Assembly: GCA_001897535.1 (NCBI GenBank)
Contig: MKTC01000007.1
Location: 62,001-126,000 of the forward strand
Length of the DNA stretch: 64,000 bases
Direction of reading: 5' to 3'
Source of the DNA: Bacteroidetes bacterium 37-13
GTDB taxonomy: Bacteria > Bacteroidota > Bacteroidia > Chitinophagales > LD1
Each line of letters opens with the position of its first letter. Positions within the stretch are counted from its first letter, which is position 1. Below the pieces are notes generated by a model. That model was given only the letters and a program-made list of their open reading frames with translations, searched no databases and was not told the origin of the DNA. Of the stretch, positions 1-64,000 are shown one piece after another. The position numbers and the translations under genes are program-made.

Positions 1-45
1 CTTTTCGATAAAATAGAAAGTATTCAAGATGTAGAAGCGAAGTAG
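1..45 (+). CDS. 3' end of an unidentified gene (partial)
   Basis: The first frame is open from the window edge and ends at a TAG at 43-45, encoding the last 14 residues LFDKIESIQDVEAK. The following regulator starts 29 bases later on the same strand, so the two may be co-transcribed. The fragment is too short to assign. A metal-transport or metallochaperone gene would fit the metal-binding domain of the next protein, but that is only inference from context. The stretch could also be a chance open frame. Confidence 0.35.
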   Translation, partial: LFDKIESIQDVEAK

Positions 46-74
46 TGATTTTTCAGACCAAAATGATTTAAAGC

Positions 75-638
75 ATGAGTACACTTTTTATTAAAAATAT
101 GGTTTGCAACCGCTGTATTATGGTGGTTCAAAATGAATTGGAGAAACTTGGTTTAAAAGTAAAGAATATTAAGTTAGGCGAAGTTGTTTTAGAAACTGCG
201 CCAACAGAGGCCAATAAAAGAAAAGTGGAAACTAATTTAGTTGCTTTAGGCTTTGAATTGATTGATGATAGAAGAAGCAGAATTATTGAAAGAATTAAAA
301 CTGTGATTATTGAATTAGTACATCGCCAAAATGGTGAAATGAAAAGTAACTTATCCGATATTTTAAGCAGTGAATTACACCACGATTACAACTATCTTTC
401 AAATCTGTTTTCAGAAATTGAAGGCACTACAATTGAGAAATATTTTATCGCTCAAAAAATAGAGCGAGTGAAAGAACTTTTGGTTTACGATGAACTTACG
501 CTCAGCGAAATAGCATATACCTTAAACTATTCAAGTGTAGCTTATTTGAGCAATCAGTTTAAAAAGGTAACAGGTTTAACGCCAAGCCATTTCAAACAAA
601 TAAAAGTGGATAAAAGGAAACCACTCGATAGAGTGTAA
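75..638 (+). CDS. AraC-family regulator with N-terminal heavy-metal-associated-like domain
   Basis: The protein has 187 residues. The first 70 or so resemble a heavy-metal-associated (HMA) ferredoxin-like fold, with an MVCNRC stretch (Cys11 and Cys14) matching the MxCxxC metal-binding pattern. The C-terminal 100 residues form an AraC-type double helix-turn-helix, ending in the family signature around NQFKKVTGLTPSHFKQ. Such proteins are normally cytoplasmic DNA-binding regulators. The fused domain suggests it senses copper or a similar soft metal, which is inference. AraC proteins of this short Bacteroidota type often sit beside copper-handling genes. The upstream partner is cut off by the window edge, so its target cannot be read here. 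The ATG at 75 is the only sensible start. Confidence 0.8.
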   Translation: MSTLFIKNMVCNRCIMVVQNELEKLGLKVKNIKLGEVVLETAPTEANKRKVETNLVALGFELIDDRRSRIIERIKTVIIELVHRQNGEMKSNLSDILSSELHHDYNYLSNLFSEIEGTTIEKYFIAQKIERVKELLVYDELTLSEIAYTLNYSSVAYLSNQFKKVTGLTPSHFKQIKVDKRKPLDRV

Positions 639-727
639 AACTTACAAAACAGTAAGGTATAATTAAACTATTGTTACCTAGCAGAGGCAATTGTCATGTA
701 TTGGAGGGTAAAGAGTCTTTTGTTAAA

Positions 728-757
728 ACAAAAAAGCCATCAATTGCTGATGGCTTT
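728..757 (-). terminator. Rho-independent terminator of the initiator tRNA
   Basis: A perfect 8-bp stem (735-742 with 748-755) encloses a 5-base loop. On the minus strand it is followed by a run of six or more T. It lies just downstream of the minus-strand tRNA, so it should end that transcript. Confidence 0.75.
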
Positions 758-763
758 GTGTAG

Positions 764-836
764 TTGCGGGGACAGGACTCGAACCTGTGGCCTTTGGGTT
801 ATGAGCCCAACGAGCTACCAACTGCTCCACCCCGCG
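764..836 (-). tRNA. Initiator tRNA-fMet (anticodon CAT)
   Basis: Read on the minus strand this is a 73-base cloverleaf with a CAT anticodon in the loop CTCATAA. Two marks identify the initiator rather than the elongator: the first acceptor position is an unpaired C opposite A72, and the anticodon stem carries three consecutive G-C pairs (GGG/CCC). The T arm has the usual GGTTCGAGTCC. The bases after discriminator A73 are CTA, so the CCA end is not encoded and must be added by tRNA nucleotidyltransferase. A terminator follows and a -7 promoter box lies upstream, so it appears to be a single-gene unit. Confidence 0.95.
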
Positions 837-892
837 GTATATGTTTAATATGAATGTTTTTCTAAAGAACATTTTTTTTTTAAAAGCGGCTG

Positions 893-900
893 CAAAGATA
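893..900 (-). promoter_or_regulatory. Candidate -7 promoter box for tRNA-fMet
   Basis: The minus strand reads TATCTTTG, a full match to the Bacteroidota -7 consensus TAnnTTTG, 57 bases upstream of the tRNA. I see no clear TTG at the -33 spacing, so this is a moderate call. Confidence 0.45.
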
Positions 901-976
901 ACATTAAAGTTTAAATTCCCTAATTAAAAAGTTCAGCCCGAACCATTTTGAATAAATAGCTTACTTTAGCGCTGCA

Positions 977-1246
977 ATGAAAAGCCAAAACAATTTATTA
1001 AAAAGAGTAGAAGAAAGTTTAGATACCATGCGTCCATATTTGAATGACGATGGTGGAAATGTAGAGGTGGTAGAAATAACCGAAGAAATGGAAGTTTTAG
1101 TGAAACTAACCGGGAAATGCGGTACTTGTCCACAAAGTTTTATGACCATGAAAGCCGGAATAGAAATGGCGGTGAAACAAGCTGTGCCGGAAATTAAAAG
1201 TGTAGTTGCCATTAATAGTAAGCCAACTCCCAAACACGCCATATAA
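977..1246 (+). CDS. NifU-like C-terminal domain protein (Fe-S cluster scaffold or carrier)
   Basis: An 89-residue protein consisting of only the Nfu/NifU C-terminal domain. It shows the family stretch YLNDDGGNVEVVEI and the cluster-binding CxxC (Cys48 and Cys51 in GKCGTCPQS). Such proteins bind a [4Fe-4S] cluster between subunits and pass it to client enzymes in the cytoplasm. The length is normal for the single-domain form. Its stop codon overlaps the start of the next gene (TAATG), so it is translationally coupled to pyrF. That pairing has no obvious functional link. Confidence 0.88.
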   Translation: MKSQNNLLKRVEESLDTMRPYLNDDGGNVEVVEITEEMEVLVKLTGKCGTCPQSFMTMKAGIEMAVKQAVPEIKSVVAINSKPTPKHAI

Positions 1247-2067
1247 TGACGAAACAAGAACTTACAGCAGAAATTTTAAAGAAAAAAAGTATGCTGTGTG
1301 TAGGCTTAGATTCTGCCTTGGATTTAATCCCCAAACATCTACTAAAATTCAGCGATCCAATTTTTGAATTTAATAAGCAAATAATTGATGCCACACATCA
1401 GTTAGCTATTGCATACAAGCCCAATATTGCTTTTTATGAAGCAATGGGAATTAGTGGTTGGCAAAGTCTTGAAAAAACAATCAATTACTTAAACCAAAAC
1501 TATCCAGAGTGCTTCACCATTGCAGATGCTAAGCGGGGTGATATTGGTAATACTTCTGCCATGTATGCCAAAACATTTTTTGAATGGCTAAACTTTGATT
1601 CCGTAACTGTGGCACCATACATGGGAAGCGATTCCGTAATTCCTTTTCTTCAATACAAAAACAAGTGGGTAATTTTGCTTGGGCTCACTTCAAACAAAGG
1701 TAGCAGCGATTTTCAGTTTGAAAAAATAGGTAACGAAATGCTATATGAAAAAGTAGTGAATACATCGCAGCAATGGGCAAATGCTAACCAATTGATGTTT
1801 GTAACCGGAGCCACACACCCAGAGCAACTTGCAGGCTTGCGAAAACTTGCTCCAGACTATTTCTTTTTAGTTCCGGGAATTGGCGCTCAAGGAGGAAGTG
1901 TGGAAGCAGTTTGCGAAAATGCTTTCAATAGCGAAGGCGGCTTGCTCATCAATTCTGCAAGGCAAATAATTTATGCTTCGCCAAACGAAGACTTTGCAGA
2001 GGCTGCATATAATATTGCACAACAAACAGTTGCACCTATGCAAAAATTCTTAACAAGACTTGTTTAA
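1246..2067 (+). CDS. pyrF: Orotidine 5'-phosphate decarboxylase (type 2)
   Basis: This 273-residue protein catalyses the last step of UMP synthesis, decarboxylation of OMP. The catalytic motif is visible as ADAKRGDIGNT, with Asp94, Lys96 and Asp99 in the D-x-K-x-x-D arrangement of the family. The longer length and the DAKRGDIG form fit the type 2 (PyrF2) subgroup rather than the shorter E. coli type. A phosphate-binding region with the sequence PGIGAQGG appears near residues 206-213. The gene overlaps the NifU-like gene by one base. No other pyrimidine genes are nearby, which is normal for Bacteroidota, where these genes are scattered. Confidence 0.93.
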   Translation: MTKQELTAEILKKKSMLCVGLDSALDLIPKHLLKFSDPIFEFNKQIIDATHQLAIAYKPNIAFYEAMGISGWQSLEKTINYLNQNYPECFTIADAKRGDIGNTSAMYAKTFFEWLNFDSVTVAPYMGSDSVIPFLQYKNKWVILLGLTSNKGSSDFQFEKIGNEMLYEKVVNTSQQWANANQLMFVTGATHPEQLAGLRKLAPDYFFLVPGIGAQGGSVEAVCENAFNSEGGLLINSARQIIYASPNEDFAEAAYNIAQQTVAPMQKFLTRLV

Positions 2068-2108
2068 CAACAAGCCTTCACTTTATATTACAATAAAATT
2101 AACACATA

Positions 2109-2900
2109 ATGAAATATTCCGTAGTTCTATTATTACTTGCATTTTCCTTTTCAACCTTTGCTCAAAATGACAAGAAAAAGGGTGGTACTCCCGAAGCTAA
2201 TACTTCAGCACAAACTGCTTCGCCTGATTTGTTTAGCTCGCAAATGAGCGTGTATAAAAACGCATTGAGTTATTACGATTTAAGTACTGCAACTGTGGCA
2301 CTTTACAATGCAATTGCGCTTAAACCGGAGCGTAAAGATTTATACGACTCATTAACTTATTTGTATTTTGCCGGAGAACGCTACGGCCAAGTTTATTTGT
2401 TGGCTGAAAAGCTTTTAAAGGAAGATGAAAAACGCACTGATATTCGTGAAATGTTAGCTGTTGCGAAACAATCGCTCAACATGCCGAAAGAAGCATTGGC
2501 AGAATACGAAAAACTTTATGCTGCCACTAAAAATATTCACAGCTTATACCAAATGGCAACATTGCAATATCAACTGAAAAGATTTGGCGAGTGTATTGTT
2601 TCTTTAGACCAAATAATTGCTAACCCTGAAGCAGAGAAAACACAAATTGCAATTAAAAACCAAGACGGTGGTGGACAAAATGTGCCTATGAAAGCCGCAG
2701 CTTTAAACATTAAAGGTATTTGTGCTATGGAAATGAACCAAGAAGAAATAGCGAAAGAAAACTTTAATGAAGCAATAAAAATATTCCCTGAATTTATTTT
2801 AGCTAAGAACAACTTACAATTCTTAGCGCAAAGAAAAGCACAACAAGGCGCAGCAACACAACCGCAAAGAACAACTACGCCTGCTGCACCCAAAAAATAA
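2109..2900 (+). CDS. Secreted tetratricopeptide-repeat protein of unknown role
   Basis: The 263-residue protein begins with a clear signal peptide (MKYSVVLLLLAFSFSTFAQ), so it is exported to the periplasm or envelope. The middle contains several TPR-like helical pairs, for example around EALAEYEKLYAATKNIHSLYQMA and near residues 195-235 (AKENFNEAIKIFPEFILAKNNLQ). The tail is rich in Gln, Thr, Ala and Pro, typical of a disordered end. TPR proteins mediate protein contacts and no enzymatic motif is seen. The DarA-like gene follows 19 bases after its stop, suggesting one transcript. Confidence 0.8.
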   Translation: MKYSVVLLLLAFSFSTFAQNDKKKGGTPEANTSAQTASPDLFSSQMSVYKNALSYYDLSTATVALYNAIALKPERKDLYDSLTYLYFAGERYGQVYLLAEKLLKEDEKRTDIREMLAVAKQSLNMPKEALAEYEKLYAATKNIHSLYQMATLQYQLKRFGECIVSLDQIIANPEAEKTQIAIKNQDGGGQNVPMKAAALNIKGICAMEMNQEEIAKENFNEAIKIFPEFILAKNNLQFLAQRKAQQGAATQPQRTTTPAAPKK

Positions 2901-2919
2901 ATAAACTAAGCGTTTGGGC

Positions 2920-3813
2920 ATGAAGAAAATTTTAGTTTTATACTATACCCAAACAGGGCAATTGAAAGATATTGTTAACTCTTTCATTTCAGGTTTCAAC
3001 AGCAGTTTGTGCGAGTTTGAAATTATAGAAGTGCAGCCGGTAAATAGCTTTCCTTTTCCTTGGACCTCCGATACTTTTTTTGGAGCCATGCCGGATAGTG
3101 TTTTGCTTAAAGGTACAGAACTTCAACCTTTCAACTTAAAACATTCAAATTACGACTTAGTTGTTTTTGCTTACCAACCTTGGTTTTTATCGCCAAGCAT
3201 TCCTGCAACTGCTATTTTGCAAGATTCTAAAGTAAAAGCGGTACTTAAAAATACACCTGTAATCACAATTATTGGCGCAAGAAACATGTGGCTAAATTCA
3301 CAAGAGAAAGTGCGAACAATGCTAAAGGAAAGTAATGCAAAACTCGTAGCTAATGCAGCTTTGGTAGATAAAGCGCCAAATTTAGTGAGTGTGCTTACCG
3401 TGATGCGCTGGATGTTTGAAGGCAAAAAAGAAGCCTCTGAAAATTTACCTGCATCTGGCGTTTCGGAACAAGATATTTACGCCATGAAAGCTATTGGAGA
3501 AATCTCCCAACAGCATTTAACCGAAAACAATCTTAGTTCACTTCAGCAAAAATATATTGAGCAAAAAGCTATTGAAGTAGATGCCAACTTAATGTTTGTA
3601 GAAAAACGAGGCGGAAAGCTCTTTAGCTTGTGGGCAAATTTTATTAGCAAACAACAAAACAAAGTACTTTGGAGTCGCATTTTTAAATGGTATTTAATAA
3701 TCGCTATTTTTGCTATTGCACCAATTGTTTTATTGGTGTACGGAATATTTTTTAAGCCATTTTTAGGCAACAGTATTAAACGACAAAAGCAATACTATTT
3801 AGAAATGAATTAA
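2920..3813 (+). CDS. Flavodoxin-fold DarA-like protein (dialkylresorcinol pathway family)
   Basis: The 297-residue protein starts with a flavodoxin-like phosphate-loop strand, MKKILVLYYTQTGQLKDIV. It carries stretches I recognise from the Bacteroidota family annotated as dialkylresorcinol condensing enzyme (DarA): YQPWFLSPSIP and NTPVITIIGARNMW. DarA works with the ketosynthase DarB to form the aromatic head of dialkylresorcinols, which are part of flexirubin pigments. A hydrophobic stretch near residues 254-280 would anchor the protein in the membrane. I chose the ATG at 2920 over the TTG at 2914 because it begins directly at the conserved strand. No darB lies nearby, so the assignment rests on family resemblance only. 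Confidence 0.65.
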   Translation: MKKILVLYYTQTGQLKDIVNSFISGFNSSLCEFEIIEVQPVNSFPFPWTSDTFFGAMPDSVLLKGTELQPFNLKHSNYDLVVFAYQPWFLSPSIPATAILQDSKVKAVLKNTPVITIIGARNMWLNSQEKVRTMLKESNAKLVANAALVDKAPNLVSVLTVMRWMFEGKKEASENLPASGVSEQDIYAMKAIGEISQQHLTENNLSSLQQKYIEQKAIEVDANLMFVEKRGGKLFSLWANFISKQQNKVLWSRIFKWYLIIAIFAIAPIVLLVYGIFFKPFLGNSIKRQKQYYLEMN

Positions 3814-3824
3814 GCAAACAATCC

Positions 3825-4445
3825 ATGCAAGTACTTAGAGAATTATACATTATCCGCCACGGGCAAACCGATCACAATGCACAAGGAATTGTGCAAGGCA
3901 AGGGCGTAAATTTACCTTTGAACAATTTAGGGAGAACACAAGCACAACAATTTTTCGACACATATAAAAACGTTCCTTTTGATGGCTTATTTGCCTCATC
4001 ATTGTTGCGTGCACAACAGTCAATAGAACTATTTCGAAACTCAAATATGCCTTTTGAAATTTGTTCTGATTTAGATGAAATAAGTTGGGGTAAAATGGAA
4101 GGGCAAACCAATACCCAAGAGAATGATGCAGGGTTTCAACAAATGCTTAAAGATTGGAGCGCAGGAAAAATTCATGAAAAATTTATTGATGGCGAAAGTC
4201 CTTTTGAGTTGCAACAACGACAAAAGAAATTCATTCAGCAGTTTCTTAATTCTTCACATAAAAAAGTTTTAATTGCTACTCACGGTAGATTTATCCGTGC
4301 ATTTATGTGTACGCTTACTGGCACAGATTTGTCGCAAATGGAAAGTTTTCATCACCAAAATTTGTGCTTGTATAAAGTGAATTATTTAGAAGATGAAACT
4401 TTTAAAATCGAATTGAGTTGCGATACTCGTCATCTTACCAGTTAG
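3825..4445 (+). CDS. Histidine phosphatase family protein (phosphoglycerate-mutase-like)
   Basis: A 206-residue member of the phosphoglycerate mutase/acid phosphatase superfamily. The catalytic RHG motif is at residues 11-13 (IIRHGQTDHN), Glu85 lies in DEISWGKMEG, and the second histidine is His153 in ATHGRFIRAF. Enzymes of this type remove phosphate through a phosphohistidine intermediate, and substrates vary widely: sugar phosphates, alpha-ribazole phosphate or phosphoserine. The substrate cannot be read from the sequence. It follows the DarA-like gene by 11 bases, so it is probably the third gene of that transcript. No cobalamin genes support a CobC role. Confidence 0.85.
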   Translation: MQVLRELYIIRHGQTDHNAQGIVQGKGVNLPLNNLGRTQAQQFFDTYKNVPFDGLFASSLLRAQQSIELFRNSNMPFEICSDLDEISWGKMEGQTNTQENDAGFQQMLKDWSAGKIHEKFIDGESPFELQQRQKKFIQQFLNSSHKKVLIATHGRFIRAFMCTLTGTDLSQMESFHHQNLCLYKVNYLEDETFKIELSCDTRHLTS

Positions 4446-4489
4446 GCATTTTCAACATAACTTATTAAAATATTTTCTATAATGTTTAT

Positions 4490-4516
4490 TTGTTTTAAAC
4501 AAGTAAACTACGTTTG
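4490..4516 (+). promoter_or_regulatory. Candidate promoter of the NlpE/META lipoprotein gene
   Basis: TACGTTTG at 4509-4516 matches the -7 box, and TTG at 4490-4492 could be the -33 element, although the 16-base spacing is short. The box overlaps an upstream in-frame TTG (4514), which helps place the true start at the ATG at 4541. Confidence 0.5.
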
Positions 4517-4540
4517 CAATTCAATTTTAATACTTATAAA

Positions 4541-5356
4541 ATGAAGAACTTACTATTCATATTTGCAGCTTGTATTTTAGCTTCGTGCAACCAGTCATCA
4601 ACTAATACTGAAGAAAATACACAAGCAACCAGTGATACTTTAAATGCAGAACCAATGGCACAAAACATTGCAGATAACAGTAAAAACTCTTTAGATTGGA
4701 GCGGAACTTATGTTGGTTCTTTACCTTGTGCCGATTGCGAAGGAATTGATGCCACTGTAGAAATAAATCAAGACAATACTTTTAAAACCAATTTGGTTTA
4801 CAAAGGAAAAAAATCTAAGCCATTTACCGAAAGTGGAACTTTTACATGGAATGAAGAAGGAAGCAAAATTTACTGCGTTGCGGGCAGCGATACTTCTGTT
4901 TATTTAGTAGGCGAAAATCAGCTTATTCAGTTAGATAAAGAAGGCAATCGCATTATCGGACCTTTAGCTGATAATTATATTTTTAAGAAAAAAGGCACAA
5001 ACGAAACCTCTGCACTGCCAATTACCGGAACCAAATGGATTTTAGAAGAAATAAATAACACTAAACCTAAAGCAGCAGAAGATAACAAGCCAATGTTTTT
5101 AGAGTTAGATGCTGCCAAAAATCGCTTTATTGCTTCAATGGGATGCAATACTATTTTTGGGGGTTATGAGCTTACTGAAAACAATACCATAAAATTTGGT
5201 GAAGGCGCAAGCACCATGATGGCTTGCCCAAACATGGAAACAGAAGCGACATTTGGTAAACTATTGCCAACAATTAGCACTTACCAACTTGCAGAAAATA
5301 AACTATCGCTATTGGCAGGTAAAAAGGTTGTTTTAGTTTTTTCTGCAGGGAAATAA
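4541..5356 (+). CDS. Lipoprotein with NlpE-like and META domains
   Basis: The 271-residue product starts with a lipoprotein signal ending in LASC, so Cys16 would be lipidated. Residues about 50-140 resemble the NlpE N-terminal barrel (GTYVGSLPCADCEGIDATVE), including the CxxC-type Cys pair. The C-terminal 110 residues form a META domain (HslJ-like), starting at ITGTKWILEEIN and including SMGCNTIFGGY. NlpE is an outer-membrane sensor linked to copper and surface stress, and META proteins are linked to antibiotic or heat stress, so an envelope-stress role is inferred. The start at 4541 is favoured because an upstream in-frame TTG overlaps the promoter box. Confidence 0.82.
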   Translation: MKNLLFIFAACILASCNQSSTNTEENTQATSDTLNAEPMAQNIADNSKNSLDWSGTYVGSLPCADCEGIDATVEINQDNTFKTNLVYKGKKSKPFTESGTFTWNEEGSKIYCVAGSDTSVYLVGENQLIQLDKEGNRIIGPLADNYIFKKKGTNETSALPITGTKWILEEINNTKPKAAEDNKPMFLELDAAKNRFIASMGCNTIFGGYELTENNTIKFGEGASTMMACPNMETEATFGKLLPTISTYQLAENKLSLLAGKKVVLVFSAGK

Positions 5357-5856
5357 CTTCCTTTAAAATATTCTCTATTTTCACTGAAAATATGTCGTTC
5401 TAATAAAGTTTTTTAGATCGGCACATTTTGGCGTTTTATACTGCCTATGTTTCCAAAAGATAGTTTGCTTTGTGTTTTTCATTGTTCAATTAGTAAGAGA
5501 ATATCACTTTCTCACCTTTTAAAGGAGCAGAAAACTAAAGCAAAACCGAAGTAGCTTCATTGTTATTACCAGCAATCAAATATTAAGTTTTTAATATAAT
5601 GTACGATTTTACTATATCGTAGCTGCTTAATGAAATCATCCACACTTCCAATAAAGTTACCAACAAGCTTATTAACAATTATTTAAAGATATTTTGTCAT
5701 TATTCTAGCATAAAATCATTTCCAATTCGTTATTTTCGCAGTATGAATTAGGAAAGCGAATTTTCGCCAACAAAAAAAGTTCGCAACTCTAAAATTCAAT
5801 AGGATTAAAGTATATCAATAACTATATCATTTTTAACATTTAAACATTGAAAAGAC
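5357..5856. other. 500-base stretch without a gene
   Basis: No open frame of useful length is seen on either strand. It is AT-rich with a few short dyads: GAGAA/TTCTC at 5497-5513, GAAG/CTTC at 5548-5558 and GCGA/TCGC at 5756-5767. The part nearest the next gene probably holds its promoter and a long leader, but I see no full TAnnTTTG box there. A small RNA is possible but unsupported. Confidence 0.5.
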
Positions 5857-6363
5857 ATGAAAAAAGCGACACTTTACTTTTTAGGGGTTATGGCTACCTT
5901 AGCCATCTTGTCAGTATCTTCGTTTTCGCAAGAAACTGTAAACATTTCTCTACATCAAAAGAAATCTGCTAACCAAGCACAGGAAGTTGCAGCAGTTGCG
6001 AGTAAGGACGATAATATTTTAATCGTTTCCGGTAAAATATTAAATGCAATTACATTGCAACCAATTGGCAAAGCAAAAATTAACTTGGAAAAATTTGGCG
6101 ATGAACTTATTCAAGCATCAATTGACCAAGACGGCAGCTATGCTTTAGCATTGAAAAAAAATGAATTGGGCGAGCCAATCCGCATTTCTTTTAAACTACC
6201 GGGATACAAAAAATTTGTAGCTAAGAATATTGATAAGGAGCGCTCTTTTGTAGATATAAATATTTTATTGGAACCAGAAGCTTCTGTAACAAAAAGCACT
6301 GGTACCATTACCTATAAGCTCAATACAGATCCATTTAATCCAATGGTTTTGCGCTTTGAGTAA
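5857..6363 (+). CDS. Secreted protein with a carboxypeptidase-regulatory-like domain
   Basis: A 168-residue protein with a signal peptide ending near VSSFSQ. From about residue 55 it shows a beta-sandwich typical of carboxypeptidase-regulatory-like or CNA-B-like domains, with VSGKILNAITLQPIGKAKI followed by DGSYALAL and FKLPGYKKF. These modules occur in TonB-dependent receptors and surface proteins of Bacteroidota. Here the module stands alone, so the protein probably acts outside the inner membrane, but no function is known. A strong terminator follows, and a 500-base gap lies upstream, so it is likely a single-gene transcript. Confidence 0.75.
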   Translation: MKKATLYFLGVMATLAILSVSSFSQETVNISLHQKKSANQAQEVAAVASKDDNILIVSGKILNAITLQPIGKAKINLEKFGDELIQASIDQDGSYALALKKNELGEPIRISFKLPGYKKFVAKNIDKERSFVDINILLEPEASVTKSTGTITYKLNTDPFNPMVLRFE

Positions 6364-6391
6364 TTAACTCTTGTTTTGGTTTATGTGAATT

Positions 6392-6425
6392 AAAGCCGTT
6401 CCATTTATATGGGCGGCTTTTTTTA
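6392..6425 (+). terminator. Rho-independent terminator
   Basis: AAAGCCG (6392-6398) pairs with CGGCTTT (6414-6420), and the T run continues to about 6424. It lies 28 bases after the stop of the secreted protein gene. Confidence 0.8.
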
Positions 6426-6491
6426 TTTGAAACCTTTTTTTTTGTTGCTCGTATTGCCAACTACGTAGAATAATTGTTTCGTGAAGAATTT

Positions 6492-8357
6492 ATGAACGCA
6501 AAAATCTCTGGTATGGTAAATATTTCCACACAAGCTGTTACAAGCCACGCAGAAAATGCACAAGGCGGTTGGCACAATATTGAGCTTTTGCTCGATAAAA
6601 TAAGGGAAATGAACCTTGAGCGAAAGCCGGAGGTGAAAGAACTTATAGAGCAAGTACGCGAATGGGCAGAAAACAACAATCACGAAGTATATAAAATTGA
6701 AGCTATTCATGAAAGAGCTATTTATTTATTATGGATAAATGGTACTGATGAAGAAGCTTTTAACCTTGCACAGCAAGCGCTTAATTTAGTAAATGCATAT
6801 ACCCAACCTCTGTTGGCAGCACGCATCAACAAAACGATGGGTATGGCTTTCTACTACAAAGGAATCTACCTTAAATCGCAAGAATACTATTTAAACGCAC
6901 TGCGCCTAATGGAATCGTTTCCACAAAAAAACGATTACATTATCGAAGAATTAGCACGCACCTATTATGGCTTAGCTATTCTTCACGATTTATCGCAGTT
7001 TAATGAACTCAAAAAAACTTACTTAGGAAAAGCTTTAGAATATGCTTTGCAAAGTGGAAAGAAAGGTACAATATCAAGATGTTATAACGCTTTTGCCGTT
7101 TACTATGCCAAGCAAAAAGAATTTGAAATTGCACTCAATTACTATCAAAAATCGCTTGACTTAGCTTTGCAAGTTGGCGAAAAAAATATGCTTGCTGTTT
7201 GCTATAACAACTTAGGCAGCACACATGTAGAACTAAAGCAGTTTGAAAAAGGAATTGAATATTTAAACCAAGCGCTCGAAATAAAAATTCAAGTCGGAAA
7301 AGCAAGTGCTATTGGGTTCACACACATTCATATTGGAAAAGCATTTTTCGATTGGGGAAAATATCACGATTCACTTACACATTTCTTAGAAGCAGAAAAG
7401 CTCATTATTTCAGCAGGAACAAAACATGAAATTCATACTTGCTACGATTATATTTCGAAAATTTTTGCACAGCTAAACGATTTTGAATCTGCATACTTAT
7501 ACCAGAAAAAATTTATTGAGAAGGCAAACGAAAATCAGAACTTCCACACCGCAGCAGCCATTTTAGATGCACAAACAAAATTTGAATTAGATAAAAAAGA
7601 GAAAGAAGCTGAGTTGCTTCGCCAAAAAAATGCTGAGATTGAACGCTACGCACAACGCTTAGAAAATAGCAACAAGGAGCTAAAACAATTCGCGCACATT
7701 GCTTCACACGATTTAAAAGAACCACTGCGAATGGTGGGCAGCTATGTTTCTCTTTTAGAAAAGAAAATAAGCTCAAGACTCACAGCAGATGAATCTGTTT
7801 ATATGCAGTTTATTTTAGATGGCACAAAACGCATGTATTCGTTGATAAACGACATTTTAGAGATTTCAAAAATAAATGTAGAAACACATGTTCGCGAAGT
7901 AAATCTAAACTTAGTGGTGTATGAAATCATTCACAACTTAGCACCCGAAGTTCGCAGCACAGCCGATATACTTGTACAATCTTCGCTTCCGGTAATTGAA
8001 GCCGATAGAACACAAATATTACAGCTATTCCAAAACCTAATTTCAAATGCTATAAAGTATAACAAAAGCGAAAGGCCAAGAGTAGAAATAAGTTGCCAAA
8101 ACGGCAATGGCGGCTGCGAAATCACCATTGAAGATAATGGAATTGGAATTGCACCAGAGTATCGAGAAAAAGTGTTTGTAATATTTCAGCGACTTCACTC
8201 TCGAAACGAATTTTCGGGCACAGGAGTTGGCTTGGCTATTTGCAAGAAAATTGTAGATAATATGAATGGAAAAATTTGGATTGAAAGAAGCGATTTAGGC
8301 GGCTCTGCATTCAAATTTATTCTCCCGAAAAAGAGCGAACCAAGCAAAGAGATTTAA
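6492..8357 (+). CDS. Soluble sensor histidine kinase with TPR sensor region
   Basis: The 621-residue protein has no membrane segment. Residues about 90-350 contain TPR repeats of the NB-ARC/Rap type (for example EIALNYYQKSLDLALQVGEKN), followed by a coiled coil near 360-400. The kinase core has the H box HIASHDLKEPLR, with phospho-accepting His406. It also has the N box QNLISNAIKYNK, G1 EDNGIGIAPEY, the F box FQRLHSR and G2 GTGVGLAICKK. It should autophosphorylate in the cytoplasm in response to a signal bound by the TPR region. No response regulator is adjacent, so it is an orphan kinase. The ATG at 6492 was chosen over a TTG six codons upstream. Confidence 0.85.
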   Translation: MNAKISGMVNISTQAVTSHAENAQGGWHNIELLLDKIREMNLERKPEVKELIEQVREWAENNNHEVYKIEAIHERAIYLLWINGTDEEAFNLAQQALNLVNAYTQPLLAARINKTMGMAFYYKGIYLKSQEYYLNALRLMESFPQKNDYIIEELARTYYGLAILHDLSQFNELKKTYLGKALEYALQSGKKGTISRCYNAFAVYYAKQKEFEIALNYYQKSLDLALQVGEKNMLAVCYNNLGSTHVELKQFEKGIEYLNQALEIKIQVGKASAIGFTHIHIGKAFFDWGKYHDSLTHFLEAEKLIISAGTKHEIHTCYDYISKIFAQLNDFESAYLYQKKFIEKANENQNFHTAAAILDAQTKFELDKKEKEAELLRQKNAEIERYAQRLENSNKELKQFAHIASHDLKEPLRMVGSYVSLLEKKISSRLTADESVYMQFILDGTKRMYSLINDILEISKINVETHVREVNLNLVVYEIIHNLAPEVRSTADILVQSSLPVIEADRTQILQLFQNLISNAIKYNKSERPRVEISCQNGNGGCEITIEDNGIGIAPEYREKVFVIFQRLHSRNEFSGTGVGLAICKKIVDNMNGKIWIERSDLGGSAFKFILPKKSEPSKEI

Positions 8358-8456
8358 TATTCTGTACACTCTGTTTTTATGCGTTAAAAAATCTTTTAGA
8401 TTTTGTAATTGAGTTATTTTCTAATAGCGCACTTTTACAAAACAACCTCAAGAAAA

Positions 8457-10898
8457 ATGCGCGTAATAAAATTTGGCGGTTCATCAGTTGGCTCTCCTCA
8501 AAGAATTAAAGAAATAATTTCAATTATTGGCAACACTACTGCTTATGAAAATACAGCTGTAGTAGTTTCTGCATTTAGCGGAGTTACAGATAGCTTAATT
8601 GCTATGGCACAGCAAGCATTGCTTGGTGAAGAGAACTTTAAACCAATTTTCAAACAGTTAGAAAGAAGACATTTTGATGTTGTAAAAGCACTAATTCCCG
8701 AAAAGAACAAGCAGAAAGTTCAGCAAAATATTGAGCAAACTTTAGCGCAACTTTACAGCCTTTGCCAAGGCGTTTCTTTACTTAAAGAACTTTCGCCTCG
8801 CACTTTAGATTCGGTGCAAAGTTTTGGAGAGCGCCTCTCGGCTTACATTGTTTGCGAAGCGGCAAAAATACAGCTCAAAAATTGTAGTTTTTTAGATGCC
8901 AGACAAGTAGTGAAAACTGATGCTAATTTCGGCTATGCGAAAGTAGATTTTGTACAAACAAATCGCCTCATAAAATCTTATTTTAAAGATAGAAATGAAA
9001 CCGTTTTCATTACAGGTTTTATCGGCTCAACTGCAAGCGGAGAAACAACCACTTTAGGGCGAAGCGGCTCAGATTATACAGCTTCTATTTTTGGTGCGGC
9101 ACTAAAAGCAAGTGCCATAGAAATTTGGACAGATGTAGATGGTATTATGACTACCGACCCACGCATTGTACAGCAAGCTTTCACCGTTCCAAATATCACT
9201 TACAAAGAAGCAATGGAACTTTCGCATTTTGGTGCTAAAGTTATTTTTCCTGCAACCATGCAGCCCGCCATGAATGCACATATTCCTATATTGGTAAAAA
9301 ACACTTTTAATCCATCTTTTGAAGGTACTTTAATTTCGAGTAAAAACTTAGACCAATCTAATTTAATTAAAGGCATTTCTTCTTTAGATAATATCGCATT
9401 ACTAAACATTGAAGGCAGCGGAATGCTTGGTGTTTCAGGTGTTTCAGGCAGATTGTTTACGGCATTAGCAAGGGGAAAAGTGAATGTGATTTTAATTTCG
9501 CAAGCATCGAGTGAGCATTCCATTTGCTTAGCGGTTGATGCTAAAAATTCAACCCATGCAAAGCAAATTATTGAAGAAGAATTTGACACAGAAATGCGCA
9601 ACAATCAAATTGATAAAGTAGTTGTAAAAAATGATTTAAGTATTGTTGCTATTGTGGGCGAAAACATGAAACAATTACCTGGAACTGCTTCAAAAATGTT
9701 TGCTGCTTTAGGTAAAAACGGAGTGAATATTATTGCCATTGCACAAGGTGCTTCAGAGAAAAATATTTCAGCCGTAATTGCTACAAAAGACAAAATAAAA
9801 GCGCTAAATACTTTACACGAATCATTCTTTCTTTCTGATAAAAAAGTATTGAATGTTTATGTACTTGGCGTTGGTTTAGTGGGAGGAAAATTATTGGATA
9901 TAATTGAAAAGCAACGCAAGAATTTAGCTCAAAAACACTTGATTGATATTCGCTTAATGGGCGTTGCTAATAGCAAAAAAATGTTTATTGGCGAAAATGA
10001 AATTAAGAACTGGAAAACGGCAATTCAATCATCAGAAGAATTAGGCAATCCAAAACTTATTTTAGAAAAAATAAAACAACAAAATTTACCTAATAGCGTA
10101 ATTGTAGATGCTACGGCAAGCGATATTCCGATTGAAATTTATGAGCATGCTTTGGCAGCAAATATTTCGTTGGTAACGCCAAATAAGCGCGCTTGCTCTG
10201 GCAAACTAAGCTATTACCACAAGTTGAAATCGCTTGGGTTAAAACACAACACAAAGTTTCTTTACGAAACAAATGTTGGCGCAGGATTACCGGTGATAAA
10301 CACCTTAAACGATTTGCTTTTAAGCGGTGATGAAATACTAAAAATTGAGGCAGTAGTTTCTGGAACTTTAAACTATCTGTTCCATCACTTTACATCAAAA
10401 ACAAGCTTTTCGGAATTGCTGCTCGAAGCAAAAAAATTAGGCTACACCGAACCTGATCCACGCGATGATTTAAGCGGCATGGATGTGGCAAGAAAAATAT
10501 TGATTTTAGCTCGCGAATGTGGAAGTACTTTAGAGTTAAAAGATATTTCAATTGAAAACTTAGTACCGCAAAAGAGCAGAAAAGCAAAAGATGTTGAAAC
10601 CTTTTTCAATACTTTAAAAACAGAAGAAAATATATTTACTGAAAGATTTCTAAAAGCAGAAGGAAAAAACTGCAAATTAAAGTATGTGGCCACTTTTGAA
10701 AATGGCATTGCCACAACAGCACTTACGGAAGTAAACGAAGCGCATCCTTTTTATTCGCTTGCAGGAACTGAAAACTGCTTCAGCTTCACCACTGCGCGCT
10801 ACAAGCAATATCCATTAGTGGTGAAAGGTCCGGGAGCCGGAGCCGATGTAACTGCTGCAGGAGTTTTTGCCGATATAATTAAAACGCTTAGCAAATAG
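8457..10898 (+). CDS. thrA: Bifunctional aspartate kinase / homoserine dehydrogenase I
   Basis: The 813-residue protein carries two enzymes of the aspartate family pathway (threonine, methionine and lysine precursors). The N-terminal kinase begins with VIKFGGSSVGSP and has the aspartate kinase stretch EIWTDVDGIMTTDPR. Tandem ACT-type regulatory modules occupy roughly residues 310-460. The homoserine dehydrogenase half has its NAD(P) loop at VLGVGLVGGKLL and the active-site region GAGLPVINTLNDLL and YTEPDPRDDLSG. Length and order match E. coli ThrA. The ATG at 8457 is preferred over a TTG 16 codons earlier because KFGG normally lies within ten residues of the start. thrB and thrC are not adjacent. 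A short hairpin overlaps the stop. Confidence 0.93.
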   Translation: MRVIKFGGSSVGSPQRIKEIISIIGNTTAYENTAVVVSAFSGVTDSLIAMAQQALLGEENFKPIFKQLERRHFDVVKALIPEKNKQKVQQNIEQTLAQLYSLCQGVSLLKELSPRTLDSVQSFGERLSAYIVCEAAKIQLKNCSFLDARQVVKTDANFGYAKVDFVQTNRLIKSYFKDRNETVFITGFIGSTASGETTTLGRSGSDYTASIFGAALKASAIEIWTDVDGIMTTDPRIVQQAFTVPNITYKEAMELSHFGAKVIFPATMQPAMNAHIPILVKNTFNPSFEGTLISSKNLDQSNLIKGISSLDNIALLNIEGSGMLGVSGVSGRLFTALARGKVNVILISQASSEHSICLAVDAKNSTHAKQIIEEEFDTEMRNNQIDKVVVKNDLSIVAIVGENMKQLPGTASKMFAALGKNGVNIIAIAQGASEKNISAVIATKDKIKALNTLHESFFLSDKKVLNVYVLGVGLVGGKLLDIIEKQRKNLAQKHLIDIRLMGVANSKKMFIGENEIKNWKTAIQSSEELGNPKLILEKIKQQNLPNSVIVDATASDIPIEIYEHALAANISLVTPNKRACSGKLSYYHKLKSLGLKHNTKFLYETNVGAGLPVINTLNDLLLSGDEILKIEAVVSGTLNYLFHHFTSKTSFSELLLEAKKLGYTEPDPRDDLSGMDVARKILILARECGSTLELKDISIENLVPQKSRKAKDVETFFNTLKTEENIFTERFLKAEGKNCKLKYVATFENGIATTALTEVNEAHPFYSLAGTENCFSFTTARYKQYPLVVKGPGAGADVTAAGVFADIIKTLSK

Positions 10899-11091
10899 TT
10901 TTGCTCCAATTTATAGTCAATTTGTTGGAAACGCTTTTAATATTCTCAAGAACTTAAAATCGTTTTAACGCCAATATCTTTTTTGGTGAACTATCAATAT
11001 TGCTTTAATTCCTTGAGGCTTGTTGTGCTTACTAAAAAAGTTTAAGCTGCTTCTTATTTTATTTATATTGTTGCATAAATAATACTTAAAA

Positions 11092-12567
11092 GTGAAGAAG
11101 ATTTTAATTGCAAACCGAGGAGAAATAGCATTAAGAGTAATGCGCACCGCTAAGGAAATGGGTATTAAAACAGTGGCTGTGTTTTCTGAAGTGGATAGAG
11201 TTTCGCCACATGTTCGCTTTGCTGATGAAGCTGTTTTCATTGGTGCTTCGCCTTCAAAAGAATCGTATTTGGTAGGTGAGAAAATAATTGCAGCTGCTAA
11301 AGCTACCGGAGCAGAAGGCATACACCCAGGCTATGGATTTTTGAGTGAAAATGCGCACTTCGCCAAGGCAGTAGAAGATGCCGGTTTAATATTTATTGGA
11401 CCAACTCCTCATGCAATTGAGGTAATGGGAAGTAAACTTGCAGCAAAAGAAGCTGCAAAGCAATTTAATATACCAATGGTGCCAGGGAGCGAAGGTGCTA
11501 TCAACGATGTAGCAAAAGCTCTTTGTGAAAAAATCGGCTATCCTGTTTTAATTAAAGCAAGTGCCGGTGGCGGTGGAAAAGGAATGAGAGTAGTCAATAG
11601 CGCTGATGAATTTGAAGAACAAATGCAGCGCGCACAAAGCGAAGCACGGAATGCGTTTGGTGATGATAATGTTTTTGTTGAAAAATATGTAGGCTCGCCT
11701 AAACATATTGAAGTACAAGTGCTGGCAGATTCACATGGAAACATTGTGCATTTATTTGAGCGCGAATGTTCGGTGCAGCGAAGACATCAAAAAGTTTTAG
11801 AAGAAGCGCCAAGTTCTTGCTTAACACCTGAAAAGCGCGCAGCTATTGGAGAAGCAGCCGTTAATGTTGCGCGTTCATGCAATTATCGCGGTGCCGGCAC
11901 TGTTGAATTTTTGGTTGATGAACAGTTGAATTTCTATTTTTTAGAAATGAATACGCGATTGCAAGTGGAGCATCCGGTTACTGAAATGATAACAGGAATT
12001 GATTTAGTGCGTGAGCAAATAAATGTAGCTCGTGGGGAGAAATTGCCTTTCACTCAAAATGAAATTCATTTATCAGGTCATGCGGTAGAGTTAAGAATTT
12101 ATGCTGAAGATTCATTCAATAATTTTTTACCAGATATTGGAAAACTTGTAGAGTATAAGAAACCCGAGAGTGCGGGAATTCGTGTAGATGATGGTTACGA
12201 AGAAGGTATGGATATTCCAATTTATTACGACCCGATGTTGGCAAAATTAATTGCCTATTCTGATACGCGCGAAAATGCAATTAGTAAACTTCTTCGAGCT
12301 ATTGATGAATATAAAATCGTTGGGGTTAAGAATACGCTTTCGTTTGGCAAGTTTGTATTGAATCATCCAAGTTTTACTTCAGGAAATTTCGATACTAATT
12401 TTGTTCCTAAGTATTTTCACCCAAATGAATTGGTGCAGCAAAATGAAGAAGATTTTTTTGTGGCTGCATTGGCTGCAAATTTATTTTCCAAGACTGCGAA
12501 TAAAGCAGATTCAGCAACTACAACTGTTGCTACAAAGTATTCTAAATGGAAAGAGCGCGCTAAATAG
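11092..12567 (+). CDS. accC: Biotin carboxylase subunit of an acyl-CoA carboxylase
   Basis: A 491-residue ATP-grasp enzyme that carboxylates biotin on a carrier protein using ATP and bicarbonate. The N-terminal domain starts KKILIANRGEIALRVMRTA, the glycine-rich ATP loop is at residues 156-166 (SAGGGGKGMR), and the catalytic region is EMNTRLQVEHPVTEM. The enzyme is about 40 residues longer than E. coli AccC, as is usual in Bacteroidota. No accB or carboxyltransferase gene is adjacent. It could therefore serve acetyl-CoA or propionyl-CoA carboxylase, and the symbol is a best guess. Translation begins at a GTG. The last codons form one arm of the terminator. Confidence 0.85.
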   Translation: MKKILIANRGEIALRVMRTAKEMGIKTVAVFSEVDRVSPHVRFADEAVFIGASPSKESYLVGEKIIAAAKATGAEGIHPGYGFLSENAHFAKAVEDAGLIFIGPTPHAIEVMGSKLAAKEAAKQFNIPMVPGSEGAINDVAKALCEKIGYPVLIKASAGGGGKGMRVVNSADEFEEQMQRAQSEARNAFGDDNVFVEKYVGSPKHIEVQVLADSHGNIVHLFERECSVQRRHQKVLEEAPSSCLTPEKRAAIGEAAVNVARSCNYRGAGTVEFLVDEQLNFYFLEMNTRLQVEHPVTEMITGIDLVREQINVARGEKLPFTQNEIHLSGHAVELRIYAEDSFNNFLPDIGKLVEYKKPESAGIRVDDGYEEGMDIPIYYDPMLAKLIAYSDTRENAISKLLRAIDEYKIVGVKNTLSFGKFVLNHPSFTSGNFDTNFVPKYFHPNELVQQNEEDFFVAALAANLFSKTANKADSATTTVATKYSKWKERAK

Positions 12568-12588
12568 CACGCTCTTTTCAGTTTTTTG
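12551..12588 (+). terminator. Terminator overlapping the end of the biotin carboxylase gene
   Basis: AAGAGCG (12551-12557) pairs with CGCTCTT (12570-12576), followed by T-rich sequence to 12587. The stop codon at 12565-12567 lies in the loop, so the hairpin is partly coding. It separates this gene from the convergent fumC. Confidence 0.7.
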
Positions 12589-12605
12589 TAGTGGATAAAA
12601 AACAG

Positions 12606-14006
12606 TTAGCTTAATTCACCAACCATCAATTCAGGGCGAACCCATTCATCGAATTGCTCAGCAGTAAGATAGCCTAAACTCACAGCAGTTTCTTTTAATG
12701 TTTTACCTGTTTTGTGTGCTGTTTGCGCAATCTCGGCAGATTTGTAATAGCCGATGTGCGTATTCAAAATAGTAACCAGCATGAGTGAATTATGCAAGTT
12801 GCGATTGATGTTATCGTATAGCGGTTCAATACCAACAGCACACTTATCGTTAAACGATACACAGCCTTCACCTATAAGCCTTGCACTATGCAAGAAATTG
12901 TAAATCATTACGGGTTTAAAAACATTTAATTCAAAATGTCCGGTTGCGCCACCAATATTTATGGCTACATCATTTCCCATTACTTGTGCAGCTATCATGG
13001 TTAGTGCTTCGCATTGCGTTGGATTTACTTTACCCGGCATAATTGAAGAGCCCGGTTCGTTATCGGGAATGTGTAATTCGCCAATTCCGCAGCGCGGTCC
13101 TGAAGAAAGCATACGCACATCGTTTGCGATTTTCATTAAGCTTACTGCAACTGTTTTTAATGCTCCATGACTTTCTACAATAGCATCGTGAGCTGCTAAT
13201 GCTTCAAATTTATTTTTAGCGGTTACAAATGGCAAGCCTGTTAATGTTGCAATATGTTTTGCTACGTTTTCAGAATAGCCTTTAAAAGTATTTAATCCGG
13301 TGCCAACGGCAGTGCCGCCAAGTGCTAATTCGCTTAAGTGGCTTAGTGTATTTTCGATTGCTCTAACACCGTGGTCTAACTGGCTCACATAGCCTGAAAG
13401 TTCTTGCCCAACAGTAAGCGGTGTAGCGTCCATAAAGTGTGTTCTGCCAATTTTTACCACCTTCATATATTCTTTGCTTTTTTGAGCTAAAGTTTCGCGT
13501 AGTTTTTTTATTCCCGGCAAGGTAACTTCATTCAAAATTTTGTAAGCTGCAATGTGCATGGCAGTAGGGAAGGTGTCGTTGCTGCTTTGCGATTTGTTTA
13601 CATCATCATTTGGGTGAATCAATTTTTTGGCATCTTCTAAAGAGCCGCCAAGCAATACGTGTGCACGGTATGCAATTACTTCGTTCACGTTCATGTTGCT
13701 TTGTGTGCCGCTACCTGTTTGCCAAACTACCAATGGAAATTGGTCATTCAATTTTCCTGCTAAAATTTCATCGCATACTTTACAAATTACATCTGCTTTT
13801 TCTTGAGGTAAAATTCCGGCTTCTGCGTTGGTAAGTGCGGCAGCTTTTTTTAAGAAGGCAAAAGCTTCAATAATTTCTGCGGGCATTTTATTGGTTTCGC
13901 GAGCAATTTTAAAGTTCTCTAAACTGCGCTCGGTTTGTGCGCCCCAATAAACATGAGCGGGAACTTTCACTTCGCCCATAGTGTCTTTTTCTATTCTATA
14001 TTCCAT
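12606..14006 (-). CDS. fumC: Fumarate hydratase, class II
   Basis: The 466-residue protein interconverts fumarate and malate in the TCA cycle and needs no iron-sulfur cluster. The superfamily signature [16 protein letters not shown] is present. So are the substrate-binding stretches [14 protein letters not shown] and [15 protein letters not shown] and the TGLN motif in GTAVGTGLN. Length is normal for class II fumarases. Aspartase shares the fold, but the overall match, including [14 protein letters not shown], favours fumarase. It is convergent with the biotin carboxylase gene and followed by its own start-proximal spacer, so it looks monocistronic. Confidence 0.93.
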
Positions 14007-14089
14007 TATGTATAAATTTTTATATAGGGCGAAAATAGTAGTTTAGTTGAAGCGAAAAGATGAGAATTGTCAATTAGTGTTATATAAAA

Positions 14090-14122
14090 ACAAAAAAAGC
14101 CCAATCATTTCGATTGAGCTTT
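14090..14122 (-). terminator. Rho-independent terminator of the DksA-like gene
   Basis: On the minus strand AGCTCAATC (14120-14112) pairs with GATTGGGCT (14106-14098) with one mismatch. A run of seven T follows. It lies about 20 bases past the stop. Confidence 0.75.
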
Positions 14123-14142
14123 CTAAATATTTTAGGCAAAAA

Positions 14143-15198
14143 TTAGTCATCATTTCCGAAGCTAATACCTTCTTCGCTTGGCGAAGGGCTTCCGGCTAAA
14201 GTCGGATTGTTTTCTTCAGGTTTGCGGTTCATTTTTGCTTCCACGCTTAAAGTAGCATGTGGAACTAAACGAAGGCGCTCCTTAGGAATTAATCTTCCTG
14301 TAGCTCTGCAAATGCCATAAGTTTTATTTTCAACGCGCACCAATGCGGCTTCTAAGTTTTTAATGTGTTGGTGCTGGCGCGAAATTTGGTTCATCAAATA
14401 TTCCATTTCAGTAGTATCAGAACCTTCTTCTAAATTCCAGCTTTTATTTCCGGCAAGGCTGTCGTTGTGGTTGTCCAACGATTCTTTAAGCGTAGCTAAT
14501 TCTTCTCTTGCTTGACCTAATTTTTTTTCAATCAATGCTCTGAATTCTTTTAGCTCTTCATCGCTATAGCGTAAATTGGTATTTTGCTCCACTTTTGTTT
14601 TAGTTGTTTTAGTTGGTTGAACTTGTTTTGAAACAGGTGCCTTTTCGGTTTTTGTTTGTGTTTTATTTACGGGAGTTGCCGCAACTTGTTTCACTTGTGC
14701 CGGAGTATTTTTTTTGCTTTCAACTTGCTTGCTTGGTTTTGCTTTTGCCGCAACTTTAACTACTGGTTTAGCAACAGGTTTTGCTTTTGCTACTACTTTT
14801 TTAGCAATAGGTTTTGCTGCTGGTTTTGCAACTTTTTTAGGAGCTGGTTTAACTACCTTTTTAGCAACAGGTTTAGTTGTTTTTTTAGGAGCAGGTTTTG
14901 TTACTTTTTTAGCAACGGGTTTCACTGCCTTTTTAGCAACCGGCTTAGCAACTTTTTTTACTGCTTTTTTAGCAACCGGCTTAGCAACTTTTTTTACTGC
15001 TTTTTTAGCAACAGGTTTCGCTGCTGGTTTTGCAACTTTTTTCACTACTTTTTTTACAGCCACAGGCTTAGCTGCTTTTTTTGCAGTTGGCTTAGCTGCT
15101 GCTTTTTTTGCAACAGGTTTTGCTACCTTTTTAGCAACACTTTTAGGTGCAGTTTTTGATTTTGATGTTGTCTTTTTCGTTGTTTTTTCTTTGCCCAT
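14143..15198 (-). CDS. DksA/TraR-like protein with a long histone-H1-like Lys/Ala/Pro region
   Basis: The 351-residue protein has two parts. Residues about 1-190 are low complexity, made of short units such as KKVAKPVAKKA, as in histone H1-like proteins. The last 140 residues form a DksA/TraR-like unit: a coiled coil from about YSDEELKEFRALIEKKLGQ, then the zinc-finger region YGICRATGRLIPKERLRLVPHATL. DksA proteins bind RNA polymerase through its secondary channel. Here three of the four zinc cysteines are replaced, leaving one Cys, which I believe is common in the Bacteroidota branch. The basic tail should bind DNA. The ATG at 15198 is preferred; an upstream ATG at 15255 would add 19 residues spanning a possible promoter box. 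Confidence 0.78.
   Translation of the reverse strand: MGKEKTTKKTTSKSKTAPKSVAKKVAKPVAKKAAAKPTAKKAAKPVAVKKVVKKVAKPAAKPVAKKAVKKVAKPVAKKAVKKVAKPVAKKAVKPVAKKVTKPAPKKTTKPVAKKVVKPAPKKVAKPAAKPIAKKVVAKAKPVAKPVVKVAAKAKPSKQVESKKNTPAQVKQVAATPVNKTQTKTEKAPVSKQVQPTKTTKTKVEQNTNLRYSDEELKEFRALIEKKLGQAREELATLKESLDNHNDSLAGNKSWNLEEGSDTTEMEYLMNQISRQHQHIKNLEAALVRVENKTYGICRATGRLIPKERLRLVPHATLSVEAKMNRKPEENNPTLAGSPSPSEEGISFGNDD
14935..15006 (-). repeat. Perfect 36-bp tandem repeat (two copies) in the basic tail
   Basis: Bases 14935-14970 and 14971-15006 are identical. Each copy encodes 12 residues of the Lys/Ala/Pro-rich tail (pattern KKAVKKVAKPVA). The exact identity suggests recent slippage duplication, so copy number may vary between strains. 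Confidence 0.85.
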
Positions 15199-15385
15199 GT
15201 CGAAAATTTTGGCTGCAAGATTACGTAAATTCTTAATTACCTTTATAGTTGCCATAAAAAAAGATTTGAGCCGCGAATATAATTTTTAAAACTTATGTAG
15301 TACTCTATTGTTGTTTTCTTCTTGTTATTTATAGTGTAAAGTATTTCAAAGTAAATATTTTAAGCTGTTTTATATTGCTGATATA

Positions 15386-15416
15386 TATAGTTATATAAAA
15401 TACTATAAAGTTATAT
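15386..15416. promoter_or_regulatory. Candidate operator upstream of the tetR gene
   Basis: TATAGT (15386-15391) and ACTATA (15402-15407) form an inverted repeat with a 10-base spacer. An AGTTATAT direct repeat (15389-15396 and 15409-15416) overlaps it. This size suits a TetR-family site, but AT-rich DNA makes chance matches likely. Confidence 0.25.
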
Positions 15417-15463
15417 GTGTAACCTAAATAGCATTTTTTAAGAATAGGTTTTTTTGATGTAAT

Positions 15464-15471
15464 TACCTTTG
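15464..15471 (+). promoter_or_regulatory. Candidate -7 box of the tetR-RND operon
   Basis: TACCTTTG matches TAnnTTTG and ends only 7 bases before the ATG. Transcription from it would give an almost leaderless message. No -33 element is evident. Confidence 0.45.
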
Positions 15472-15478
15472 CAACCGA

Positions 15479-16057
15479 ATGAACGTTCTATCGGAAAAAA
15501 TTTCGGAAAAGGAGGAATTGCTTTTTCAAACAACATTAAAATTGGTGTTTGAAAATGGTTTTCACGGCACATCTATGTCTATGATTTCAAAAGAATCAGG
15601 CGTGGCAATTGGTACTATTTATCATTATTTTAAATCGAAAGATGAATTGCTGCTAACGCTCATAAGGCATATAAAGCAATTAGGTTTTGAAGAGAGTTTT
15701 GGGAAAGATAATAGAAAACTTGACTACCAGGAGCGGTTTAAACTATTGTGGCGGCATTTGTACGAGCACTTAGTTGCTCATCCCGAATTTATGAGTTACA
15801 TCACTCAGTTTTATTCTTCTCCATTTCGCGAAAAAGAATCTAATGATAGTATTTGTTTTCAAACCGAATTAGGGTTGTTTATCCAAGAAGGACAGCGGCA
15901 AAATTTGATGAAAGATATTTCGCACGATTTAGTGAGTTCAATATTTCTTGGTAGCGTGATGAATTGTGCAAAGCAATATGTACACAAAAAGAAGAAACTG
16001 AAACAAAGTGAAATGGAAACTTTGGCAAACATTATTTGGAACGGAATTAAAAGCTAA
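15479..16057 (+). CDS. TetR-family transcriptional regulator of the adjacent efflux operon
   Basis: A 192-residue regulator. The N-terminal helix-turn-helix is clear: ATTLKLVFENGFHGTSMSMI-type helix then SGVAIGTIYHYFKSKDELL, the recognition helix signature of TetR proteins. The C-terminal 130 residues are helical and would bind a ligand and form the dimer. The ligand cannot be deduced. The gene lies 15 bases upstream of the tolC gene on the same strand, so it probably represses its own efflux operon and is released by a pumped compound. The start codon is the only upstream ATG in frame with the domain. Confidence 0.88.
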   Translation: MNVLSEKISEKEELLFQTTLKLVFENGFHGTSMSMISKESGVAIGTIYHYFKSKDELLLTLIRHIKQLGFEESFGKDNRKLDYQERFKLLWRHLYEHLVAHPEFMSYITQFYSSPFREKESNDSICFQTELGLFIQEGQRQNLMKDISHDLVSSIFLGSVMNCAKQYVHKKKKLKQSEMETLANIIWNGIKS

Positions 16058-16072
16058 CAGAAATAATTACGC

Positions 16073-17401
16073 ATGAATTGCAAACAATTGATACTGCTAC
16101 TGGCAGTAATATTTACTACAACATTAAATGCACAAAACGCGAAAGCAGTTTTGCCTGATAATGCTACGCTGCAACAGTGTATAGATTTTGCATTGGAGAA
16201 TAGACCGAATATAAAAATTGCTACAATAGACGAAGCAATAGGAGAGAAGGATATTGCTTCATCTTTAAGCGGTTGGTTTCCGCAGTTGAATCTTACTTCA
16301 AACTATATTCATAATATAAAAATTCCATCTGCCATTATTGGCGATCAGGTAATTTATATGGGAAAGAAAAATACTTCTGCCGTAACTTTCCAAGCCGACC
16401 AGCAGATTTTAAATCCACAGTTGATGCAAGCCGCGAAATCGGCAAAATTGATTCGTGCGCTTAACGCAAAGAATACTGAAAACAGTAAAATAAACACCGT
16501 TGTGGAAGTGAGCAAAGCTTATTACGATATTCTTACTTCAAATGAGCAACTACAAATAATTCAAACTAATATTCAAAGAAATGAAAAGCAATTTTCTGAT
16601 GCGAAAGATAGATACAGTGTAGGTTTGGTTGATCAAACAGATTTTAAACGCGCTCAAATTGCGCTAAGCAATTCTAAAGCAGATTTTAAACGCACAAGCG
16701 AATTGTTGAAATTTAAGTACGCATATTTAAAAGAGCTGTTGGGCTTAAAGCAAGATGCAGCCGTGTCTTTAGCTTTAAATGAAAATGATTTAGAAACTCA
16801 AGTGTTATTAGAAAATGGAGAAAATGCAAATGCAGAAAATAGAGTAGAATATAAAATGCTTGAACTCCAAAAAGGAATACAAGCAATAAATACCAAGTTT
16901 GGAAAGGCTGCATTTATGCCACAATTATCAGCATACTTAAATTACGGTTGGGACTGGCGCGATGCTAAAATTGAAAACCTTTACAACAACGGTGTGCCGC
17001 GCTCTGTTTTCGGTTTAAACTTTAACTTCAATATTTTTGATGGCATAAAAAAGATAAACAACATCCGCAGTTCGCAGCTTATGGAAAAGCGGATTGATTT
17101 GGGAATGACTCAACTTAAAAACCAAATAAATAGCGAGTATCAGTTGGCTTTAGCTTCGTACAACGCAGGAATAAACGATTGGCAAGTAGCAAAAGAAAAC
17201 ATGCAAATGTCGAAAGATGTTTATGATATTATTAAACTTCAATACGATGAAGGAATAAAAACGTATCTAGATTTAATGAATGCAGATACCGATTTAAAAG
17301 CTTCACAAGTGAATTACTTAAACGCACTTTACTCAGTACTTTCTTCAAAGTTAGATGTACAAAAAGCGATGGGCACTATCACCACTTCTTCAAAAAAATA
17401 A
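16073..17401 (+). CDS. TolC-family outer-membrane efflux protein
   Basis: A 442-residue protein with a signal peptide (MNCKQLILLLAVIFTTTLNAQ) and two long helical repeats typical of the TolC/OEP family. The first repeat starts at LQQCIDFALENRPNIKIA and the second near VEYKMLELQKGIQAINTKFG, ending in a typical TYLDLMNADTDLKASQVNYLNALY stretch. It should form the trimeric outer-membrane and periplasmic channel of the tripartite pump encoded with the two following genes. It is the second gene of a tetR-tolC-adaptor-permease order that is common in Bacteroidota. Confidence 0.9.
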   Translation: MNCKQLILLLAVIFTTTLNAQNAKAVLPDNATLQQCIDFALENRPNIKIATIDEAIGEKDIASSLSGWFPQLNLTSNYIHNIKIPSAIIGDQVIYMGKKNTSAVTFQADQQILNPQLMQAAKSAKLIRALNAKNTENSKINTVVEVSKAYYDILTSNEQLQIIQTNIQRNEKQFSDAKDRYSVGLVDQTDFKRAQIALSNSKADFKRTSELLKFKYAYLKELLGLKQDAAVSLALNENDLETQVLLENGENANAENRVEYKMLELQKGIQAINTKFGKAAFMPQLSAYLNYGWDWRDAKIENLYNNGVPRSVFGLNFNFNIFDGIKKINNIRSSQLMEKRIDLGMTQLKNQINSEYQLALASYNAGINDWQVAKENMQMSKDVYDIIKLQYDEGIKTYLDLMNADTDLKASQVNYLNALYSVLSSKLDVQKAMGTITTSSKK

Positions 17402-17425
17402 TCACCACTTTTTTCAAAATACAAT

Positions 17426-18553
17426 ATGAAATACATTCAATATTCATTCGCATTATTTTGCACAGTTGCATTGCTTTCTTCTTGTAGCCAATCAAAGGCT
17501 AAAGGCGGCATGTGGCAAACAGGTCCGGTTTCGGTAGAAATAGCGGAAGTGCAACAAGAATTAGTAAGTGCAACGATAAATTATCCAGGCACTATTGTTG
17601 CTTTAAACGAAACAGAACTTCGTGCAGAAGTAAACGGTTACATCACCAATATTTTTGTGGCTGATGGCGCAACAGTGAGCAAAGGGCAAAAACTTTATGA
17701 AATAGATAGAGTGCGCTACCAAGCTGCGCGAGACCAAGCAAAAGCAAGTTTAGAAATTGCACAATCCAATTTAGATAAAGTGCAAAGAGATTTGAATCGC
17801 TACACTGCATTAGATGCTAAGCAAGCTATTGCAAAACAAATTGTAGATTACGCTCGCACCGATTTTAATAATGCAAAAGCGCAAGTAGATGCTGCAAAAG
17901 CAAGTTTGGTAACTGCCGAAACTAACTTACAGCGCTCCGTAATTTACGCACCATATTCCGGCACTATTGGCATTTCGATGGTTAGAAATGGGGCATTGGT
18001 AAATGCCGGTTCTACACTTTTAAATATTATTTCTTCTACCGAGCCAATTGCTGTCGATATTATGGTGAATGAAAAAGATATTCAGCAGTTTAGTAAGTTT
18101 CAAAAAGATGGAAATGTTCAGAAAGATTCTATTCTCTCTATTCAATTACCTAACGGTGAAGTGTATAACTATTTTGGAAAAGTAACTGCAATAGACCGTG
18201 CCGTAAACCAAAACACAGGAACAATTATGGTGCGAATTGCTTTTGAAAATCCGAAAGGCGATTTGCGCGTTGGAATGAACGTGAATGTTGGCGTACTGAA
18301 TAAAATTGCAACACCGCAAATTGTAATTCCTTACAAAGCTGTGATGGAACAATTAAATCAAACACTTGTTTACACAGTTTCTGATAGCAACACAGCCAAG
18401 CCACAGATGATAAAATTAGGTTTCAAATTAGGAGATAAAGTAGTGGTGGCTGAAGGATTAAAAGTAGGCGATAAAGTAATTACCGAAGGCATAATGGGAT
18501 TAAAACCTAATGCTCCAATAACTACTGAAAAACCTACCCAAGCAACCAAATAA
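17426..18553 (+). CDS. RND efflux periplasmic adaptor (membrane fusion protein), lipoprotein
   Basis: The 375-residue protein has a lipoprotein signal with the lipobox LSSC (Cys20). It then has the adaptor architecture: a lipoyl half-motif around ELRAEVNGYITNIFVADGATVSKGQKLYEID, a helical hairpin of about 60 residues, the second lipoyl half at VIYAPYSGTIGISMVRNGALV, a beta-barrel and a membrane-proximal domain. It should link the RND permease to the TolC-like channel across the periplasm. It is encoded 24 bases after tolC and 34 bases before the permease. It is AcrA-like in layout. Confidence 0.92.
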   Translation: MKYIQYSFALFCTVALLSSCSQSKAKGGMWQTGPVSVEIAEVQQELVSATINYPGTIVALNETELRAEVNGYITNIFVADGATVSKGQKLYEIDRVRYQAARDQAKASLEIAQSNLDKVQRDLNRYTALDAKQAIAKQIVDYARTDFNNAKAQVDAAKASLVTAETNLQRSVIYAPYSGTIGISMVRNGALVNAGSTLLNIISSTEPIAVDIMVNEKDIQQFSKFQKDGNVQKDSILSIQLPNGEVYNYFGKVTAIDRAVNQNTGTIMVRIAFENPKGDLRVGMNVNVGVLNKIATPQIVIPYKAVMEQLNQTLVYTVSDSNTAKPQMIKLGFKLGDKVVVAEGLKVGDKVITEGIMGLKPNAPITTEKPTQATK

Positions 18554-18587
18554 TTTTGTTGAAAAACGTAACGCATAATATCTATAA

Positions 18588-21500
18588 ATGATTTCAGAAA
18601 TATTTATCAAACGCCCGATTACAGCAATGGTTATTTCCATTCTGTTAGTGGTAGTTGGCATTATATGTATTAAAATTTCGCCCATAAGCCAATATCCCGA
18701 TATTACGCCACCAACTGTAACAGTAACCGCAACTTACACCGGTGCTGATGCCGTAACGGTGGAGCAAACGGTAACCACACTGCTGGAAAGCCAAATAAAC
18801 GGAACTCCGGGAATGACATATATGTCTTCCAACAGTACTTCTGATGGTCGCTCTTCAATTACTGTAACTTTTGATGTAGGAACTGATATTGATATTGCTG
18901 CCTTAGATGTGCAAAACAGAGTTGGCATTGCAGAACCATCGCTACCCGAAGCCGTAAGAAGACTTGGTGTTACTACGCGAAAAGCCAATAACGATGTGCT
19001 GATGTTGGTTGGCTTGGTTTCTCCAAATGGAACTTACGACCAAAATTTCTTGGGAAACTATGTAAACTTATATGTGCGTGATGCTTTGCTTCGTGTGCAA
19101 GGTGTGGGAGATGTAACCTCATTTTCGCAACCGTTTAGTATGCGGGTTTGGTTAGATGTAAATAAAATGAACCAACTCAACATTTCTCCTGCTGAAGTAA
19201 ACGCTGCAATAAGCGAACAAAATATAAGAATACCGGGAGGTTCAGTTGGTGCAAGTCCGCAATTTCATACTTCAGTATTTGAATATCCATTGTTATTAGA
19301 TGGCGACCTCAATCAAGTAGAGCAGTTTCAAAGTATAATTGTGCGAGCCGGAGATGACGGTTCAATCGTTTATTTAAAAGATGTTGCGCGTATTGAGTTG
19401 GGTCAATTTTCTTATTCCACCACGAATAGAGCAAATGGTCAAGTTTCTTCTATGATGATGATAAACCAAATGCCGGGTGGCAATGCGGTACAAACAGCAG
19501 ATGGAATTTACAAAGCTTTAGATGAATTAAAGAAAGATTTTCCGCACGATGTAGAATACATAGTAGCTTACGAAACAGTTTCGGTAGTAAAAGCTTCTAT
19601 AAATGCGGTATTACATACACTTTTGGAAGCTTTGTTGCTGGTAACTTTAGTAGTGTTTCTTTTTTTACAAAGTTGGCGCGCTACTTTAATTCCGGTATTG
19701 GCAATTCCGGTTTCAATTATTGCAACTTTTATATTCTTTATTCTCTTCGATTTTTCAATAAACAACTTAACCATGCTGGCGTTTGTGTTGGCAATTGGTA
19801 TAGTGGTTGATGATGCCATTGTGGTAGTAGAAGCCGTGCAAGAACACATTGATAGAGATGGCGTAGATGCGAAAGAGGCAACACGAAGAGCTATGAAAGA
19901 AATTACTGCTCCGGTTATTGCCATTGCCTTAATTTTAGCAGCGGTATTTATTCCTGTAGGCTTTGTTCCGGGAATGGTTGGGCGCTTGTATCAGCAGTTT
20001 GCCATTACAATTGCGGTGTCGGTGCTTATTTCCGCATTTGTAGCGCTGTCGCTCACTCCGGCTCTATGTTCTATCTTATTGCAGCCGAACAAAGTAAACG
20101 ATAAAAGTACCGGAATTTCAGCTTGGTTTTACAAGTTCAATAAATGGTTTGAACGCACTACACATAAGTATAGCAAAGGAGTGGTGTGGAGCATTAAGCG
20201 CGCACCAATGTTGCTCATTATGTTGGTGTGTTTGTATGTGGGAACAGGCTTTTTGTTTCAGCATAAATCATCGGGCTTTATTCCAACTGAAGATGGTGGA
20301 CAATTTTTAATGGGCGTGAATTTGCCTGAAGCTTCTTCTGCGGAAAGAACAAGTGAATTGATAAAACAAGTATCGGTTGAGTTGCGTAAGGAATTTCCGG
20401 AGATAAAAACGGTAACAGAAATTATTGGTTTGAATATTTTGAATCGTTCATTTAAATCAAGTGCAGGAACATTTTTTGTACAACTTTATCCGTGGGAACA
20501 AAGAACACGTACTTCGCAAGAAGTGGTTGATGCCATTAGTAAGAAATATGCCAATTCTAAAGAAGCTAAGTTTTTGGCAGTTACACCGCCTGCAATTCCG
20601 GGCTTAGGTGCTTCAGGTGGTTTTAGTATGCAGTTAATTGACTTAAAATCTGGAGATATTAAAAAATTTGAAGCTGTTGCCGGAAAGTTTTTAGCTGCCG
20701 TGAATCAACGTCCTGAAATTGGCATGGCATATACGCTCTTCAACAGCAAAACGCCAAACTATCAAATAACCTTAAACAGGGAATTGGCGAAGAAAATGAA
20801 CGTGCCTATTAGCACAGTTTACAGTACGCTCTCTACCTACATGGGCAGCAGCTATGTAAACGATTTTATTCGGTACGGCAGAAGTTTTAGAGTGGTAACG
20901 CAAGCTGATACTACTTACCGTATGGGAATTGACGATTTGAATAAATTATATGTAAAGAGTAACAGTGGAGAATCAATTCCACTGAGTGCTTTGTTGCAAT
21001 ATAAAATAGTTGAAAATCCTTCTATTGTGAACCACCTTAATATTTTTAGGTCTATTGATATTGGTGGTGGCGCAGCACCCGGTTATAGTTCCGGTGATGC
21101 ACTTAGAGCATTGGAAGAAGTAGCAGAACAAACACTACCGGAAGGTTACAAGTATGAATTTTCAGGTTTGTCGCTTCAAGAAAAATTATCGGGAAACACA
21201 ACGGTGATAATCTTCTCTCTCAGTATTTTGTTTGTATTCTTGCTATTGGCAGCTTTGTATGAAAGTTGGTCTGTGCCATTTTCGATTTTGCTTTCTGTGC
21301 CGTTAGGTGCTTTTGGCGCTATTTTAACGCTCACACTTTTACCTAAAATTGATAACAATGTTTTCGCACAAATTGGCTTAATTGCAATTATTGGCTTGGC
21401 TGCTAAAAATGCTATTTTAATTGTTGAATTTGCCAAAGAGCGTGTTGATGCCGGCATGAAACTGATGGACGCAACTATTGAAGCGGTGGAACTTCGTTTG

Positions 21501-21722
21501 CGCCCGATTATTATGACTTCATTAGCTTTTATTTTAGGAATAGTGCCACTTTTAAATGCAACAGGAGCAGGTGCTTTATCGCGTCAAACCATTGGCTGGA
21601 CAGTGTTTGGAGGTATGTTAGTTGCTACCGCCTTTGGTATTTTTATTGTGCCGGTATTGTTTGTAGTGATTACCAAATTCGCTTATGGCAAAAAGAAATT
21701 AAACGAACAGCAGAAGGATTAA
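18588..21722 (+). CDS. Efflux RND transporter permease subunit (HAE1/AcrB type)
   Basis: At 1,044 residues this is a full-length RND pump. It begins MISEIFIKRPITAMVISILL, the usual first transmembrane helix, and shows two large periplasmic loops and twelve membrane segments in two repeats. The proton-relay aspartate pair is in LAIGIVVDDAIVVVEAVQEH in the fourth helix, with a Lys in the tenth-helix region GLAAKNAILIVEFAKE. Length and motifs fit the hydrophobe/amphiphile exporter class, which moves drugs, bile salts or dyes out through the adaptor and TolC. It is the last gene of the operon and is followed by a strong terminator. Confidence 0.95.
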   Translation: MISEIFIKRPITAMVISILLVVVGIICIKISPISQYPDITPPTVTVTATYTGADAVTVEQTVTTLLESQINGTPGMTYMSSNSTSDGRSSITVTFDVGTDIDIAALDVQNRVGIAEPSLPEAVRRLGVTTRKANNDVLMLVGLVSPNGTYDQNFLGNYVNLYVRDALLRVQGVGDVTSFSQPFSMRVWLDVNKMNQLNISPAEVNAAISEQNIRIPGGSVGASPQFHTSVFEYPLLLDGDLNQVEQFQSIIVRAGDDGSIVYLKDVARIELGQFSYSTTNRANGQVSSMMMINQMPGGNAVQTADGIYKALDELKKDFPHDVEYIVAYETVSVVKASINAVLHTLLEALLLVTLVVFLFLQSWRATLIPVLAIPVSIIATFIFFILFDFSINNLTMLAFVLAIGIVVDDAIVVVEAVQEHIDRDGVDAKEATRRAMKEITAPVIAIALILAAVFIPVGFVPGMVGRLYQQFAITIAVSVLISAFVALSLTPALCSILLQPNKVNDKSTGISAWFYKFNKWFERTTHKYSKGVVWSIKRAPMLLIMLVCLYVGTGFLFQHKSSGFIPTEDGGQFLMGVNLPEASSAERTSELIKQVSVELRKEFPEIKTVTEIIGLNILNRSFKSSAGTFFVQLYPWEQRTRTSQEVVDAISKKYANSKEAKFLAVTPPAIPGLGASGGFSMQLIDLKSGDIKKFEAVAGKFLAAVNQRPEIGMAYTLFNSKTPNYQITLNRELAKKMNVPISTVYSTLSTYMGSSYVNDFIRYGRSFRVVTQADTTYRMGIDDLNKLYVKSNSGESIPLSALLQYKIVENPSIVNHLNIFRSIDIGGGAAPGYSSGDALRALEEVAEQTLPEGYKYEFSGLSLQEKLSGNTTVIIFSLSILFVFLLLAALYESWSVPFSILLSVPLGAFGAILTLTLLPKIDNNVFAQIGLIAIIGLAAKNAILIVEFAKERVDAGMKLMDATIEAVELRLRPIIMTSLAFILGIVPLLNATGAGALSRQTIGWTVFGGMLVATAFGIFIVPVLFVVITKFAYGKKKLNEQQKD

Positions 21723-21814
21723 GTTGAAACTTTTAATGGCAAATGCAACCAAAGATTGTTGCTTTTGGTCTTTAAAACAGATTTGGTCTTTATTGTTAAA
21801 CAGTTAGGTTTTGG

Positions 21815-21848
21815 TTCGGTAGAAGAAATCTCTACCGAATTTTTTTTA
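21815..21848 (+). terminator. Rho-independent terminator of the RND operon
   Basis: A perfect 9-bp stem (21815-21823 with 21831-21839) with a 7-base loop is followed by a long T run. It has no T run on the other strand, so it serves the plus-strand operon. Confidence 0.88.
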
Positions 21849-21861
21849 TTACAATGTGCTT

Positions 21862-23604
21862 CTAAATTTTTGCAATTGGAATTTCTTTTTCCTTCTGATA
21901 AACTAATAAAATAGTAAGCGAAACAACTGCGGCTATTGTAAGTAAAAGTGCTTCTTTCCATTCGTGGAAAATCAATTTGCCAAGCAGCATTAAAATGGCA
22001 TACACAAATACAGTAGCGCTAATCCAACTTATGAGTAATCGGAAATTGTTGTAGTTGTTCTTGCCTGATTTGTTTAAAAGTCCCCAGAAGCCAGTTGGTT
22101 GCACACGCTCGTAAAATGTGCGCAAGGTAAGTTCTGCTTCAGGTTTGGTTACAAATGTGGCTATAATCCAAGCTACTGTGGTGAAGCCTACGGTAACAAA
22201 AAAACTATCGGGAAACTCTAATCCAATAATGCGCGCTGTGCCATAAGCAAAAAACGGTGCTGCGGTTGCCACAATTTCGCTCCATGCGTTTATGCGCCAC
22301 CAATACCAACGTAGAATAAGCACCAATCCTAATCCTGCGCCACATTCAATCACAAAGCTCCAAGCATTTTCAATAGTTTTTAATTGTGTGGTAACTGCTA
22401 AGCCGAGAATCATGAGCACGATAGTTGCTATTCGCGAAGCAGAAACTAATTGTCTTTCTTCGGCAAGTGGAGCCATAAATCGTTTGTATAAATCGTTGAT
22501 TAAATATCCTGCTCCCCAATTTAATTGCGTGGAGATTGTACTCATATAAGCAGCAAAAAATGCAGCTAAAAGCAATCCTTTTAAGCCAGGAGGAAGAAAA
22601 TCGCGCATGGCAAGTACAAAGCCGAATTCTTTTTCGTTTGATGCTAATTGCGGATAAATTACCAATGCACTTAAACCTACTAATATCCAAGGCCAAGGAC
22701 GGAGTGCGTAGTGTGCTACTTGAAAAAACATGGTAGCCCAAACGGCATCTTTTTCAGTTTTGCAACTCATCATTCTTTGTGCCACATAGCCACCGCCACC
22801 AGGTTCTGCGCCAGGATACCAACTGCTCCACCACTGCACACCAATTCGGGCAAAGAATGCGCCAAGCCCAATGGTTAAAACCGTTCCGGTATTTTCACTT
22901 TCACCCAAGCTGGGTAAAAAATTAAGGCTGCCTTGTGGCAATTGGGTCTTTAAATTTTCTATGCCGCCAACCTGTGGACTATTTACTACCAAAATAGCAA
23001 GCACAATGCAACCTGCCATAGCAATTAAAAACTGAATAGCATCAGTTACCGCTACGCCCATCAAGCCGCTTGCCGCAGAATAAATGGCAACAAATGCCAT
23101 TGCCAAACCAACATATAAAAGCGATGAAAATTCAGAGATGTCAAACATGCCTTGTAAAATTTTCATCATGGCAAGGTTTACCCAGCCAATAATTATTACG
23201 TTCATAAATAAGCCTAAGTACACCGCTTTAAAACCGCGTAAGAAAGCTGCGGGTTTGCCGCCATAGCGCAATTCAATAAGCTCAGGCTCTGTGAGCACTC
23301 CGCTTCTTCGCCATAATTTGGCAAAGAAAAATGTTGTGAGCATGCCGCCAAGCAGCATATTCCACCAAAGCCAATTTCCTGAAATGCCGTTGTTACCAAC
23401 TATTCCCGCAACTAACAGTGGCGTATCTGCCGCAAAGGTGGTTGCTACCATGCTGGAGCCTGCAACCCACCACGATAGTTTTCTTCCGCCTAAGAAAAAT
23501 TCACTTAAACTTTTGCCCGCGTCTTTTGAAAATTTTAAACCAATTAAAATGGTGATTACAAAAAACAGCGCTACTACCGACCAGTCGAGAATTGTAAATT
23601 GCAT
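21862..23604 (-). CDS. Sodium:solute symporter family protein
   Basis: A 580-residue integral membrane protein with about 13-14 hydrophobic segments in the SSS (LeuT-fold) family. The first helix is LDWSVVALFFVITILIGLKF, followed by the characteristic SLSEFFLGGRKLSWWVAGSSMVATTFAADTP. That stretch carries the sodium-binding region of the family. Further conserved stretches are SAASGLMGVAVTDAIQF and AAFFAAYMSTISTQLNWGAGYLINDLY. It should move an unknown small solute inward with sodium. No catabolic genes lie beside it to hint at the substrate. It converges with the RND operon and diverges from the exonuclease gene. Confidence 0.88.
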   Translation of the reverse strand: MQFTILDWSVVALFFVITILIGLKFSKDAGKSLSEFFLGGRKLSWWVAGSSMVATTFAADTPLLVAGIVGNNGISGNWLWWNMLLGGMLTTFFFAKLWRRSGVLTEPELIELRYGGKPAAFLRGFKAVYLGLFMNVIIIGWVNLAMMKILQGMFDISEFSSLLYVGLAMAFVAIYSAASGLMGVAVTDAIQFLIAMAGCIVLAILVVNSPQVGGIENLKTQLPQGSLNFLPSLGESENTGTVLTIGLGAFFARIGVQWWSSWYPGAEPGGGGYVAQRMMSCKTEKDAVWATMFFQVAHYALRPWPWILVGLSALVIYPQLASNEKEFGFVLAMRDFLPPGLKGLLLAAFFAAYMSTISTQLNWGAGYLINDLYKRFMAPLAEERQLVSASRIATIVLMILGLAVTTQLKTIENAWSFVIECGAGLGLVLILRWYWWRINAWSEIVATAAPFFAYGTARIIGLEFPDSFFVTVGFTTVAWIIATFVTKPEAELTLRTFYERVQPTGFWGLLNKSGKNNYNNFRLLISWISATVFVYAILMLLGKLIFHEWKEALLLTIAAVVSLTILLVYQKEKEIPIAKI

Positions 23605-23722
23605 ATTGCTATTTATAATTTAAAAATGAAATTATTCTGAAACCTTGTAATACACTTTATCCACATTGGTTTTATGTTTTGATGAATAATTTACCACATT
23701 ATTGCATAAAATATATTAGAGC

Positions 23723-24508
23723 ATGAGCAATCAAGACCTTTTTTCTACTATGAAATTGAACTTAAAAAAGCCTTTGGTTTTTTTTGATATTGAAAGCACC
23801 GGAGTAGATGTGGCAAAGGATAGAATTATAGATTTATGTGTAATAAAAGTTTTTCCTGATGGAAAAGAAGAAACGCATAATTTTAGATTTAACCCTGGCA
23901 TTCCGATACCGCACGAAGCAAGTGCCATTCACGGAATTTACGATGAAGATGTAATAACTGAGCCATTTTTTAAAGATAGAGCAACAGAAGTTTTTGATTT
24001 GCTAAACGATTCGGATTTAGCCGGATTCAACAGCAATAAATTTGATTTGCCGCTCTTGCTCGAAGAGTTTATTCGCGTAGGTTTAGCGTTTAGTATTGAT
24101 AATAGAAGTTTGGTAGATATTCATAAAATTTATATGCAGTACGAAAAACGTAATCTTGAAAATGCGTATAGATTTTATTGTGGCAAAAAACTTGAAAATG
24201 CACATAGCGCAGAAGCTGATACACGTGCAACTTACGAAGTTTTGTTAGGACAACTTCAGCGATACAGCGATTTGCCGAATGATGTAATTGAACTACACCA
24301 AATTAGCAACGAAGAGCGTTTTATTGATAGCGGAAGAAGATTTGTTTATGAAAATGGTATTCCGGTTTTCAATTTTGGAAAGTATAAAGGTAGAGCTGTT
24401 TCGGAAGTGCTTAAACAAGATCCCGGTTATTACAATTGGATGATGAATGGTGATTTTGCCATGCACACTAAGCAGAAATTGAAAGAGCTAAAGCAGCAGG
24501 TGAAATAG
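23723..24508 (+). CDS. DnaQ-like 3'-5' exonuclease (DEDDh)
   Basis: The 261-residue protein has an exonuclease domain of the DNA polymerase III epsilon type. Exo I is FFDIESTGVD (Asp22, Glu24), Exo II is in LAGFNSNKFDLPLLLEEF, and Exo III is HSAEADTRAT, giving the DEDDh set. The last 60 residues hold a conserved tail (FNFGKYKGRAVSEVLKQDPGYYNWMM) that is frequently attached to such nucleases in Bacteroidota. It could act as a proofreading subunit or as a free repair or RNA-processing nuclease, and the sequence does not decide. It is transcribed alone, divergent from the symporter gene. Confidence 0.88.
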   Translation: MSNQDLFSTMKLNLKKPLVFFDIESTGVDVAKDRIIDLCVIKVFPDGKEETHNFRFNPGIPIPHEASAIHGIYDEDVITEPFFKDRATEVFDLLNDSDLAGFNSNKFDLPLLLEEFIRVGLAFSIDNRSLVDIHKIYMQYEKRNLENAYRFYCGKKLENAHSAEADTRATYEVLLGQLQRYSDLPNDVIELHQISNEERFIDSGRRFVYENGIPVFNFGKYKGRAVSEVLKQDPGYYNWMMNGDFAMHTKQKLKELKQQVK

Positions 24509-24669
24509 AATTTAAAATCAAGAACTTATTGGCTGGCTGTGAGCCGATAATTATAGGCTATGAGTATAATAGCAGTTATAGGTTGAAGATAAAATTCAAA
24601 AGTTATTGAAATTTCTGACTAAGCAACTTCCTTAAAAAAGAAAAAGCATAGTAGATTTTGGTTGGCTAC

Positions 24670-24987
24670 TTATGTTTTTTCAAAATAACTTAATATTTCT
24701 GCTATTTTCTTGAGCTGTGAAATTTGTAAGGAATAAAAAATTTCCTTTCCCTTTCGCTTGGTATAAACCACTCCCGCCTCGCGTAAAATACGCAATTGCT
24801 GTGAAGTAATTGATTGGTCTAAGTTGAGCACACTATAAATAGAATACACATTTACCGAATCATTCTCGTTAATAAAATTGAGAATTTTAAATCGGAGTGG
24901 ATGTGCTAATGCTCTTAAAATAGAACTTGCAATTTTTAAATCTTCATCAAAACCAATAGAGTTATTGAATGATGCTGTGTGTACCAT
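24670..24987 (-). CDS. ArsR-type winged-helix regulator (first of two)
   Basis: A 105-residue winged-helix protein. The family core is ASSILRALAHPLRFKILNFI followed by a recognition helix at DQSITSQQLRILREAGVVYTKRKGKEIFYSL. Typical ArsR/SmtB proteins bind DNA until a metal or other signal releases them. This protein has no cysteine, so the classic ELCVCDL arsenic or metal site is absent and its signal is unknown. A TACATTTG promoter box lies about 50 bases upstream. A similar regulator is encoded directly upstream on the same strand. Confidence 0.82.
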   Translation of the reverse strand: MVHTASFNNSIGFDEDLKIASSILRALAHPLRFKILNFINENDSVNVYSIYSVLNLDQSITSQQLRILREAGVVYTKRKGKEIFYSLQISQLKKIAEILSYFEKT

Positions 24988-25034
24988 AAAATACCGTTTG
25001 CTTAGTGTAAATAAAAAAACTATTTATTACATTT

Positions 25035-25055
25035 CAAATGTATATAAACGTATAT
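25035..25055 (-). promoter_or_regulatory. Candidate -7 box and dyad upstream of the first ArsR gene
   Basis: The minus strand reads TACATTTG at 25042-25035, a full -7 match. Just upstream, ATATA/TATAT arms (25042-25046 and 25051-25055) around AACG could be an autoregulatory operator. The dyad is weak. Confidence 0.35.
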
Positions 25056-25081
25056 TTTATTTATTAAACTTAAAAAACGGT

Positions 25082-25432
25082 TTAGCTTTTGGCAAGTTCG
25101 GCTGCCAATCCTGCAAGTTCTGCAATTTTAGCTTTGTTTATTTTGTAGTAAACGAATTTTCCATCGCGCTCGGTTACTACTACATTAGCTTTTCTAAGAA
25201 TGGCTAAATGCTGAGATGTTACTGATTGTTCTAAACGCAACTTTACATAAATTTCAGTTACAGTGATACGACCATTTTTCTCAATCAATTCAAGAATTTC
25301 TTTGCGCAGTTTGTGGTTCACGGCACGTAATGTAAGTACCGCTCTGCGTAAGATTTCGTAGCTCAATTTTATTGGTTCTGGTGAATTTGGGTCGGATAGT
25401 ACTAAAACTTCTTTTGCTAATCTAACACTCAT
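25082..25432 (-). CDS. ArsR-type winged-helix regulator (second of two)
   Basis: A 116-residue winged-helix protein of the ArsR class, related to its downstream neighbour. The core reads LRAVNHKLRKEILELIEKNG, with a recognition helix in EQSVTSQHLAILRKANVVVTERDGKFVYYKI. It also lacks cysteine, so a thiol-based metal site is unlikely. It has a well-formed promoter of its own (25454-25483). The two proteins share the SITSQQL/SVTSQHL recognition pattern, which hints that they bind related sites, but this is inference. No efflux or metal gene is beside them. Confidence 0.82.
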   Translation of the reverse strand: MSVRLAKEVLVLSDPNSPEPIKLSYEILRRAVLTLRAVNHKLRKEILELIEKNGRITVTEIYVKLRLEQSVTSQHLAILRKANVVVTERDGKFVYYKINKAKIAELAGLAAELAKS

Positions 25433-25453
25433 TATTTTAAATATTTAAGGCAG

Positions 25454-25483
25454 CAAATATAAGTTTTGGAGTAACAACTCAAA
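25454..25483 (-). promoter_or_regulatory. Promoter of the second ArsR gene
   Basis: On the minus strand TTTG (25483-25480), an 18-base spacer, and TATATTTG (25461-25454) match the Bacteroidota promoter well. The start codon is 22 bases downstream. Confidence 0.65.
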
Positions 25484-25579
25484 ATACATTTTAAATCTTT
25501 TTAATATTTTTCACATGTACGTTAAAAATATTTTATATTTTGAATGGTTTAGATTTAGCGCTACGCTTATGCTATTGCA

Positions 25580-26479
25580 CTAAATTTTAATCCAATTAGA
25601 ATATCCAAAAATTCCTCTGCCATTTAAGAATGTATTTTCCAAAAATGAGATGAAGCGATATTTTAATTTCTCATGCTTCATTTTTGGGCGGTTAAGTAGG
25701 GTTAATGGATTGTCTAATTCATTTTTCCAATAGAATTTTTGCATAAACTCTTGCATCACTTTTGGGTGCGAATTTTTAAAAATCGGAATTTTGTTCATGT
25801 TTCCAAAATTAAAATTTGCCAAGCGCTTTGCGTGCATGGCAGCTGAGCCTTCAATGCCGTGATACACAGAATCTTGTTCTTTCTTTTTAGATTGCATCAC
25901 TTCTGGTGGGCGCACCCAACCGTAATGATAAATGTGTGCTTCAATAGCTTTTACACGAAGTTTTTCTCCATTGGTTTTTCTAAAAGATTGTGCGTCTTTA
26001 TAGGAAACTATTTCGGCATTATTTCGCACAATTCTTATTTCGTTTCTGTACCAACCATGAAATGGTAAATAGTGATTGTAATCGCCCCAAAAATGGTAGT
26101 AGTTGAAAAGCAATCCATCTATATTTTTTTGTGGTAAGAATTCATTGCAAGCGGCTTGTATTATTGGTAAATCTTTCTCATGAATTACCTCATCGGCTTG
26201 AATGTAGAAGCACCAATCGCCTGTGCATTGCTGCAAAGCAAAAGTAGTTTCTTCGGCAAAAATTTTGCCTTCCACAAACGAAGATTCACTCCAAACCCTA
26301 TCAAAAATTTTCACTTTAGGTGAATTGAGTGATTCTATAATTTTGCGAGTGTTATCGCTGCTATCGCCAAGCGCCACAATAAATTCATCTACAATGGGTA
26401 AAAGCGAAGCAATACTTTCTTTTATAGGAAAGTAGTATTTCTCTGCATTGCGCACCATGGTGAAGCCGCTAATTTTCAT
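25580..26479 (-). CDS. Family 2-like glycosyltransferase
   Basis: A 299-residue GT-A-fold protein. It opens MKISGFTMVRNAEKYYFPIKESI, the usual NAExY start of this glycosyltransferase group. It contains GDSSDNTRKII and the metal-binding QADEVIHE in place of DxD. It would transfer a sugar from a nucleotide donor to an acceptor on the cytoplasmic side. It overlaps the IMPase-type phosphatase gene by four bases (ATGA), so it is the last gene of the heptose-like operon. Transfer of that operon's sugar product is inferred from context only. Confidence 0.85.
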   Translation of the reverse strand: MKISGFTMVRNAEKYYFPIKESIASLLPIVDEFIVALGDSSDNTRKIIESLNSPKVKIFDRVWSESSFVEGKIFAEETTFALQQCTGDWCFYIQADEVIHEKDLPIIQAACNEFLPQKNIDGLLFNYYHFWGDYNHYLPFHGWYRNEIRIVRNNAEIVSYKDAQSFRKTNGEKLRVKAIEAHIYHYGWVRPPEVMQSKKKEQDSVYHGIEGSAAMHAKRLANFNFGNMNKIPIFKNSHPKVMQEFMQKFYWKNELDNPLTLLNRPKMKHEKLKYRFISFLENTFLNGRGIFGYSNWIKI

Positions 26480-27261
26480 GTGTTTAACGATTGAATTTTT
26501 AAGCGTCTGTTTGTAGCGGCAATATCGGTTTTACCTAATAATGCAGTGTGAATATTCACTTCATTTTCGTTGAGCTGAAATAGTTTACCTCCTGCTTCTT
26601 CCAAAATAATTTTGCCTGCATAAAAATCCCACGAAGATTGATTTACGGTTACTAAACCATCAATTCTGCCACAGGCAATTTGGCAAAGTTCTTGTGCACA
26701 AGAGCCGCCACCGCGAATGGAGCGCACTGCTTGTAAATTGGCTGTAGAGCTTGGTTTGTATTCTTCTGCACGTATGTAGCGATGCCCGAAATTGAAGATG
26801 GATTCCGAAAGTTTTTCTGTTTTAGAAACTGTAATTTCTTTTCTGTTTAAAAATGCTCCTAAGCCTAAAAAACCATGAAAAGTTTCGTTGTAAAAAGGAT
26901 TATCTACTACTCCCAAAATAATGGAATTGCCTTTTATTAGCGCTACGGAAACTGAAAACGAAGGAATGCCACGTGCGAAATAACTGCTGCCATCAAGCGG
27001 ATCTACCACCCAAATGTATTCGCTGTTTTCTTTGCTTTCTCCACTTTCTTCGCCTACAATTTTGTGTGATGGAAAAGTGTGTGCAATGGTTTCTTTAATA
27101 TAATTTTCTGAAGCAATGTCTGCTTGTGTAACAATACTGTGAAACGATTCTTTTTCTATCTGCTTGTGCTGTTTGCCAAAACTTTGCATTAAAATTTGTC
27201 CGGCTTTTTGAGCCATTTGAATGGTAAAGTTGGTAAGGTATTCAGCAGAAGTTTTGTTCAT
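26476..27261 (-). CDS. Inositol-monophosphatase-family phosphatase
   Basis: A 261-residue metal-dependent phosphatase of the IMPase superfamily. The metal ligands are visible as Glu71-Glu72 in GEESGE and Asp87/Asp90 in WVVDPLDGSSYF. The second signature is SSWDFYAGKIILEEAGG near the C-terminus. The usual DGT is DGS here. IMPases hydrolyse inositol phosphate, but relatives act on histidinol phosphate, fructose bisphosphate or 3'-phosphoadenosine phosphates. It lies between a sedoheptulose-phosphate isomerase-like gene and a glycosyltransferase gene, with one-base and four-base overlaps. That position suggests it dephosphorylates a heptose bisphosphate, the job of GmhB elsewhere. Confidence 0.85.
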   Translation of the reverse strand: MNKTSAEYLTNFTIQMAQKAGQILMQSFGKQHKQIEKESFHSIVTQADIASENYIKETIAHTFPSHKIVGEESGESKENSEYIWVVDPLDGSSYFARGIPSFSVSVALIKGNSIILGVVDNPFYNETFHGFLGLGAFLNRKEITVSKTEKLSESIFNFGHRYIRAEEYKPSSTANLQAVRSIRGGGSCAQELCQIACGRIDGLVTVNQSSWDFYAGKIILEEAGGKLFQLNENEVNIHTALLGKTDIAATNRRLKIQSLNT

Positions 27262-27875
27262 TAGATTGGTTGGTTTTTGTGAAATATATTTATTCCATCA
27301 GCACAACGCATTTTGGCATCTAAAAGCAAATGAATGAAATGGGCATGAAGTGTTTCAACTAAACCATAAGAAAAAGATGGTACATAGAAATTAAAATCGC
27401 CTAAAGTGCGCAATTTGTTTTCTGGTGCAAAGCCGGAAAAAGTAACCACATAACAACCTTTTTCTTTTGCTGTATTTGCTGCATTTACAATGTTTGGCGA
27501 ATTGCCTGAAGCGCTAATGGCAATAAGCAAATCACCACTTTCGGCAAATACTTCAATCGGTTTGGCAAACACTTCAGGGTACGAATAATCGTTTGCCACC
27601 GCTGTGAGCAAAGATGAGTCGTTGAATGCAATTGCTTTCACCTTTCCATTTTTCCAAAAATCTAAAGCCATGTGCGAAGTAATTCCCGCACTTCCACCAT
27701 TGCCGACAAACATTATTTTCTTATTGTTTTGAGCCAATTGCTTAAATAGGACTACAATTTCTTCAACAGCGTTGCCGAGTTGAATTTTAGTAGAAGTTTT
27801 ATCGCTCGCTTCAGTATTTTCAAGTGCTTGAATAAACTGTGTGTTATATTCTTGCACAAATTCTGTGATTTTCAT
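27261..27875 (-). CDS. GmhA-like SIS-domain sugar isomerase (sedoheptulose 7-phosphate isomerase type)
   Basis: A 204-residue single-SIS-domain protein. The sugar-phosphate binding region KIMFVGNGGSAGITSHMALDFW and the later LLIAISASGNSPNIVNAANTAKEKG match GmhA-type isomerases. GmhA converts sedoheptulose 7-phosphate to D-glycero-manno-heptose 7-phosphate. The frame runs open upstream, but the ATG at 27875 is chosen because the extra 49 residues would lie inside the preceding gene and show no similarity. It starts five bases after the kinase fusion gene and abuts the phosphatase gene. That neighbourhood strongly supports a heptose role over other SIS functions. Confidence 0.83.
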   Translation of the reverse strand: MKITEFVQEYNTQFIQALENTEASDKTSTKIQLGNAVEEIVVLFKQLAQNNKKIMFVGNGGSAGITSHMALDFWKNGKVKAIAFNDSSLLTAVANDYSYPEVFAKPIEVFAESGDLLIAISASGNSPNIVNAANTAKEKGCYVVTFSGFAPENKLRTLGDFNFYVPSFSYGLVETLHAHFIHLLLDAKMRCADGINIFHKNQPI

Positions 27876-27880
27876 TTCTG

Positions 27881-29395
27881 TTATTTTAAAAAGTGCGACA
27901 CAAATTTGAGTAAATCTTTTTTGTAAACCGGATGTTCGTTTCCTAAAATATTTACAGCCAAAGTTCCCATACAATTTCCAATAAATCCGGCAGCTTCGGC
28001 AGGTATTCCCGCAAAGGCACAAAGCGAAGTAATTGAAAGCACAGCATCGCCTGCACCAACTGAATCTTTCACCGATGTGGCAAAAGCCGGTGTGTAGTGA
28101 AAATGATTATCGAAATAAATTACTGAACCTGCTGCACCAAGCGTAATTTGAATTTCTTGGCAATGTATAATTTCTTTCAGCTTTTTAATAAGCGTTTCCA
28201 CACTTTCGTAGGCTTCACCAAATGGCAACCTAAGTTCTTTTTCATCAATAGAAATATAGTTGGCTCGCTTGTATTTAGTGATATAATTAAATCCAAAATT
28301 GTTTGAGTTTGTTTGTGCATTAATGGCTAAAAATTTGCCACTTTCTTCTAAGAACTTAATAATATTTGGGGTGATGAATCCATGTCCAAAATCGGCAATT
28401 AAAACAAAATCGTAAGCAGTAATTTCGCTCTTTAAATATTCAATTACTTCTTGCTCCAATTTTTTATCTATGAACTTGTCGTTCATAAAAGTTACTTCAA
28501 ATAGTTTTAGGTTTAAGTAAGTATCTAAATAGCGTCTTTTAGTTGGTGTAGGGCCATCGTTTCGCAAAAAATACTTGCGTTCTATTTCAGCCGAAAGTTT
28601 ACTATCAATAAAATCTTTTTGGGTGTTTTGTTCGCCCAAAAGCGTTACCAATTTTACATTTTTTGCATATTGCTGAATATGGTTTGCTATTGCCAAAGAA
28701 CCGCCTGCATACGAAACGCCATTTCTGTAAATAGTAGAAATAGTGGGCGATTTAGATGATTTTCCAAGTGGAGTACAAGTGTGGTATTCATCAATAATGG
28801 TATCGCCAATTACCAATACTTTTTGGTTGTTAAGCGAATTGATAAAGCCGGTTATTTTTTCAACATCGTACTTTGTTTTTAATGTTTCCAAATATTTCTG
28901 TACACTATCATCTAACTGCGAAAAATGGGAATTTATTAACTTTGAAGATGACATAGTTTCATCGTCAGTAATAAACATTTTTCCGCCATTATCAATTACG
29001 GCTTGCTCTTCTAAACCAATGTTGCTGGTAACATCATTGTCGCGATTTTTGTAATCGGGACCTTTTACATAAAAACTTGGTTTTAAAAGATTGATAGTTT
29101 CTATTGCTGTTGGCCATTTGTTTATGGCAACATAGGCTACACATTCAAGAGCAGCAATAGTTTCTGCGCGAATTTGTTCATTAAAAACCGGTCTGCCGGG
29201 TCCTTTATTTACAAATTTATCTTGTGTAACGGTTACAATTAAAACATCTCCAACTTTTGATGCAGATTGGAAATGCTTAATGTGTCCCGGATGCATTAAA
29301 TCGAAGCAGCCGTGGCAATGAGCAATCGTTTTGCCTTCCTTTTTTAATTGAGCTGATATTGATGCCAACTCTTCTAATGAAACTAATTTCCCCAA
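27881..29395 (-). CDS. Nucleotidyltransferase-PfkB kinase fusion (HldE activities in reversed order)
   Basis: The 504-residue protein has a cytidylyltransferase-type domain first: HGCFDLMHPGHIKHF with HPGH at 35-38, GRPVFNEQIRAETIAAL, and FYVKGPDYKN. From about residue 190 a PfkB-family kinase follows: VIGDTIIDEYHTC, SYAGGSLAIANHI and the catalytic DSVGAGDAVLS with Asp450. E. coli HldE has the same two activities, heptose 7-phosphate kinase and heptose 1-phosphate adenylyltransferase, with the kinase first. The reversed order argues for an independent fusion. It heads the four-gene operon, and a -7 box lies 25 bases upstream. The nucleotide used (ATP or CTP) cannot be read from the sequence. 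Confidence 0.85.
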   Translation of the reverse strand: MGKLVSLEELASISAQLKKEGKTIAHCHGCFDLMHPGHIKHFQSASKVGDVLIVTVTQDKFVNKGPGRPVFNEQIRAETIAALECVAYVAINKWPTAIETINLLKPSFYVKGPDYKNRDNDVTSNIGLEEQAVIDNGGKMFITDDETMSSSKLINSHFSQLDDSVQKYLETLKTKYDVEKITGFINSLNNQKVLVIGDTIIDEYHTCTPLGKSSKSPTISTIYRNGVSYAGGSLAIANHIQQYAKNVKLVTLLGEQNTQKDFIDSKLSAEIERKYFLRNDGPTPTKRRYLDTYLNLKLFEVTFMNDKFIDKKLEQEVIEYLKSEITAYDFVLIADFGHGFITPNIIKFLEESGKFLAINAQTNSNNFGFNYITKYKRANYISIDEKELRLPFGEAYESVETLIKKLKEIIHCQEIQITLGAAGSVIYFDNHFHYTPAFATSVKDSVGAGDAVLSITSLCAFAGIPAEAAGFIGNCMGTLAVNILGNEHPVYKKDLLKFVSHFLK

Positions 29396-29420
29396 GGTTA
29401 TTTATTTATGAATTGAAGTA

Positions 29421-29428
29421 CAAATTTA
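29421..29428 (-). promoter_or_regulatory. Candidate -7 box of the heptose-like operon
   Basis: The minus strand reads TAAATTTG, a full TAnnTTTG match, 26 bases upstream of the fusion gene. No clear -33 TTG is seen at normal spacing. Confidence 0.45.
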
Positions 29429-29532
29429 ATATAGTGCAATAATTTTGCTGCATAGATAGCTATTCTCACTCACTCCATACATTTTGTGTGTTGCAAAGGT
29501 GTGGTTATCGCGTAAAAAACTAATATTGCCGT

Positions 29533-30435
29533 ATGAACAGAATACAGCTTGTAAGGTTGTTTCAAACAATTTCAAACACAAATATTTTTGGTACGGCAAA
29601 GAGCATGCGCTATCTCTCATATCTTTTGCTTAAAAAGCCAACAGGGAAAATAGTAGCAGAAACTATAAACGGGTTTTCGGTTTGGGTAGATCCTGCTTTT
29701 GATAAATCGGGCTTGGAGCACGATATTTATTTTTTAGGCACTTACGAAAAAGGCACTGTGAGTGTGATGGAGAATTTTTTGCAACCAACAGATAATTTTA
29801 TTGATGTGGGCGCAAATATTGGCTTTGTTTCGCTTGCTGCTGCTAAGTTTTGCTCGCAAGGAAAAGTGTTTTCTTTTGAAGCCAACCCGGATACATTTAA
29901 AATTTTGGAAGAAAATATTCGGTTGAATAATTTTAAAAATATCCAGCCATATTCTATGGGTTTGGGTTCAGAAAAAAGTGTATTGAAAATATTTCCAAAC
30001 ACTTTAAAGAACAATCGCGGTGGTGCTTCAATGGTGCAAAGTGACTTGAATAAAGACGAAGTGGGAGTGGAGGTTGCTATTGATAAGCTCGACAATGTTT
30101 TAGATGGTAATACAACCATTTCTATGATGAAAATTGATGTAGAAGGTTTTGAAATGGAAGTGCTGAAAGGCGCAACAGCATTACTTTCGAGTAAAAATGC
30201 TCCGGCTTTAATTGTTGAATGTAGCGAAAGTAGAAATAACTTAAATTTTACTCCGGTTGAATTGTATAGATATTTGCTTGGTGTAAATAACTACAAAATT
30301 TTCAAGTTAGAATTGGGGAAAGAAAGGTTGTCGAAGTTGGTGGAAGTGAAAGGAGAATCGGACATTCCTTTTCACGATAATTTATTTTGCTTTTTGCCGC
30401 AACAAGTAAATCGTTTAAAGAAAATTCTAAAGTAG
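29533..30435 (+). CDS. FkbM-family methyltransferase
   Basis: A 300-residue SAM-dependent methyltransferase of the FkbM family. Motif I is FIDVGANIGFVSLAAAKF, followed by VFSFEANPDTFKILEENI and the family-typical MMKIDVEGFEMEVLKGA. FkbM enzymes O-methylate sugars or polyketides and are common in glycan clusters. It is the first gene of the plus-strand arm, divergent from the heptose-like operon across 137 bases, and overlaps the next gene by one base. Methylation of a surface glycan is the likely role, inferred from position. Confidence 0.85.
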   Translation: MNRIQLVRLFQTISNTNIFGTAKSMRYLSYLLLKKPTGKIVAETINGFSVWVDPAFDKSGLEHDIYFLGTYEKGTVSVMENFLQPTDNFIDVGANIGFVSLAAAKFCSQGKVFSFEANPDTFKILEENIRLNNFKNIQPYSMGLGSEKSVLKIFPNTLKNNRGGASMVQSDLNKDEVGVEVAIDKLDNVLDGNTTISMMKIDVEGFEMEVLKGATALLSSKNAPALIVECSESRNNLNFTPVELYRYLLGVNNYKIFKLELGKERLSKLVEVKGESDIPFHDNLFCFLPQQVNRLKKILK

Positions 30436-31658
30436 TGGAATTGCTTTTTATTAAGATTAAGAACGAACTTTTTAATCGAATTACTTCGGTAATAGATTTT
30501 TTATTTTTCTATTTAAAACTGCATAGTGTAAAGCCATATTCTTTTCCTGGTAACCAATTAGGAATTATTTATTTAGGCGAAAATTTGCCTCCGCGTATTG
30601 CAAGAATGTATAAGTGGTTGAAAAGAAAATATGCGATAAACGGAGTTCTTGTTTGTGCGCAAAACGGCTACAATAGCAAGTTTGTAGAAATGGAATTTGA
30701 TAGTGTTTACTTGTTTAGAAATAAGTGGCATTTATATGGCATACTGCAAAAAATAAATGGAGCAAATCTTATCCATGCTTTTGGTCCCAAGTCGTATTAT
30801 CCCGATATGGCACGGCAATTTATGCCGCTCACAAAATTTGTGTACGATATGCAAGATGTGTTGGGGATTTACTTTGGTTTAAACACTGATATTCGTTGGT
30901 TTCAAAAGGAATTTCCTCATGAAAAAAATTGCCTACAATTTGCCGATGGATTGGTATCGCATGGGTTAGAGCCAATTCCTGCTTACCGAGTTTATGGAAT
31001 AAAGGAAAAGCGCAACCGTTTGTTTTTTCCATTGTTTTGCGATGATGATAGATTTTGTGATAATGTACATAAGCTATCCGATGGTTTTCATGTGGTGTAT
31101 GCCGGTGAAATTCAAAATAGCAACAGAGATAAAAAGCAGTTTGGCAATATTCAGTTTGATGATTTAATTGATGAACTTTCGCACCAAAAAATTCATTTTC
31201 ATGTTTATCCTTCACCTTCTACTAATCCATTGCTCTACAATCAATATTTAGAAGTTGCCAATACCAATCCATATTTTCACTTAGAAAAATCTGTAGCACA
31301 AAGTGAACTTTCTAAAGAATTATCAAAATATCATTACGGCATTATTCCTTTTTTTAAAAGCACTTCGGGGCAATCAAACGATAAATACAAGTATTCTACA
31401 GCACTAAAATTATTCAACTTTATCGAAGCTGGAATACCAACAATTTGTTCTGAAGATATTGAATTTCAAGCATGGATTTTGAAGAGAAATTACGCAGGAT
31501 TTTCAATTTCTCAAGAAGATGTAAAAACTTTAGGCGCAAAATTAAACAGCATAGATTATACCGCAATTCAACGCAATTTAATTAGAAATAGACCTAGACT
31601 TTCTTTAGCAAACAATATACATTCACTCTATAAATTTTACAATAGAATATTACAATGA
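30435..31658 (+). CDS. GT-B-like glycosyltransferase
   Basis: The 407-residue protein has the layout of a GT-B glycosyltransferase: an N-terminal acceptor half (LGIIYLGENLPPRIARMYKWLKRKY) and a C-terminal donor half. The C-terminal half contains FHVVYAGEIQNSN, a YHYGIIPF stretch and KLFNFIEAGIPTICSED, which resembles the EAxxxGxP donor-site region. I place the start at the GTG at 30435, which overlaps the stop of the methyltransferase gene (TAGTG). The longer frame would run 48 bases into that gene. It overlaps the epimerase gene by four bases, so all three are co-translated. Confidence 0.72.
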   Translation: MELLFIKIKNELFNRITSVIDFLFFYLKLHSVKPYSFPGNQLGIIYLGENLPPRIARMYKWLKRKYAINGVLVCAQNGYNSKFVEMEFDSVYLFRNKWHLYGILQKINGANLIHAFGPKSYYPDMARQFMPLTKFVYDMQDVLGIYFGLNTDIRWFQKEFPHEKNCLQFADGLVSHGLEPIPAYRVYGIKEKRNRLFFPLFCDDDRFCDNVHKLSDGFHVVYAGEIQNSNRDKKQFGNIQFDDLIDELSHQKIHFHVYPSPSTNPLLYNQYLEVANTNPYFHLEKSVAQSELSKELSKYHYGIIPFFKSTSGQSNDKYKYSTALKLFNFIEAGIPTICSEDIEFQAWILKRNYAGFSISQEDVKTLGAKLNSIDYTAIQRNLIRNRPRLSLANNIHSLYKFYNRILQ

Positions 31659-32647
31659 AAAAAGCAATTGTAACAGGTGGTTGCGGTTTTATAGGCAGCC
31701 ACGCAGTAGAAAGACTTTTAAGCGAAGGTTATCAAGTAACAGTAATAGATAATCTTTCAACAGGAAGGTTAGAAAACTTGAGCCATTTAAAAGATAATGG
31801 CAATTTAAAAATTGTGGAAGCCGATATAAACGATATGGCAAACAATCTTCCATATTTTGAAAATGTAGATACAGTTTTTCACATAGCAGCATTGGCAGAT
31901 ATTGTACCTTCTATTGAGCATCCCGAAAGCTATTTCCGCTCAAATGTAGATGGTACTTTTGCTGTGCTGGAATGCGCTAGAAAAATGAATGTAAAGCGGC
32001 TGATTTATGCGGCATCTTCTTCGTGTTACGGCTTGCCAAGTGTGTTTCCTACACCAGAAGATACAGCAATAGATACGCAATATCCTTATGCACTCACAAA
32101 GTTTTTAGGCGAACGCTTATGCTTGCATTGGAGTAGAGTTTACAAAATGAATATTACTTCTATGCGTTTCTTTAATGTATATGGAACACGCTCCAGAACA
32201 TCAGGAACTTATGGCGCAGTGTTTGGTGTTTTCTTAGCACAAAAATTAAATAGTAAACCATTTACCATAGTTGGAGATGGTACTCAAACACGCGATTTTA
32301 CTTATGTTACAGATATTGTAGATGCTTGCTACACCGTTTCTTTGCGCGAAGATATTTCGGGAGAAGTTTTTAATGTAGGAAGTGGAAACACTTATTCTGT
32401 AAATCGTTTGGTTGAACTTTTGGAAGGAGAAAAAGTATATATTCCAAAGCGCCCAGGCGAACCTGATTGTACGTTTGCCGATATTACAAAAATTACAACC
32501 CAATTAGGCTGGAAGCCGAAAGTAACATTAGAAGATGGAGTGAAAAAAATATTAGCTAATATTGATTATTGGCGAAATGCTCCGGTTTGGGAACCAACTT
32601 CTATTGCTAAAGCTACCGAAGGTTGGTTTAAGTATTTAGGAAAGTAA
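31655..32647 (+). CDS. NAD-dependent sugar-nucleotide epimerase/dehydratase
   Basis: A 330-residue extended short-chain dehydrogenase. The NAD-binding loop is GGCGFIGSHA, the next strand carries VIDNLSTGRLENL, and the catalytic triad is visible as Ser in AASSSCYG plus Tyr145 and Lys149 in YPYALTKF. The DNLSTG stretch is typical of UDP-hexose or UDP-HexNAc 4-epimerases (GalE/WbpP-like) rather than HldD. It could supply an epimerised donor for the neighbouring glycosyltransferases. The overlapping ATGA start couples it to the preceding gene. It converges with the methyltransferase gene at 32669. Confidence 0.87.
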   Translation: MKKAIVTGGCGFIGSHAVERLLSEGYQVTVIDNLSTGRLENLSHLKDNGNLKIVEADINDMANNLPYFENVDTVFHIAALADIVPSIEHPESYFRSNVDGTFAVLECARKMNVKRLIYAASSSCYGLPSVFPTPEDTAIDTQYPYALTKFLGERLCLHWSRVYKMNITSMRFFNVYGTRSRTSGTYGAVFGVFLAQKLNSKPFTIVGDGTQTRDFTYVTDIVDACYTVSLREDISGEVFNVGSGNTYSVNRLVELLEGEKVYIPKRPGEPDCTFADITKITTQLGWKPKVTLEDGVKKILANIDYWRNAPVWEPTSIAKATEGWFKYLGK

Positions 32648-32668
32648 CTTGGTAGAGAAGTGCTTGTG

Positions 32669-33751
32669 CTACTTAATTTGAAGCTCCAGCAGCGTATGGC
32701 AATTCAGCCCAACTTCATCGCGTTGGCTTACTATTTTGAAACCTGCTTTATCAATCAATTTTTTAAAGATGTTGCTTTCGTACATTTGACTGTTGCCATT
32801 TGCCATTGTAGTGAAATAGAGCGAAACCATTTGAAGAATAAAGGAAGAGGTTTTAAATCGCTGCCTATCCCAAAAAGTTTCGTTAATAATTACTCTGGTT
32901 TCTTTATTGCTTGCCCTATGGCACTTTTGTAGTATTGAAATAATTTGCGCTTCATTAAAACAATCTAAAAACTGGCTCATCCATATTACCTCATAGCCTT
33001 TCGGAAGTTCAAAATCTTTGCTCAAAATGTTTCCGGGAAAATAATTTACCCTGACTGTAAATCCATTCTGTTCCACCTCTCTTTTTGCCATTTCTATTTG
33101 CCCTGGCAAATCAACTAATCCCATTTTAACATCGGTATTGTGGTTTAGGCATTGCAATGTCCAGCGGCCAGTGTTGCAGCCAATATCGAGTATGCTTTTG
33201 GGAGAATTTTTAAAAACATAATGCAATGCTTCGGTAAAAGTTTGGTCAGAATAATAATGATCGAATGCCAGCCAACTTTTAAGTGCTTGTTTTGGTAATT
33301 TAGGCAGGCCTTCATATACCGTATTCCATTCGCCAAAGTGCGAAAGCCCAACCGGTTTTTGTTCTTTAATTGAGGAATATAAACTTGGTGCTCCAACTGC
33401 ACATAAGTCGCGCATAAAAGCATCGTTTACTAAAGTGGTGTTATCGTTTAGCAACATGTGCCCTATTTTGGAAACCCGATAGCGATTTTCTTTTCTATAA
33501 ACCAACCCAATGCCCAAACCGGCTTCTAATAGCACTCGAAGTCCGTAATGCGATATTTCTACTTCATTTTCAATCTCTTCAATTGTAATGCCTTGTTCTC
33601 CTGCATCTTCAATTAAGTGTAGAATATTTTTATCTTTTAAAATTCGGTAAGTTTCCCAAATATAGGGAGCAAATACAATAAATTGGGAAAAGTCTTTTGC
33701 CTCTACGGCATGTATGCGGTCGTTATCAAAAGTGTAAGGAAATTCCCTCAT
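32669..33751 (-). CDS. Class I SAM-dependent methyltransferase with winged-helix N-domain
   Basis: A 360-residue protein with the two-part plan of small-molecule O-methyltransferases. The N-terminal half is a dimerising winged helix (ITIEEIENEVEISHYGLRVLLEAG). The C-terminal half is a Rossmann methyltransferase with motif I at SILDIGCNTGRWTLQ and the acidic turn VDLPGQIEMAKREVEQNG. Such enzymes methylate phenolic or polyketide hydroxyls. A role in aryl-polyene or flexirubin-type pigment synthesis is possible, given the DarA-like protein at 2.9 kb, but nothing local proves it. It stands alone on the minus strand. Confidence 0.75.
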   Translation of the reverse strand: MREFPYTFDNDRIHAVEAKDFSQFIVFAPYIWETYRILKDKNILHLIEDAGEQGITIEEIENEVEISHYGLRVLLEAGLGIGLVYRKENRYRVSKIGHMLLNDNTTLVNDAFMRDLCAVGAPSLYSSIKEQKPVGLSHFGEWNTVYEGLPKLPKQALKSWLAFDHYYSDQTFTEALHYVFKNSPKSILDIGCNTGRWTLQCLNHNTDVKMGLVDLPGQIEMAKREVEQNGFTVRVNYFPGNILSKDFELPKGYEVIWMSQFLDCFNEAQIISILQKCHRASNKETRVIINETFWDRQRFKTSSFILQMVSLYFTTMANGNSQMYESNIFKKLIDKAGFKIVSQRDEVGLNCHTLLELQIK

Positions 33752-33911
33752 CGGTAATCTTAATTGTGTGTTAAAAATATGGATAAAACGGGCGCAAGGT
33801 TAAGGCAATACAAGCTGATAGCAATATTCATTTTGCTCAAAACATACCAATAAGTAAGTTTTGGAAAATAGACCATTTGCACATAGAATATAAAAGATGT
33901 GCAAACCGAGT

Positions 33912-33942
33912 TTTGCCAAATTAAAAACAGTTGCTATTATTG
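33912..33942 (+). promoter_or_regulatory. Candidate promoter of the small T9SS protein gene
   Basis: TTTG (33912-33915), a 19-base spacer and TATTATTG (33935-33942) fit the consensus with one mismatch in the -7 box. The start codon is 22 bases downstream. Confidence 0.5.
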
Positions 33943-33963
33943 TAAAAACTACAAGTTAGTATA

Positions 33964-34440
33964 ATGAAAAGTGTGTTATTTCTTTCCCTTGCAATTGCAA
34001 CTATTGGTTTCGCAAATACAGCCACAGCTCAAAGTTTAAGTCCTGTTGTAGTTGCCTCTGCGGGCGCAACAGCTTCAGTAGGCAATACTCAAATTAGCTA
34101 CACAGTTGGAGAGTCGGTTATTCCTACGCTATACGCAGGCAATACTTATTTAACCCAAGGCTTTCAACAACCAAGTTGGATAGAAGTTGGAATTTCTGAA
34201 GTTGGCGTAGAAGGCATTAAGGTATTCCCAAATCCTACTGCGGAAGTGGTAACGATTGAAACAGGAAACCACAAATATAATGTAGCGCTATACGATATGT
34301 TAGGGCAAATAGTTATTGAATCATCAGAAATAAAAGGTTCCGCCCAATTAGATTTATCAACATTAGCACCTGCTACTTATGCGTTAGTGCTAAAAAATAA
34401 GTTTAAGAGCCACAGCATTTCGTTGGTAAAAACTAATTAA
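33964..34440 (+). CDS. Small secreted protein with T9SS type A sorting tail
   Basis: The 158-residue protein has a signal peptide ending in TATAQ. It then has a short beta-rich module with the pattern SVGNTQISYTVGESVIPT and YLTQGFQQP, and a type IX secretion sorting domain of about 75 residues (GIKVFPNPTAEVVTIE to SISLVKTN). After removal of signal and tail, only about 60 residues would be displayed or released. The TVGE/LTQGFQQP module recurs in Bacteroidota T9SS cargo but has no known function to my knowledge. The gene has its own promoter and a strong terminator. Confidence 0.85.
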   Translation: MKSVLFLSLAIATIGFANTATAQSLSPVVVASAGATASVGNTQISYTVGESVIPTLYAGNTYLTQGFQQPSWIEVGISEVGVEGIKVFPNPTAEVVTIETGNHKYNVALYDMLGQIVIESSEIKGSAQLDLSTLAPATYALVLKNKFKSHSISLVKTN

Positions 34441-34456
34441 GCTATTTTATTAGTTT

Positions 34457-34502
34457 AAAAACAGCCAAGCATACTTTGTGTGTTTGGCTGTTTTTGTTTT
34501 TT
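34457..34502 (+). terminator. Rho-independent terminator
   Basis: A 12-bp perfect stem (34457-34468 with 34484-34495) with a 15-base loop is followed by T-rich sequence. It ends the small T9SS gene. Confidence 0.88.
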
Positions 34503-34590
34503 AAATTTCCACAAAAAGAAAGGGTTTAAAGCTAAAGCACTAAGAAGGCATCTTAAAATCTTTAATATTGCTTGAAAATAAACAAACGAT

Positions 34591-36216
34591 ATGAGTGGAT
34601 TTTATACAGTGCCTACACCCAAAAATGAGCTGGTGAAAAACTATGCACCTGAAAGTGCAGAGCGCAAGAGTTTGCAGAAAAAATTGGCAGAACTAAAAGC
34701 AGAATTTAGAGATATTCCGATGGTGATAAATGGGAAAGATGTTTTCACCGATAATAAAATTAAAATTCATCCACCACACGAGCGCAAACATGTTTTGGGA
34801 ACTTTTTCGCGCGCAAATGGCGAACATGTAAAGCGTGCGATAAATGCAGCATTACAAGCAAAGCCGCAGTGGGAAAGTCTAAACTGGGAGCAACGCGCTT
34901 CTATCTTTTTAAAAGCTGCAGAACTAATTGCCGGACCTTATCGCGATGAATTAAATGCTGCAACCATGCTTGGGCAAAGTAAAAATGCTTATCAAGCCGA
35001 AATTGATTCTGCTTGTGAATTGATAGATTTTTTGCGTTTCAACGTACATTACATGAGCCAAATTTATGCCATGCAACCCGAAAGTGCTGCTGGAATTTGG
35101 AACCGCTTGGAATGGCGACCGCTCGAAGGTTTTGTGTTTGCGCTCACACCATTTAATTTTACGGCTATTGCAGGAAATTTGCCTTCGTGCTGTGCTTTAA
35201 TGGGCAATGTGGTAGTTTGGAAACCAAGTGATGACCAAATTTATTCAGCACATGTGATTATGAAAATTTTTAGAGCTGCAGGTTTGCCCGATGGCGTTAT
35301 CAATTTAATTTTCCCTGATGGACCGGAAGCAGGAGATATAGTTTTTAAACATCCCGATTTTTCGGGCATTCATTTTACTGGTTCTACATCTGTGTTTAGA
35401 ACTATTTGGAAAGAAATTGGCGATAATATTAGCAACTACAAAACCTATCCGCGAATCGTAGGAGAAACAGGCGGCAAAGATTTTATTTTGGCGCATCCGA
35501 GTGCTGATGCTCAAACCGTTGCAACAGCTATTTCACGCGGTGCTTTTGAATATCAAGGGCAAAAATGTTCTGCTGCTTCAAGAGCTTATATTCCATCAAA
35601 TTTATGGGAAAGTGTGAGAGCAAAAGTGTTGCAAGATTTAAGCACTTTTAAAATGGGAAGCACCGAAGATTTTGGAAATTTCATCAATGCGGTAATCAAT
35701 GAAAAAAGTTTCAATAGAATTTCACATTATCTTGAAGAAGCAAAGAAAAGTGTAGATGCAGAAATAATAGCAGGTGGCAAGTGTGATAACACAAACGGCT
35801 GGTTTGTGGAGCCAACTATTATTGTTACTCGAAATGCTAAGTACACAACCATGTGCGAAGAGATTTTTGGACCTGTGCTTACCATTTATGTTTATCCGGA
35901 AAATGAATTTGAAAAAACAGTAGAGTTGGTAAATGGCACTTCAATGTATGCGCTTACCGGTTCTATAGTTTCTCAAGATAGATACGCCATAGATTATGCC
36001 GCCCAACATTTAAAAAATGCTGCCGGAAATTTTTATATAAACGATAAGCCAACCGGAGCAGTTGTGGGGCAGCAACCATTTGGTGGAAGCCGCGCTTCGG
36101 GGACAAACGACAAAGCAGGAAGCCTGATAAATTTAATGCGTTGGGTTTCTCCTCGCACCATTAAAGAAACCTTTGTGCCTGCTACAGATTATCGCTATCC
36201 ATTTTTAGAAAAATAA
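34591..36216 (+). CDS. pruA: L-glutamate gamma-semialdehyde dehydrogenase (P5C dehydrogenase)
   Basis: A 541-residue aldehyde dehydrogenase that oxidises glutamate semialdehyde (from proline or arginine breakdown) to glutamate with NAD. The catalytic cysteine is Cys326 in EYQGQKCSAASRAY, and the general base glutamate lies in VGETGGKDF. The other P5C-dehydrogenase features are EGFVFALTPFNFTAIAGNLP and the C-terminal PFGGSRASGTNDKAGS. Length matches the stand-alone type 1 enzyme, as in mitochondria and many Bacteroidota, rather than the PutA fusion. A proline dehydrogenase gene is not adjacent. tyrS follows 28 bases later. Confidence 0.94.
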   Translation: MSGFYTVPTPKNELVKNYAPESAERKSLQKKLAELKAEFRDIPMVINGKDVFTDNKIKIHPPHERKHVLGTFSRANGEHVKRAINAALQAKPQWESLNWEQRASIFLKAAELIAGPYRDELNAATMLGQSKNAYQAEIDSACELIDFLRFNVHYMSQIYAMQPESAAGIWNRLEWRPLEGFVFALTPFNFTAIAGNLPSCCALMGNVVVWKPSDDQIYSAHVIMKIFRAAGLPDGVINLIFPDGPEAGDIVFKHPDFSGIHFTGSTSVFRTIWKEIGDNISNYKTYPRIVGETGGKDFILAHPSADAQTVATAISRGAFEYQGQKCSAASRAYIPSNLWESVRAKVLQDLSTFKMGSTEDFGNFINAVINEKSFNRISHYLEEAKKSVDAEIIAGGKCDNTNGWFVEPTIIVTRNAKYTTMCEEIFGPVLTIYVYPENEFEKTVELVNGTSMYALTGSIVSQDRYAIDYAAQHLKNAAGNFYINDKPTGAVVGQQPFGGSRASGTNDKAGSLINLMRWVSPRTIKETFVPATDYRYPFLEK

Positions 36217-36244
36217 ATTTCACACGACAAACAACTATAACTGA

Positions 36245-37519
36245 ATGAAAAATTTTATTGAAGAATTGAAATGGCGGAACATGCTGCACGACATGATTCC
36301 GGGCACAGAAGAATTATTGAACAAGCAAAGTGTGAAAGGCTATATTGGTTTTGACCCAACTGCCGATTCTTTGGGAATTGGTAATATGGTTCAAGTAATG
36401 ACGTTGCTGCATTACCAACAGTGTGGACATCAACCTGTGGCGCTGGTAGGTGGCGCAACCGGAATGATTGGCGACCCAACCGGCAAAAGTGAAGAGCGTA
36501 ATTTGCTTTCTGAAGATATTTTAATTCACAATTTGGAGTGCCAAAAAAAGCAGCTTGAAAAATTTCTTGATTTCTCTGGAAGCAATGCTGCGTCTATTGT
36601 GAACAACTACGATTGGTTTAAAGAAATTAGTTTCTTGGAATTTATTCGCGATGCAGGAAAGTATGTTACCGTGAATTATATGCTTGCAAAAGATAGCGTG
36701 CAAAAACGTTTGGAAAATGGAATGACTTTCACAGAATTTTCATACCAATTAGTGCAAGGTTTCGATTTCTATTGGCTTTGGAAAAACAAAGGCATACAAC
36801 TACAAATGGGAGGTAGCGACCAGTGGGGAAATATTGTTACCGGAACTGAACTAATTCGCAAAAAAGCCGGAGGAGAAGCCTTTGCACTTACCACAAAACT
36901 TTTAATGAAAGCTGATGGAACAAAATTCGGGAAAAGCGAAAGTGGAAATGTGTGGTTAGATGCTGCTAAAACTTCACCCTATAAATTTTACCAATTCTTT
37001 TTGAATGTGGCAGATGACGATGCTCCAAAAGTGTTTCGCATATTTTCGCTTTCAGAAAAAGAAGAAATTGAAGCCATAGAAAAAGAGCATCAAACCGCAC
37101 CGCACTTACGCTTAATTCAAAAAAGAATGGCAGAAGAAATTGTGATGCGTGTTCACGGAAATGAAGCATTAGAAAAGGCAAAAGAAGCAACCGAAATTCT
37201 ATTTGGAAAATCTACAACCGAAGCATTGCAACAACTTAGCGAGCGCGATATTTTAGAGGTTTTTGAAGGTGTGCCAACATTTGAAATTTCCAAAGATACG
37301 CTTAGCGGAAGCGATTGGGTAAGCGTTTTGGGTGAACATACAAAAGTATTTGCATCAAAAGGCGAAGCGCGCAGAAGTTTGCAAGAAAACGCAGTGAGCG
37401 TAAATAAAGAAAAGGTAACACTTACAGATGCAGTTGATGTTAATCGGCTATTAAATGGCAAATATTTTGTGGTTCAAAAAGGGAAGAAAAATTACTTCTT
37501 GTTGAAAGTTACTGCTTAG
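36245..37519 (+). CDS. tyrS: Tyrosyl-tRNA synthetase
   Basis: A 424-residue class I aminoacyl-tRNA synthetase that charges tRNA-Tyr. Family stretches are [28 protein letters not shown], the tyrosine-site region [23 protein letters not shown], and the KFGKS form of KMSKS in [10 protein letters not shown]. An S4-like RNA-binding domain closes the protein. The HIGH motif, however, reads GIGN (Gly44 to Asn47): both histidines are replaced. The second replacement is seen in relatives, but loss of the first is unusual to my knowledge. The rest is intact, so I regard it as functional. Confidence 0.93.
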
Positions 37520-37550
37520 TTAAAAAGTAGAATGTTTTTTTAGAAAAACA

Positions 37551-37558
37551 TACATTTG
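37551..37558 (+). promoter_or_regulatory. Candidate -7 box of the sterol-desaturase-family gene
   Basis: TACATTTG is a full -7 match. It overlaps an in-frame TTG at 37556, which makes the ATG at 37574 the more likely start. No clear -33 element. Confidence 0.45.
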
Positions 37559-37573
37559 TTGAAATGTTGTTTT

Positions 37574-38464
37574 ATGTTTTTATCACTTAATTTTCAAGCA
37601 GTTCCTGTTGAGAAAGAACCTGTGGTGTATGCCATTCCGTTTTTTCTATTGCTTATCGGTATAGAGCTTTATGTAAATTGGAAAGAACAGCGCAATCTTT
37701 ACAATACAGGAGAAGCCGTGAGCAGCATTGCGATGGGATTGGGTTCGCTGGTGGTAAATATTTTAATGAAAGCACTTGCGTTTGCATTTTACACTTGGCT
37801 TTTTCAGTTTCGTTTATTCGATATTGGTTGGCATTGGTGGAGTTGGGTGCTAATTCTTTTTGCCGATGATTTTACTTTTTATTGGCATCACCGTTTGAGT
37901 CATGAAATTAGAATTTTGTGGGCTGCTCATATTCAACACCATTCTTCGCAATCGCTGAATTTTGCCACTGCATTGCGCCAAAGCTGGACAGAACTGATTT
38001 ACAAGTATGTTTGGTGGTTTTGGTTGCCACTGCTTGGTTTTGATCCGCTGATGATTTTAATGATGATGAGCGTTTCGCTTATCTATCAATTTTGGCCGCA
38101 TACAGAACTCATTAAAACTTTTCCGCGCTGGGTAGAATATATCTTTAATACACCTTCGCATCATAGAGTTCACCATGCAAGTAATATCAATTATTTAGAT
38201 AAAAACTATGCCGGAATTTTAATTATTTGGGATAGAATGTTTAGCAGTTTTAGAAAGGAAAAAGAGAAACCAATTTATGGAATCACAACCAATATTAATT
38301 CGGTAAACCCACTGGTTATTGTTTCGCACGAATACAAAAATATTTGGAACGATATGCAACACGCTACAAAATGGAGCGATAAAATAAAGTACTTAATTAT
38401 GTCTCCGGGTTGGAGTCATAATGGGAAAGATTTACGCGCCAAAACACTTCAAAAAGAATTGTAG
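37574..38464 (+). CDS. Sterol desaturase / fatty acid hydroxylase family protein
   Basis: A 296-residue membrane protein with about four hydrophobic segments and the histidine clusters of the family. These are FYWHHRLSHEI, AAHIQHHSSQ and SHHRVHHAS, which bind a di-iron centre. Such enzymes hydroxylate or desaturate lipids using oxygen. In Bacteroidota the substrate is usually unknown; ornithine-lipid or carotenoid-like lipids are candidates. The tail after the last cluster (KPIYGITTNINSVNP) is typical of this bacterial branch. The start at 37574 is chosen because the upstream TTG falls inside the promoter box. It is convergent with the next gene. Confidence 0.85.
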   Translation: MFLSLNFQAVPVEKEPVVYAIPFFLLLIGIELYVNWKEQRNLYNTGEAVSSIAMGLGSLVVNILMKALAFAFYTWLFQFRLFDIGWHWWSWVLILFADDFTFYWHHRLSHEIRILWAAHIQHHSSQSLNFATALRQSWTELIYKYVWWFWLPLLGFDPLMILMMMSVSLIYQFWPHTELIKTFPRWVEYIFNTPSHHRVHHASNINYLDKNYAGILIIWDRMFSSFRKEKEKPIYGITTNINSVNPLVIVSHEYKNIWNDMQHATKWSDKIKYLIMSPGWSHNGKDLRAKTLQKEL

Positions 38465-38471
38465 TAACTAA

Positions 38472-39476
38472 CTAATTCAAAACTGCTATTCTGCAAATTT
38501 TAGAATATTGCGCATGGTTTATTTTCAACAAATAAATTCCGGCAGTTAAATCGTTTACGGCTATTTTTTCAACGGAACTGTTTATCGTTTCTTCCTTCAC
38601 TATTTCACCATTCAAGTTAAGCAATTGAATGTTTGCGGCTAAAGGCAAGTTTTCCAATGCAATAAAATCTGAAGCAGGATTTGGGAATACTTTTACTTGT
38701 TGGAAATAATTTTCAGCAATTGCAGAAGGCTCTAAATCATCTTCGCGAATGGTGAGTGTGAAACCTCTAATATTTAATTGTGCTCCGTTTGTTGGGTTAG
38801 AAAGTGTAAAGTTAGCTTCGCGCGTAGTGCCAATTACAGTATCATTAAATATAACAACCGGAATTAGAATAGTATCGCGTGTGTTTGCAGAAACGGTAAC
38901 TACAGTATCGCGGAAAGAAAAATCTTTTCCATTTATGGCACTTCCTGCATCTAAAGTTACATTTACTGAAGTTGCGCTATCGGAATAACCGTTTGTTGCC
39001 ACTCTTAAATATACAGTGGTATCGTGTTCAACCACTGTTCTTCCTGCGCCAATAAATGATATTTGGAAGGAATCGTCATTTAACACATAAACGGTTAAAG
39101 CAGAATCGGCTGAAACAAATGAATTATTAGAAAGAGAAGTAAACTTAAATGAAATCTTCTTACCCGGATCGTAATCGGCATGGTCAAAAATATCGAAAGA
39201 GAAAGTATCGCGCTGCAAACCGGGAGGTACAACAACCGGTATATTACTAAAGAAATAATCCACAACAGAAGTCATATTAGTTTCTGCTTGGTTTAAAACA
39301 ATATATGCTCTAAATGTATCTACTGTAGTGTTGTTGCACTCAATATAAATATAGCCTTTGGGCGAAGTTTCTATAATAGTATCTATGCTTTTGCCAAAGC
39401 GCAAATAGTCTTGGGATTGTGCCGGAGAAAAAAAGCTAAGCCATAAAATGGAAACAAACAATACTCTTTTAAACAT
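38472..39476 (-). CDS. Secreted Calx-beta-like protein with T9SS sorting tail
   Basis: The 334-residue protein has a signal peptide (MFKRVLFVSILWLSFFSPAQSQ). Its beta-sandwich repeats resemble Calx-beta domains, most clearly at INGKDFSFRDTVVTVSANTRD with ILIPVVIFNDTVIGTTREANFTLSNP. A type A T9SS sorting domain (VKVFPNPASDFIALENL to the end) closes it. It should be exported across the outer membrane and attached or released. Calx-beta domains in such proteins often bind calcium and serve adhesion, which is inference here. The ATG at 39476 is chosen over a TTG at 39491 because it directly precedes the signal peptide. Confidence 0.83.
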   Translation of the reverse strand: MFKRVLFVSILWLSFFSPAQSQDYLRFGKSIDTIIETSPKGYIYIECNNTTVDTFRAYIVLNQAETNMTSVVDYFFSNIPVVVPPGLQRDTFSFDIFDHADYDPGKKISFKFTSLSNNSFVSADSALTVYVLNDDSFQISFIGAGRTVVEHDTTVYLRVATNGYSDSATSVNVTLDAGSAINGKDFSFRDTVVTVSANTRDTILIPVVIFNDTVIGTTREANFTLSNPTNGAQLNIRGFTLTIREDDLEPSAIAENYFQQVKVFPNPASDFIALENLPLAANIQLLNLNGEIVKEETINSSVEKIAVNDLTAGIYLLKINHAQYSKICRIAVLN

Positions 39477-39743
39477 TTTGTAAATGTGCAATTTTATTGC
39501 AATGATGCAAATTTTCGGTGAGTCTTGGCCGAACTATTGGAGTAATATTTGCTTTAATACAAACTGTTGTTCTAAAAAATAAGTAATGAATTTATTCTCA
39601 ACTTTAGTCTAAAACTGTTGGTACTGCTTGAGTATAGAGATTGGAGTTTAATTCGTAAAAAATGATTTGGTATAAAAATGAAACATTTAGACCGCTCGTT
39701 CCGTAATAAAGACCAGTTGTTCTTATTTAAAAAATATTGCGAA

Positions 39744-42700
39744 ATGAACTTTGTAAAAAACCTCCCAAACACAGAGTTAAAGAAAAAGCTGAACTTGCTT
39801 AAACAGTTCATCATAATTTTCTTTTTCTCATTTGCTTCTTTAAAAGGAAGCAGCCAAACAAGTTACACATGGAAAACTACTGCAGCCAACAGTAGTTGGA
39901 ATGATATTGCCAACTGGACACCGAGTGGAGTGCCGGTTTCTGGCGATAATGTGGTTATTGTAAATTCAACAAACATTCCGGTATATGATGGAACTGCATT
40001 AAATAATTTCACACTTACTTCCGGCAATATTGATTTAGGCAGCAATGAGCTTACCATAAACGGAATTGCCACTTTTACCAATGGTATTGTTACCAATGGA
40101 AATATAAAAGCGCAAGGAAGTTCTACGGTTTTCTCAAATGGTACTTTTAATTGTAAGGTAAGCTCAATTACTTCAAATGTGAGCATTAATGGAGGAATAT
40201 TTAATGATAGTGTTGCAATTACCAAAACAGGCACTACCGATCAAAATATGAATGGAAATGCAGTATTTAATGCACCATTAAATTTAAGAATAACCAATAC
40301 AGGGCGTATGTTATTTGCCGGTAATATGGTTTTTAATGGTGTTACATCTATTTACAATGCCGGATTAGATAATTTTATTTTAGAAAATAGTGCTGCAAAC
40401 GCATACAATAATGATTTGTATTTAACCATTGCAGGAAACAATGCAGGTGATATTCGTTTAGGTGTAGGAGCTGATGTTGAATTTAAAGGCGATGTGTATG
40501 TAAATAGTGAAAACGGAACAGGAGATATTTATTTTGCACAAGGAGCAACACGCCAAGCTACTTTGGCAGCAGGTAAAAAAATAATTGTGGGTAGTAGTGG
40601 TTTTAATAGAGGAACTTTATGGTTACAAAGAGTTACACAAGTAGGAAGCACTGCACAAAATATATCACTTACAGGAACTGCCGTTTTACGTGTTGGACCT
40701 GCAACAACATTTAATGGAAAAATAAATTTTGAAGCACCACAAATGTGCTTAGATGGCGTAACAGCCAATGATTCTGCCTTTATTTCAAAAACAGGAAGTA
40801 CTAATAATAGTGGCATAGGTGGGAATACATTTAACAGCTATGTATCAATTAGCAATAAAGCAAGTTCAAATGGGTATCTAAGAACAAACGCAGGTAACAC
40901 TTTTAATGGAGTATTAGAATTAAACAATGCATCGGTTGGTGATATAATTTTGGGTGTAAGTCCAGGTGCTGGGAGTACATATAATGGAGATGTAATTCTC
41001 AATAAAACAGGGAATGGTACTATTTATATGGCGTATGCAGGCAATAACACATTTGCCGGAAATATTGAAGTAAGCAATATAACAAATGTAGGTGGAGTTT
41101 ATTTTTGTTATACCGGCCCTGCTACAGCAACATTGGCTGCCGGAAAGCAAATTAAAATTGGCACAGCAGGTTTTAGCGGAGGCATATTATCGTTAGCAAG
41201 AGTTACACAAGTAGGAAGCGCTGCACAAAATTTAGCACTTACCGGGGTGGCATCTTTGCGTATTGGACCAGCAACAACATTTAATGGAAAAATAAATTTT
41301 GAAGCACCAAGAATGTATTTGGATGGAGTAGTATGCAACGATTCTGCGGTTGTTTCAAAAATAGGTGCAAGTAACGATGTGGGGTTGGGTAATAATATAT
41401 TTAATGGCTTTGTCTCCATTGTAAATGCCGCTACTTCAACAGGGTATTTAAGAACAAACGCAGGTAATACTTTTAATGGAGTATTAGAATTAAATAATGC
41501 GTCTAATGGTGATATTTTATTAGGGCAAGTTACCGGCTATGGCAGTGTATATAATGGGAAAGTATATGTAACCAAATCAGGAACAGGATATGTTTATTTA
41601 GCATACACCGGAAGTAATTCGTTTAATGAAGATATTGAAGTAAGCAGTACTTCAACAGTTGGAGGAATATATTTTGGTTACTTAACAAGCGCATCGGCAA
41701 CTTTAGCTATGGGCAAAACAATAAAAGTAGGAGCAGGAGGTTTTGTTGGAGGAATTTTATCATTGGCAAGAATTACGCAATTAGGAAGTACACCACAAAG
41801 TTTGTTGCTTACCGGAAATTCAAGTATAGTACTTGGTCCTTCTACAATTTTTAATGGAAAAATAGATTTTAATGCCCCTCAAGTACTTTTAAGTGGAATT
41901 ACTGCTAATGACTCTGCGTATATTACAAAATCAGGTTCTGGCAATAATACTGGAGTTGGCGGCAATACATTTAATAGCCATACTTCAATATTAAATGCGG
42001 CAACATCGAATGGTTTTTTAAGAACCACAGCCGGCAATACTTTTAATGGGGTATTAGAGCTTACAAATGCCTCAAGTAATGAAATTTTATTTGGACTTTC
42101 ATCTGGCAGCACCTACAATGGAGATGTGTATTTATCCAAAACAGGCACAGGAAACCTTAGAATGTGTTATAGTGGAACTAATACGTTTAATGGCGATATT
42201 GAGTTAAATAGCACCAGTGCAACAGGTGGAATTACTTTCTGCGAACAGGTAAGTGCAAGCGCTACATTGGCTTCTGGAAAGCGGTTTGTTGCGGGAGCAG
42301 TAACCAATGGACTTATTACTATTCAACGTTTTACCCAAATAGGTTCTACCCGGCAAGATTTTAATTTTTCCGGAAATGCCTCATTGTTATTTGGCACAGC
42401 CAACAACTTTGATGCTGATGTAAATGTATCATTAGCAGGAGTTGGCACATTAACTGTGTCGGCTGGTAATTTGTTTAACGCCAATACTAATTTTAGTGCA
42501 CCTCAATTACTTTTAAACGGTGCAACTTTCGTAGGTTCAAGCAATATTTACAAAACAGGAGCTACAACCAATAACTCGTTGGGCGGAAATAAGTTTTTGA
42601 GCACTACTTCTATTACAAACAATGGTACTGGAAGTATAATTATGGGAACTTCTAACGCAGATACTTTTGCACAAAAAACTGTTCTTACCAATACCAATGC

Positions 42701-44855
42701 GGCAACTATTCAAATTGCCAATTCGCATACCGGCAAAACAACATATTTTGGTGATACGCTTATTGTAGATAATACTTCAAATATAAATACCGGTTACCCT
42801 GGAGTTCGCTTCACAGAAGGCAATAATACTTACTGTTACTTTAATGGTGTGGTAATTGCCACAAACAGTGGAACAGGAGCAAATAACTTAATCAGATTTC
42901 AAAATGGAACAGGCGAAACGGTGTTTAATCGTAGAACTTATTTTAATAATAATTCATCAGGAGCTGCTTCAGCAATTCGCGTAAGCTATAACGGGAATAC
43001 AATATTTAATGACAATGCATATTGTACTGCTACCGATGGATATGGTGTGAGCTTTGGATACAATAACGGTACTTCTGTTTTTGCTCCAACATATAAAATC
43101 ATAATTGGAGATGCAGGGTTTAATGCTACTTCTCTCCAAATAAATAGAGTTACTCAATCAGGAAGAAGAACTCCGATTACATTAGAATTAAGTGGAAGTG
43201 CTTTATTGAATATTGCCAATTCTACCTTTGGTGAAGAAACAGACTTTATTGCTCCCCAAATTTCTTTTGTAAATAACACATTTGATAACGTTGCCAGAAT
43301 TACTAAAACCGGAGCAGTAAATAATTCTAATGGCGGCAATACTTTTAATGATAGCGTAAGGATTACAAATGCTTCGAGCGCAAACTTGTATTTCTCAAAT
43401 GGAAATGCCGATACATATAATGGTGATGCAACTTTTGTGAGAACAGGAAGCGGTACTTTCGATCCTGTTTACAATCGCGAAGTAGAATTTAAAAAGAATA
43501 TTGCGGTGGAAGGATCTGCTAATATTGTATTCAATTCAACTGTAACCGGTATTGTAAAACTTAGTGGCGATAGCGTTCAGGAGATTTTGAGCAACAGCAC
43601 ACAAAAGGCGTATATTAGAAACCTTAAAGTAGATAAAAATACTGCATATCCTGTTGTGCTTAGCACTCCGGTAGATATATCTTCTAATGGAACATTAACT
43701 TTAAGTAGAGGAATTGTGAAAACTGATACCACAAACATTCTTACACTTTTAAATAATGCAAGCGCAAACATGGGAAGTGCAAATGCATTTGTTGATGGGT
43801 TATTGAATTATCAAATGACGGCTGCTACAACTAGAACGCTCAACTTTCCAATTGGAAGTGGGAGTGATTATCATCCACTTTCATTAACAGTTAGGCACAA
43901 TGCAGCAACAAACTATACTTATTCTGCCCAGTTGAAAAACGAATCTGCCAGAGACTTAGGTAGAACACTTTCTGATAGCATTGATAGAGTTTCAAACCTA
44001 CGTTACTGGACTATTGAACGTTTGCTTACTGCTACCAAAGCAAAGTCTAATGCAAACTTAGTAGGCAACCAAGCCATAACACTGTATTACGACCTTACCG
44101 ATGTAGTGGAAGATGCGCCTAATTTGCGTATAGTAAAAAATACTTCTGCCAGCCCAAATAAATGGATAAGTATTGGCGGTAGCGGCTCTGCAAATGGTAC
44201 GGGATTTATTACTTCAACTTCTACTCCATCTGCATTTAATTCTTTCAGCGATTTCACTTTTGGAAATTTAGAGGGTGGAGGAAATCCGCTACCGGTTACC
44301 TTAGTAAGCTTAACAGCAACTGCTAAAACTAATGAAATTGAAGTGGCATGGGAAACAGCTACAGAACTAAACAACAAAGGATTTTCAATTCAACGCAGCA
44401 CCGATGGTAGAAATTTCCAAGTAATTGGTTGGGTTGATGGCAATGGCACAACTTCGCAAGCAATCCAATATACTTACAGCGATGTAAATGTGCAACCAAA
44501 CACAATATACTACTATCGCTTAAAACAAATTGATTACGATGAACATACCGAACTTACCAAAGTAGTAAGTGCTGTAATTCAAAATACTTCTACACCTACA
44601 GTTGTTTGGGGAACTATTTCACCGAATGCTAATGCAAGTGCAAATTTAATCTTGAACTTAGCAAACGAAGGTGTAGTTATTGCAAAAACATTTAGCCTAA
44701 GCGGAGCGCTTATTTCTTCCACAGAGTATAATGCTTCTAAAGGCTTAAATCAAATAGAAATGAATTTTGAACAAATACTTGCTCAAGGAATGTATATCAC
44801 CGAAGTAAGTATTAACAATGAAACCAAAAAGATAAAATGGTTTTACAATAAATAA
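39744..44855 (+). CDS. Giant secreted repeat protein, probable T9SS cargo or adhesin
   Basis: The product has about 1,703 residues. A signal-like segment (LNLLKQFIIIFFFSFASLKGSSQ) is followed by a beta-rich N-terminal domain of the YTWKTTAANSSWNDIANWTPSGVP type, common in Bacteroidota surface proteins. The middle is built of about 190-residue repeats with NTFNG and GNTFN-like steps, suggesting a beta-solenoid. The end holds a fibronectin-like unit (VAWETATELNNKGFSIQRSTDGRNF) of the kind that usually precedes a T9SS tail; the tail itself lacks the PNP motif. No enzyme motif is seen, so adhesion or a structural role is inferred. An ATG at 39678 would add 22 residues before the signal; the later ATG gives a more normal signal length. 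Confidence 0.8.
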   Translation: MNFVKNLPNTELKKKLNLLKQFIIIFFFSFASLKGSSQTSYTWKTTAANSSWNDIANWTPSGVPVSGDNVVIVNSTNIPVYDGTALNNFTLTSGNIDLGSNELTINGIATFTNGIVTNGNIKAQGSSTVFSNGTFNCKVSSITSNVSINGGIFNDSVAITKTGTTDQNMNGNAVFNAPLNLRITNTGRMLFAGNMVFNGVTSIYNAGLDNFILENSAANAYNNDLYLTIAGNNAGDIRLGVGADVEFKGDVYVNSENGTGDIYFAQGATRQATLAAGKKIIVGSSGFNRGTLWLQRVTQVGSTAQNISLTGTAVLRVGPATTFNGKINFEAPQMCLDGVTANDSAFISKTGSTNNSGIGGNTFNSYVSISNKASSNGYLRTNAGNTFNGVLELNNASVGDIILGVSPGAGSTYNGDVILNKTGNGTIYMAYAGNNTFAGNIEVSNITNVGGVYFCYTGPATATLAAGKQIKIGTAGFSGGILSLARVTQVGSAAQNLALTGVASLRIGPATTFNGKINFEAPRMYLDGVVCNDSAVVSKIGASNDVGLGNNIFNGFVSIVNAATSTGYLRTNAGNTFNGVLELNNASNGDILLGQVTGYGSVYNGKVYVTKSGTGYVYLAYTGSNSFNEDIEVSSTSTVGGIYFGYLTSASATLAMGKTIKVGAGGFVGGILSLARITQLGSTPQSLLLTGNSSIVLGPSTIFNGKIDFNAPQVLLSGITANDSAYITKSGSGNNTGVGGNTFNSHTSILNAATSNGFLRTTAGNTFNGVLELTNASSNEILFGLSSGSTYNGDVYLSKTGTGNLRMCYSGTNTFNGDIELNSTSATGGITFCEQVSASATLASGKRFVAGAVTNGLITIQRFTQIGSTRQDFNFSGNASLLFGTANNFDADVNVSLAGVGTLTVSAGNLFNANTNFSAPQLLLNGATFVGSSNIYKTGATTNNSLGGNKFLSTTSITNNGTGSIIMGTSNADTFAQKTVLTNTNAATIQIANSHTGKTTYFGDTLIVDNTSNINTGYPGVRFTEGNNTYCYFNGVVIATNSGTGANNLIRFQNGTGETVFNRRTYFNNNSSGAASAIRVSYNGNTIFNDNAYCTATDGYGVSFGYNNGTSVFAPTYKIIIGDAGFNATSLQINRVTQSGRRTPITLELSGSALLNIANSTFGEETDFIAPQISFVNNTFDNVARITKTGAVNNSNGGNTFNDSVRITNASSANLYFSNGNADTYNGDATFVRTGSGTFDPVYNREVEFKKNIAVEGSANIVFNSTVTGIVKLSGDSVQEILSNSTQKAYIRNLKVDKNTAYPVVLSTPVDISSNGTLTLSRGIVKTDTTNILTLLNNASANMGSANAFVDGLLNYQMTAATTRTLNFPIGSGSDYHPLSLTVRHNAATNYTYSAQLKNESARDLGRTLSDSIDRVSNLRYWTIERLLTATKAKSNANLVGNQAITLYYDLTDVVEDAPNLRIVKNTSASPNKWISIGGSGSANGTGFITSTSTPSAFNSFSDFTFGNLEGGGNPLPVTLVSLTATAKTNEIEVAWETATELNNKGFSIQRSTDGRNFQVIGWVDGNGTTSQAIQYTYSDVNVQPNTIYYYRLKQIDYDEHTELTKVVSAVIQNTSTPTVVWGTISPNANASANLILNLANEGVVIAKTFSLSGALISSTEYNASKGLNQIEMNFEQILAQGMYITEVSINNETKKIKWFYNK
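40560..42830 (+). repeat. Tandem 564-570 bp coding repeats inside the giant surface protein
   Basis: Marker segment ATLAAGK (or ATLAMGK, ATLASGK) recurs at 40560, 41130, 41700 and 42264, so units are 570, 570 and 564 bases long and stay in frame. Segments such as the one encoding AGNTFNGVLELNNAS (near 40888 and 41458) are almost identical in DNA, and others have diverged. The fourth unit fades out and a weaker copy appears near 43100. Confidence 0.85.
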
Positions 44856-44892
44856 ACCAAATTTTCCATAGTTGAAGGTGGTTCAACTTAGA

Positions 44893-44931
44893 AACTCTTC
44901 CAAGTCTATTTCGGTAGCAGGAAGAGTTTTC
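44893..44931 (+). terminator. Rho-independent terminator after the giant gene
   Basis: AACTCTTCC (44893-44901) pairs perfectly with GGAAGAGTT (44920-44928), followed by TTTTCACATTT. The loop is 18 bases. It is 37 bases after the stop. Confidence 0.6.
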
Positions 44932-45006
44932 ACATTTAAGGTGTTCTTAATTAAGTATAAGAATTTATCTACTAACAATAAAGGTTCATAAAATTGAAAA
45001 CACTTC

Positions 45007-45038
45007 TTTGGCTTTCACAAAAAGCTATTCCAACTTTG
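45007..45038 (+). promoter_or_regulatory. Promoter of mrdA, nearly leaderless
   Basis: TTTG (45007-45010), a 20-base spacer and CAACTTTG (45031-45038) match the consensus with one mismatch. The GTG start lies only 4 bases after the -7 box, so the message would have almost no leader. Confidence 0.6.
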
Positions 45039-45042
45039 CAGG

Positions 45043-46944
45043 GTGAAAGATTTGTTTAAAAATAGGCGTTTATTCTTCCAAATTGCTTTTGTGCTTATTG
45101 CATTGGCTTTTGTGCTGCGCTTGTTTTATGTGCAAGTGGTTGATACAAAATATGTTTCGCTCGCAAGAAATAATGCAATAAAAGCTTTAGATGTTTACCC
45201 AACACGAGGATTCGTTTACGATAGAAACGGAGAATTAATCGTTTACAACGAAGCTATTTACGATTTAATGGTAATTCCGCGCCAAGCTAAGAATGTTGAT
45301 AGCGTTAAGCTCTGTGAGTTACTCGGTATTCCTTTAGAACGCTATACCGAACGTTGGGAAGAATTAAAAGACAAGAAAAAGAATAGAGGATATTCTACCT
45401 ACAAAGCACAAACTTTTTGGAAACAAGTTTCACAAAAAGATTATTCACGCTTACAGGAATTTCTCTACCTTTTTCCTGGATTTTATGGGCAAGTAAGAAC
45501 CATAAGACACTATCCGCACAGAGTAGCAGCAACTATTTTAGGCGATGTAGGCGAGGTGGACGATAAAACTATTGATGCTTCAGAAGGTTACTACAAACCG
45601 GGCGATTACGTTGGCAAAAGTGGTATTGAAAAAGTATATGAAAAGGAGTTAGGAGGAAGGCGTGGAAAACGTTTGGTTTTTGTTGATGTTCACAACCGCG
45701 AACAAGGAAGTTTTGGCGATGGAGAATTTGATACACTGGCAATTTCTGGTAGCAATGTTGAAACTACTTTAAATATTGCTTTGCAAGAATATGGCGAAGC
45801 ACTTATGCGCAATAAAAAAGGAAGTATTGTTGCTATCGAACCTTCTACCGGAGAAATATTAGCCTTAGTTAGCAGTCCGGGTTACGACCCAAATTTGCTT
45901 TGCGGTGCAGTGCGCGGTGAAAATTTTAAGAAGCTCACAAAAGATACTTTGCTGCCGCTTTATTCGCGCCCAACTTTGGCTACTTATCCGCCAGGCTCAA
46001 CATTTAAAACACTTGTGGCACTTATTGCTTTGCAAGAAGGTGTACAAGATGAAAATTATGGATACGTGTGTAGCGGCATGTATTTTTTTGCAGGCTTAGC
46101 ACTTAAATGCTCGCACCATCACCCACCAATAGCAAATGTAATACAAGGGCTTCAGCAATCGTGTAACCCATATTTTTGGCAAACTTTCCGAAATACTATT
46201 GAGAATCCTAACTATAAAAAAATCCAAGATATTTATGGCAAATGGGTGGAATATTGCAATAGCTTTGGATTGGGTGTAAAAACCGGTATAGACCTGCCAA
46301 GTGAAGTTAGGGGGAACATACCTTCGGTAAAATATTTCAATAAACTTTATGGTGAAAAAGGTTGGCGCTCTTCTACCATTATTTCACTTGGAATAGGGCA
46401 GGGGGAAATATTAGTTACACCATTACAAATGGCAAACCTTTATGCAGCCGTTGCCAATAAAGGCTACTGGTTTACACCGCACATTGTAAAAAAAATTACC
46501 AATCCGGTAACCGGAAAAAACGAACTAAAGCCATTTGAAAAACACATCACGAAAATAGCACCAGAGAAATTTACTTATGTAAACGAAGGGCTTTTTTCGG
46601 TGGTGGAAGCAGGAACTGCGCGCAGTGCAAGAATTGAAGGAATTACCATGTGCGGCAAAACAGGAACAGCACAAAATCCACATGGAGACGACCACAGTAT
46701 GTTTGCAGGCTATGCACCGAAAGATAATCCTAAAATTGCCATTGCTGTGATTGTAGAAAATGGAGGATTTGGTTCCACTTATGCCGCTCCAATTGCAAGT
46801 TTAATGGTGGAAAAATATTTGAATGATACAATTCAAACTAAGCGCCTTCCAATAGAGAAAAGAATTATGGAAGCTAATTTGCTTCGCAAGTATGGCATTG
46901 TAGATACAGCTTCTGCTTCAAATACTTTTTTTGCTAAAGACTAA
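45043..46944 (+). CDS. mrdA: Penicillin-binding protein 2 (peptidoglycan transpeptidase)
   Basis: A 633-residue class B penicillin-binding protein that cross-links peptidoglycan during cell elongation. One transmembrane helix lies at residues 10-30. The pedestal domain follows with PTRGFVYDRNGELI, and the transpeptidase domain carries Ser319-T-F-K322 (PPGSTFKT), SCN in QQSCNPYF and KTG in GKTGTAQNP. Fusion to other functions is absent. The usual partners mreC, mreD and rodA are not adjacent; instead recO follows with a one-base overlap. Translation begins at a GTG directly after the promoter. The family also includes division PBP3, but the layout and sequence favour PBP2. Confidence 0.92.
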   Translation: MKDLFKNRRLFFQIAFVLIALAFVLRLFYVQVVDTKYVSLARNNAIKALDVYPTRGFVYDRNGELIVYNEAIYDLMVIPRQAKNVDSVKLCELLGIPLERYTERWEELKDKKKNRGYSTYKAQTFWKQVSQKDYSRLQEFLYLFPGFYGQVRTIRHYPHRVAATILGDVGEVDDKTIDASEGYYKPGDYVGKSGIEKVYEKELGGRRGKRLVFVDVHNREQGSFGDGEFDTLAISGSNVETTLNIALQEYGEALMRNKKGSIVAIEPSTGEILALVSSPGYDPNLLCGAVRGENFKKLTKDTLLPLYSRPTLATYPPGSTFKTLVALIALQEGVQDENYGYVCSGMYFFAGLALKCSHHHPPIANVIQGLQQSCNPYFWQTFRNTIENPNYKKIQDIYGKWVEYCNSFGLGVKTGIDLPSEVRGNIPSVKYFNKLYGEKGWRSSTIISLGIGQGEILVTPLQMANLYAAVANKGYWFTPHIVKKITNPVTGKNELKPFEKHITKIAPEKFTYVNEGLFSVVEAGTARSARIEGITMCGKTGTAQNPHGDDHSMFAGYAPKDNPKIAIAVIVENGGFGSTYAAPIASLMVEKYLNDTIQTKRLPIEKRIMEANLLRKYGIVDTASASNTFFAKD

Positions 46945-47669
46945 TGAATATAAGTTGCCGCGCAATAGTTCTTCACACCACTAAATATGCAGAAAGCAGC
47001 ATAGTTGCCAAACTGTTTACTGAGCAACTGGGCGTTGTAACATACATGATAAACGGTGTTCGAAGCAGTAGGAGTAAAAATAGAGCTGCATACTTTCAAC
47101 CGGCAACTATTTTAGAAATTCAAGCTACACAGCGTGAAAACAAAACGTTGCAACGGCTCACTGATTTTAAACTCTTTTATACTTACGAAAATATCCCTTT
47201 TGAGATAAGAAAAATGGCTGTTGCACAGCTAATTATTGAAACACTCAATCGTTCGGTTACATCGCAGGATTTTAGTCCTGAATTATTTGAGTTTTCAATA
47301 AGTAGTTTCTTGCATATTGATAAAGCAGTATCGCTAAATCCGGATTTTCATTTAATTTATCTACTAAAATTATCTGCCATTCTTGGTTTTAAACCAAACG
47401 GAAATTGCAGTGCCGAAACACCAACTTTTAATTTGCTTGAAGGTTGTTTTGTTGCAGGAAATTTTCTGAGTAATGATTGTATCAATTCTCCATATAGCAA
47501 TTTTATTTCATCACTAAACGAGTTAGATATAACTTCTATAGAAACAGTTTTACCAAATGGAAAAGCACGAAATGTTGTGTTGCAGTACTTGCTCAATTAT
47601 TTCCGTATTCACGTGCCGGAGTTTGGTGTTTTAAAATCTCCGGAAGTTTTAAAATCTGTGTTTGAGTAA
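46944..47669 (+). CDS. recO: DNA repair protein RecO
   Basis: A 241-residue protein starting with an OB-fold (CRAIVLHTTKYAESSIVAKLFTEQLGVVTYMINGVR), as in RecO, followed by a helical domain. RecO helps RecR load RecA onto SSB-covered single strands in gap repair. The typical C-terminal Cys4 zinc site is not complete here, as in many Bacteroidota copies. The stop of mrdA and the ATG share a base (TAATG), so the two are translated together. It converges with the membrane protein gene at 47681. Confidence 0.88.
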   Translation: MNISCRAIVLHTTKYAESSIVAKLFTEQLGVVTYMINGVRSSRSKNRAAYFQPATILEIQATQRENKTLQRLTDFKLFYTYENIPFEIRKMAVAQLIIETLNRSVTSQDFSPELFEFSISSFLHIDKAVSLNPDFHLIYLLKLSAILGFKPNGNCSAETPTFNLLEGCFVAGNFLSNDCINSPYSNFISSLNELDITSIETVLPNGKARNVVLQYLLNYFRIHVPEFGVLKSPEVLKSVFE

Positions 47670-47680
47670 AAAATAGTTGC

Positions 47681-49573
47681 TTACTTCAAAATACAAAATG
47701 AACCATTTATTTTTTGGGAAGTAATGCAGGTGCTAATATTTACGCCTTTAGGAGTATCAATTCCATCTTGCAAATACAAGTATTTAATATTGTGTTCATT
47801 GATGAAACTAATTAAGCCTTCGCCTTCTATAACGCTTTTATTTACAGGAAAAATATGCTTGTAATATAAGGTGTCTGATGGTCTTATTTGCTCTTTTATT
47901 TTGAAGTACAATTCAGGATTTCCAATTGAAAATATAACGTCTTTATTGGTGTATTGAGCCAAAAGCATTAAGTTATTGCGGAGCTGCCAACACCAACCAA
48001 ACGAAATTGAAGAATAGGAAGTTTCATTTAGTAAGACTAAAATAGGCGTTGGATTTTTATCTAATCTGTTTGCTATTTGCACAAAAACATCATTACTTCC
48101 ATGAGTATCATTCACAGATTTTTTTCTAATAGTTTCATTTATATTGTAACCAACAACCAATAGAAAAATAAACAAGGAAATGTATTTTGTAATTGCTGAA
48201 AGTGATTTATCAGATAGTAAAACTGTTAATCCAATAAAGGCAGCTAAGTTCAATACAATGAATGGATTAGATAAGAATTGAGTGGCGTTCTGAACTTCGT
48301 ATAAGAAAGCAGTTGTACTCGCTCCGGAAACAATAATACAGCAGAAAAGAAGCGCTAGATTTCTATGTTTTTTTACAAAGAAAAAAATAGGAATAATAAA
48401 GGGTAAATAGAAAACTAAAACTCTTAATAAATAATATGCTAAGGTTATTGTGAACAGTTTTAAATCTCTAATACCGAGATTTCCGCTTATTAGTTTTGTC
48501 CAATTGGTGCTGCTATTAAGAACTTCGTTGGAGTATTCTGTTTTATGAATTTGGTAAAAGAGCATAATGAATATTGCTGCGTATAATGCAGCAAAGAGGG
48601 CAGCTTTATGGTAAGCTGTTATTCTCCTTTCTATGATAATAGATAGAATTAGGTATAAAAAGATGCCTCCAATTAAACCTGGTAAAAAACTGATTGAAAA
48701 AATAGGTATGATTGCCAGTACTATGATTCCAATTTTTTTGTAGCCGGATAGGAGTAAAGTAGAAGCAAATAAAAGAAACACATATACAGCACAAAGTTTC
48801 TGACCAAATAGGCTTAAAATGCCATTATCAGCTTGGTAATCGTGATTTAGAATTTCAGTATTGTTATACACTTTAAAATAAATAGCGCTAACAAAAACAC
48901 CCGCAATTATTAGTAAGCATTTGAAGATAAAATGAGCACGTATTTTATTTACTAAGGCAAACAATCCGATTGAAAATATAGATACAAAAAGCGGTATTAC
49001 AATTAAGAAATAACTACAAATAGACGATACTTTAAAAAGTTCAGAACATAGCGCTGTGAGCCAAAGTTCTGCATAGTGATATGGAATTAGTGATACTGTA
49101 TTGCTGTAATAAACAGTATCTACAAATGTTGATTCAACTCCGAATAGTTTTAATGAATTTGCAGCATCTGCGTAGTAATAACTATCTGCATAAATATCTT
49201 TAAAAGAATTATTGGAAAAATCGAAATAAAAGGCGGCTTGAAAAAGAAATATTGGAAGAAAAATTGCAATAGATAGTAGTAGTTCACCCTTAATGCCGGC
49301 ATATTCAAAATTGAATTGTCTAATTTTTTTGCGATAGAAATAGAGAAGGAAGATAATTGCAGGAAGAAGTCCAATATTGATGGTTAAAAATTTAGATTTA
49401 GCGATGGAGTAAACAAGAATCCAAGCTATAATGCCTACAATGTAATTTGAAAAAAGCTTTAGTTCTTTTACTGCGTTTATTTCAAAGAAACTTAAGATTA
49501 TTTTCCCCGAAAAGTAGATGAGTATTAGCGAAGAAAGTGCATAAAGCATTATTGTGAGCATTTGTAATACCAT
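47681..49573 (-). CDS. Large integral membrane protein, possibly GT-C glycosyltransferase-like
   Basis: I do not recognise a named family. The 630-residue protein has a dozen or so hydrophobic segments and a short soluble C-terminal region. The first large loop (around residues 120-165) contains acidic residues in DIYADSYYYADAANSLKLFG, and later YYSNTVSLIPYHYAELWL. Such an acidic first loop in a polytopic protein resembles GT-C glycosyltransferases, which use lipid-linked sugars. That similarity is loose. The protein stands alone between recO and the zinc-ribbon gene. Polymerase or flippase roles are also possible. Confidence 0.6.
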   Translation of the reverse strand: MVLQMLTIMLYALSSLILIYFSGKIILSFFEINAVKELKLFSNYIVGIIAWILVYSIAKSKFLTINIGLLPAIIFLLYFYRKKIRQFNFEYAGIKGELLLSIAIFLPIFLFQAAFYFDFSNNSFKDIYADSYYYADAANSLKLFGVESTFVDTVYYSNTVSLIPYHYAELWLTALCSELFKVSSICSYFLIVIPLFVSIFSIGLFALVNKIRAHFIFKCLLIIAGVFVSAIYFKVYNNTEILNHDYQADNGILSLFGQKLCAVYVFLLFASTLLLSGYKKIGIIVLAIIPIFSISFLPGLIGGIFLYLILSIIIERRITAYHKAALFAALYAAIFIMLFYQIHKTEYSNEVLNSSTNWTKLISGNLGIRDLKLFTITLAYYLLRVLVFYLPFIIPIFFFVKKHRNLALLFCCIIVSGASTTAFLYEVQNATQFLSNPFIVLNLAAFIGLTVLLSDKSLSAITKYISLFIFLLVVGYNINETIRKKSVNDTHGSNDVFVQIANRLDKNPTPILVLLNETSYSSISFGWCWQLRNNLMLLAQYTNKDVIFSIGNPELYFKIKEQIRPSDTLYYKHIFPVNKSVIEGEGLISFINEHNIKYLYLQDGIDTPKGVNISTCITSQKINGSFCILK

Positions 49574-49717
49574 AGCTTTCTTGTTAAATATCTTCTATTG
49601 AATGGTGCGATAGTGTTTGCGCAAGCGAGTAAAACAGCAGATAAACGGTGGATTTTTATTTATGTGTGAAGGTAAATTTGTTGAAGCTATGTTAGGGATT
49701 TATTTAGTAAAAGGCAT

Positions 49718-49753
49718 AAAAAAAGGCAGAAACATTGCTGTGTCTGCCTTTTT
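49718..49753 (-). terminator. Terminator of the recN-nif3-zinc ribbon operon
   Basis: On the minus strand GGCAGA and TCTGCC arms (within 49720-49730 and 49743-49753) form an 11-bp stem including flanking A/T pairs, followed by a T run. It is about 20 bases past the stop at 49775. Confidence 0.8.
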
Positions 49754-49774
49754 AGAAAGTTCTGTTGTTATTTT

Positions 49775-50530
49775 TTATTCAGCATCTTTGCTGGTGAAAT
49801 CAATTAAAATTCTACCGCAATGTTCGCAAGTGATAATGCTTTTGCGCTGGCGAATTTCAGCTTGGCGCTGTGAAGGCACTTTGGTGTAGCAGCCACCACA
49901 AGAGTTTCTTAAAACACTCACAACTGCTAAACCGTTTTGGTAAGCTTTGCGAATTCTATTGTAGCCTTTAAGTAAACGCTCATCTACTTTTTTAGCAACC
50001 TTTTCAGATTTTGCAAGTAATTCTTGCTCTTCTTTTTCGGTTTCTTCTACAATTTTATCAAGTTCTTTCTTTTTAGCCTTTAATTCTTTTTCGTAGGCCT
50101 TTATCTGTTTTTCAGTTTCAGCAAGTATTTCTTTTTTAGCATCAATTCTTGCATTGCCCTCAGCAATTTTTTTGTCGCTCAATTGAATTTCAAGCTTTTG
50201 CAATTCAATTTCCTTGCCAAGTGCTTCAAACTCACGGTTGTTTTTAACGTTATCTTGCTGCTTTTCGTAGCGAATGATAAGTTCCTTAGCTAAAGTTTTA
50301 GTGCTTTTGCGGTTGGTAACTTCTTGGTCAAACTCAGCAATTTCATCATTGATATTGCTCACACGTTTGTTTAAACCTTCAATTTCATCTTCTAAATCGT
50401 GTACTTCTTCAGGAAGTTCGCCTTTTAGAATTTTAATTTTATCAACTTGAGTATCAATTTGTTGTAGCTCCCACAATTGCATTAAGCGATCTTCTACAGG
50501 AACTTCTTTTACAGCGGTTGTCTTTGCCAT
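49775..50530 (-). CDS. C4-type zinc-ribbon, coiled-coil protein
   Basis: A 251-residue protein. Residues about 30-190 form a long coiled coil rich in Lys, Glu and Gln. The C-terminus has a zinc ribbon with Cys211/Cys214 (CGGC) and Cys235/Cys238 (CEHC). This is the CT398/FlgN-like zinc-ribbon family found next to nif3-type genes in many bacteria. It has been linked to flagellar or secretion processes in some pathogens, but the general function is unknown. It starts 5 bases after the nif3-like gene. The conserved pairing is the main clue to its role. Confidence 0.88.
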   Translation of the reverse strand: MAKTTAVKEVPVEDRLMQLWELQQIDTQVDKIKILKGELPEEVHDLEDEIEGLNKRVSNINDEIAEFDQEVTNRKSTKTLAKELIIRYEKQQDNVKNNREFEALGKEIELQKLEIQLSDKKIAEGNARIDAKKEILAETEKQIKAYEKELKAKKKELDKIVEETEKEEQELLAKSEKVAKKVDERLLKGYNRIRKAYQNGLAVVSVLRNSCGGCYTKVPSQRQAEIRQRKSIITCEHCGRILIDFTSKDAE

Positions 50531-50535
50531 ATTGT

Positions 50536-51630
50536 TTAAAAATATTTTACCGGATTGGTGTTAATTCGGCTTAAATGGAGCGCGAATGTAGGAAATTTTT
50601 CATTTAAAAATGCAAACAATAAATCTTTTGTGAATTGTTCGCTTTCATAATGCCCAATATCGGCTATCACAATTTTGTTTTCGGCATCAAAAAATTCATG
50701 GTATTTAAAGTCCCCAGTTACATAAAAATCTGCACCTGAGGCTATTGCTGCGCTTAACAAAAAGCTGCCTGAACCTCCGCAAAGTGCAACTTTGGTTACT
50801 TGTTTATTTAACAAATTTGTGTGGCGCACACACTGTACAAGCATTTTTTCTTTTAACAATTTCAAAAACTTATTTTCCGACATTGGCTTAGGCAAAATTC
50901 CCACCATTCCGCTGCCAATTTGCTGCAACGTATTATTTAAAGGGTAAATATCATAAGCTACTTCTTCGTATGGATGCGCGCTAAGCAATGCCTGAATAAC
51001 TTTGTGTTCTAAATATGCAGGAAAAATAGTTTCAAAACGAGTTTCGTTTACTTGTTCTTTCACACCTTTTTGCCCGATTGCAGGATTCGTATTTTCATTT
51101 CCTTTAAAAGTTCCAATTCCTTCTACCGAAAATCCGGTTTCGCTGTAGTTGCCAATATTTCCTGCTCCGGCAGCAAAAACTGCTTGTGCCACTTGCTCAA
51201 AATTTTTAGTAGGAATAAAGGTTACAAGTTTGCGCAATAGCGCATTTTTGGGTGAAAGAATTTTACAATTTTGCAATCCTAAACGTTTGCAAATTTCAGC
51301 GTTTACGCCATGTTGAACATTGTCTAAATTGGTGTGTATGGCGTAAATGGCAATGTTATTTTGAATTGCTTTAATTATTACGCGCTCCACATAATTTTTA
51401 CCTGTAATTTTTTTTAATCCTGAAAACACAATTGGGTGATGCGCCACAATAAGATTTGCATGGATTGCAATGGCTTCATCTACCACTTCTTCAGTGCAAT
51501 CGAGTGTTACAAGCGCAGCAGAAATTTCCATTTGTGGGTTGCCGGTAAGTAGTCCACAGTTGTCGTAGTTTTCTTGTAAAGCAAGTGGGGCAATTGTTTC
51601 AAGGTAAGTGGTTATTTCAGAAAGTTTCAT
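50536..51630 (-). CDS. Nif3-like dinuclear metal centre protein (NIF3/YqfO family)
   Basis: The 364-residue protein has both halves of the Nif3 fold: an N-terminal metal-ligand motif at LIVAHHPIVFSGLKKI (His64, His65) and a C-terminal one at IADIGHYESEQF. Between them lies the extra YqfO-type insert (about residues 130-230), which forms a trimerising domain. These proteins form a hexamer with two metal ions per subunit. They are often mislabelled GTP cyclohydrolase type 2; the true substrate is not established. It overlaps neither neighbour but is within 5 bases of each, placing it in the recN operon. Confidence 0.9.
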   Translation of the reverse strand: MKLSEITTYLETIAPLALQENYDNCGLLTGNPQMEISAALVTLDCTEEVVDEAIAIHANLIVAHHPIVFSGLKKITGKNYVERVIIKAIQNNIAIYAIHTNLDNVQHGVNAEICKRLGLQNCKILSPKNALLRKLVTFIPTKNFEQVAQAVFAAGAGNIGNYSETGFSVEGIGTFKGNENTNPAIGQKGVKEQVNETRFETIFPAYLEHKVIQALLSAHPYEEVAYDIYPLNNTLQQIGSGMVGILPKPMSENKFLKLLKEKMLVQCVRHTNLLNKQVTKVALCGGSGSFLLSAAIASGADFYVTGDFKYHEFFDAENKIVIADIGHYESEQFTKDLLFAFLNEKFPTFALHLSRINTNPVKYF

Positions 51631-51632
51631 TC

Positions 51633-53297
51633 TTAGTAATTTTGGATTAACTCTTTTGCAGTGGCAAGCGCTGCCGCAGTAATATTTTCGCCACTCAGCA
51701 TTTTGGCTACTTCTGTTAAGCGCTCTTCGTTGTTTAGCAATTTAATTCTAGTGCGGGTTTGGTTGTTTTTCACCTCTTTGTAAATGTAGAAATGCTGTTT
51801 TCCGGCTGTGGCAATCTGTGGCAAATGTGTAATGCAAATTATTTGATGTTGCGCGCTAATTTGCTTCATTAGTTCACCAACTCTTTTAGCTACTTCGCCT
51901 GAAATGCCAGTGTCTATTTCGTCAAAAATCATGGTGGGTAAAGTTTCTGCTTCTGCCAAAACGGTTTTTATGCAAAGCATTAAACGCGAAAGTTCTCCTC
52001 CCGAAGCTACATTTTTTAATCCTTGTGCAGGAATGCCTTTATTGGCAGAAAAAAGCATTTGCACATCAGTAAAACCTGTATCATTCAATTCGCTGTTTTT
52101 TGTGGTATTTATTTCGACTTCAAAAGTTGCATTTGGCATTCCAACTTTTTGTAGCAATGTAGTTACCTGTTTTGAAAATAGCGGTGCGGCTTTTGTTCGT
52201 TTGCTATGCAAAGTTTCAGCTTGTTTTATCAGTTGAATTTTATTTGTTTCAATACTTTTTTGGAGCGCTGAAATTTCATTTTCAAGACTAATATTTTGTG
52301 TTGTTTTTGTTTGTAGTTGCGTTTCAATTTCCAATAGCTCTTCAACTTGCTCCACATGGTGTTTTTTACAAAGCCGATGAAGCAAAAGCAGCCTTTCATT
52401 TACTTCTGCCAAGCGTTCCGGCTGAATTGAAATATCATCGCTAAGATTATCCAATTCTCGAAACACATCTTTTAGCTCAACCGCAACACTTTCCAATCTC
52501 GTTTTTGTTTCGGCAATTTGCTTGTTGTACTGCGCTGTTTGCTTTAATTCTGCTAAGCAATCGTTGAGCAAACTTTGCACCGAAAATTCTTGCTCATCTA
52601 AAACATTCAACACTTTTTGAATGGAAAGTTTTATGCTTTCGGCATTGCTTAATGTGCTTTGTTCTTCTTCTAAAATTGTTTGCTCTCCGGCTTCGAGTTT
52701 CGCTTCGTTTAGTTCGTTTAGTTGAAATGATATAAAATCGTTTTCGGCTGCGGCTTGCTGTTGTTTTGCTTGCAAATCTTCAAGCGCAGCAATACTTTTT
52801 TTATAGGTTGCAAAAAGCTCGCTGTATTCAGCCGCTAACTTTTTATTTTGAGCAATAGCATCAATGGCTTCCATTTGAAAACCGCTTTCGGTAAGCGAAA
52901 GAGTTTCGTGTTGTGAATGTAGGTTTACTAAGTGTTCACCAATGCTTTTAAGCAACTGAAGTGTAACAGGAGTGTCGTTTACAAAGGCTCTGCTTTTGCC
53001 TGCCGAAGTAATTTCTCTACGTAAAATGGTTTCGGAATCGGAGTCTAATTCATTTTGTTTTAAAATTTTTTCCAAAGCTTTAGACGGCTTGCCGAAAATA
53101 GCTTCAATTACACATTTTTGCTGCTGGTTAAAAAGTGATTTTATGTCGGCTCTTTCGCCCAAAACCAGCGATAATGCACCCAAAATAATTGATTTTCCTG
53201 CACCGGTTTCGCCCGTCATGGTATTTAATCCACTGCCGAAATTTATTTCGAGTTCATCAATAATGGCATAATTCTGAATGGATAAACTTTTAAGCAT
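51633..53297 (-). CDS. recN: DNA repair protein RecN
   Basis: A 554-residue SMC-like ATPase used in double-strand break repair. The Walker A motif is GETGAGKSII with Lys35, the signature is ASGGELSRLMLCIK, and the Walker B is TMIFDEIDTGISGEVA. Between them lies a long coiled coil from about residue 150 to 370. RecN acts in the cytoplasm on DNA ends. It is the first gene of a minus-strand operon with the nif3-like and zinc-ribbon genes, which is a recurring Bacteroidota arrangement. Length is normal. Confidence 0.93.
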   Translation of the reverse strand: MLKSLSIQNYAIIDELEINFGSGLNTMTGETGAGKSIILGALSLVLGERADIKSLFNQQQKCVIEAIFGKPSKALEKILKQNELDSDSETILRREITSAGKSRAFVNDTPVTLQLLKSIGEHLVNLHSQHETLSLTESGFQMEAIDAIAQNKKLAAEYSELFATYKKSIAALEDLQAKQQQAAAENDFISFQLNELNEAKLEAGEQTILEEEQSTLSNAESIKLSIQKVLNVLDEQEFSVQSLLNDCLAELKQTAQYNKQIAETKTRLESVAVELKDVFRELDNLSDDISIQPERLAEVNERLLLLHRLCKKHHVEQVEELLEIETQLQTKTTQNISLENEISALQKSIETNKIQLIKQAETLHSKRTKAAPLFSKQVTTLLQKVGMPNATFEVEINTTKNSELNDTGFTDVQMLFSANKGIPAQGLKNVASGGELSRLMLCIKTVLAEAETLPTMIFDEIDTGISGEVAKRVGELMKQISAQHQIICITHLPQIATAGKQHFYIYKEVKNNQTRTRIKLLNNEERLTEVAKMLSGENITAAALATAKELIQNY

Positions 53298-53422
53298 AGT
53301 TTAAGTTAGCAGGCAAAAGAAGCAAAAGAAAGTGATTGCAATTAGCTATAAATTGAAAAAATATTCAAAACCTATTACAAACAACCAAAACAAATTCTTT
53401 TTTAGCCGACTATTTTAATTGC

Positions 53423-55549
53423 ATGAAAAGAAATCTGAGTTTTTTAGTTGTGGTTTTGAGTTTTTACTTACCGCAGTTTGGCATCGCTCAAGCAAGTTAT
53501 ATTGTAAATCCACAAAATGTGCGTATTGCGCGAGATACTTTTGGTGTGCCGCACATTTTTGGTAAAACAGATGCTGATGTGGCGTATGGTTTAGCTTGGG
53601 CAAATGCGGAAGATGCCTTTCATGTGTCGCAAGATTTACTTTATGTTTCAAAAGGTTTTTCTGGAAGGGCAAATGGAATTGATGGCGCAAAAGCAGACTT
53701 TTTTGTTCATGCTATTGCAGCACGGAATTTAGTGAACGAAAAATTTGAAACCGATTTGTCGCCTCAGTTTAGAAAGTATTTGAGTGGTTTCACACAAGGC
53801 ATAAATGCTTATGCAGCGGCACATCCAAAAGATGTACGTATTAAAAAAGCTTTCCCTGTTTCTGAGAAAGATGTTTTGGTTGCTTATATAACTATTATGA
53901 GTTTTATGAGCAATGCATCAGATAGAATTGGCGATGCCGTTGGTGGAAAATATGATAAAGAAAATATTGCTTTTGACGATAATGGTTCATTAGGTTCTGT
54001 TGGGTCAAATGCTTTTGCGCTTGCTCCATCTAAAACTGTTGATGGAAAAACTTATTTGTGCATCAACCCACACATGTTTATGGAAGGGCAACTTAGTTTT
54101 TATGAAGCACATTTGTGCAGCGAAGAAGGATTGAATATTTCCGGGCCGATGTTTCATGGAAGTAGTTCTTTAGCAATGGGCGTAAACCCGCATCTCGGCT
54201 GGGGAATGACATGGAATTATATTAAAAGGACTGATGTATTTAAATTAAAAATGCACCCTAAGAAAAAACTCTATTACGAGTTTGACGGCAAATGGATAAA
54301 GTTAGAAAAACGCCCAGTTTGGCTAAAGGTGAAAGTGAAAGGATTAACCATTCCTGTGAAAAGAGTTTCGTACTGGAGTAAATATGGCGCTACGGTAAAA
54401 AGTGAAAAGAGCAATAATTTTTATGCTGTGCGTTTCGGTGCAAATCAAACTATAAAAACACCTCAGCAGCTTTATGAAATGAATAAAGCAACAAGCTATG
54501 AAGAATATTGGAAAGCCTTACGCAACAACTCTTTGGCGCTGTTTAATATTGTGTATGCCGATGAAAAAAACAATATTTTTTATTTGAGTAATAGCGAAGC
54601 CCCAGACCGAAATTTAGCTTTCGATTGGCACGGAATAATGCCGGGAAATACTTCGAAAAATTTATGGACAAAATTGCTTCCAAACGATAGCTTACCGCAT
54701 GTAATAAATCCGCCATGTGGTTTTGTTTTTAATACAAATAACACACCGTTTAATGCCACTTGCGAGGGCGAAAACGATAATCCAAACCGCTATCCACGCT
54801 ATTTGGTTGATGAACGCCCGGGAGATAATAACCGCACTGCGATGCTGAAACCCGAATTGATGACAAAGCAAAAGATTGCTTTTGAAGATTTAAAACGCAT
54901 AAAATTCAATTACACTATTTCTAAAAATTCACCGCTTTACCAGTCGCTTTTGCCTTTGTTTAATTTAGATACGTTAAAGCACCCGGAATTTTCAAAAGTG
55001 ATAAGAGTTTTGAATGATTGGAATTTAGTTTGCGATACCAACTCTTATGGCGCACCTTTACTTGGAGCTTTTATTTTGAAACTATTTGATAAGCGCGGCT
55101 ACAGTGATGGCACATTTGTAAAGGGTTTTACTATAAACGAAGAAGAAACTGTAGAATCTTTAAAAGCAGGAATAGATTTTTTACGCGAAAAATTTGGTTC
55201 TGAAATTGTGCGCTGGGGCGATATTCAAGTGAATTATAGAGCAGGTAAAATGATACCGATGAACGGTTTTCCCGATGTACTTTCCCCAACTTATCCAAAG
55301 CCGCGCGTGATAGATGGAAAAACTTATTTAGTGCCAACACACGGTGATACTTACACCATGTTTGTAAAGTTTGGAAGCAATGGGGTGGAAGAGATGCAAT
55401 CGCTTGTGCCAACCGGTAATTCTTTAAGAACCGATAGCCCGCACTACAACGACCAAATGGAACTTTTTAGAGATGTACGCCTAAAAGAAATGTCGTTAGA
55501 TAAAGATGAAATATTAAAAAAGGCAATTCGGGTTTATCATCCTGAATAA
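53423..55549 (+). CDS. Penicillin-acylase-family N-terminal nucleophile hydrolase, secreted
   Basis: The 708-residue protein has a signal peptide ending in GIAQA and belongs to the Ntn-hydrolase penicillin acylase family. The alpha-subunit start is NVRIARDTFGVPHIFGKT. The self-cleavage site would be just before Ser195 in GSVGSNAFAL, which becomes the N-terminal nucleophile of the beta chain. Relatives cleave penicillins, acyl-homoserine lactones or other acylated amines in the periplasm. The substrate cannot be read; AHL lactonolysis and lipid deacylation are equally plausible. The gene is single and converges with the restriction enzyme gene. Confidence 0.88.
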   Translation: MKRNLSFLVVVLSFYLPQFGIAQASYIVNPQNVRIARDTFGVPHIFGKTDADVAYGLAWANAEDAFHVSQDLLYVSKGFSGRANGIDGAKADFFVHAIAARNLVNEKFETDLSPQFRKYLSGFTQGINAYAAAHPKDVRIKKAFPVSEKDVLVAYITIMSFMSNASDRIGDAVGGKYDKENIAFDDNGSLGSVGSNAFALAPSKTVDGKTYLCINPHMFMEGQLSFYEAHLCSEEGLNISGPMFHGSSSLAMGVNPHLGWGMTWNYIKRTDVFKLKMHPKKKLYYEFDGKWIKLEKRPVWLKVKVKGLTIPVKRVSYWSKYGATVKSEKSNNFYAVRFGANQTIKTPQQLYEMNKATSYEEYWKALRNNSLALFNIVYADEKNNIFYLSNSEAPDRNLAFDWHGIMPGNTSKNLWTKLLPNDSLPHVINPPCGFVFNTNNTPFNATCEGENDNPNRYPRYLVDERPGDNNRTAMLKPELMTKQKIAFEDLKRIKFNYTISKNSPLYQSLLPLFNLDTLKHPEFSKVIRVLNDWNLVCDTNSYGAPLLGAFILKLFDKRGYSDGTFVKGFTINEEETVESLKAGIDFLREKFGSEIVRWGDIQVNYRAGKMIPMNGFPDVLSPTYPKPRVIDGKTYLVPTHGDTYTMFVKFGSNGVEEMQSLVPTGNSLRTDSPHYNDQMELFRDVRLKEMSLDKDEILKKAIRVYHPE

Positions 55550-55555
55550 GCTGCT

Positions 55556-56323
55556 TTATTCTATGTATTTTTCAAATGGTTTCACAAATTTCTTAATCAT
55601 ATCGTCTGCTCGTTTTTTTGCTTGGATTACAAAATGTTTTAAATACAACTTTGCCCAGCTTTTCATAGTTCCGTTAAATGATTGGTCTAAGTCGCTAACG
55701 TGAAACTGAATTTGCATTGCTGCCGCCCAATTTATGTAAAGGTCGTTTGGATGTGCTTTGAACAAACAAGCAAAATGAATTTCGTTGCAAATCAATTTGT
55801 CATTATTCAACATCCAATCAATTTCAAAATAGTTAATTGTGAAATTATCAAACTCTTTGTTGTCAAGCATTTTAGCACAAACCTGTGCCAATTTGAACGC
55901 TGAAATAATGTTCGGTGGTTGTGCCGATTTGGAAACATTGCGTGTTTTGATGTCAATAATTTCGTAAAAATTGTCTTTCACTACCAAAATGTCTGCTGTG
56001 TCATTTTGTTTTTCGTCAAACGGATTTTCAATGCTCCATTTGTCTGTTGCGTTTTTTCCACGACTTAGCAAAAACAAAACTGTTGGTGAATTGAACAACG
56101 CTTGTCGTGCTTCAAAGCCAATTACTTCGGGATTTTTGCTAAACAAATCGTTCAGATATTCGTATTGACGAAACGTATTTTTCGGAAATTGCTTTTTGAT
56201 TTCACTGTAAACGTGTTTGTCAAATGGTTCGCCTGCTGCATGTCCCGACAATGTTCCCGAAAGTGGTTTTGGAACGGAAGTGCCTTTGATGTTCTTTGCT
56301 AACTTAGTGTAATTTACGTTCAT
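55556..56323 (-). CDS. HincII-family type II restriction endonuclease
   Basis: The 255-residue protein aligns along its whole length, from memory, with HincII of Haemophilus influenzae. Shared stretches include SGTLSGHAAGEPF, QYEYLNDLF, LFLLSRGK, QNDTADIL and YINWAAAMQIQFHV. The catalytic residues map to Asp111 (TADIL), Asp124 and Lys126 (IDIKTRN), equivalent to HincII Asp114, Asp127 and Lys129. The DNA-contacting Gln and Asn of SAQxPN are kept at 135 and 138. It should therefore cut GTYRAC or a close variant. Its start overlaps the stop of the methyltransferase gene by four bases (ATGA), so the modifying enzyme is made first. Confidence 0.9.
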   Translation of the reverse strand: MNVNYTKLAKNIKGTSVPKPLSGTLSGHAAGEPFDKHVYSEIKKQFPKNTFRQYEYLNDLFSKNPEVIGFEARQALFNSPTVLFLLSRGKNATDKWSIENPFDEKQNDTADILVVKDNFYEIIDIKTRNVSKSAQPPNIISAFKLAQVCAKMLDNKEFDNFTINYFEIDWMLNNDKLICNEIHFACLFKAHPNDLYINWAAAMQIQFHVSDLDQSFNGTMKSWAKLYLKHFVIQAKKRADDMIKKFVKPFEKYIE

Positions 56324-57921
56324 CTTTGAGTTTCAAAAAGTTGATTAAACAATGTGTTGATTTTTGAAAGCAACTTTTCGTCTTTATTTGTCAGAAATTG
56401 TTGTGTCAAATCGGTAATAGAATTATGAAATAAAATTTCGTTTTTGTTGTTCCAATCAATTTTTTTGAACGGAATACTCGCAATCGGTTTTTCTGAAAAC
56501 TCAACGATGTTACCTTTTACAATGCCATTGCATTTTAGCCAATCAAAAATTATTGGTTGGTTGAGATACGCCAAAATGTATTCAATGCTTTCTTTTGTTT
56601 CGGGCTTTCTGAAAATTGCTGTTACGTCTTGTGTCGGAAAAACACCGCCTTCAACTAATGCAAAACGAAAATAATTTTTGTTGGAAATTCGTTCTTTGCA
56701 AGGAACAAAAATTCGTTTGTCGGATTTGCTGAATAGATTGAAATTCCGCAAGAAAACCCATTCCCAATAATTTATTTTTCGGTTGTATTGATAGCGTTTT
56801 TCTAAATCGGTTTTATATTTCTGAAAATGCGTATGAAAATTCGGATACGTTTTTTGGAATTCGGTTTCTTCCAAACCGTCATTGATGAAAATGTATTTTG
56901 TAATGCTTTCTGCAAAATACGGTTTCAAATCTTTTGCTTTAACTACGTTAATCGTTGCCGATTTTTCGGCAACATTTAATTCGTGCCCGTTTACTTGAAA
57001 TGCTTTATCAAGTCCACTTACAAGTCCGTTTCCGATATCGCAAATTTCGCCAATGGTGTGAAATTCTGTTTTTTCTTCGTCAAACAATGCAAGTAGTGAT
57101 GTAGGATTTTGTTTTTGACAAACAGTTTCTAATTTCTGTAATTCTTCACGAACTTCATCACTTTGCAATAGCCAACGTTCATTCGTTTTGAATTGCGTAA
57201 CGTGTAAATATTCTGCATCTTTGAACGGAATTTGGTTTTGTAAATTTTCAAGCGTTTCAGAAATCAGGCGTTGGTTAGCGTAAAATTTTGCAACCTTAAT
57301 TTTGTCCGTTTTTTGTTTACTTTTTACAAACTTAAAAATAACGATTGAAACAGTTACTTTGTCAAAAATCGGTGTTTCGTTGAAGTGATAAATTTCTTCA
57401 AAGTAGCCGTGTTGCACCATATAATTCCGCAACGAAATGGAATGAGTGGTGTTCATCCAATACTCTGGGCAAATGAAAATAAGTTGTCCGTTTTCGTTGA
57501 GTAGTTCAATAGATTTGAGAATGAAAATGTAGAGATAATCGCAAAGCGAATTGAAATATTTGTTCCAAATTGGATTGGTAGAAAGTTCTTGTTTTAATTC
57601 ATTTTCTAAATTTTTCCAACGTATGTATGGCGGATTTCCGATGATTAAATCAAACTTGTCATCAAGCACTGCCGAAACAAAACTTTCGTAGCGAACAAAA
57701 GGAAAATCGGTTGCTAAATCTTCGTCAATTTCAAAAGCTGTTAAGTTGTTGTAGCCTTTTTGTTGCAGAATTTCCAAGAAAACGCCTTCGCCACACGAAG
57801 GTTCTAAAATTTTAGCATCGGTGGAAACATCAGCCAAGTCAATCATAAAATCAGCCACTACTTTTGGTGTAAAGTATTGCCCAAATTTGTTTTTGTTGTT
57901 TTGTTTTAAAGCAGTTTTCAT
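56320..57921 (-). CDS. N6-adenine DNA methyltransferase of the HincII-type system
   Basis: A 533-residue SAM-dependent DNA methyltransferase of the gamma amino type. Motif X/N-terminal region KFGQYFTPKVVADFM leads into motif I EPSCGEGVFLE and the catalytic motif IV NPPY at residues 96-99. A C-terminal target-recognition region follows (about 280-500). It should methylate adenine in the sequence cut by the partner enzyme and protect host DNA. M.HincII is a methyltransferase of the same class, which supports the pairing. A TAACTTTG promoter box lies 17 bases upstream. Gene order M then R on one strand is typical. Confidence 0.88.
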   Translation of the reverse strand: MKTALKQNNKNKFGQYFTPKVVADFMIDLADVSTDAKILEPSCGEGVFLEILQQKGYNNLTAFEIDEDLATDFPFVRYESFVSAVLDDKFDLIIGNPPYIRWKNLENELKQELSTNPIWNKYFNSLCDYLYIFILKSIELLNENGQLIFICPEYWMNTTHSISLRNYMVQHGYFEEIYHFNETPIFDKVTVSIVIFKFVKSKQKTDKIKVAKFYANQRLISETLENLQNQIPFKDAEYLHVTQFKTNERWLLQSDEVREELQKLETVCQKQNPTSLLALFDEEKTEFHTIGEICDIGNGLVSGLDKAFQVNGHELNVAEKSATINVVKAKDLKPYFAESITKYIFINDGLEETEFQKTYPNFHTHFQKYKTDLEKRYQYNRKINYWEWVFLRNFNLFSKSDKRIFVPCKERISNKNYFRFALVEGGVFPTQDVTAIFRKPETKESIEYILAYLNQPIIFDWLKCNGIVKGNIVEFSEKPIASIPFKKIDWNNKNEILFHNSITDLTQQFLTNKDEKLLSKINTLFNQLFETQR

Positions 57922-57937
57922 TCAAAATCTAATTCCA

Positions 57938-57945
57938 CAAAGTTA
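57938..57945 (-). promoter_or_regulatory. Candidate -7 box of the restriction-modification operon
   Basis: The minus strand reads TAACTTTG, a full TAnnTTTG match, 17 bases upstream of the methyltransferase start. No -33 element at standard spacing. Confidence 0.5.
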
Positions 57946-58054
57946 ATTTTATTTCAGTAAGAGTTAGTGGGGGCAATTCCTCTGTTTAAACAATTTTTTA
58001 GCATAGCATTCGTCAATTCAAACACAATAAATTTTTTCAACTCAAAAATTGGTT

Positions 58055-58062
58055 TAGGTTTG
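58055..58062 (+). promoter_or_regulatory. Candidate -7 box of clpP
   Basis: TAGGTTTG matches TAnnTTTG and lies 19 bases before the ATG at 58081. This argues against the longer reading frame that begins at 57967, whose first codons would lie upstream of the promoter. Confidence 0.5.
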
Positions 58063-58080
58063 GAACCTATTTTTAAAATA

Positions 58081-58695
58081 ATGATGAATAGCATATTAAA
58101 TGAAGAGCCTGAAAAACCAGGCAAACCAGATGAAACACTTGAAAAATTTGCAGGTGGCTTAATGAAATTTGATAATAAATTTCTCGAGCAGCGCAAAGTG
58201 TTTTTGTGGGGACCGGTGCATGATGAATCAGCAGAAAAAGTAGTAAACAGACTTCTTTATTTAGAAGCAATTGACCCGGGAAAAGAAATTTTCTTTTATA
58301 TAAATTCTCCGGGAGGAGTGGTAACAAGTGGCATGGTAATTTACGATACCATGAAGTTGATAAGCTCACCGGTTCATACTATTTGTATGGGATTAGCTGC
58401 TTCAATGGGTTCAATACTTTTAAGTGGCGGCACAAAAGGTAAGCGCGTTATTTTCCCGAATGGAAGGGTAATGATTCACCAACCTTCGTTGGGCGGAATG
58501 TATGGTCAAGCAACTGATATTGAAATTACGGCACATCAAATTCAAAAAACAAAAGAATTAAGTGCCCAAATCTTAGCAGATAATTGTGGTAAAAATTTTG
58601 ATCGTGTGATGCAAGATTTTGACCGTGATTATTGGATGAATGCTGAAGAAGCTAAGGAGTACGGTATTGTTGATGAAATAGCGAAGAAACTATAA
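58081..58695 (+). CDS. clpP: ATP-dependent Clp protease proteolytic subunit (ClpP)
   Basis: A 204-residue serine peptidase that forms the barrel of the Clp protease and degrades proteins fed by a Clp ATPase. The catalytic triad is visible: Ser108 in [11 protein letters not shown], His133 in [13 protein letters not shown] and an Asp near 183 in FDRDYWM. The frame is open upstream to 57967, but the ATG at 58081 is chosen because a promoter box lies just before it and the extra residues match nothing. clpX and tig are not adjacent, so it may be a second ClpP copy. The next gene starts directly after the stop. Confidence 0.88.
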
Positions 58696-59100
58696 ATGTT
58701 GCAGCACGATTCAAATGTGGAAGTAGCGCGATTACAAAGTGATATTACCGCTCTTTTGGGAATGGTGCAGGAGAATATTGTGTTTAATTTTAAACAACGT
58801 AACGATACCGTGAAACTCGATATGGTTACTGTAAACCCAAAACACGAACAATCGTTTCTGTTTCATAGCACCACTGGTATTGATAAGGCAGATGCACTGC
58901 GTAAAATGTTGGAATATATCCAAACCAATTACCATCATGAAAATAGCATGACAGTGCAATGGATGAAAGTAGGAGAGAACAAGTTGCAGACTTCATATTT
59001 CAGAGCTTTAAATATGTATGAAGCTTTAGATAAATTCTACTACGAGCGCGATTTGAATCAATATAAGATTTTCAGTATTTCGCTTAATCCGGTGAGTTAA
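58696..59100 (+). CDS. Conserved hypothetical protein in the clpP operon
   Basis: A 134-residue protein I do not recognise. It starts immediately after the clpP stop with no spacer and ends one base before the acylphosphatase gene. It contains a basic, aromatic middle (YIQTNYHHENSMTVQWMK) and no membrane segment, signal or metal motif. The tight coupling suggests it is made together with ClpP, perhaps as a cytoplasmic partner or adaptor, but that is inference from position. Confidence 0.7.
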   Translation: MLQHDSNVEVARLQSDITALLGMVQENIVFNFKQRNDTVKLDMVTVNPKHEQSFLFHSTTGIDKADALRKMLEYIQTNYHHENSMTVQWMKVGENKLQTSYFRALNMYEALDKFYYERDLNQYKIFSISLNPVS

Positions 59101-59101
59101 A

Positions 59102-59380
59102 ATGCAGCCTAAAATTCATTGCAAAATAACGGTTGAAGGAAAAGTGCAAGGCGTTTGGTTTCGCAAGTTTATTCAAGAGCAAGCAACAAAATTAGAAGTA
59201 AAAGGTTGGGTGAAAAATTTGCCAAGTGGAAGTGTATATATTGAAGCAGAAAGCGATGAAAACACCATGGGACAATTTGTGGAACTTTGCAAGCAAGGAA
59301 GCCCACTTTCACAGGTTGAAGAGGTTTTAATTACCCAAGCCGAAGTGGTAAATTTTACCAGTTTTGAAATACGATTTTAG
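59102..59380 (+). CDS. acyP: Acylphosphatase
   Basis: A 92-residue protein with the acylphosphatase fold. The family signature VEGKVQGVWFRKF contains the catalytic Arg21, and Asn39 is in GWVKNLPSGSVYIEAE. It hydrolyses acyl phosphates such as acetyl phosphate or carbamoyl phosphate in the cytoplasm. It follows the unknown gene of the clpP run by one base, so the three genes are probably one transcript. Fusion to HypF is excluded by its short length. Confidence 0.93.
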   Translation: MQPKIHCKITVEGKVQGVWFRKFIQEQATKLEVKGWVKNLPSGSVYIEAESDENTMGQFVELCKQGSPLSQVEEVLITQAEVVNFTSFEIRF

Positions 59381-59444
59381 CACCAAAAAAATTATTGCAA
59401 AAGCAAAAAGTTGAAAATAATTTATACACTTTGGGTAAGGCTTT

Positions 59445-59452
59445 TACTTTTG
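59445..59452 (+). promoter_or_regulatory. Candidate -7 box of the second tolC-adaptor pair
   Basis: TACTTTTG matches TAnnTTTG and lies 25 bases before the GTG start of the tolC-like gene. Confidence 0.45.
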
Positions 59453-59476
59453 TGTAAAATCATATAACTAATATTA

Positions 59477-60865
59477 GTGAAGTTATTATTACCACTGTTT
59501 TTTTTACTACTACCTTTTTTCTCTAATGCTCAAGCATGGAATTTAGAAAAATGTATTCAATACGCTTTAGATAACAATATAAGTGTAAAGCAAGCACAGC
59601 TTCAAAAAAAGATTTCTGAAAAGCAAGTTACGCAGAGTTATTTAAGCACTTTTTTGCCAAGCATTGATGCAAGTGCGAGTTACAATATCAGCGTGGGTAA
59701 TTCAGTAAATATGTTTACCTATTCGGTGATTGAAGGAAGTTTGCAAACCATTACCGGAAACATTCAAGCATCAATGCCGATTTTTACCGGATTGCAACAA
59801 ATTTATGGTATTCAAAAATCGAAAAGTGATTTAGCTGCCGCAACATTTGATGCCGAAGATATTAAGAATAATGCGGTGCTGGCGGTTACTTCTTCATTTT
59901 TAAATGTAGTGTTGGCAAAGGAAATTTTAAAAGTTGCGGAAAAACAATTACAGCTTACGTTGGAACAAGTTTCTGCTACTGAAAAACGTGTGCGCAGCGG
60001 CTCTTTACCCGAATCTGCTTTGCTGGAATTGCAAGCACAGAAAGCCAGAAATGAAGTGGACATTACCAATGCCATGAACCAAATAGATTTGTCGGTTGTG
60101 AGTTTGAAGAATCTTTTACTCATTCCGGCAGAAAGTGGTTTTGAATTAGAAACCCCAATGGTAAATGCGGCTACACTTTCTTTTGATTCATCTCAATCAT
60201 TCAATTCAATTTTTAAAGCGGCTTTAGCTACGCAGCCTTCAATAAAAGCTGCGGAAGCACGTATTCAAAGTGCACTCACATCAGTGAAAATTTCTCGTGG
60301 TGCGTTTAGCCCAACTATTTCTGTTTTTGGAAGTTTAGGCAGCAACTTTTCTGACCAAACTAAACGCCCAACAGCGTTTGATACAACTTATATCGGTGGA
60401 ATTTTTCCGCAAGTAGTACCGAAAGATTACAAGTTAGTTCCTTTTGGCGATCAGCTAAAACAGAGCTTGAGAAAAATGGCTGGTATTTCTTTAAATATTC
60501 CGATTTTAGGCAAAGGACAAAGGTTCACAAACGAGCAAGTTTCGCGCATTCAATTAGAATCTAAAAAGTTGGAATTTGAGAATAAAAGAAACCAACTGAA
60601 TCAACAAGTAACAGAAGCATTTACCAATGCTCGTGCGGCTTCGCAGTCTTTTAAATCTTCGCTAAAAAGCTATGATGCTGCCAAGCAATCGTATGAAGCA
60701 AGCAAAGCACGTTTTGATAATGGTATGCTTTCGCAATTTGATTTTGAAAAAATTAGAACCAATATGGTTATTGCAGAATCGCAAATGCTGCAATCGAAAT
60801 ACACTTTTGTGTTCAAACAAAAAGTATTGGATTTTTATCAAGGAAAGAAAATTACTCTCGAATAA
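59477..60865 (+). CDS. TolC-family outer-membrane efflux protein (second copy)
   Basis: A 462-residue TolC-like protein with a signal peptide ending in FFSNAQ, starting at a GTG. The first OEP repeat begins AWNLEKCIQYALDNNISVKQAQLQ and the second starts near SLKFDS-type sequence around residue 235 (AALATQPSIKAAEARIQSALTS). It closes with a typical SKARFDNGMLSQFDFEK stretch. It should form the outer channel of a tripartite exporter. It is followed 11 bases later by an adaptor gene, but no permease or ABC subunit follows, so the pump partner must lie elsewhere. Confidence 0.9.
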   Translation: MKLLLPLFFLLLPFFSNAQAWNLEKCIQYALDNNISVKQAQLQKKISEKQVTQSYLSTFLPSIDASASYNISVGNSVNMFTYSVIEGSLQTITGNIQASMPIFTGLQQIYGIQKSKSDLAAATFDAEDIKNNAVLAVTSSFLNVVLAKEILKVAEKQLQLTLEQVSATEKRVRSGSLPESALLELQAQKARNEVDITNAMNQIDLSVVSLKNLLLIPAESGFELETPMVNAATLSFDSSQSFNSIFKAALATQPSIKAAEARIQSALTSVKISRGAFSPTISVFGSLGSNFSDQTKRPTAFDTTYIGGIFPQVVPKDYKLVPFGDQLKQSLRKMAGISLNIPILGKGQRFTNEQVSRIQLESKKLEFENKRNQLNQQVTEAFTNARAASQSFKSSLKSYDAAKQSYEASKARFDNGMLSQFDFEKIRTNMVIAESQMLQSKYTFVFKQKVLDFYQGKKITLE

Positions 60866-60876
60866 CTTTCGTAATT

Positions 60877-62232
60877 ATGAAAAACAACAAAACACTTTTA
60901 TGGGTAGGAATTGCGGTAGCTGTGTTATTGCTGTTTGCAGTAGGAGCCAAGAAAATGGGTTGGATTGGCAGCAAAGCAGGAATAAAAGTTGCTGTGGAAA
61001 AAGTAGAAAAACGAACCATTACTGAAACCGTTACTGCTAGCGGAAAATTAGTGCCATTAAGCGAAGTAAAGTTAAGCTCCGAAGTAAGTGGTGAGGTAAT
61101 TGAACTGAATGTGAAAGAAGGCGATTCTGTACAAAAGGGAGAATTGTTAGCAGTAATCAATCCATCAATTTATGAATCTGTAGTTACACAATCCGAAGCA
61201 TCTCTCAATCAAATTAAAGCTTCGCGAAGTAGTGCAAAAGCAAGTTTAATTCAGGCACAAGCACAGTATAATCAAGCAAAAATTACATTCAATAGAAACA
61301 AAACTTTACACGAACAAAAAGTAATTGCCGATGCCGAATTTGAAAACTTCAAATTGCAATTAGAGCAGGCAACTTCCGCTTTTAAATCAGCTCAAGAGCA
61401 AGTAAATGCTTCTGATTTTAATGTGGCAAGTGCCGAAGCACAAGTAAAACAAGCCAAAGATAATTTGAAGAAAACTAAAATTTATGCGCCAATTGGCGGT
61501 ATTGTGAGTTTAGTAAATGTGAAACTTGGTGAGCGTGTGGTTGGTACTGCGCAAATGACGGGAACTGAAATTATACGTGTTGCCGATTTAGATAATATGC
61601 TTATTCAAGTAGATGTGAATGAAAACGATGTGTTGCGAGTGCACGTTGGTGACACTGCCGATGTGGAAGTTGATGCTTATTTGGGAAAGAAATTTAAAGC
61701 TGCTGTAACACAAGTGGCATATAGCTCTTCAGCTACTTCGCTTCTTGCTTCTCAAGCCACAAACTTTACGGTTAAACTTAAATTGCTTAAAGATTCTTAC
61801 AAAGAATTGATTGATATGGAGCGTGGTATTCGCTATCCGTTTCGCCCTGGCATGAGTGCAACGGTTGATATTAAAACTGCTTCAAAACAAGGCGTGTTGG
61901 CTGTGCCAATTCAATCGGTTACCATTCGCGAAGATGAAGCCGCAAAAGCAAAACGATTGAGCGATGCAGAAACCAAAGGCGATGATGCCCTTCAGCAAAA
62001 GAAAAAGGTATCGGAAATTGTATTTGTTACCGATGGTAAAACTGTTCGTGCCGTAGAGGTGAAAACAGGCATTCAAGATGCAGGATACATTGAAATTAGC
62101 GAAGGCTTGAAAGAAAATTGGGGGGTGGTAAAAGCACCATTCAAGGCCATTTCAAAAGATTTGAAAGATGGTGATTTAGTGAATATTGTTCCTGAAAAGC
62201 AGCTATTCCAAGGCGATAGCGATGCGGAATAA
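60877..62232 (+). CDS. HlyD/MacA-type periplasmic adaptor
   Basis: A 451-residue adaptor anchored by an N-terminal transmembrane helix (LLWVGIAVAVLLLFAVGAKKMG) rather than a lipid. The lipoyl halves are at VKLSSEVSGEVIELNVKEGDSVQKGELLAVI and KIYAPIGGIVSLVNVKLGERV, separated by a helical hairpin of about 100 residues. The barrel region has RVHVGDTADVEVDAYLGKKF. The pattern fits MacA-like partners of ABC exporters. It is preceded by the tolC-like gene, but the ABC permease and ATPase expected next are missing; an MFS transporter gene follows instead. Confidence 0.9.
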   Translation: MKNNKTLLWVGIAVAVLLLFAVGAKKMGWIGSKAGIKVAVEKVEKRTITETVTASGKLVPLSEVKLSSEVSGEVIELNVKEGDSVQKGELLAVINPSIYESVVTQSEASLNQIKASRSSAKASLIQAQAQYNQAKITFNRNKTLHEQKVIADAEFENFKLQLEQATSAFKSAQEQVNASDFNVASAEAQVKQAKDNLKKTKIYAPIGGIVSLVNVKLGERVVGTAQMTGTEIIRVADLDNMLIQVDVNENDVLRVHVGDTADVEVDAYLGKKFKAAVTQVAYSSSATSLLASQATNFTVKLKLLKDSYKELIDMERGIRYPFRPGMSATVDIKTASKQGVLAVPIQSVTIREDEAAKAKRLSDAETKGDDALQQKKKVSEIVFVTDGKTVRAVEVKTGIQDAGYIEISEGLKENWGVVKAPFKAISKDLKDGDLVNIVPEKQLFQGDSDAE

Positions 62233-62293
62233 TATTTTACCAATATTGAATTTTGTGCAACATATTTTAGTGCAAACGTGAGTTATCTTCAAT

Positions 62294-62301
62294 TACTTTT
62301 G
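62294..62301 (+). promoter_or_regulatory. Candidate -7 box of the MFS transporter gene
   Basis: TACTTTTG matches TAnnTTTG, 26 bases before the start codon. It suggests the MFS gene is transcribed separately from the adaptor gene. Confidence 0.45.
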
Positions 62302-62327
62302 GCTTTTGCTTTTAGTAGCATTAAAAG

Positions 62328-63500
62328 ATGAAAGATAAACTTTGGAGTAGCAATTTTATTATCGCGTGTTTAGCATATTTTCTTTTTTCATGCGCTTTTA
62401 ATCTTTTAATGCCAACCATTCCAATTTATTTGGCGCAAGAGATGAATGTGCCAGCTTCTAAAATTGGAATTGTACTTTCTTCTTATGCTTTAGCACTTTT
62501 GTTTGTTCGTCCTTTTTGTGGCTTTTTAGTGGATACTTATGCTCGAAAGCCATTATACTTAATTGGTATCACACTTTTTGTTGGGGCATTTATTGGTTAT
62601 TACTTTGCTGCCACCATTTTATTTTTTGTTTTACTGCGCTTTGTTCATGGTGCATTTTGGGGTTTGGCAACAGTTTCGGCAAATACGGTTGCCATTGATA
62701 TAATTCCTGCTTCGAGGCGCTCCGAAGGCATTGGTTATTTTGGTGTGAACTCAAATATTGCAATGGCAATTGCACCTTACATGGCAGTGAATATTTATGA
62801 CACTTATGGTTTTCATGTTTTAATTTCTTGTGCGTTACTCATGGGAATTTTATCTGTTTTAGTAGTTGCGTTGCTTAAAGTTCCCTTGCGTAGAAAACCT
62901 GAAAAAGTACAGCCAATTTCTTTCGATAGATTTATTTTGATAAAAGGTATTCCTATTTTAATCAATCAACTTTTTCTATCGTTTGGATGGGGAACTTTAG
63001 TTGCTTATGCAGTTTTATATGGCAAAGAAATTGGTATTCATAATTCGGGATTGTTTTTCTTGTTTTTGGCATTAGGTATTATTCTTTCACGAGTTACATC
63101 GGGAAAAATTGTAGATAAAGGTCATTTACACGTGGTGATGATGTTTGCGCTAATGCTTATTACCATTGGCTTTGTGTGTTTCGCTTTGCTGCATAGTATT
63201 TACTATTTCTGCTTTGCTGCATTTTTAATTGGTATTGGCTATGGAACCCTTTTTCCGGCACTGCAAACAATTTATATCAATATGGCACCCGCTTCAAAAC
63301 GGGGTACGGCTAACTCCACATATTTAACCGGTTTCGATTTGGGTATCGGAATCGGAATGTTGTTTGGTGCATACTTAGCCGATGGTTTCGGCTTTGCCAA
63401 TATGTATTTATTTACGGCTGCCGCCTGCTTTGTTTCCCTTTGGGTTTATTGGTTTAATTCCCGCAAAGTATTTGAGCGGAATAAGGTGGTAGCAATGTAA
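62328..63500 (+). CDS. Major facilitator superfamily transporter
   Basis: A 390-residue membrane protein with about twelve helices. The first half carries FVRPFCGFLVDTYARKPLYLIG, the loop 2-3 G-x-x-x-D-x-x-G-R-R-like MFS motif, and GAFWGLATVSANTVAID resembles the drug-exporter helix 5. The second half has RVTSGKIVDKGHLHVV. It probably exports a small molecule using protons; the substrate is unknown. It follows the MacA-like adaptor by 95 bases but has its own -7 box. It is convergent with the acyl-CoA dehydrogenase gene. Confidence 0.88.
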   Translation: MKDKLWSSNFIIACLAYFLFSCAFNLLMPTIPIYLAQEMNVPASKIGIVLSSYALALLFVRPFCGFLVDTYARKPLYLIGITLFVGAFIGYYFAATILFFVLLRFVHGAFWGLATVSANTVAIDIIPASRRSEGIGYFGVNSNIAMAIAPYMAVNIYDTYGFHVLISCALLMGILSVLVVALLKVPLRRKPEKVQPISFDRFILIKGIPILINQLFLSFGWGTLVAYAVLYGKEIGIHNSGLFFLFLALGIILSRVTSGKIVDKGHLHVVMMFALMLITIGFVCFALLHSIYYFCFAAFLIGIGYGTLFPALQTIYINMAPASKRGTANSTYLTGFDLGIGIGMLFGAYLADGFGFANMYLFTAAACFVSLWVYWFNSRKVFERNKVVAM

Positions 63501-63501
63501 T

Positions 63502-64000
63502 TTATACTAAGCCTAAAACCTTTGCAGCATCTAAGCTTGCTTCGTTCATTTTGTATTTTGCCCAATAGGTAAGCGCTTGCTGGTAGTTTTTGTTTTCAGG
63601 ATTTTGTTTTAGAAAATCTAACCAAAGTAAAGCAATAGTAGCTTCTGCAATATAAAAGGCAATATCTCTTGATGCGGCAACCAATTCCTCTTTGTTTTTT
63701 ATTTGCTGCATAAAGTTGAAAAGTACATTTAATTTCTGCTGAATCAGTTCTTTTTGCGCGCTCAATTCAGAAGCGGTGCAATCGTTTAATTGCTGCTTTA
63801 CAAAAGCCTGAAAAACTTCAAAGCCATTTTCTTTTTCGGCTGCGCGAAGCATGTCTAACGAAAGCACATTGGTTGTGCCTTCCCAAATACTTAGTGTTTG
63901 CACATTGCGAAGCATCACAGGCACTTGGCTATCTTCTAAATAACCAACGCCACCAAAAACTTCAATATGTTCCGATGCGTATTTTATAGATTCTTTTGCG
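63502..64000 (-). CDS. Acyl-CoA dehydrogenase (AidB-like), C-terminal part (partial)
   Basis: The frame is open to the window edge and ends at 63502. The visible 165 residues include EVFGGVGYLEDSQVP and LRNVQTLSIWEGTTNVLSLDMLRA, both typical of the AidB-like acyl-CoA dehydrogenase branch. The C-terminal helical extension is also characteristic. It would oxidise an acyl-CoA or a related thioester with FAD. The N-terminal half lies beyond the window, so the substrate class cannot be judged. It converges with the MFS gene with almost no gap. Confidence 0.88.
   Translation of the reverse strand, partial: AKESIKYASEHIEVFGGVGYLEDSQVPVMLRNVQTLSIWEGTTNVLSLDMLRAAEKENGFEVFQAFVKQQLNDCTASELSAQKELIQQKLNVLFNFMQQIKNKEELVAASRDIAFYIAEATIALLWLDFLKQNPENKNYQQALTYWAKYKMNEASLDAAKVLGLV

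Follow-up and report, generated by a model that had tools for sequence, protein, structure and literature searches.

The window, a stretch of 64,000 nucleotides from the genome of Bacteroidetes bacterium 37-13, carries a minus-strand operon and divergently transcribed neighbours, which comprise the following genes:

25580 to 26479, minus strand: GT2-like glycosyltransferase that closes the operon (PF13704/PF00535)
26476 to 27261, minus strand: IMPase-family phosphatase of 261 aa (PF00459 Inositol_P, 191 bits, cut-off 27)
27261 to 27875, minus strand: GmhA-like SIS isomerase of 204 aa (TIGR00441, 102 bits, cut-off 209)
27881 to 29395, minus strand: reversed HldE-like fusion with a TTG start, a nucleotidyltransferase (about residues 1-160) followed by a PfkB kinase
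29533 to 30435, plus strand: FkbM-family methyltransferase, the divergent neighbour (TIGR01444, 109 bits)
30387 to 31658, plus strand: glycosyltransferase-like protein without a Pfam match, with relatives at loci L034, L035, L037, L048 and L140
31655 to 32647, plus strand: SDR epimerase/dehydratase-like protein (PF01370/PF16363)

Transcription of the operon proceeds from the nucleotidyltransferase-kinase fusion through the SIS isomerase and the IMPase-family gene to the GT2-like gene. At its start, the IMPase gene overlaps the SIS gene by the single base common to its own ATG and the SIS TAA; at its end, the four bases ATGA contain both its TGA and the ATG of the GT2-like gene. Its frame is open over 262 codons, more than the maximum of 225 reached when the 10 kb around it were shuffled 200 times, and the gene is conserved together with its order in two other genomes (71% and 57% protein identity, the latter in genome G007); it is therefore not a chance reading frame. 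The protein matches PF00459 over the whole domain and presents the E-E, D-P-L-D-G-S/T and W-D motifs of the superfamily. All metal ligands (E71/E72, D87, D90 and D212) are kept, and Ser92 replaces the usual Thr in the motif DPLDGSS. The IMPase fold is clear from the sequence, and the initial annotation of a real gene with intact metal ligands and overlaps of 1 and 4 bases is confirmed. Just downstream of the operon lie two small related tandem ORFs (24670-24987 and 25082-25432, minus strand) that, judged by eye, resemble winged-helix (ArsR-like) regulators.

The genes around this core are conserved to different degrees. The GT2-like gene stands outside it: a 78% identical copy is present in G002, the gene is absent in G007, and no match was detected in module loci other than G002 (the module being the fusion with its SIS isomerase). 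An FkbM-family methyltransferase adjoins the module in G002 too, although its link to the module is weak. Where the module occurs in Bacteroidota and Chloroflexi, the glycosyltransferase-like gene at 30387-31658 is kept. Close relatives of the SDR gene adjoin the fusion or the SIS gene in L035, L048, L144, L095 and L109, and the probable substrate of the SDR protein is the nucleotide sugar.

The operon had been assigned to a heptose-like pathway. Like the HldE/GmhA pathway to ADP-heptose, it combines an isomerase, a PfkB kinase and a nucleotidyltransferase; in contrast to that pathway, its fusion is reversed, its isomerase lacks E65 and Q172, its scores stay below the cut-offs and an IMPase is found in place of GmhB. 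The fusion matches TIGR02199 (103 bits, cut-off 181) and then TIGR02198 (119 bits, cut-off 345), with 149 bits for NF008454 (cut-off 521), so that all three scores and the domain order place it outside HldE proper; its HPGH and GAGD motifs are intact. The SIS isomerase falls short of TIGR00441 by about half of the required score, and of the four residues H61, E65, Q172 and H180 that mark GmhA, alignment with the E. coli enzyme shows the two histidines kept, E65 changed to Asp and Q172 to Glu. Among the aligned SIS proteins of the module, the first of these positions is Asp except in L037 (Gly), and the second is Glu in all. In GmhA, the glutamate and the glutamine are both proposed to be catalytic, near the zinc (PMC7705670), and for this reason the window protein is plausibly a metal-site isomerase of a subfamily different from GmhA. 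The pathway type thus holds in outline, whereas heptose as its sugar is a matter of inference.

The distribution of the IMPase follows that of the module. The high-identity fusion was sought in 119 relatives and in 396 genomes of the order and occurs in G000 (the genome of the window), G002 and G007 only; in all three the IMPase gene lies directly behind the SIS gene. The nucleotidyltransferase-kinase, SIS and IMPase genes are kept in these genomes despite differing flanking genes, and in G007 the SIS and IMPase genes stay together without the GT2-like gene, having diverged from those of the window to a similar degree (56% and 57% identity). Co-inheritance is also seen within two genera, whose genomes have both the module and this IMPase clade (G000 and G002; G007) or neither (G001; G004). 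A sample of 395 genomes from the phylum added two distant fusions (29-35% identity) without an adjacent IMPase and no other IMPase with more than 41% identity; neither this sample nor the 396 genomes of the order contained further module genomes with the IMPase. In other phyla, no IMPase adjoins the module in the other loci fetched (up to 8 kb on each side), and in module genomes without a linked IMPase, the IMPases are ordinary (26-39% identity). In the tree, the three IMPases group into a long-stemmed clade (100/100 support) that is distinct from CysQ and SuhB. The co-occurrence of the clade with GmhA-like genes, suggested as a check by the initial annotation, is therefore observed, with the clade restricted to three module genomes of one family and always behind the SIS gene. 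As these include two congeneric genomes, the pattern reflects few independent events.

The same comparisons bear on whether the protein could be a common housekeeping IMPase, a HisN or a CysQ whose gene came into the operon by chance. Its best NCBIfam match is indeed HisN (TIGR02067, 175.5 bits, cut-off 275), and it is the only IMPase of SuhB/HisN type found in the genome. Nevertheless, it scores below every cut-off. HisN was rejected at 100 bits under the threshold and by the published HolPase motifs 1, 3, 5 and 6, in which D38 is replaced by F, P41 by I and both K91 and D191 by S, with Gly at 219; in addition, a HAD of histidinol-phosphatase type adjoins hisC in the genome. CysQ was rejected at 105 bits against a cut-off of 229, with Gly rather than Leu-Ser before the Glu pair, and a separate cysQ-like gene is present at C10; class-1 FBPase is likewise a separate gene. 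SuhB, with 30% identity for the E. coli protein, was rejected because IRGGGSCAQEL is found in place of the RR-GSAAL and the Asp-Leu of motif 5 that mark SuhB, and because the protein lies outside the SuhB clade. SuhB-type IMPases are missing altogether from many relatives, which makes it improbable that a housekeeping gene was trapped in the operon, and the long-stemmed clade points the same way. The second-best match is the archaeal bifunctional FBPase/IMPase (NF009321, 145 bits, cut-off 264), an enzyme of the IMPase fold that acts on a sugar bisphosphate. It removes the 1-phosphate of fructose 1,6-bisphosphate.

A scan for the fusion over 84,980 species genomes retrieved 80 loci, mostly from Nitrospirota, Elusimicrobia, Omnitrophota and others, and in most of them a SIS gene follows the fusion. 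In Thiohalocapsa (L079:7926-10274 and L090:7920-10262), nucleotidyltransferase, kinase and SIS domains are joined in one protein of ~780 aa, which indicates that these steps belong together. In a Chloroflexi MAG (L037:9515-10585), the gene directly behind the fusion encodes a SIS domain fused to a GmhB HAD domain that passes the curated cut-offs (188 versus 178 bits; 153.5 versus 149.6), and this fusion occupies the slot in which the window has SIS and then IMPase. A GmhB-type HAD lies within 5 kb in 7 of 72 module loci, and in L037, L087 and L098 the module is paired with a GmhB above the heptose-family cut-offs. Frequent neighbours are genes of the GSU2086 family (52), split transketolase (39 and 26), radical SAM (37) and SDR epimerase (24).

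Several observations concern the other versions of the module. In many phyla (L051, L053, L054, L057 and most other scan loci), a separate intact nucleotidyltransferase gene precedes the fusion, whose own N-terminal nucleotidyltransferase-like domain seems to have decayed (L070 has HPGV for HPGH); one of the two copies may have taken on a structural or regulatory role. The GSU2086-family protein of unknown function (NF052581, 370 bits) adjoins the module at L097:7008-7976 and 51 other loci and recurs with the split transketolase and a radical SAM/SPASM protein, a set that possibly represents an undescribed sugar pathway. In the same phylum as the window, L144:515-4010 shows a variant made up of SDR, nucleotidyltransferase-kinase fusion and an oxidoreductase that by eye is Gfo/Idh-like; the sequence fetched there contains no visible SIS gene.

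These data also bear on the identity of the sugar. The substrate may not be heptose, given that isomerase and fusion miss their cut-offs, both by a wide distance, and that two positions proposed to be catalytic in GmhA (PMC7705670) are changed. The module could thus make a non-heptose activated sugar, with the IMPase as the matching phosphatase, GmhB-like in its action; the radical SAM, split transketolase and GSU2086-family genes that adjoin the relatives in other phyla would suit such a product. However, the pairing with bona fide GmhB in L037, L087 and L098 argues for heptose, the linked transketolase fits a precursor of sedoheptulose type, H61 and H180 are retained, and the E65 and Q172 changes are conservative. 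We regard a non-heptose product as possible though doubtful; it overlaps with the reading favoured below as a sub-case of it.

The initial annotation further stated that no GmhB is present. This is correct for the cluster in the window but not for the genome, in which a search of the remaining sequence revealed the following gene:

C6:42678-43133 of G000 (L138:6622-7167): GmhB-like HAD of 181 aa (TIGR00213, 86 bits; NF006506, 123 bits, cut-off 178)

A gmhB gene elsewhere in the genome was one half of what had been named as speaking against the replacement. The HAD scores under the GmhB cut-offs, yet it stands in a row with a canonical GmhA and an HddC-like nucleotidyltransferase, and an HddA-like gene is located separately at C39, where HddA is the best match by far. 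Scores against cut-offs are 205/209 bits for GmhA, 261/300 for the HddC-like protein, 123/178 for the HAD and 452/600 for the HddA-like protein; each is the best match and each lies below its strict cut-off, so the gene set, not the thresholds, identifies the route. With GmhA, HddA, GmhB-like HAD and HddC present, the genome has the parts of a GDP-alpha-heptose pathway. Compared with the module in the window, this HddA/HddC route is of the GHMP kinase and sugar-1-phosphate guanylyltransferase type and has its own GmhA and GmhB at separate loci, C6 and C39. At L138:8509-9480, a gene of the deoxyhypusine synthase family (PF01916, 143 bits) adjoins the canonical gmhA, and the HAD at L138:6622-7167 seems to be without the Cys/His zinc-binding loop of the L087 GmhB.

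The GmhB-like HAD is present in G000, G002 and G007, and relatives that lack the module of the window likewise have gmhA and such a HAD near each other. The HAD at C6 most likely serves the GDP-alpha-heptose route, so that GmhB would be replaced within the module only while the organism retains it. A kinase of the PfkB/HldE type is expected to yield the beta anomer, as established for HldE. GmhB enzymes differ in anomer preference, with that of Bacteroides thetaiotaomicron favouring alpha and the LPS type beta, while the H. pylori enzyme discriminates only about threefold (PMC8204981). For a module of HldE (beta) type, this selectivity would make a separate phosphatase sensible.

The alternative that speaks against replacement is that the HAD at C6 could act in both pathways, with the IMPase having another role such as clearing side products or handling a phosphorylated glycan precursor of the glycosyltransferase. 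The occurrence of the HAD in all three module genomes and the weak anomer selectivity of the H. pylori enzyme (PMC8204981) are consistent with this. Moreover, a linked GmhB-type HAD is missing within 5 kb in 65 of 72 module loci and the linked IMPase is confined to the family of the window, so the module does not need a linked phosphatase. A search of 40 module genomes revealed a GmhB-like HAD in 31; L035, a close relative without the IMPase, has an unlinked one, and a transaldolase-like gene lies ~0.4 kb from this HAD. None was detected in the other nine, among them the close Bacteroidota relative L048, but absence carries little weight here because these are mostly MAGs. Against a shared HAD, the IMPase of G007 stays behind the SIS gene although the GT2-like gene is gone, the HAD is common to relatives without the module and was hence not recruited for it, and L037 demonstrates that the phosphatase of this slot can be a GmhB. 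A HAD serving both pathways thus appears rather unlikely.

In our preferred reading, which we hold with modest confidence as the probable one, the module has the IMPase as its own dedicated sugar-1,n-bisphosphate phosphatase in place of GmhB. The claim of replacement in the initial annotation accordingly keeps its module-level part, backed by a clade that occurs only with the module behind its isomerase and by the GmhB domain in the corresponding slot of L037, whereas the HAD beside gmhA and hddC, with hddA elsewhere, removes its genome-wide part. The SIS isomerase would convert sedoheptulose 7-phosphate, or a closely similar ketose phosphate, to the aldose phosphate, and the PfkB half of the fusion would phosphorylate C1, presumably as the beta anomer, which would yield a 1,7-(1,n-)bisphosphate. 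From this the metal-dependent IMPase, rather than the HAD at C6, would presumably remove the distal phosphate, after which the nucleotidyltransferase half would activate the 1-phosphate. The resulting nucleotide sugar may be epimerised by the SDR enzyme and transferred to a glycan by the glycosyltransferases. In other lineages, the HAD GmhB would perform the distal-phosphate step, and the GmhB-like HAD of this genome would act in the separate GDP-alpha-heptose pathway.

GmhB, the HAD-type D-glycero-D-manno-heptose 1,7-bisphosphate 7-phosphatase, and the IMPase would share the proposed reaction and the place between the kinase and nucleotidyltransferase steps, but they belong to unrelated fold families and the IMPase substrate is a prediction. 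HisN offers a precedent, being a member of the IMPase superfamily that elsewhere performs a step of the HAD group of GmhB and HisB-N: the histidinol-phosphate phosphatase reaction of HisB-N is catalysed in other bacteria by the IMPase-type HisN (PMC5516325). The window protein differs from it in lacking the HisN motifs, and its genome has a HAD histidinol phosphatase.

In the open-access literature, no relevant paper was found that treats IMPases together with heptose or GmhB. The organism is probably a case of local GmhB replacement by an enzyme of the IMPase fold and not of a GmhB-less genome. If so, it would constitute a second case of HAD/IMPase interchange, after HisB-N and HisN, and would warn against taking the lack of a linked GmhB for an incomplete pathway. 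GmhB mutants of E. coli, K. pneumoniae and H. pylori are leaky, with a back-up phosphatase that awaits identification (PMC8204981, PMC9302095), and the finding bears on this enzyme too: an IMPase tied to the GmhB step would mean that this fold can carry out the reaction, and IMPase-family proteins would become candidates for the back-up enzyme.
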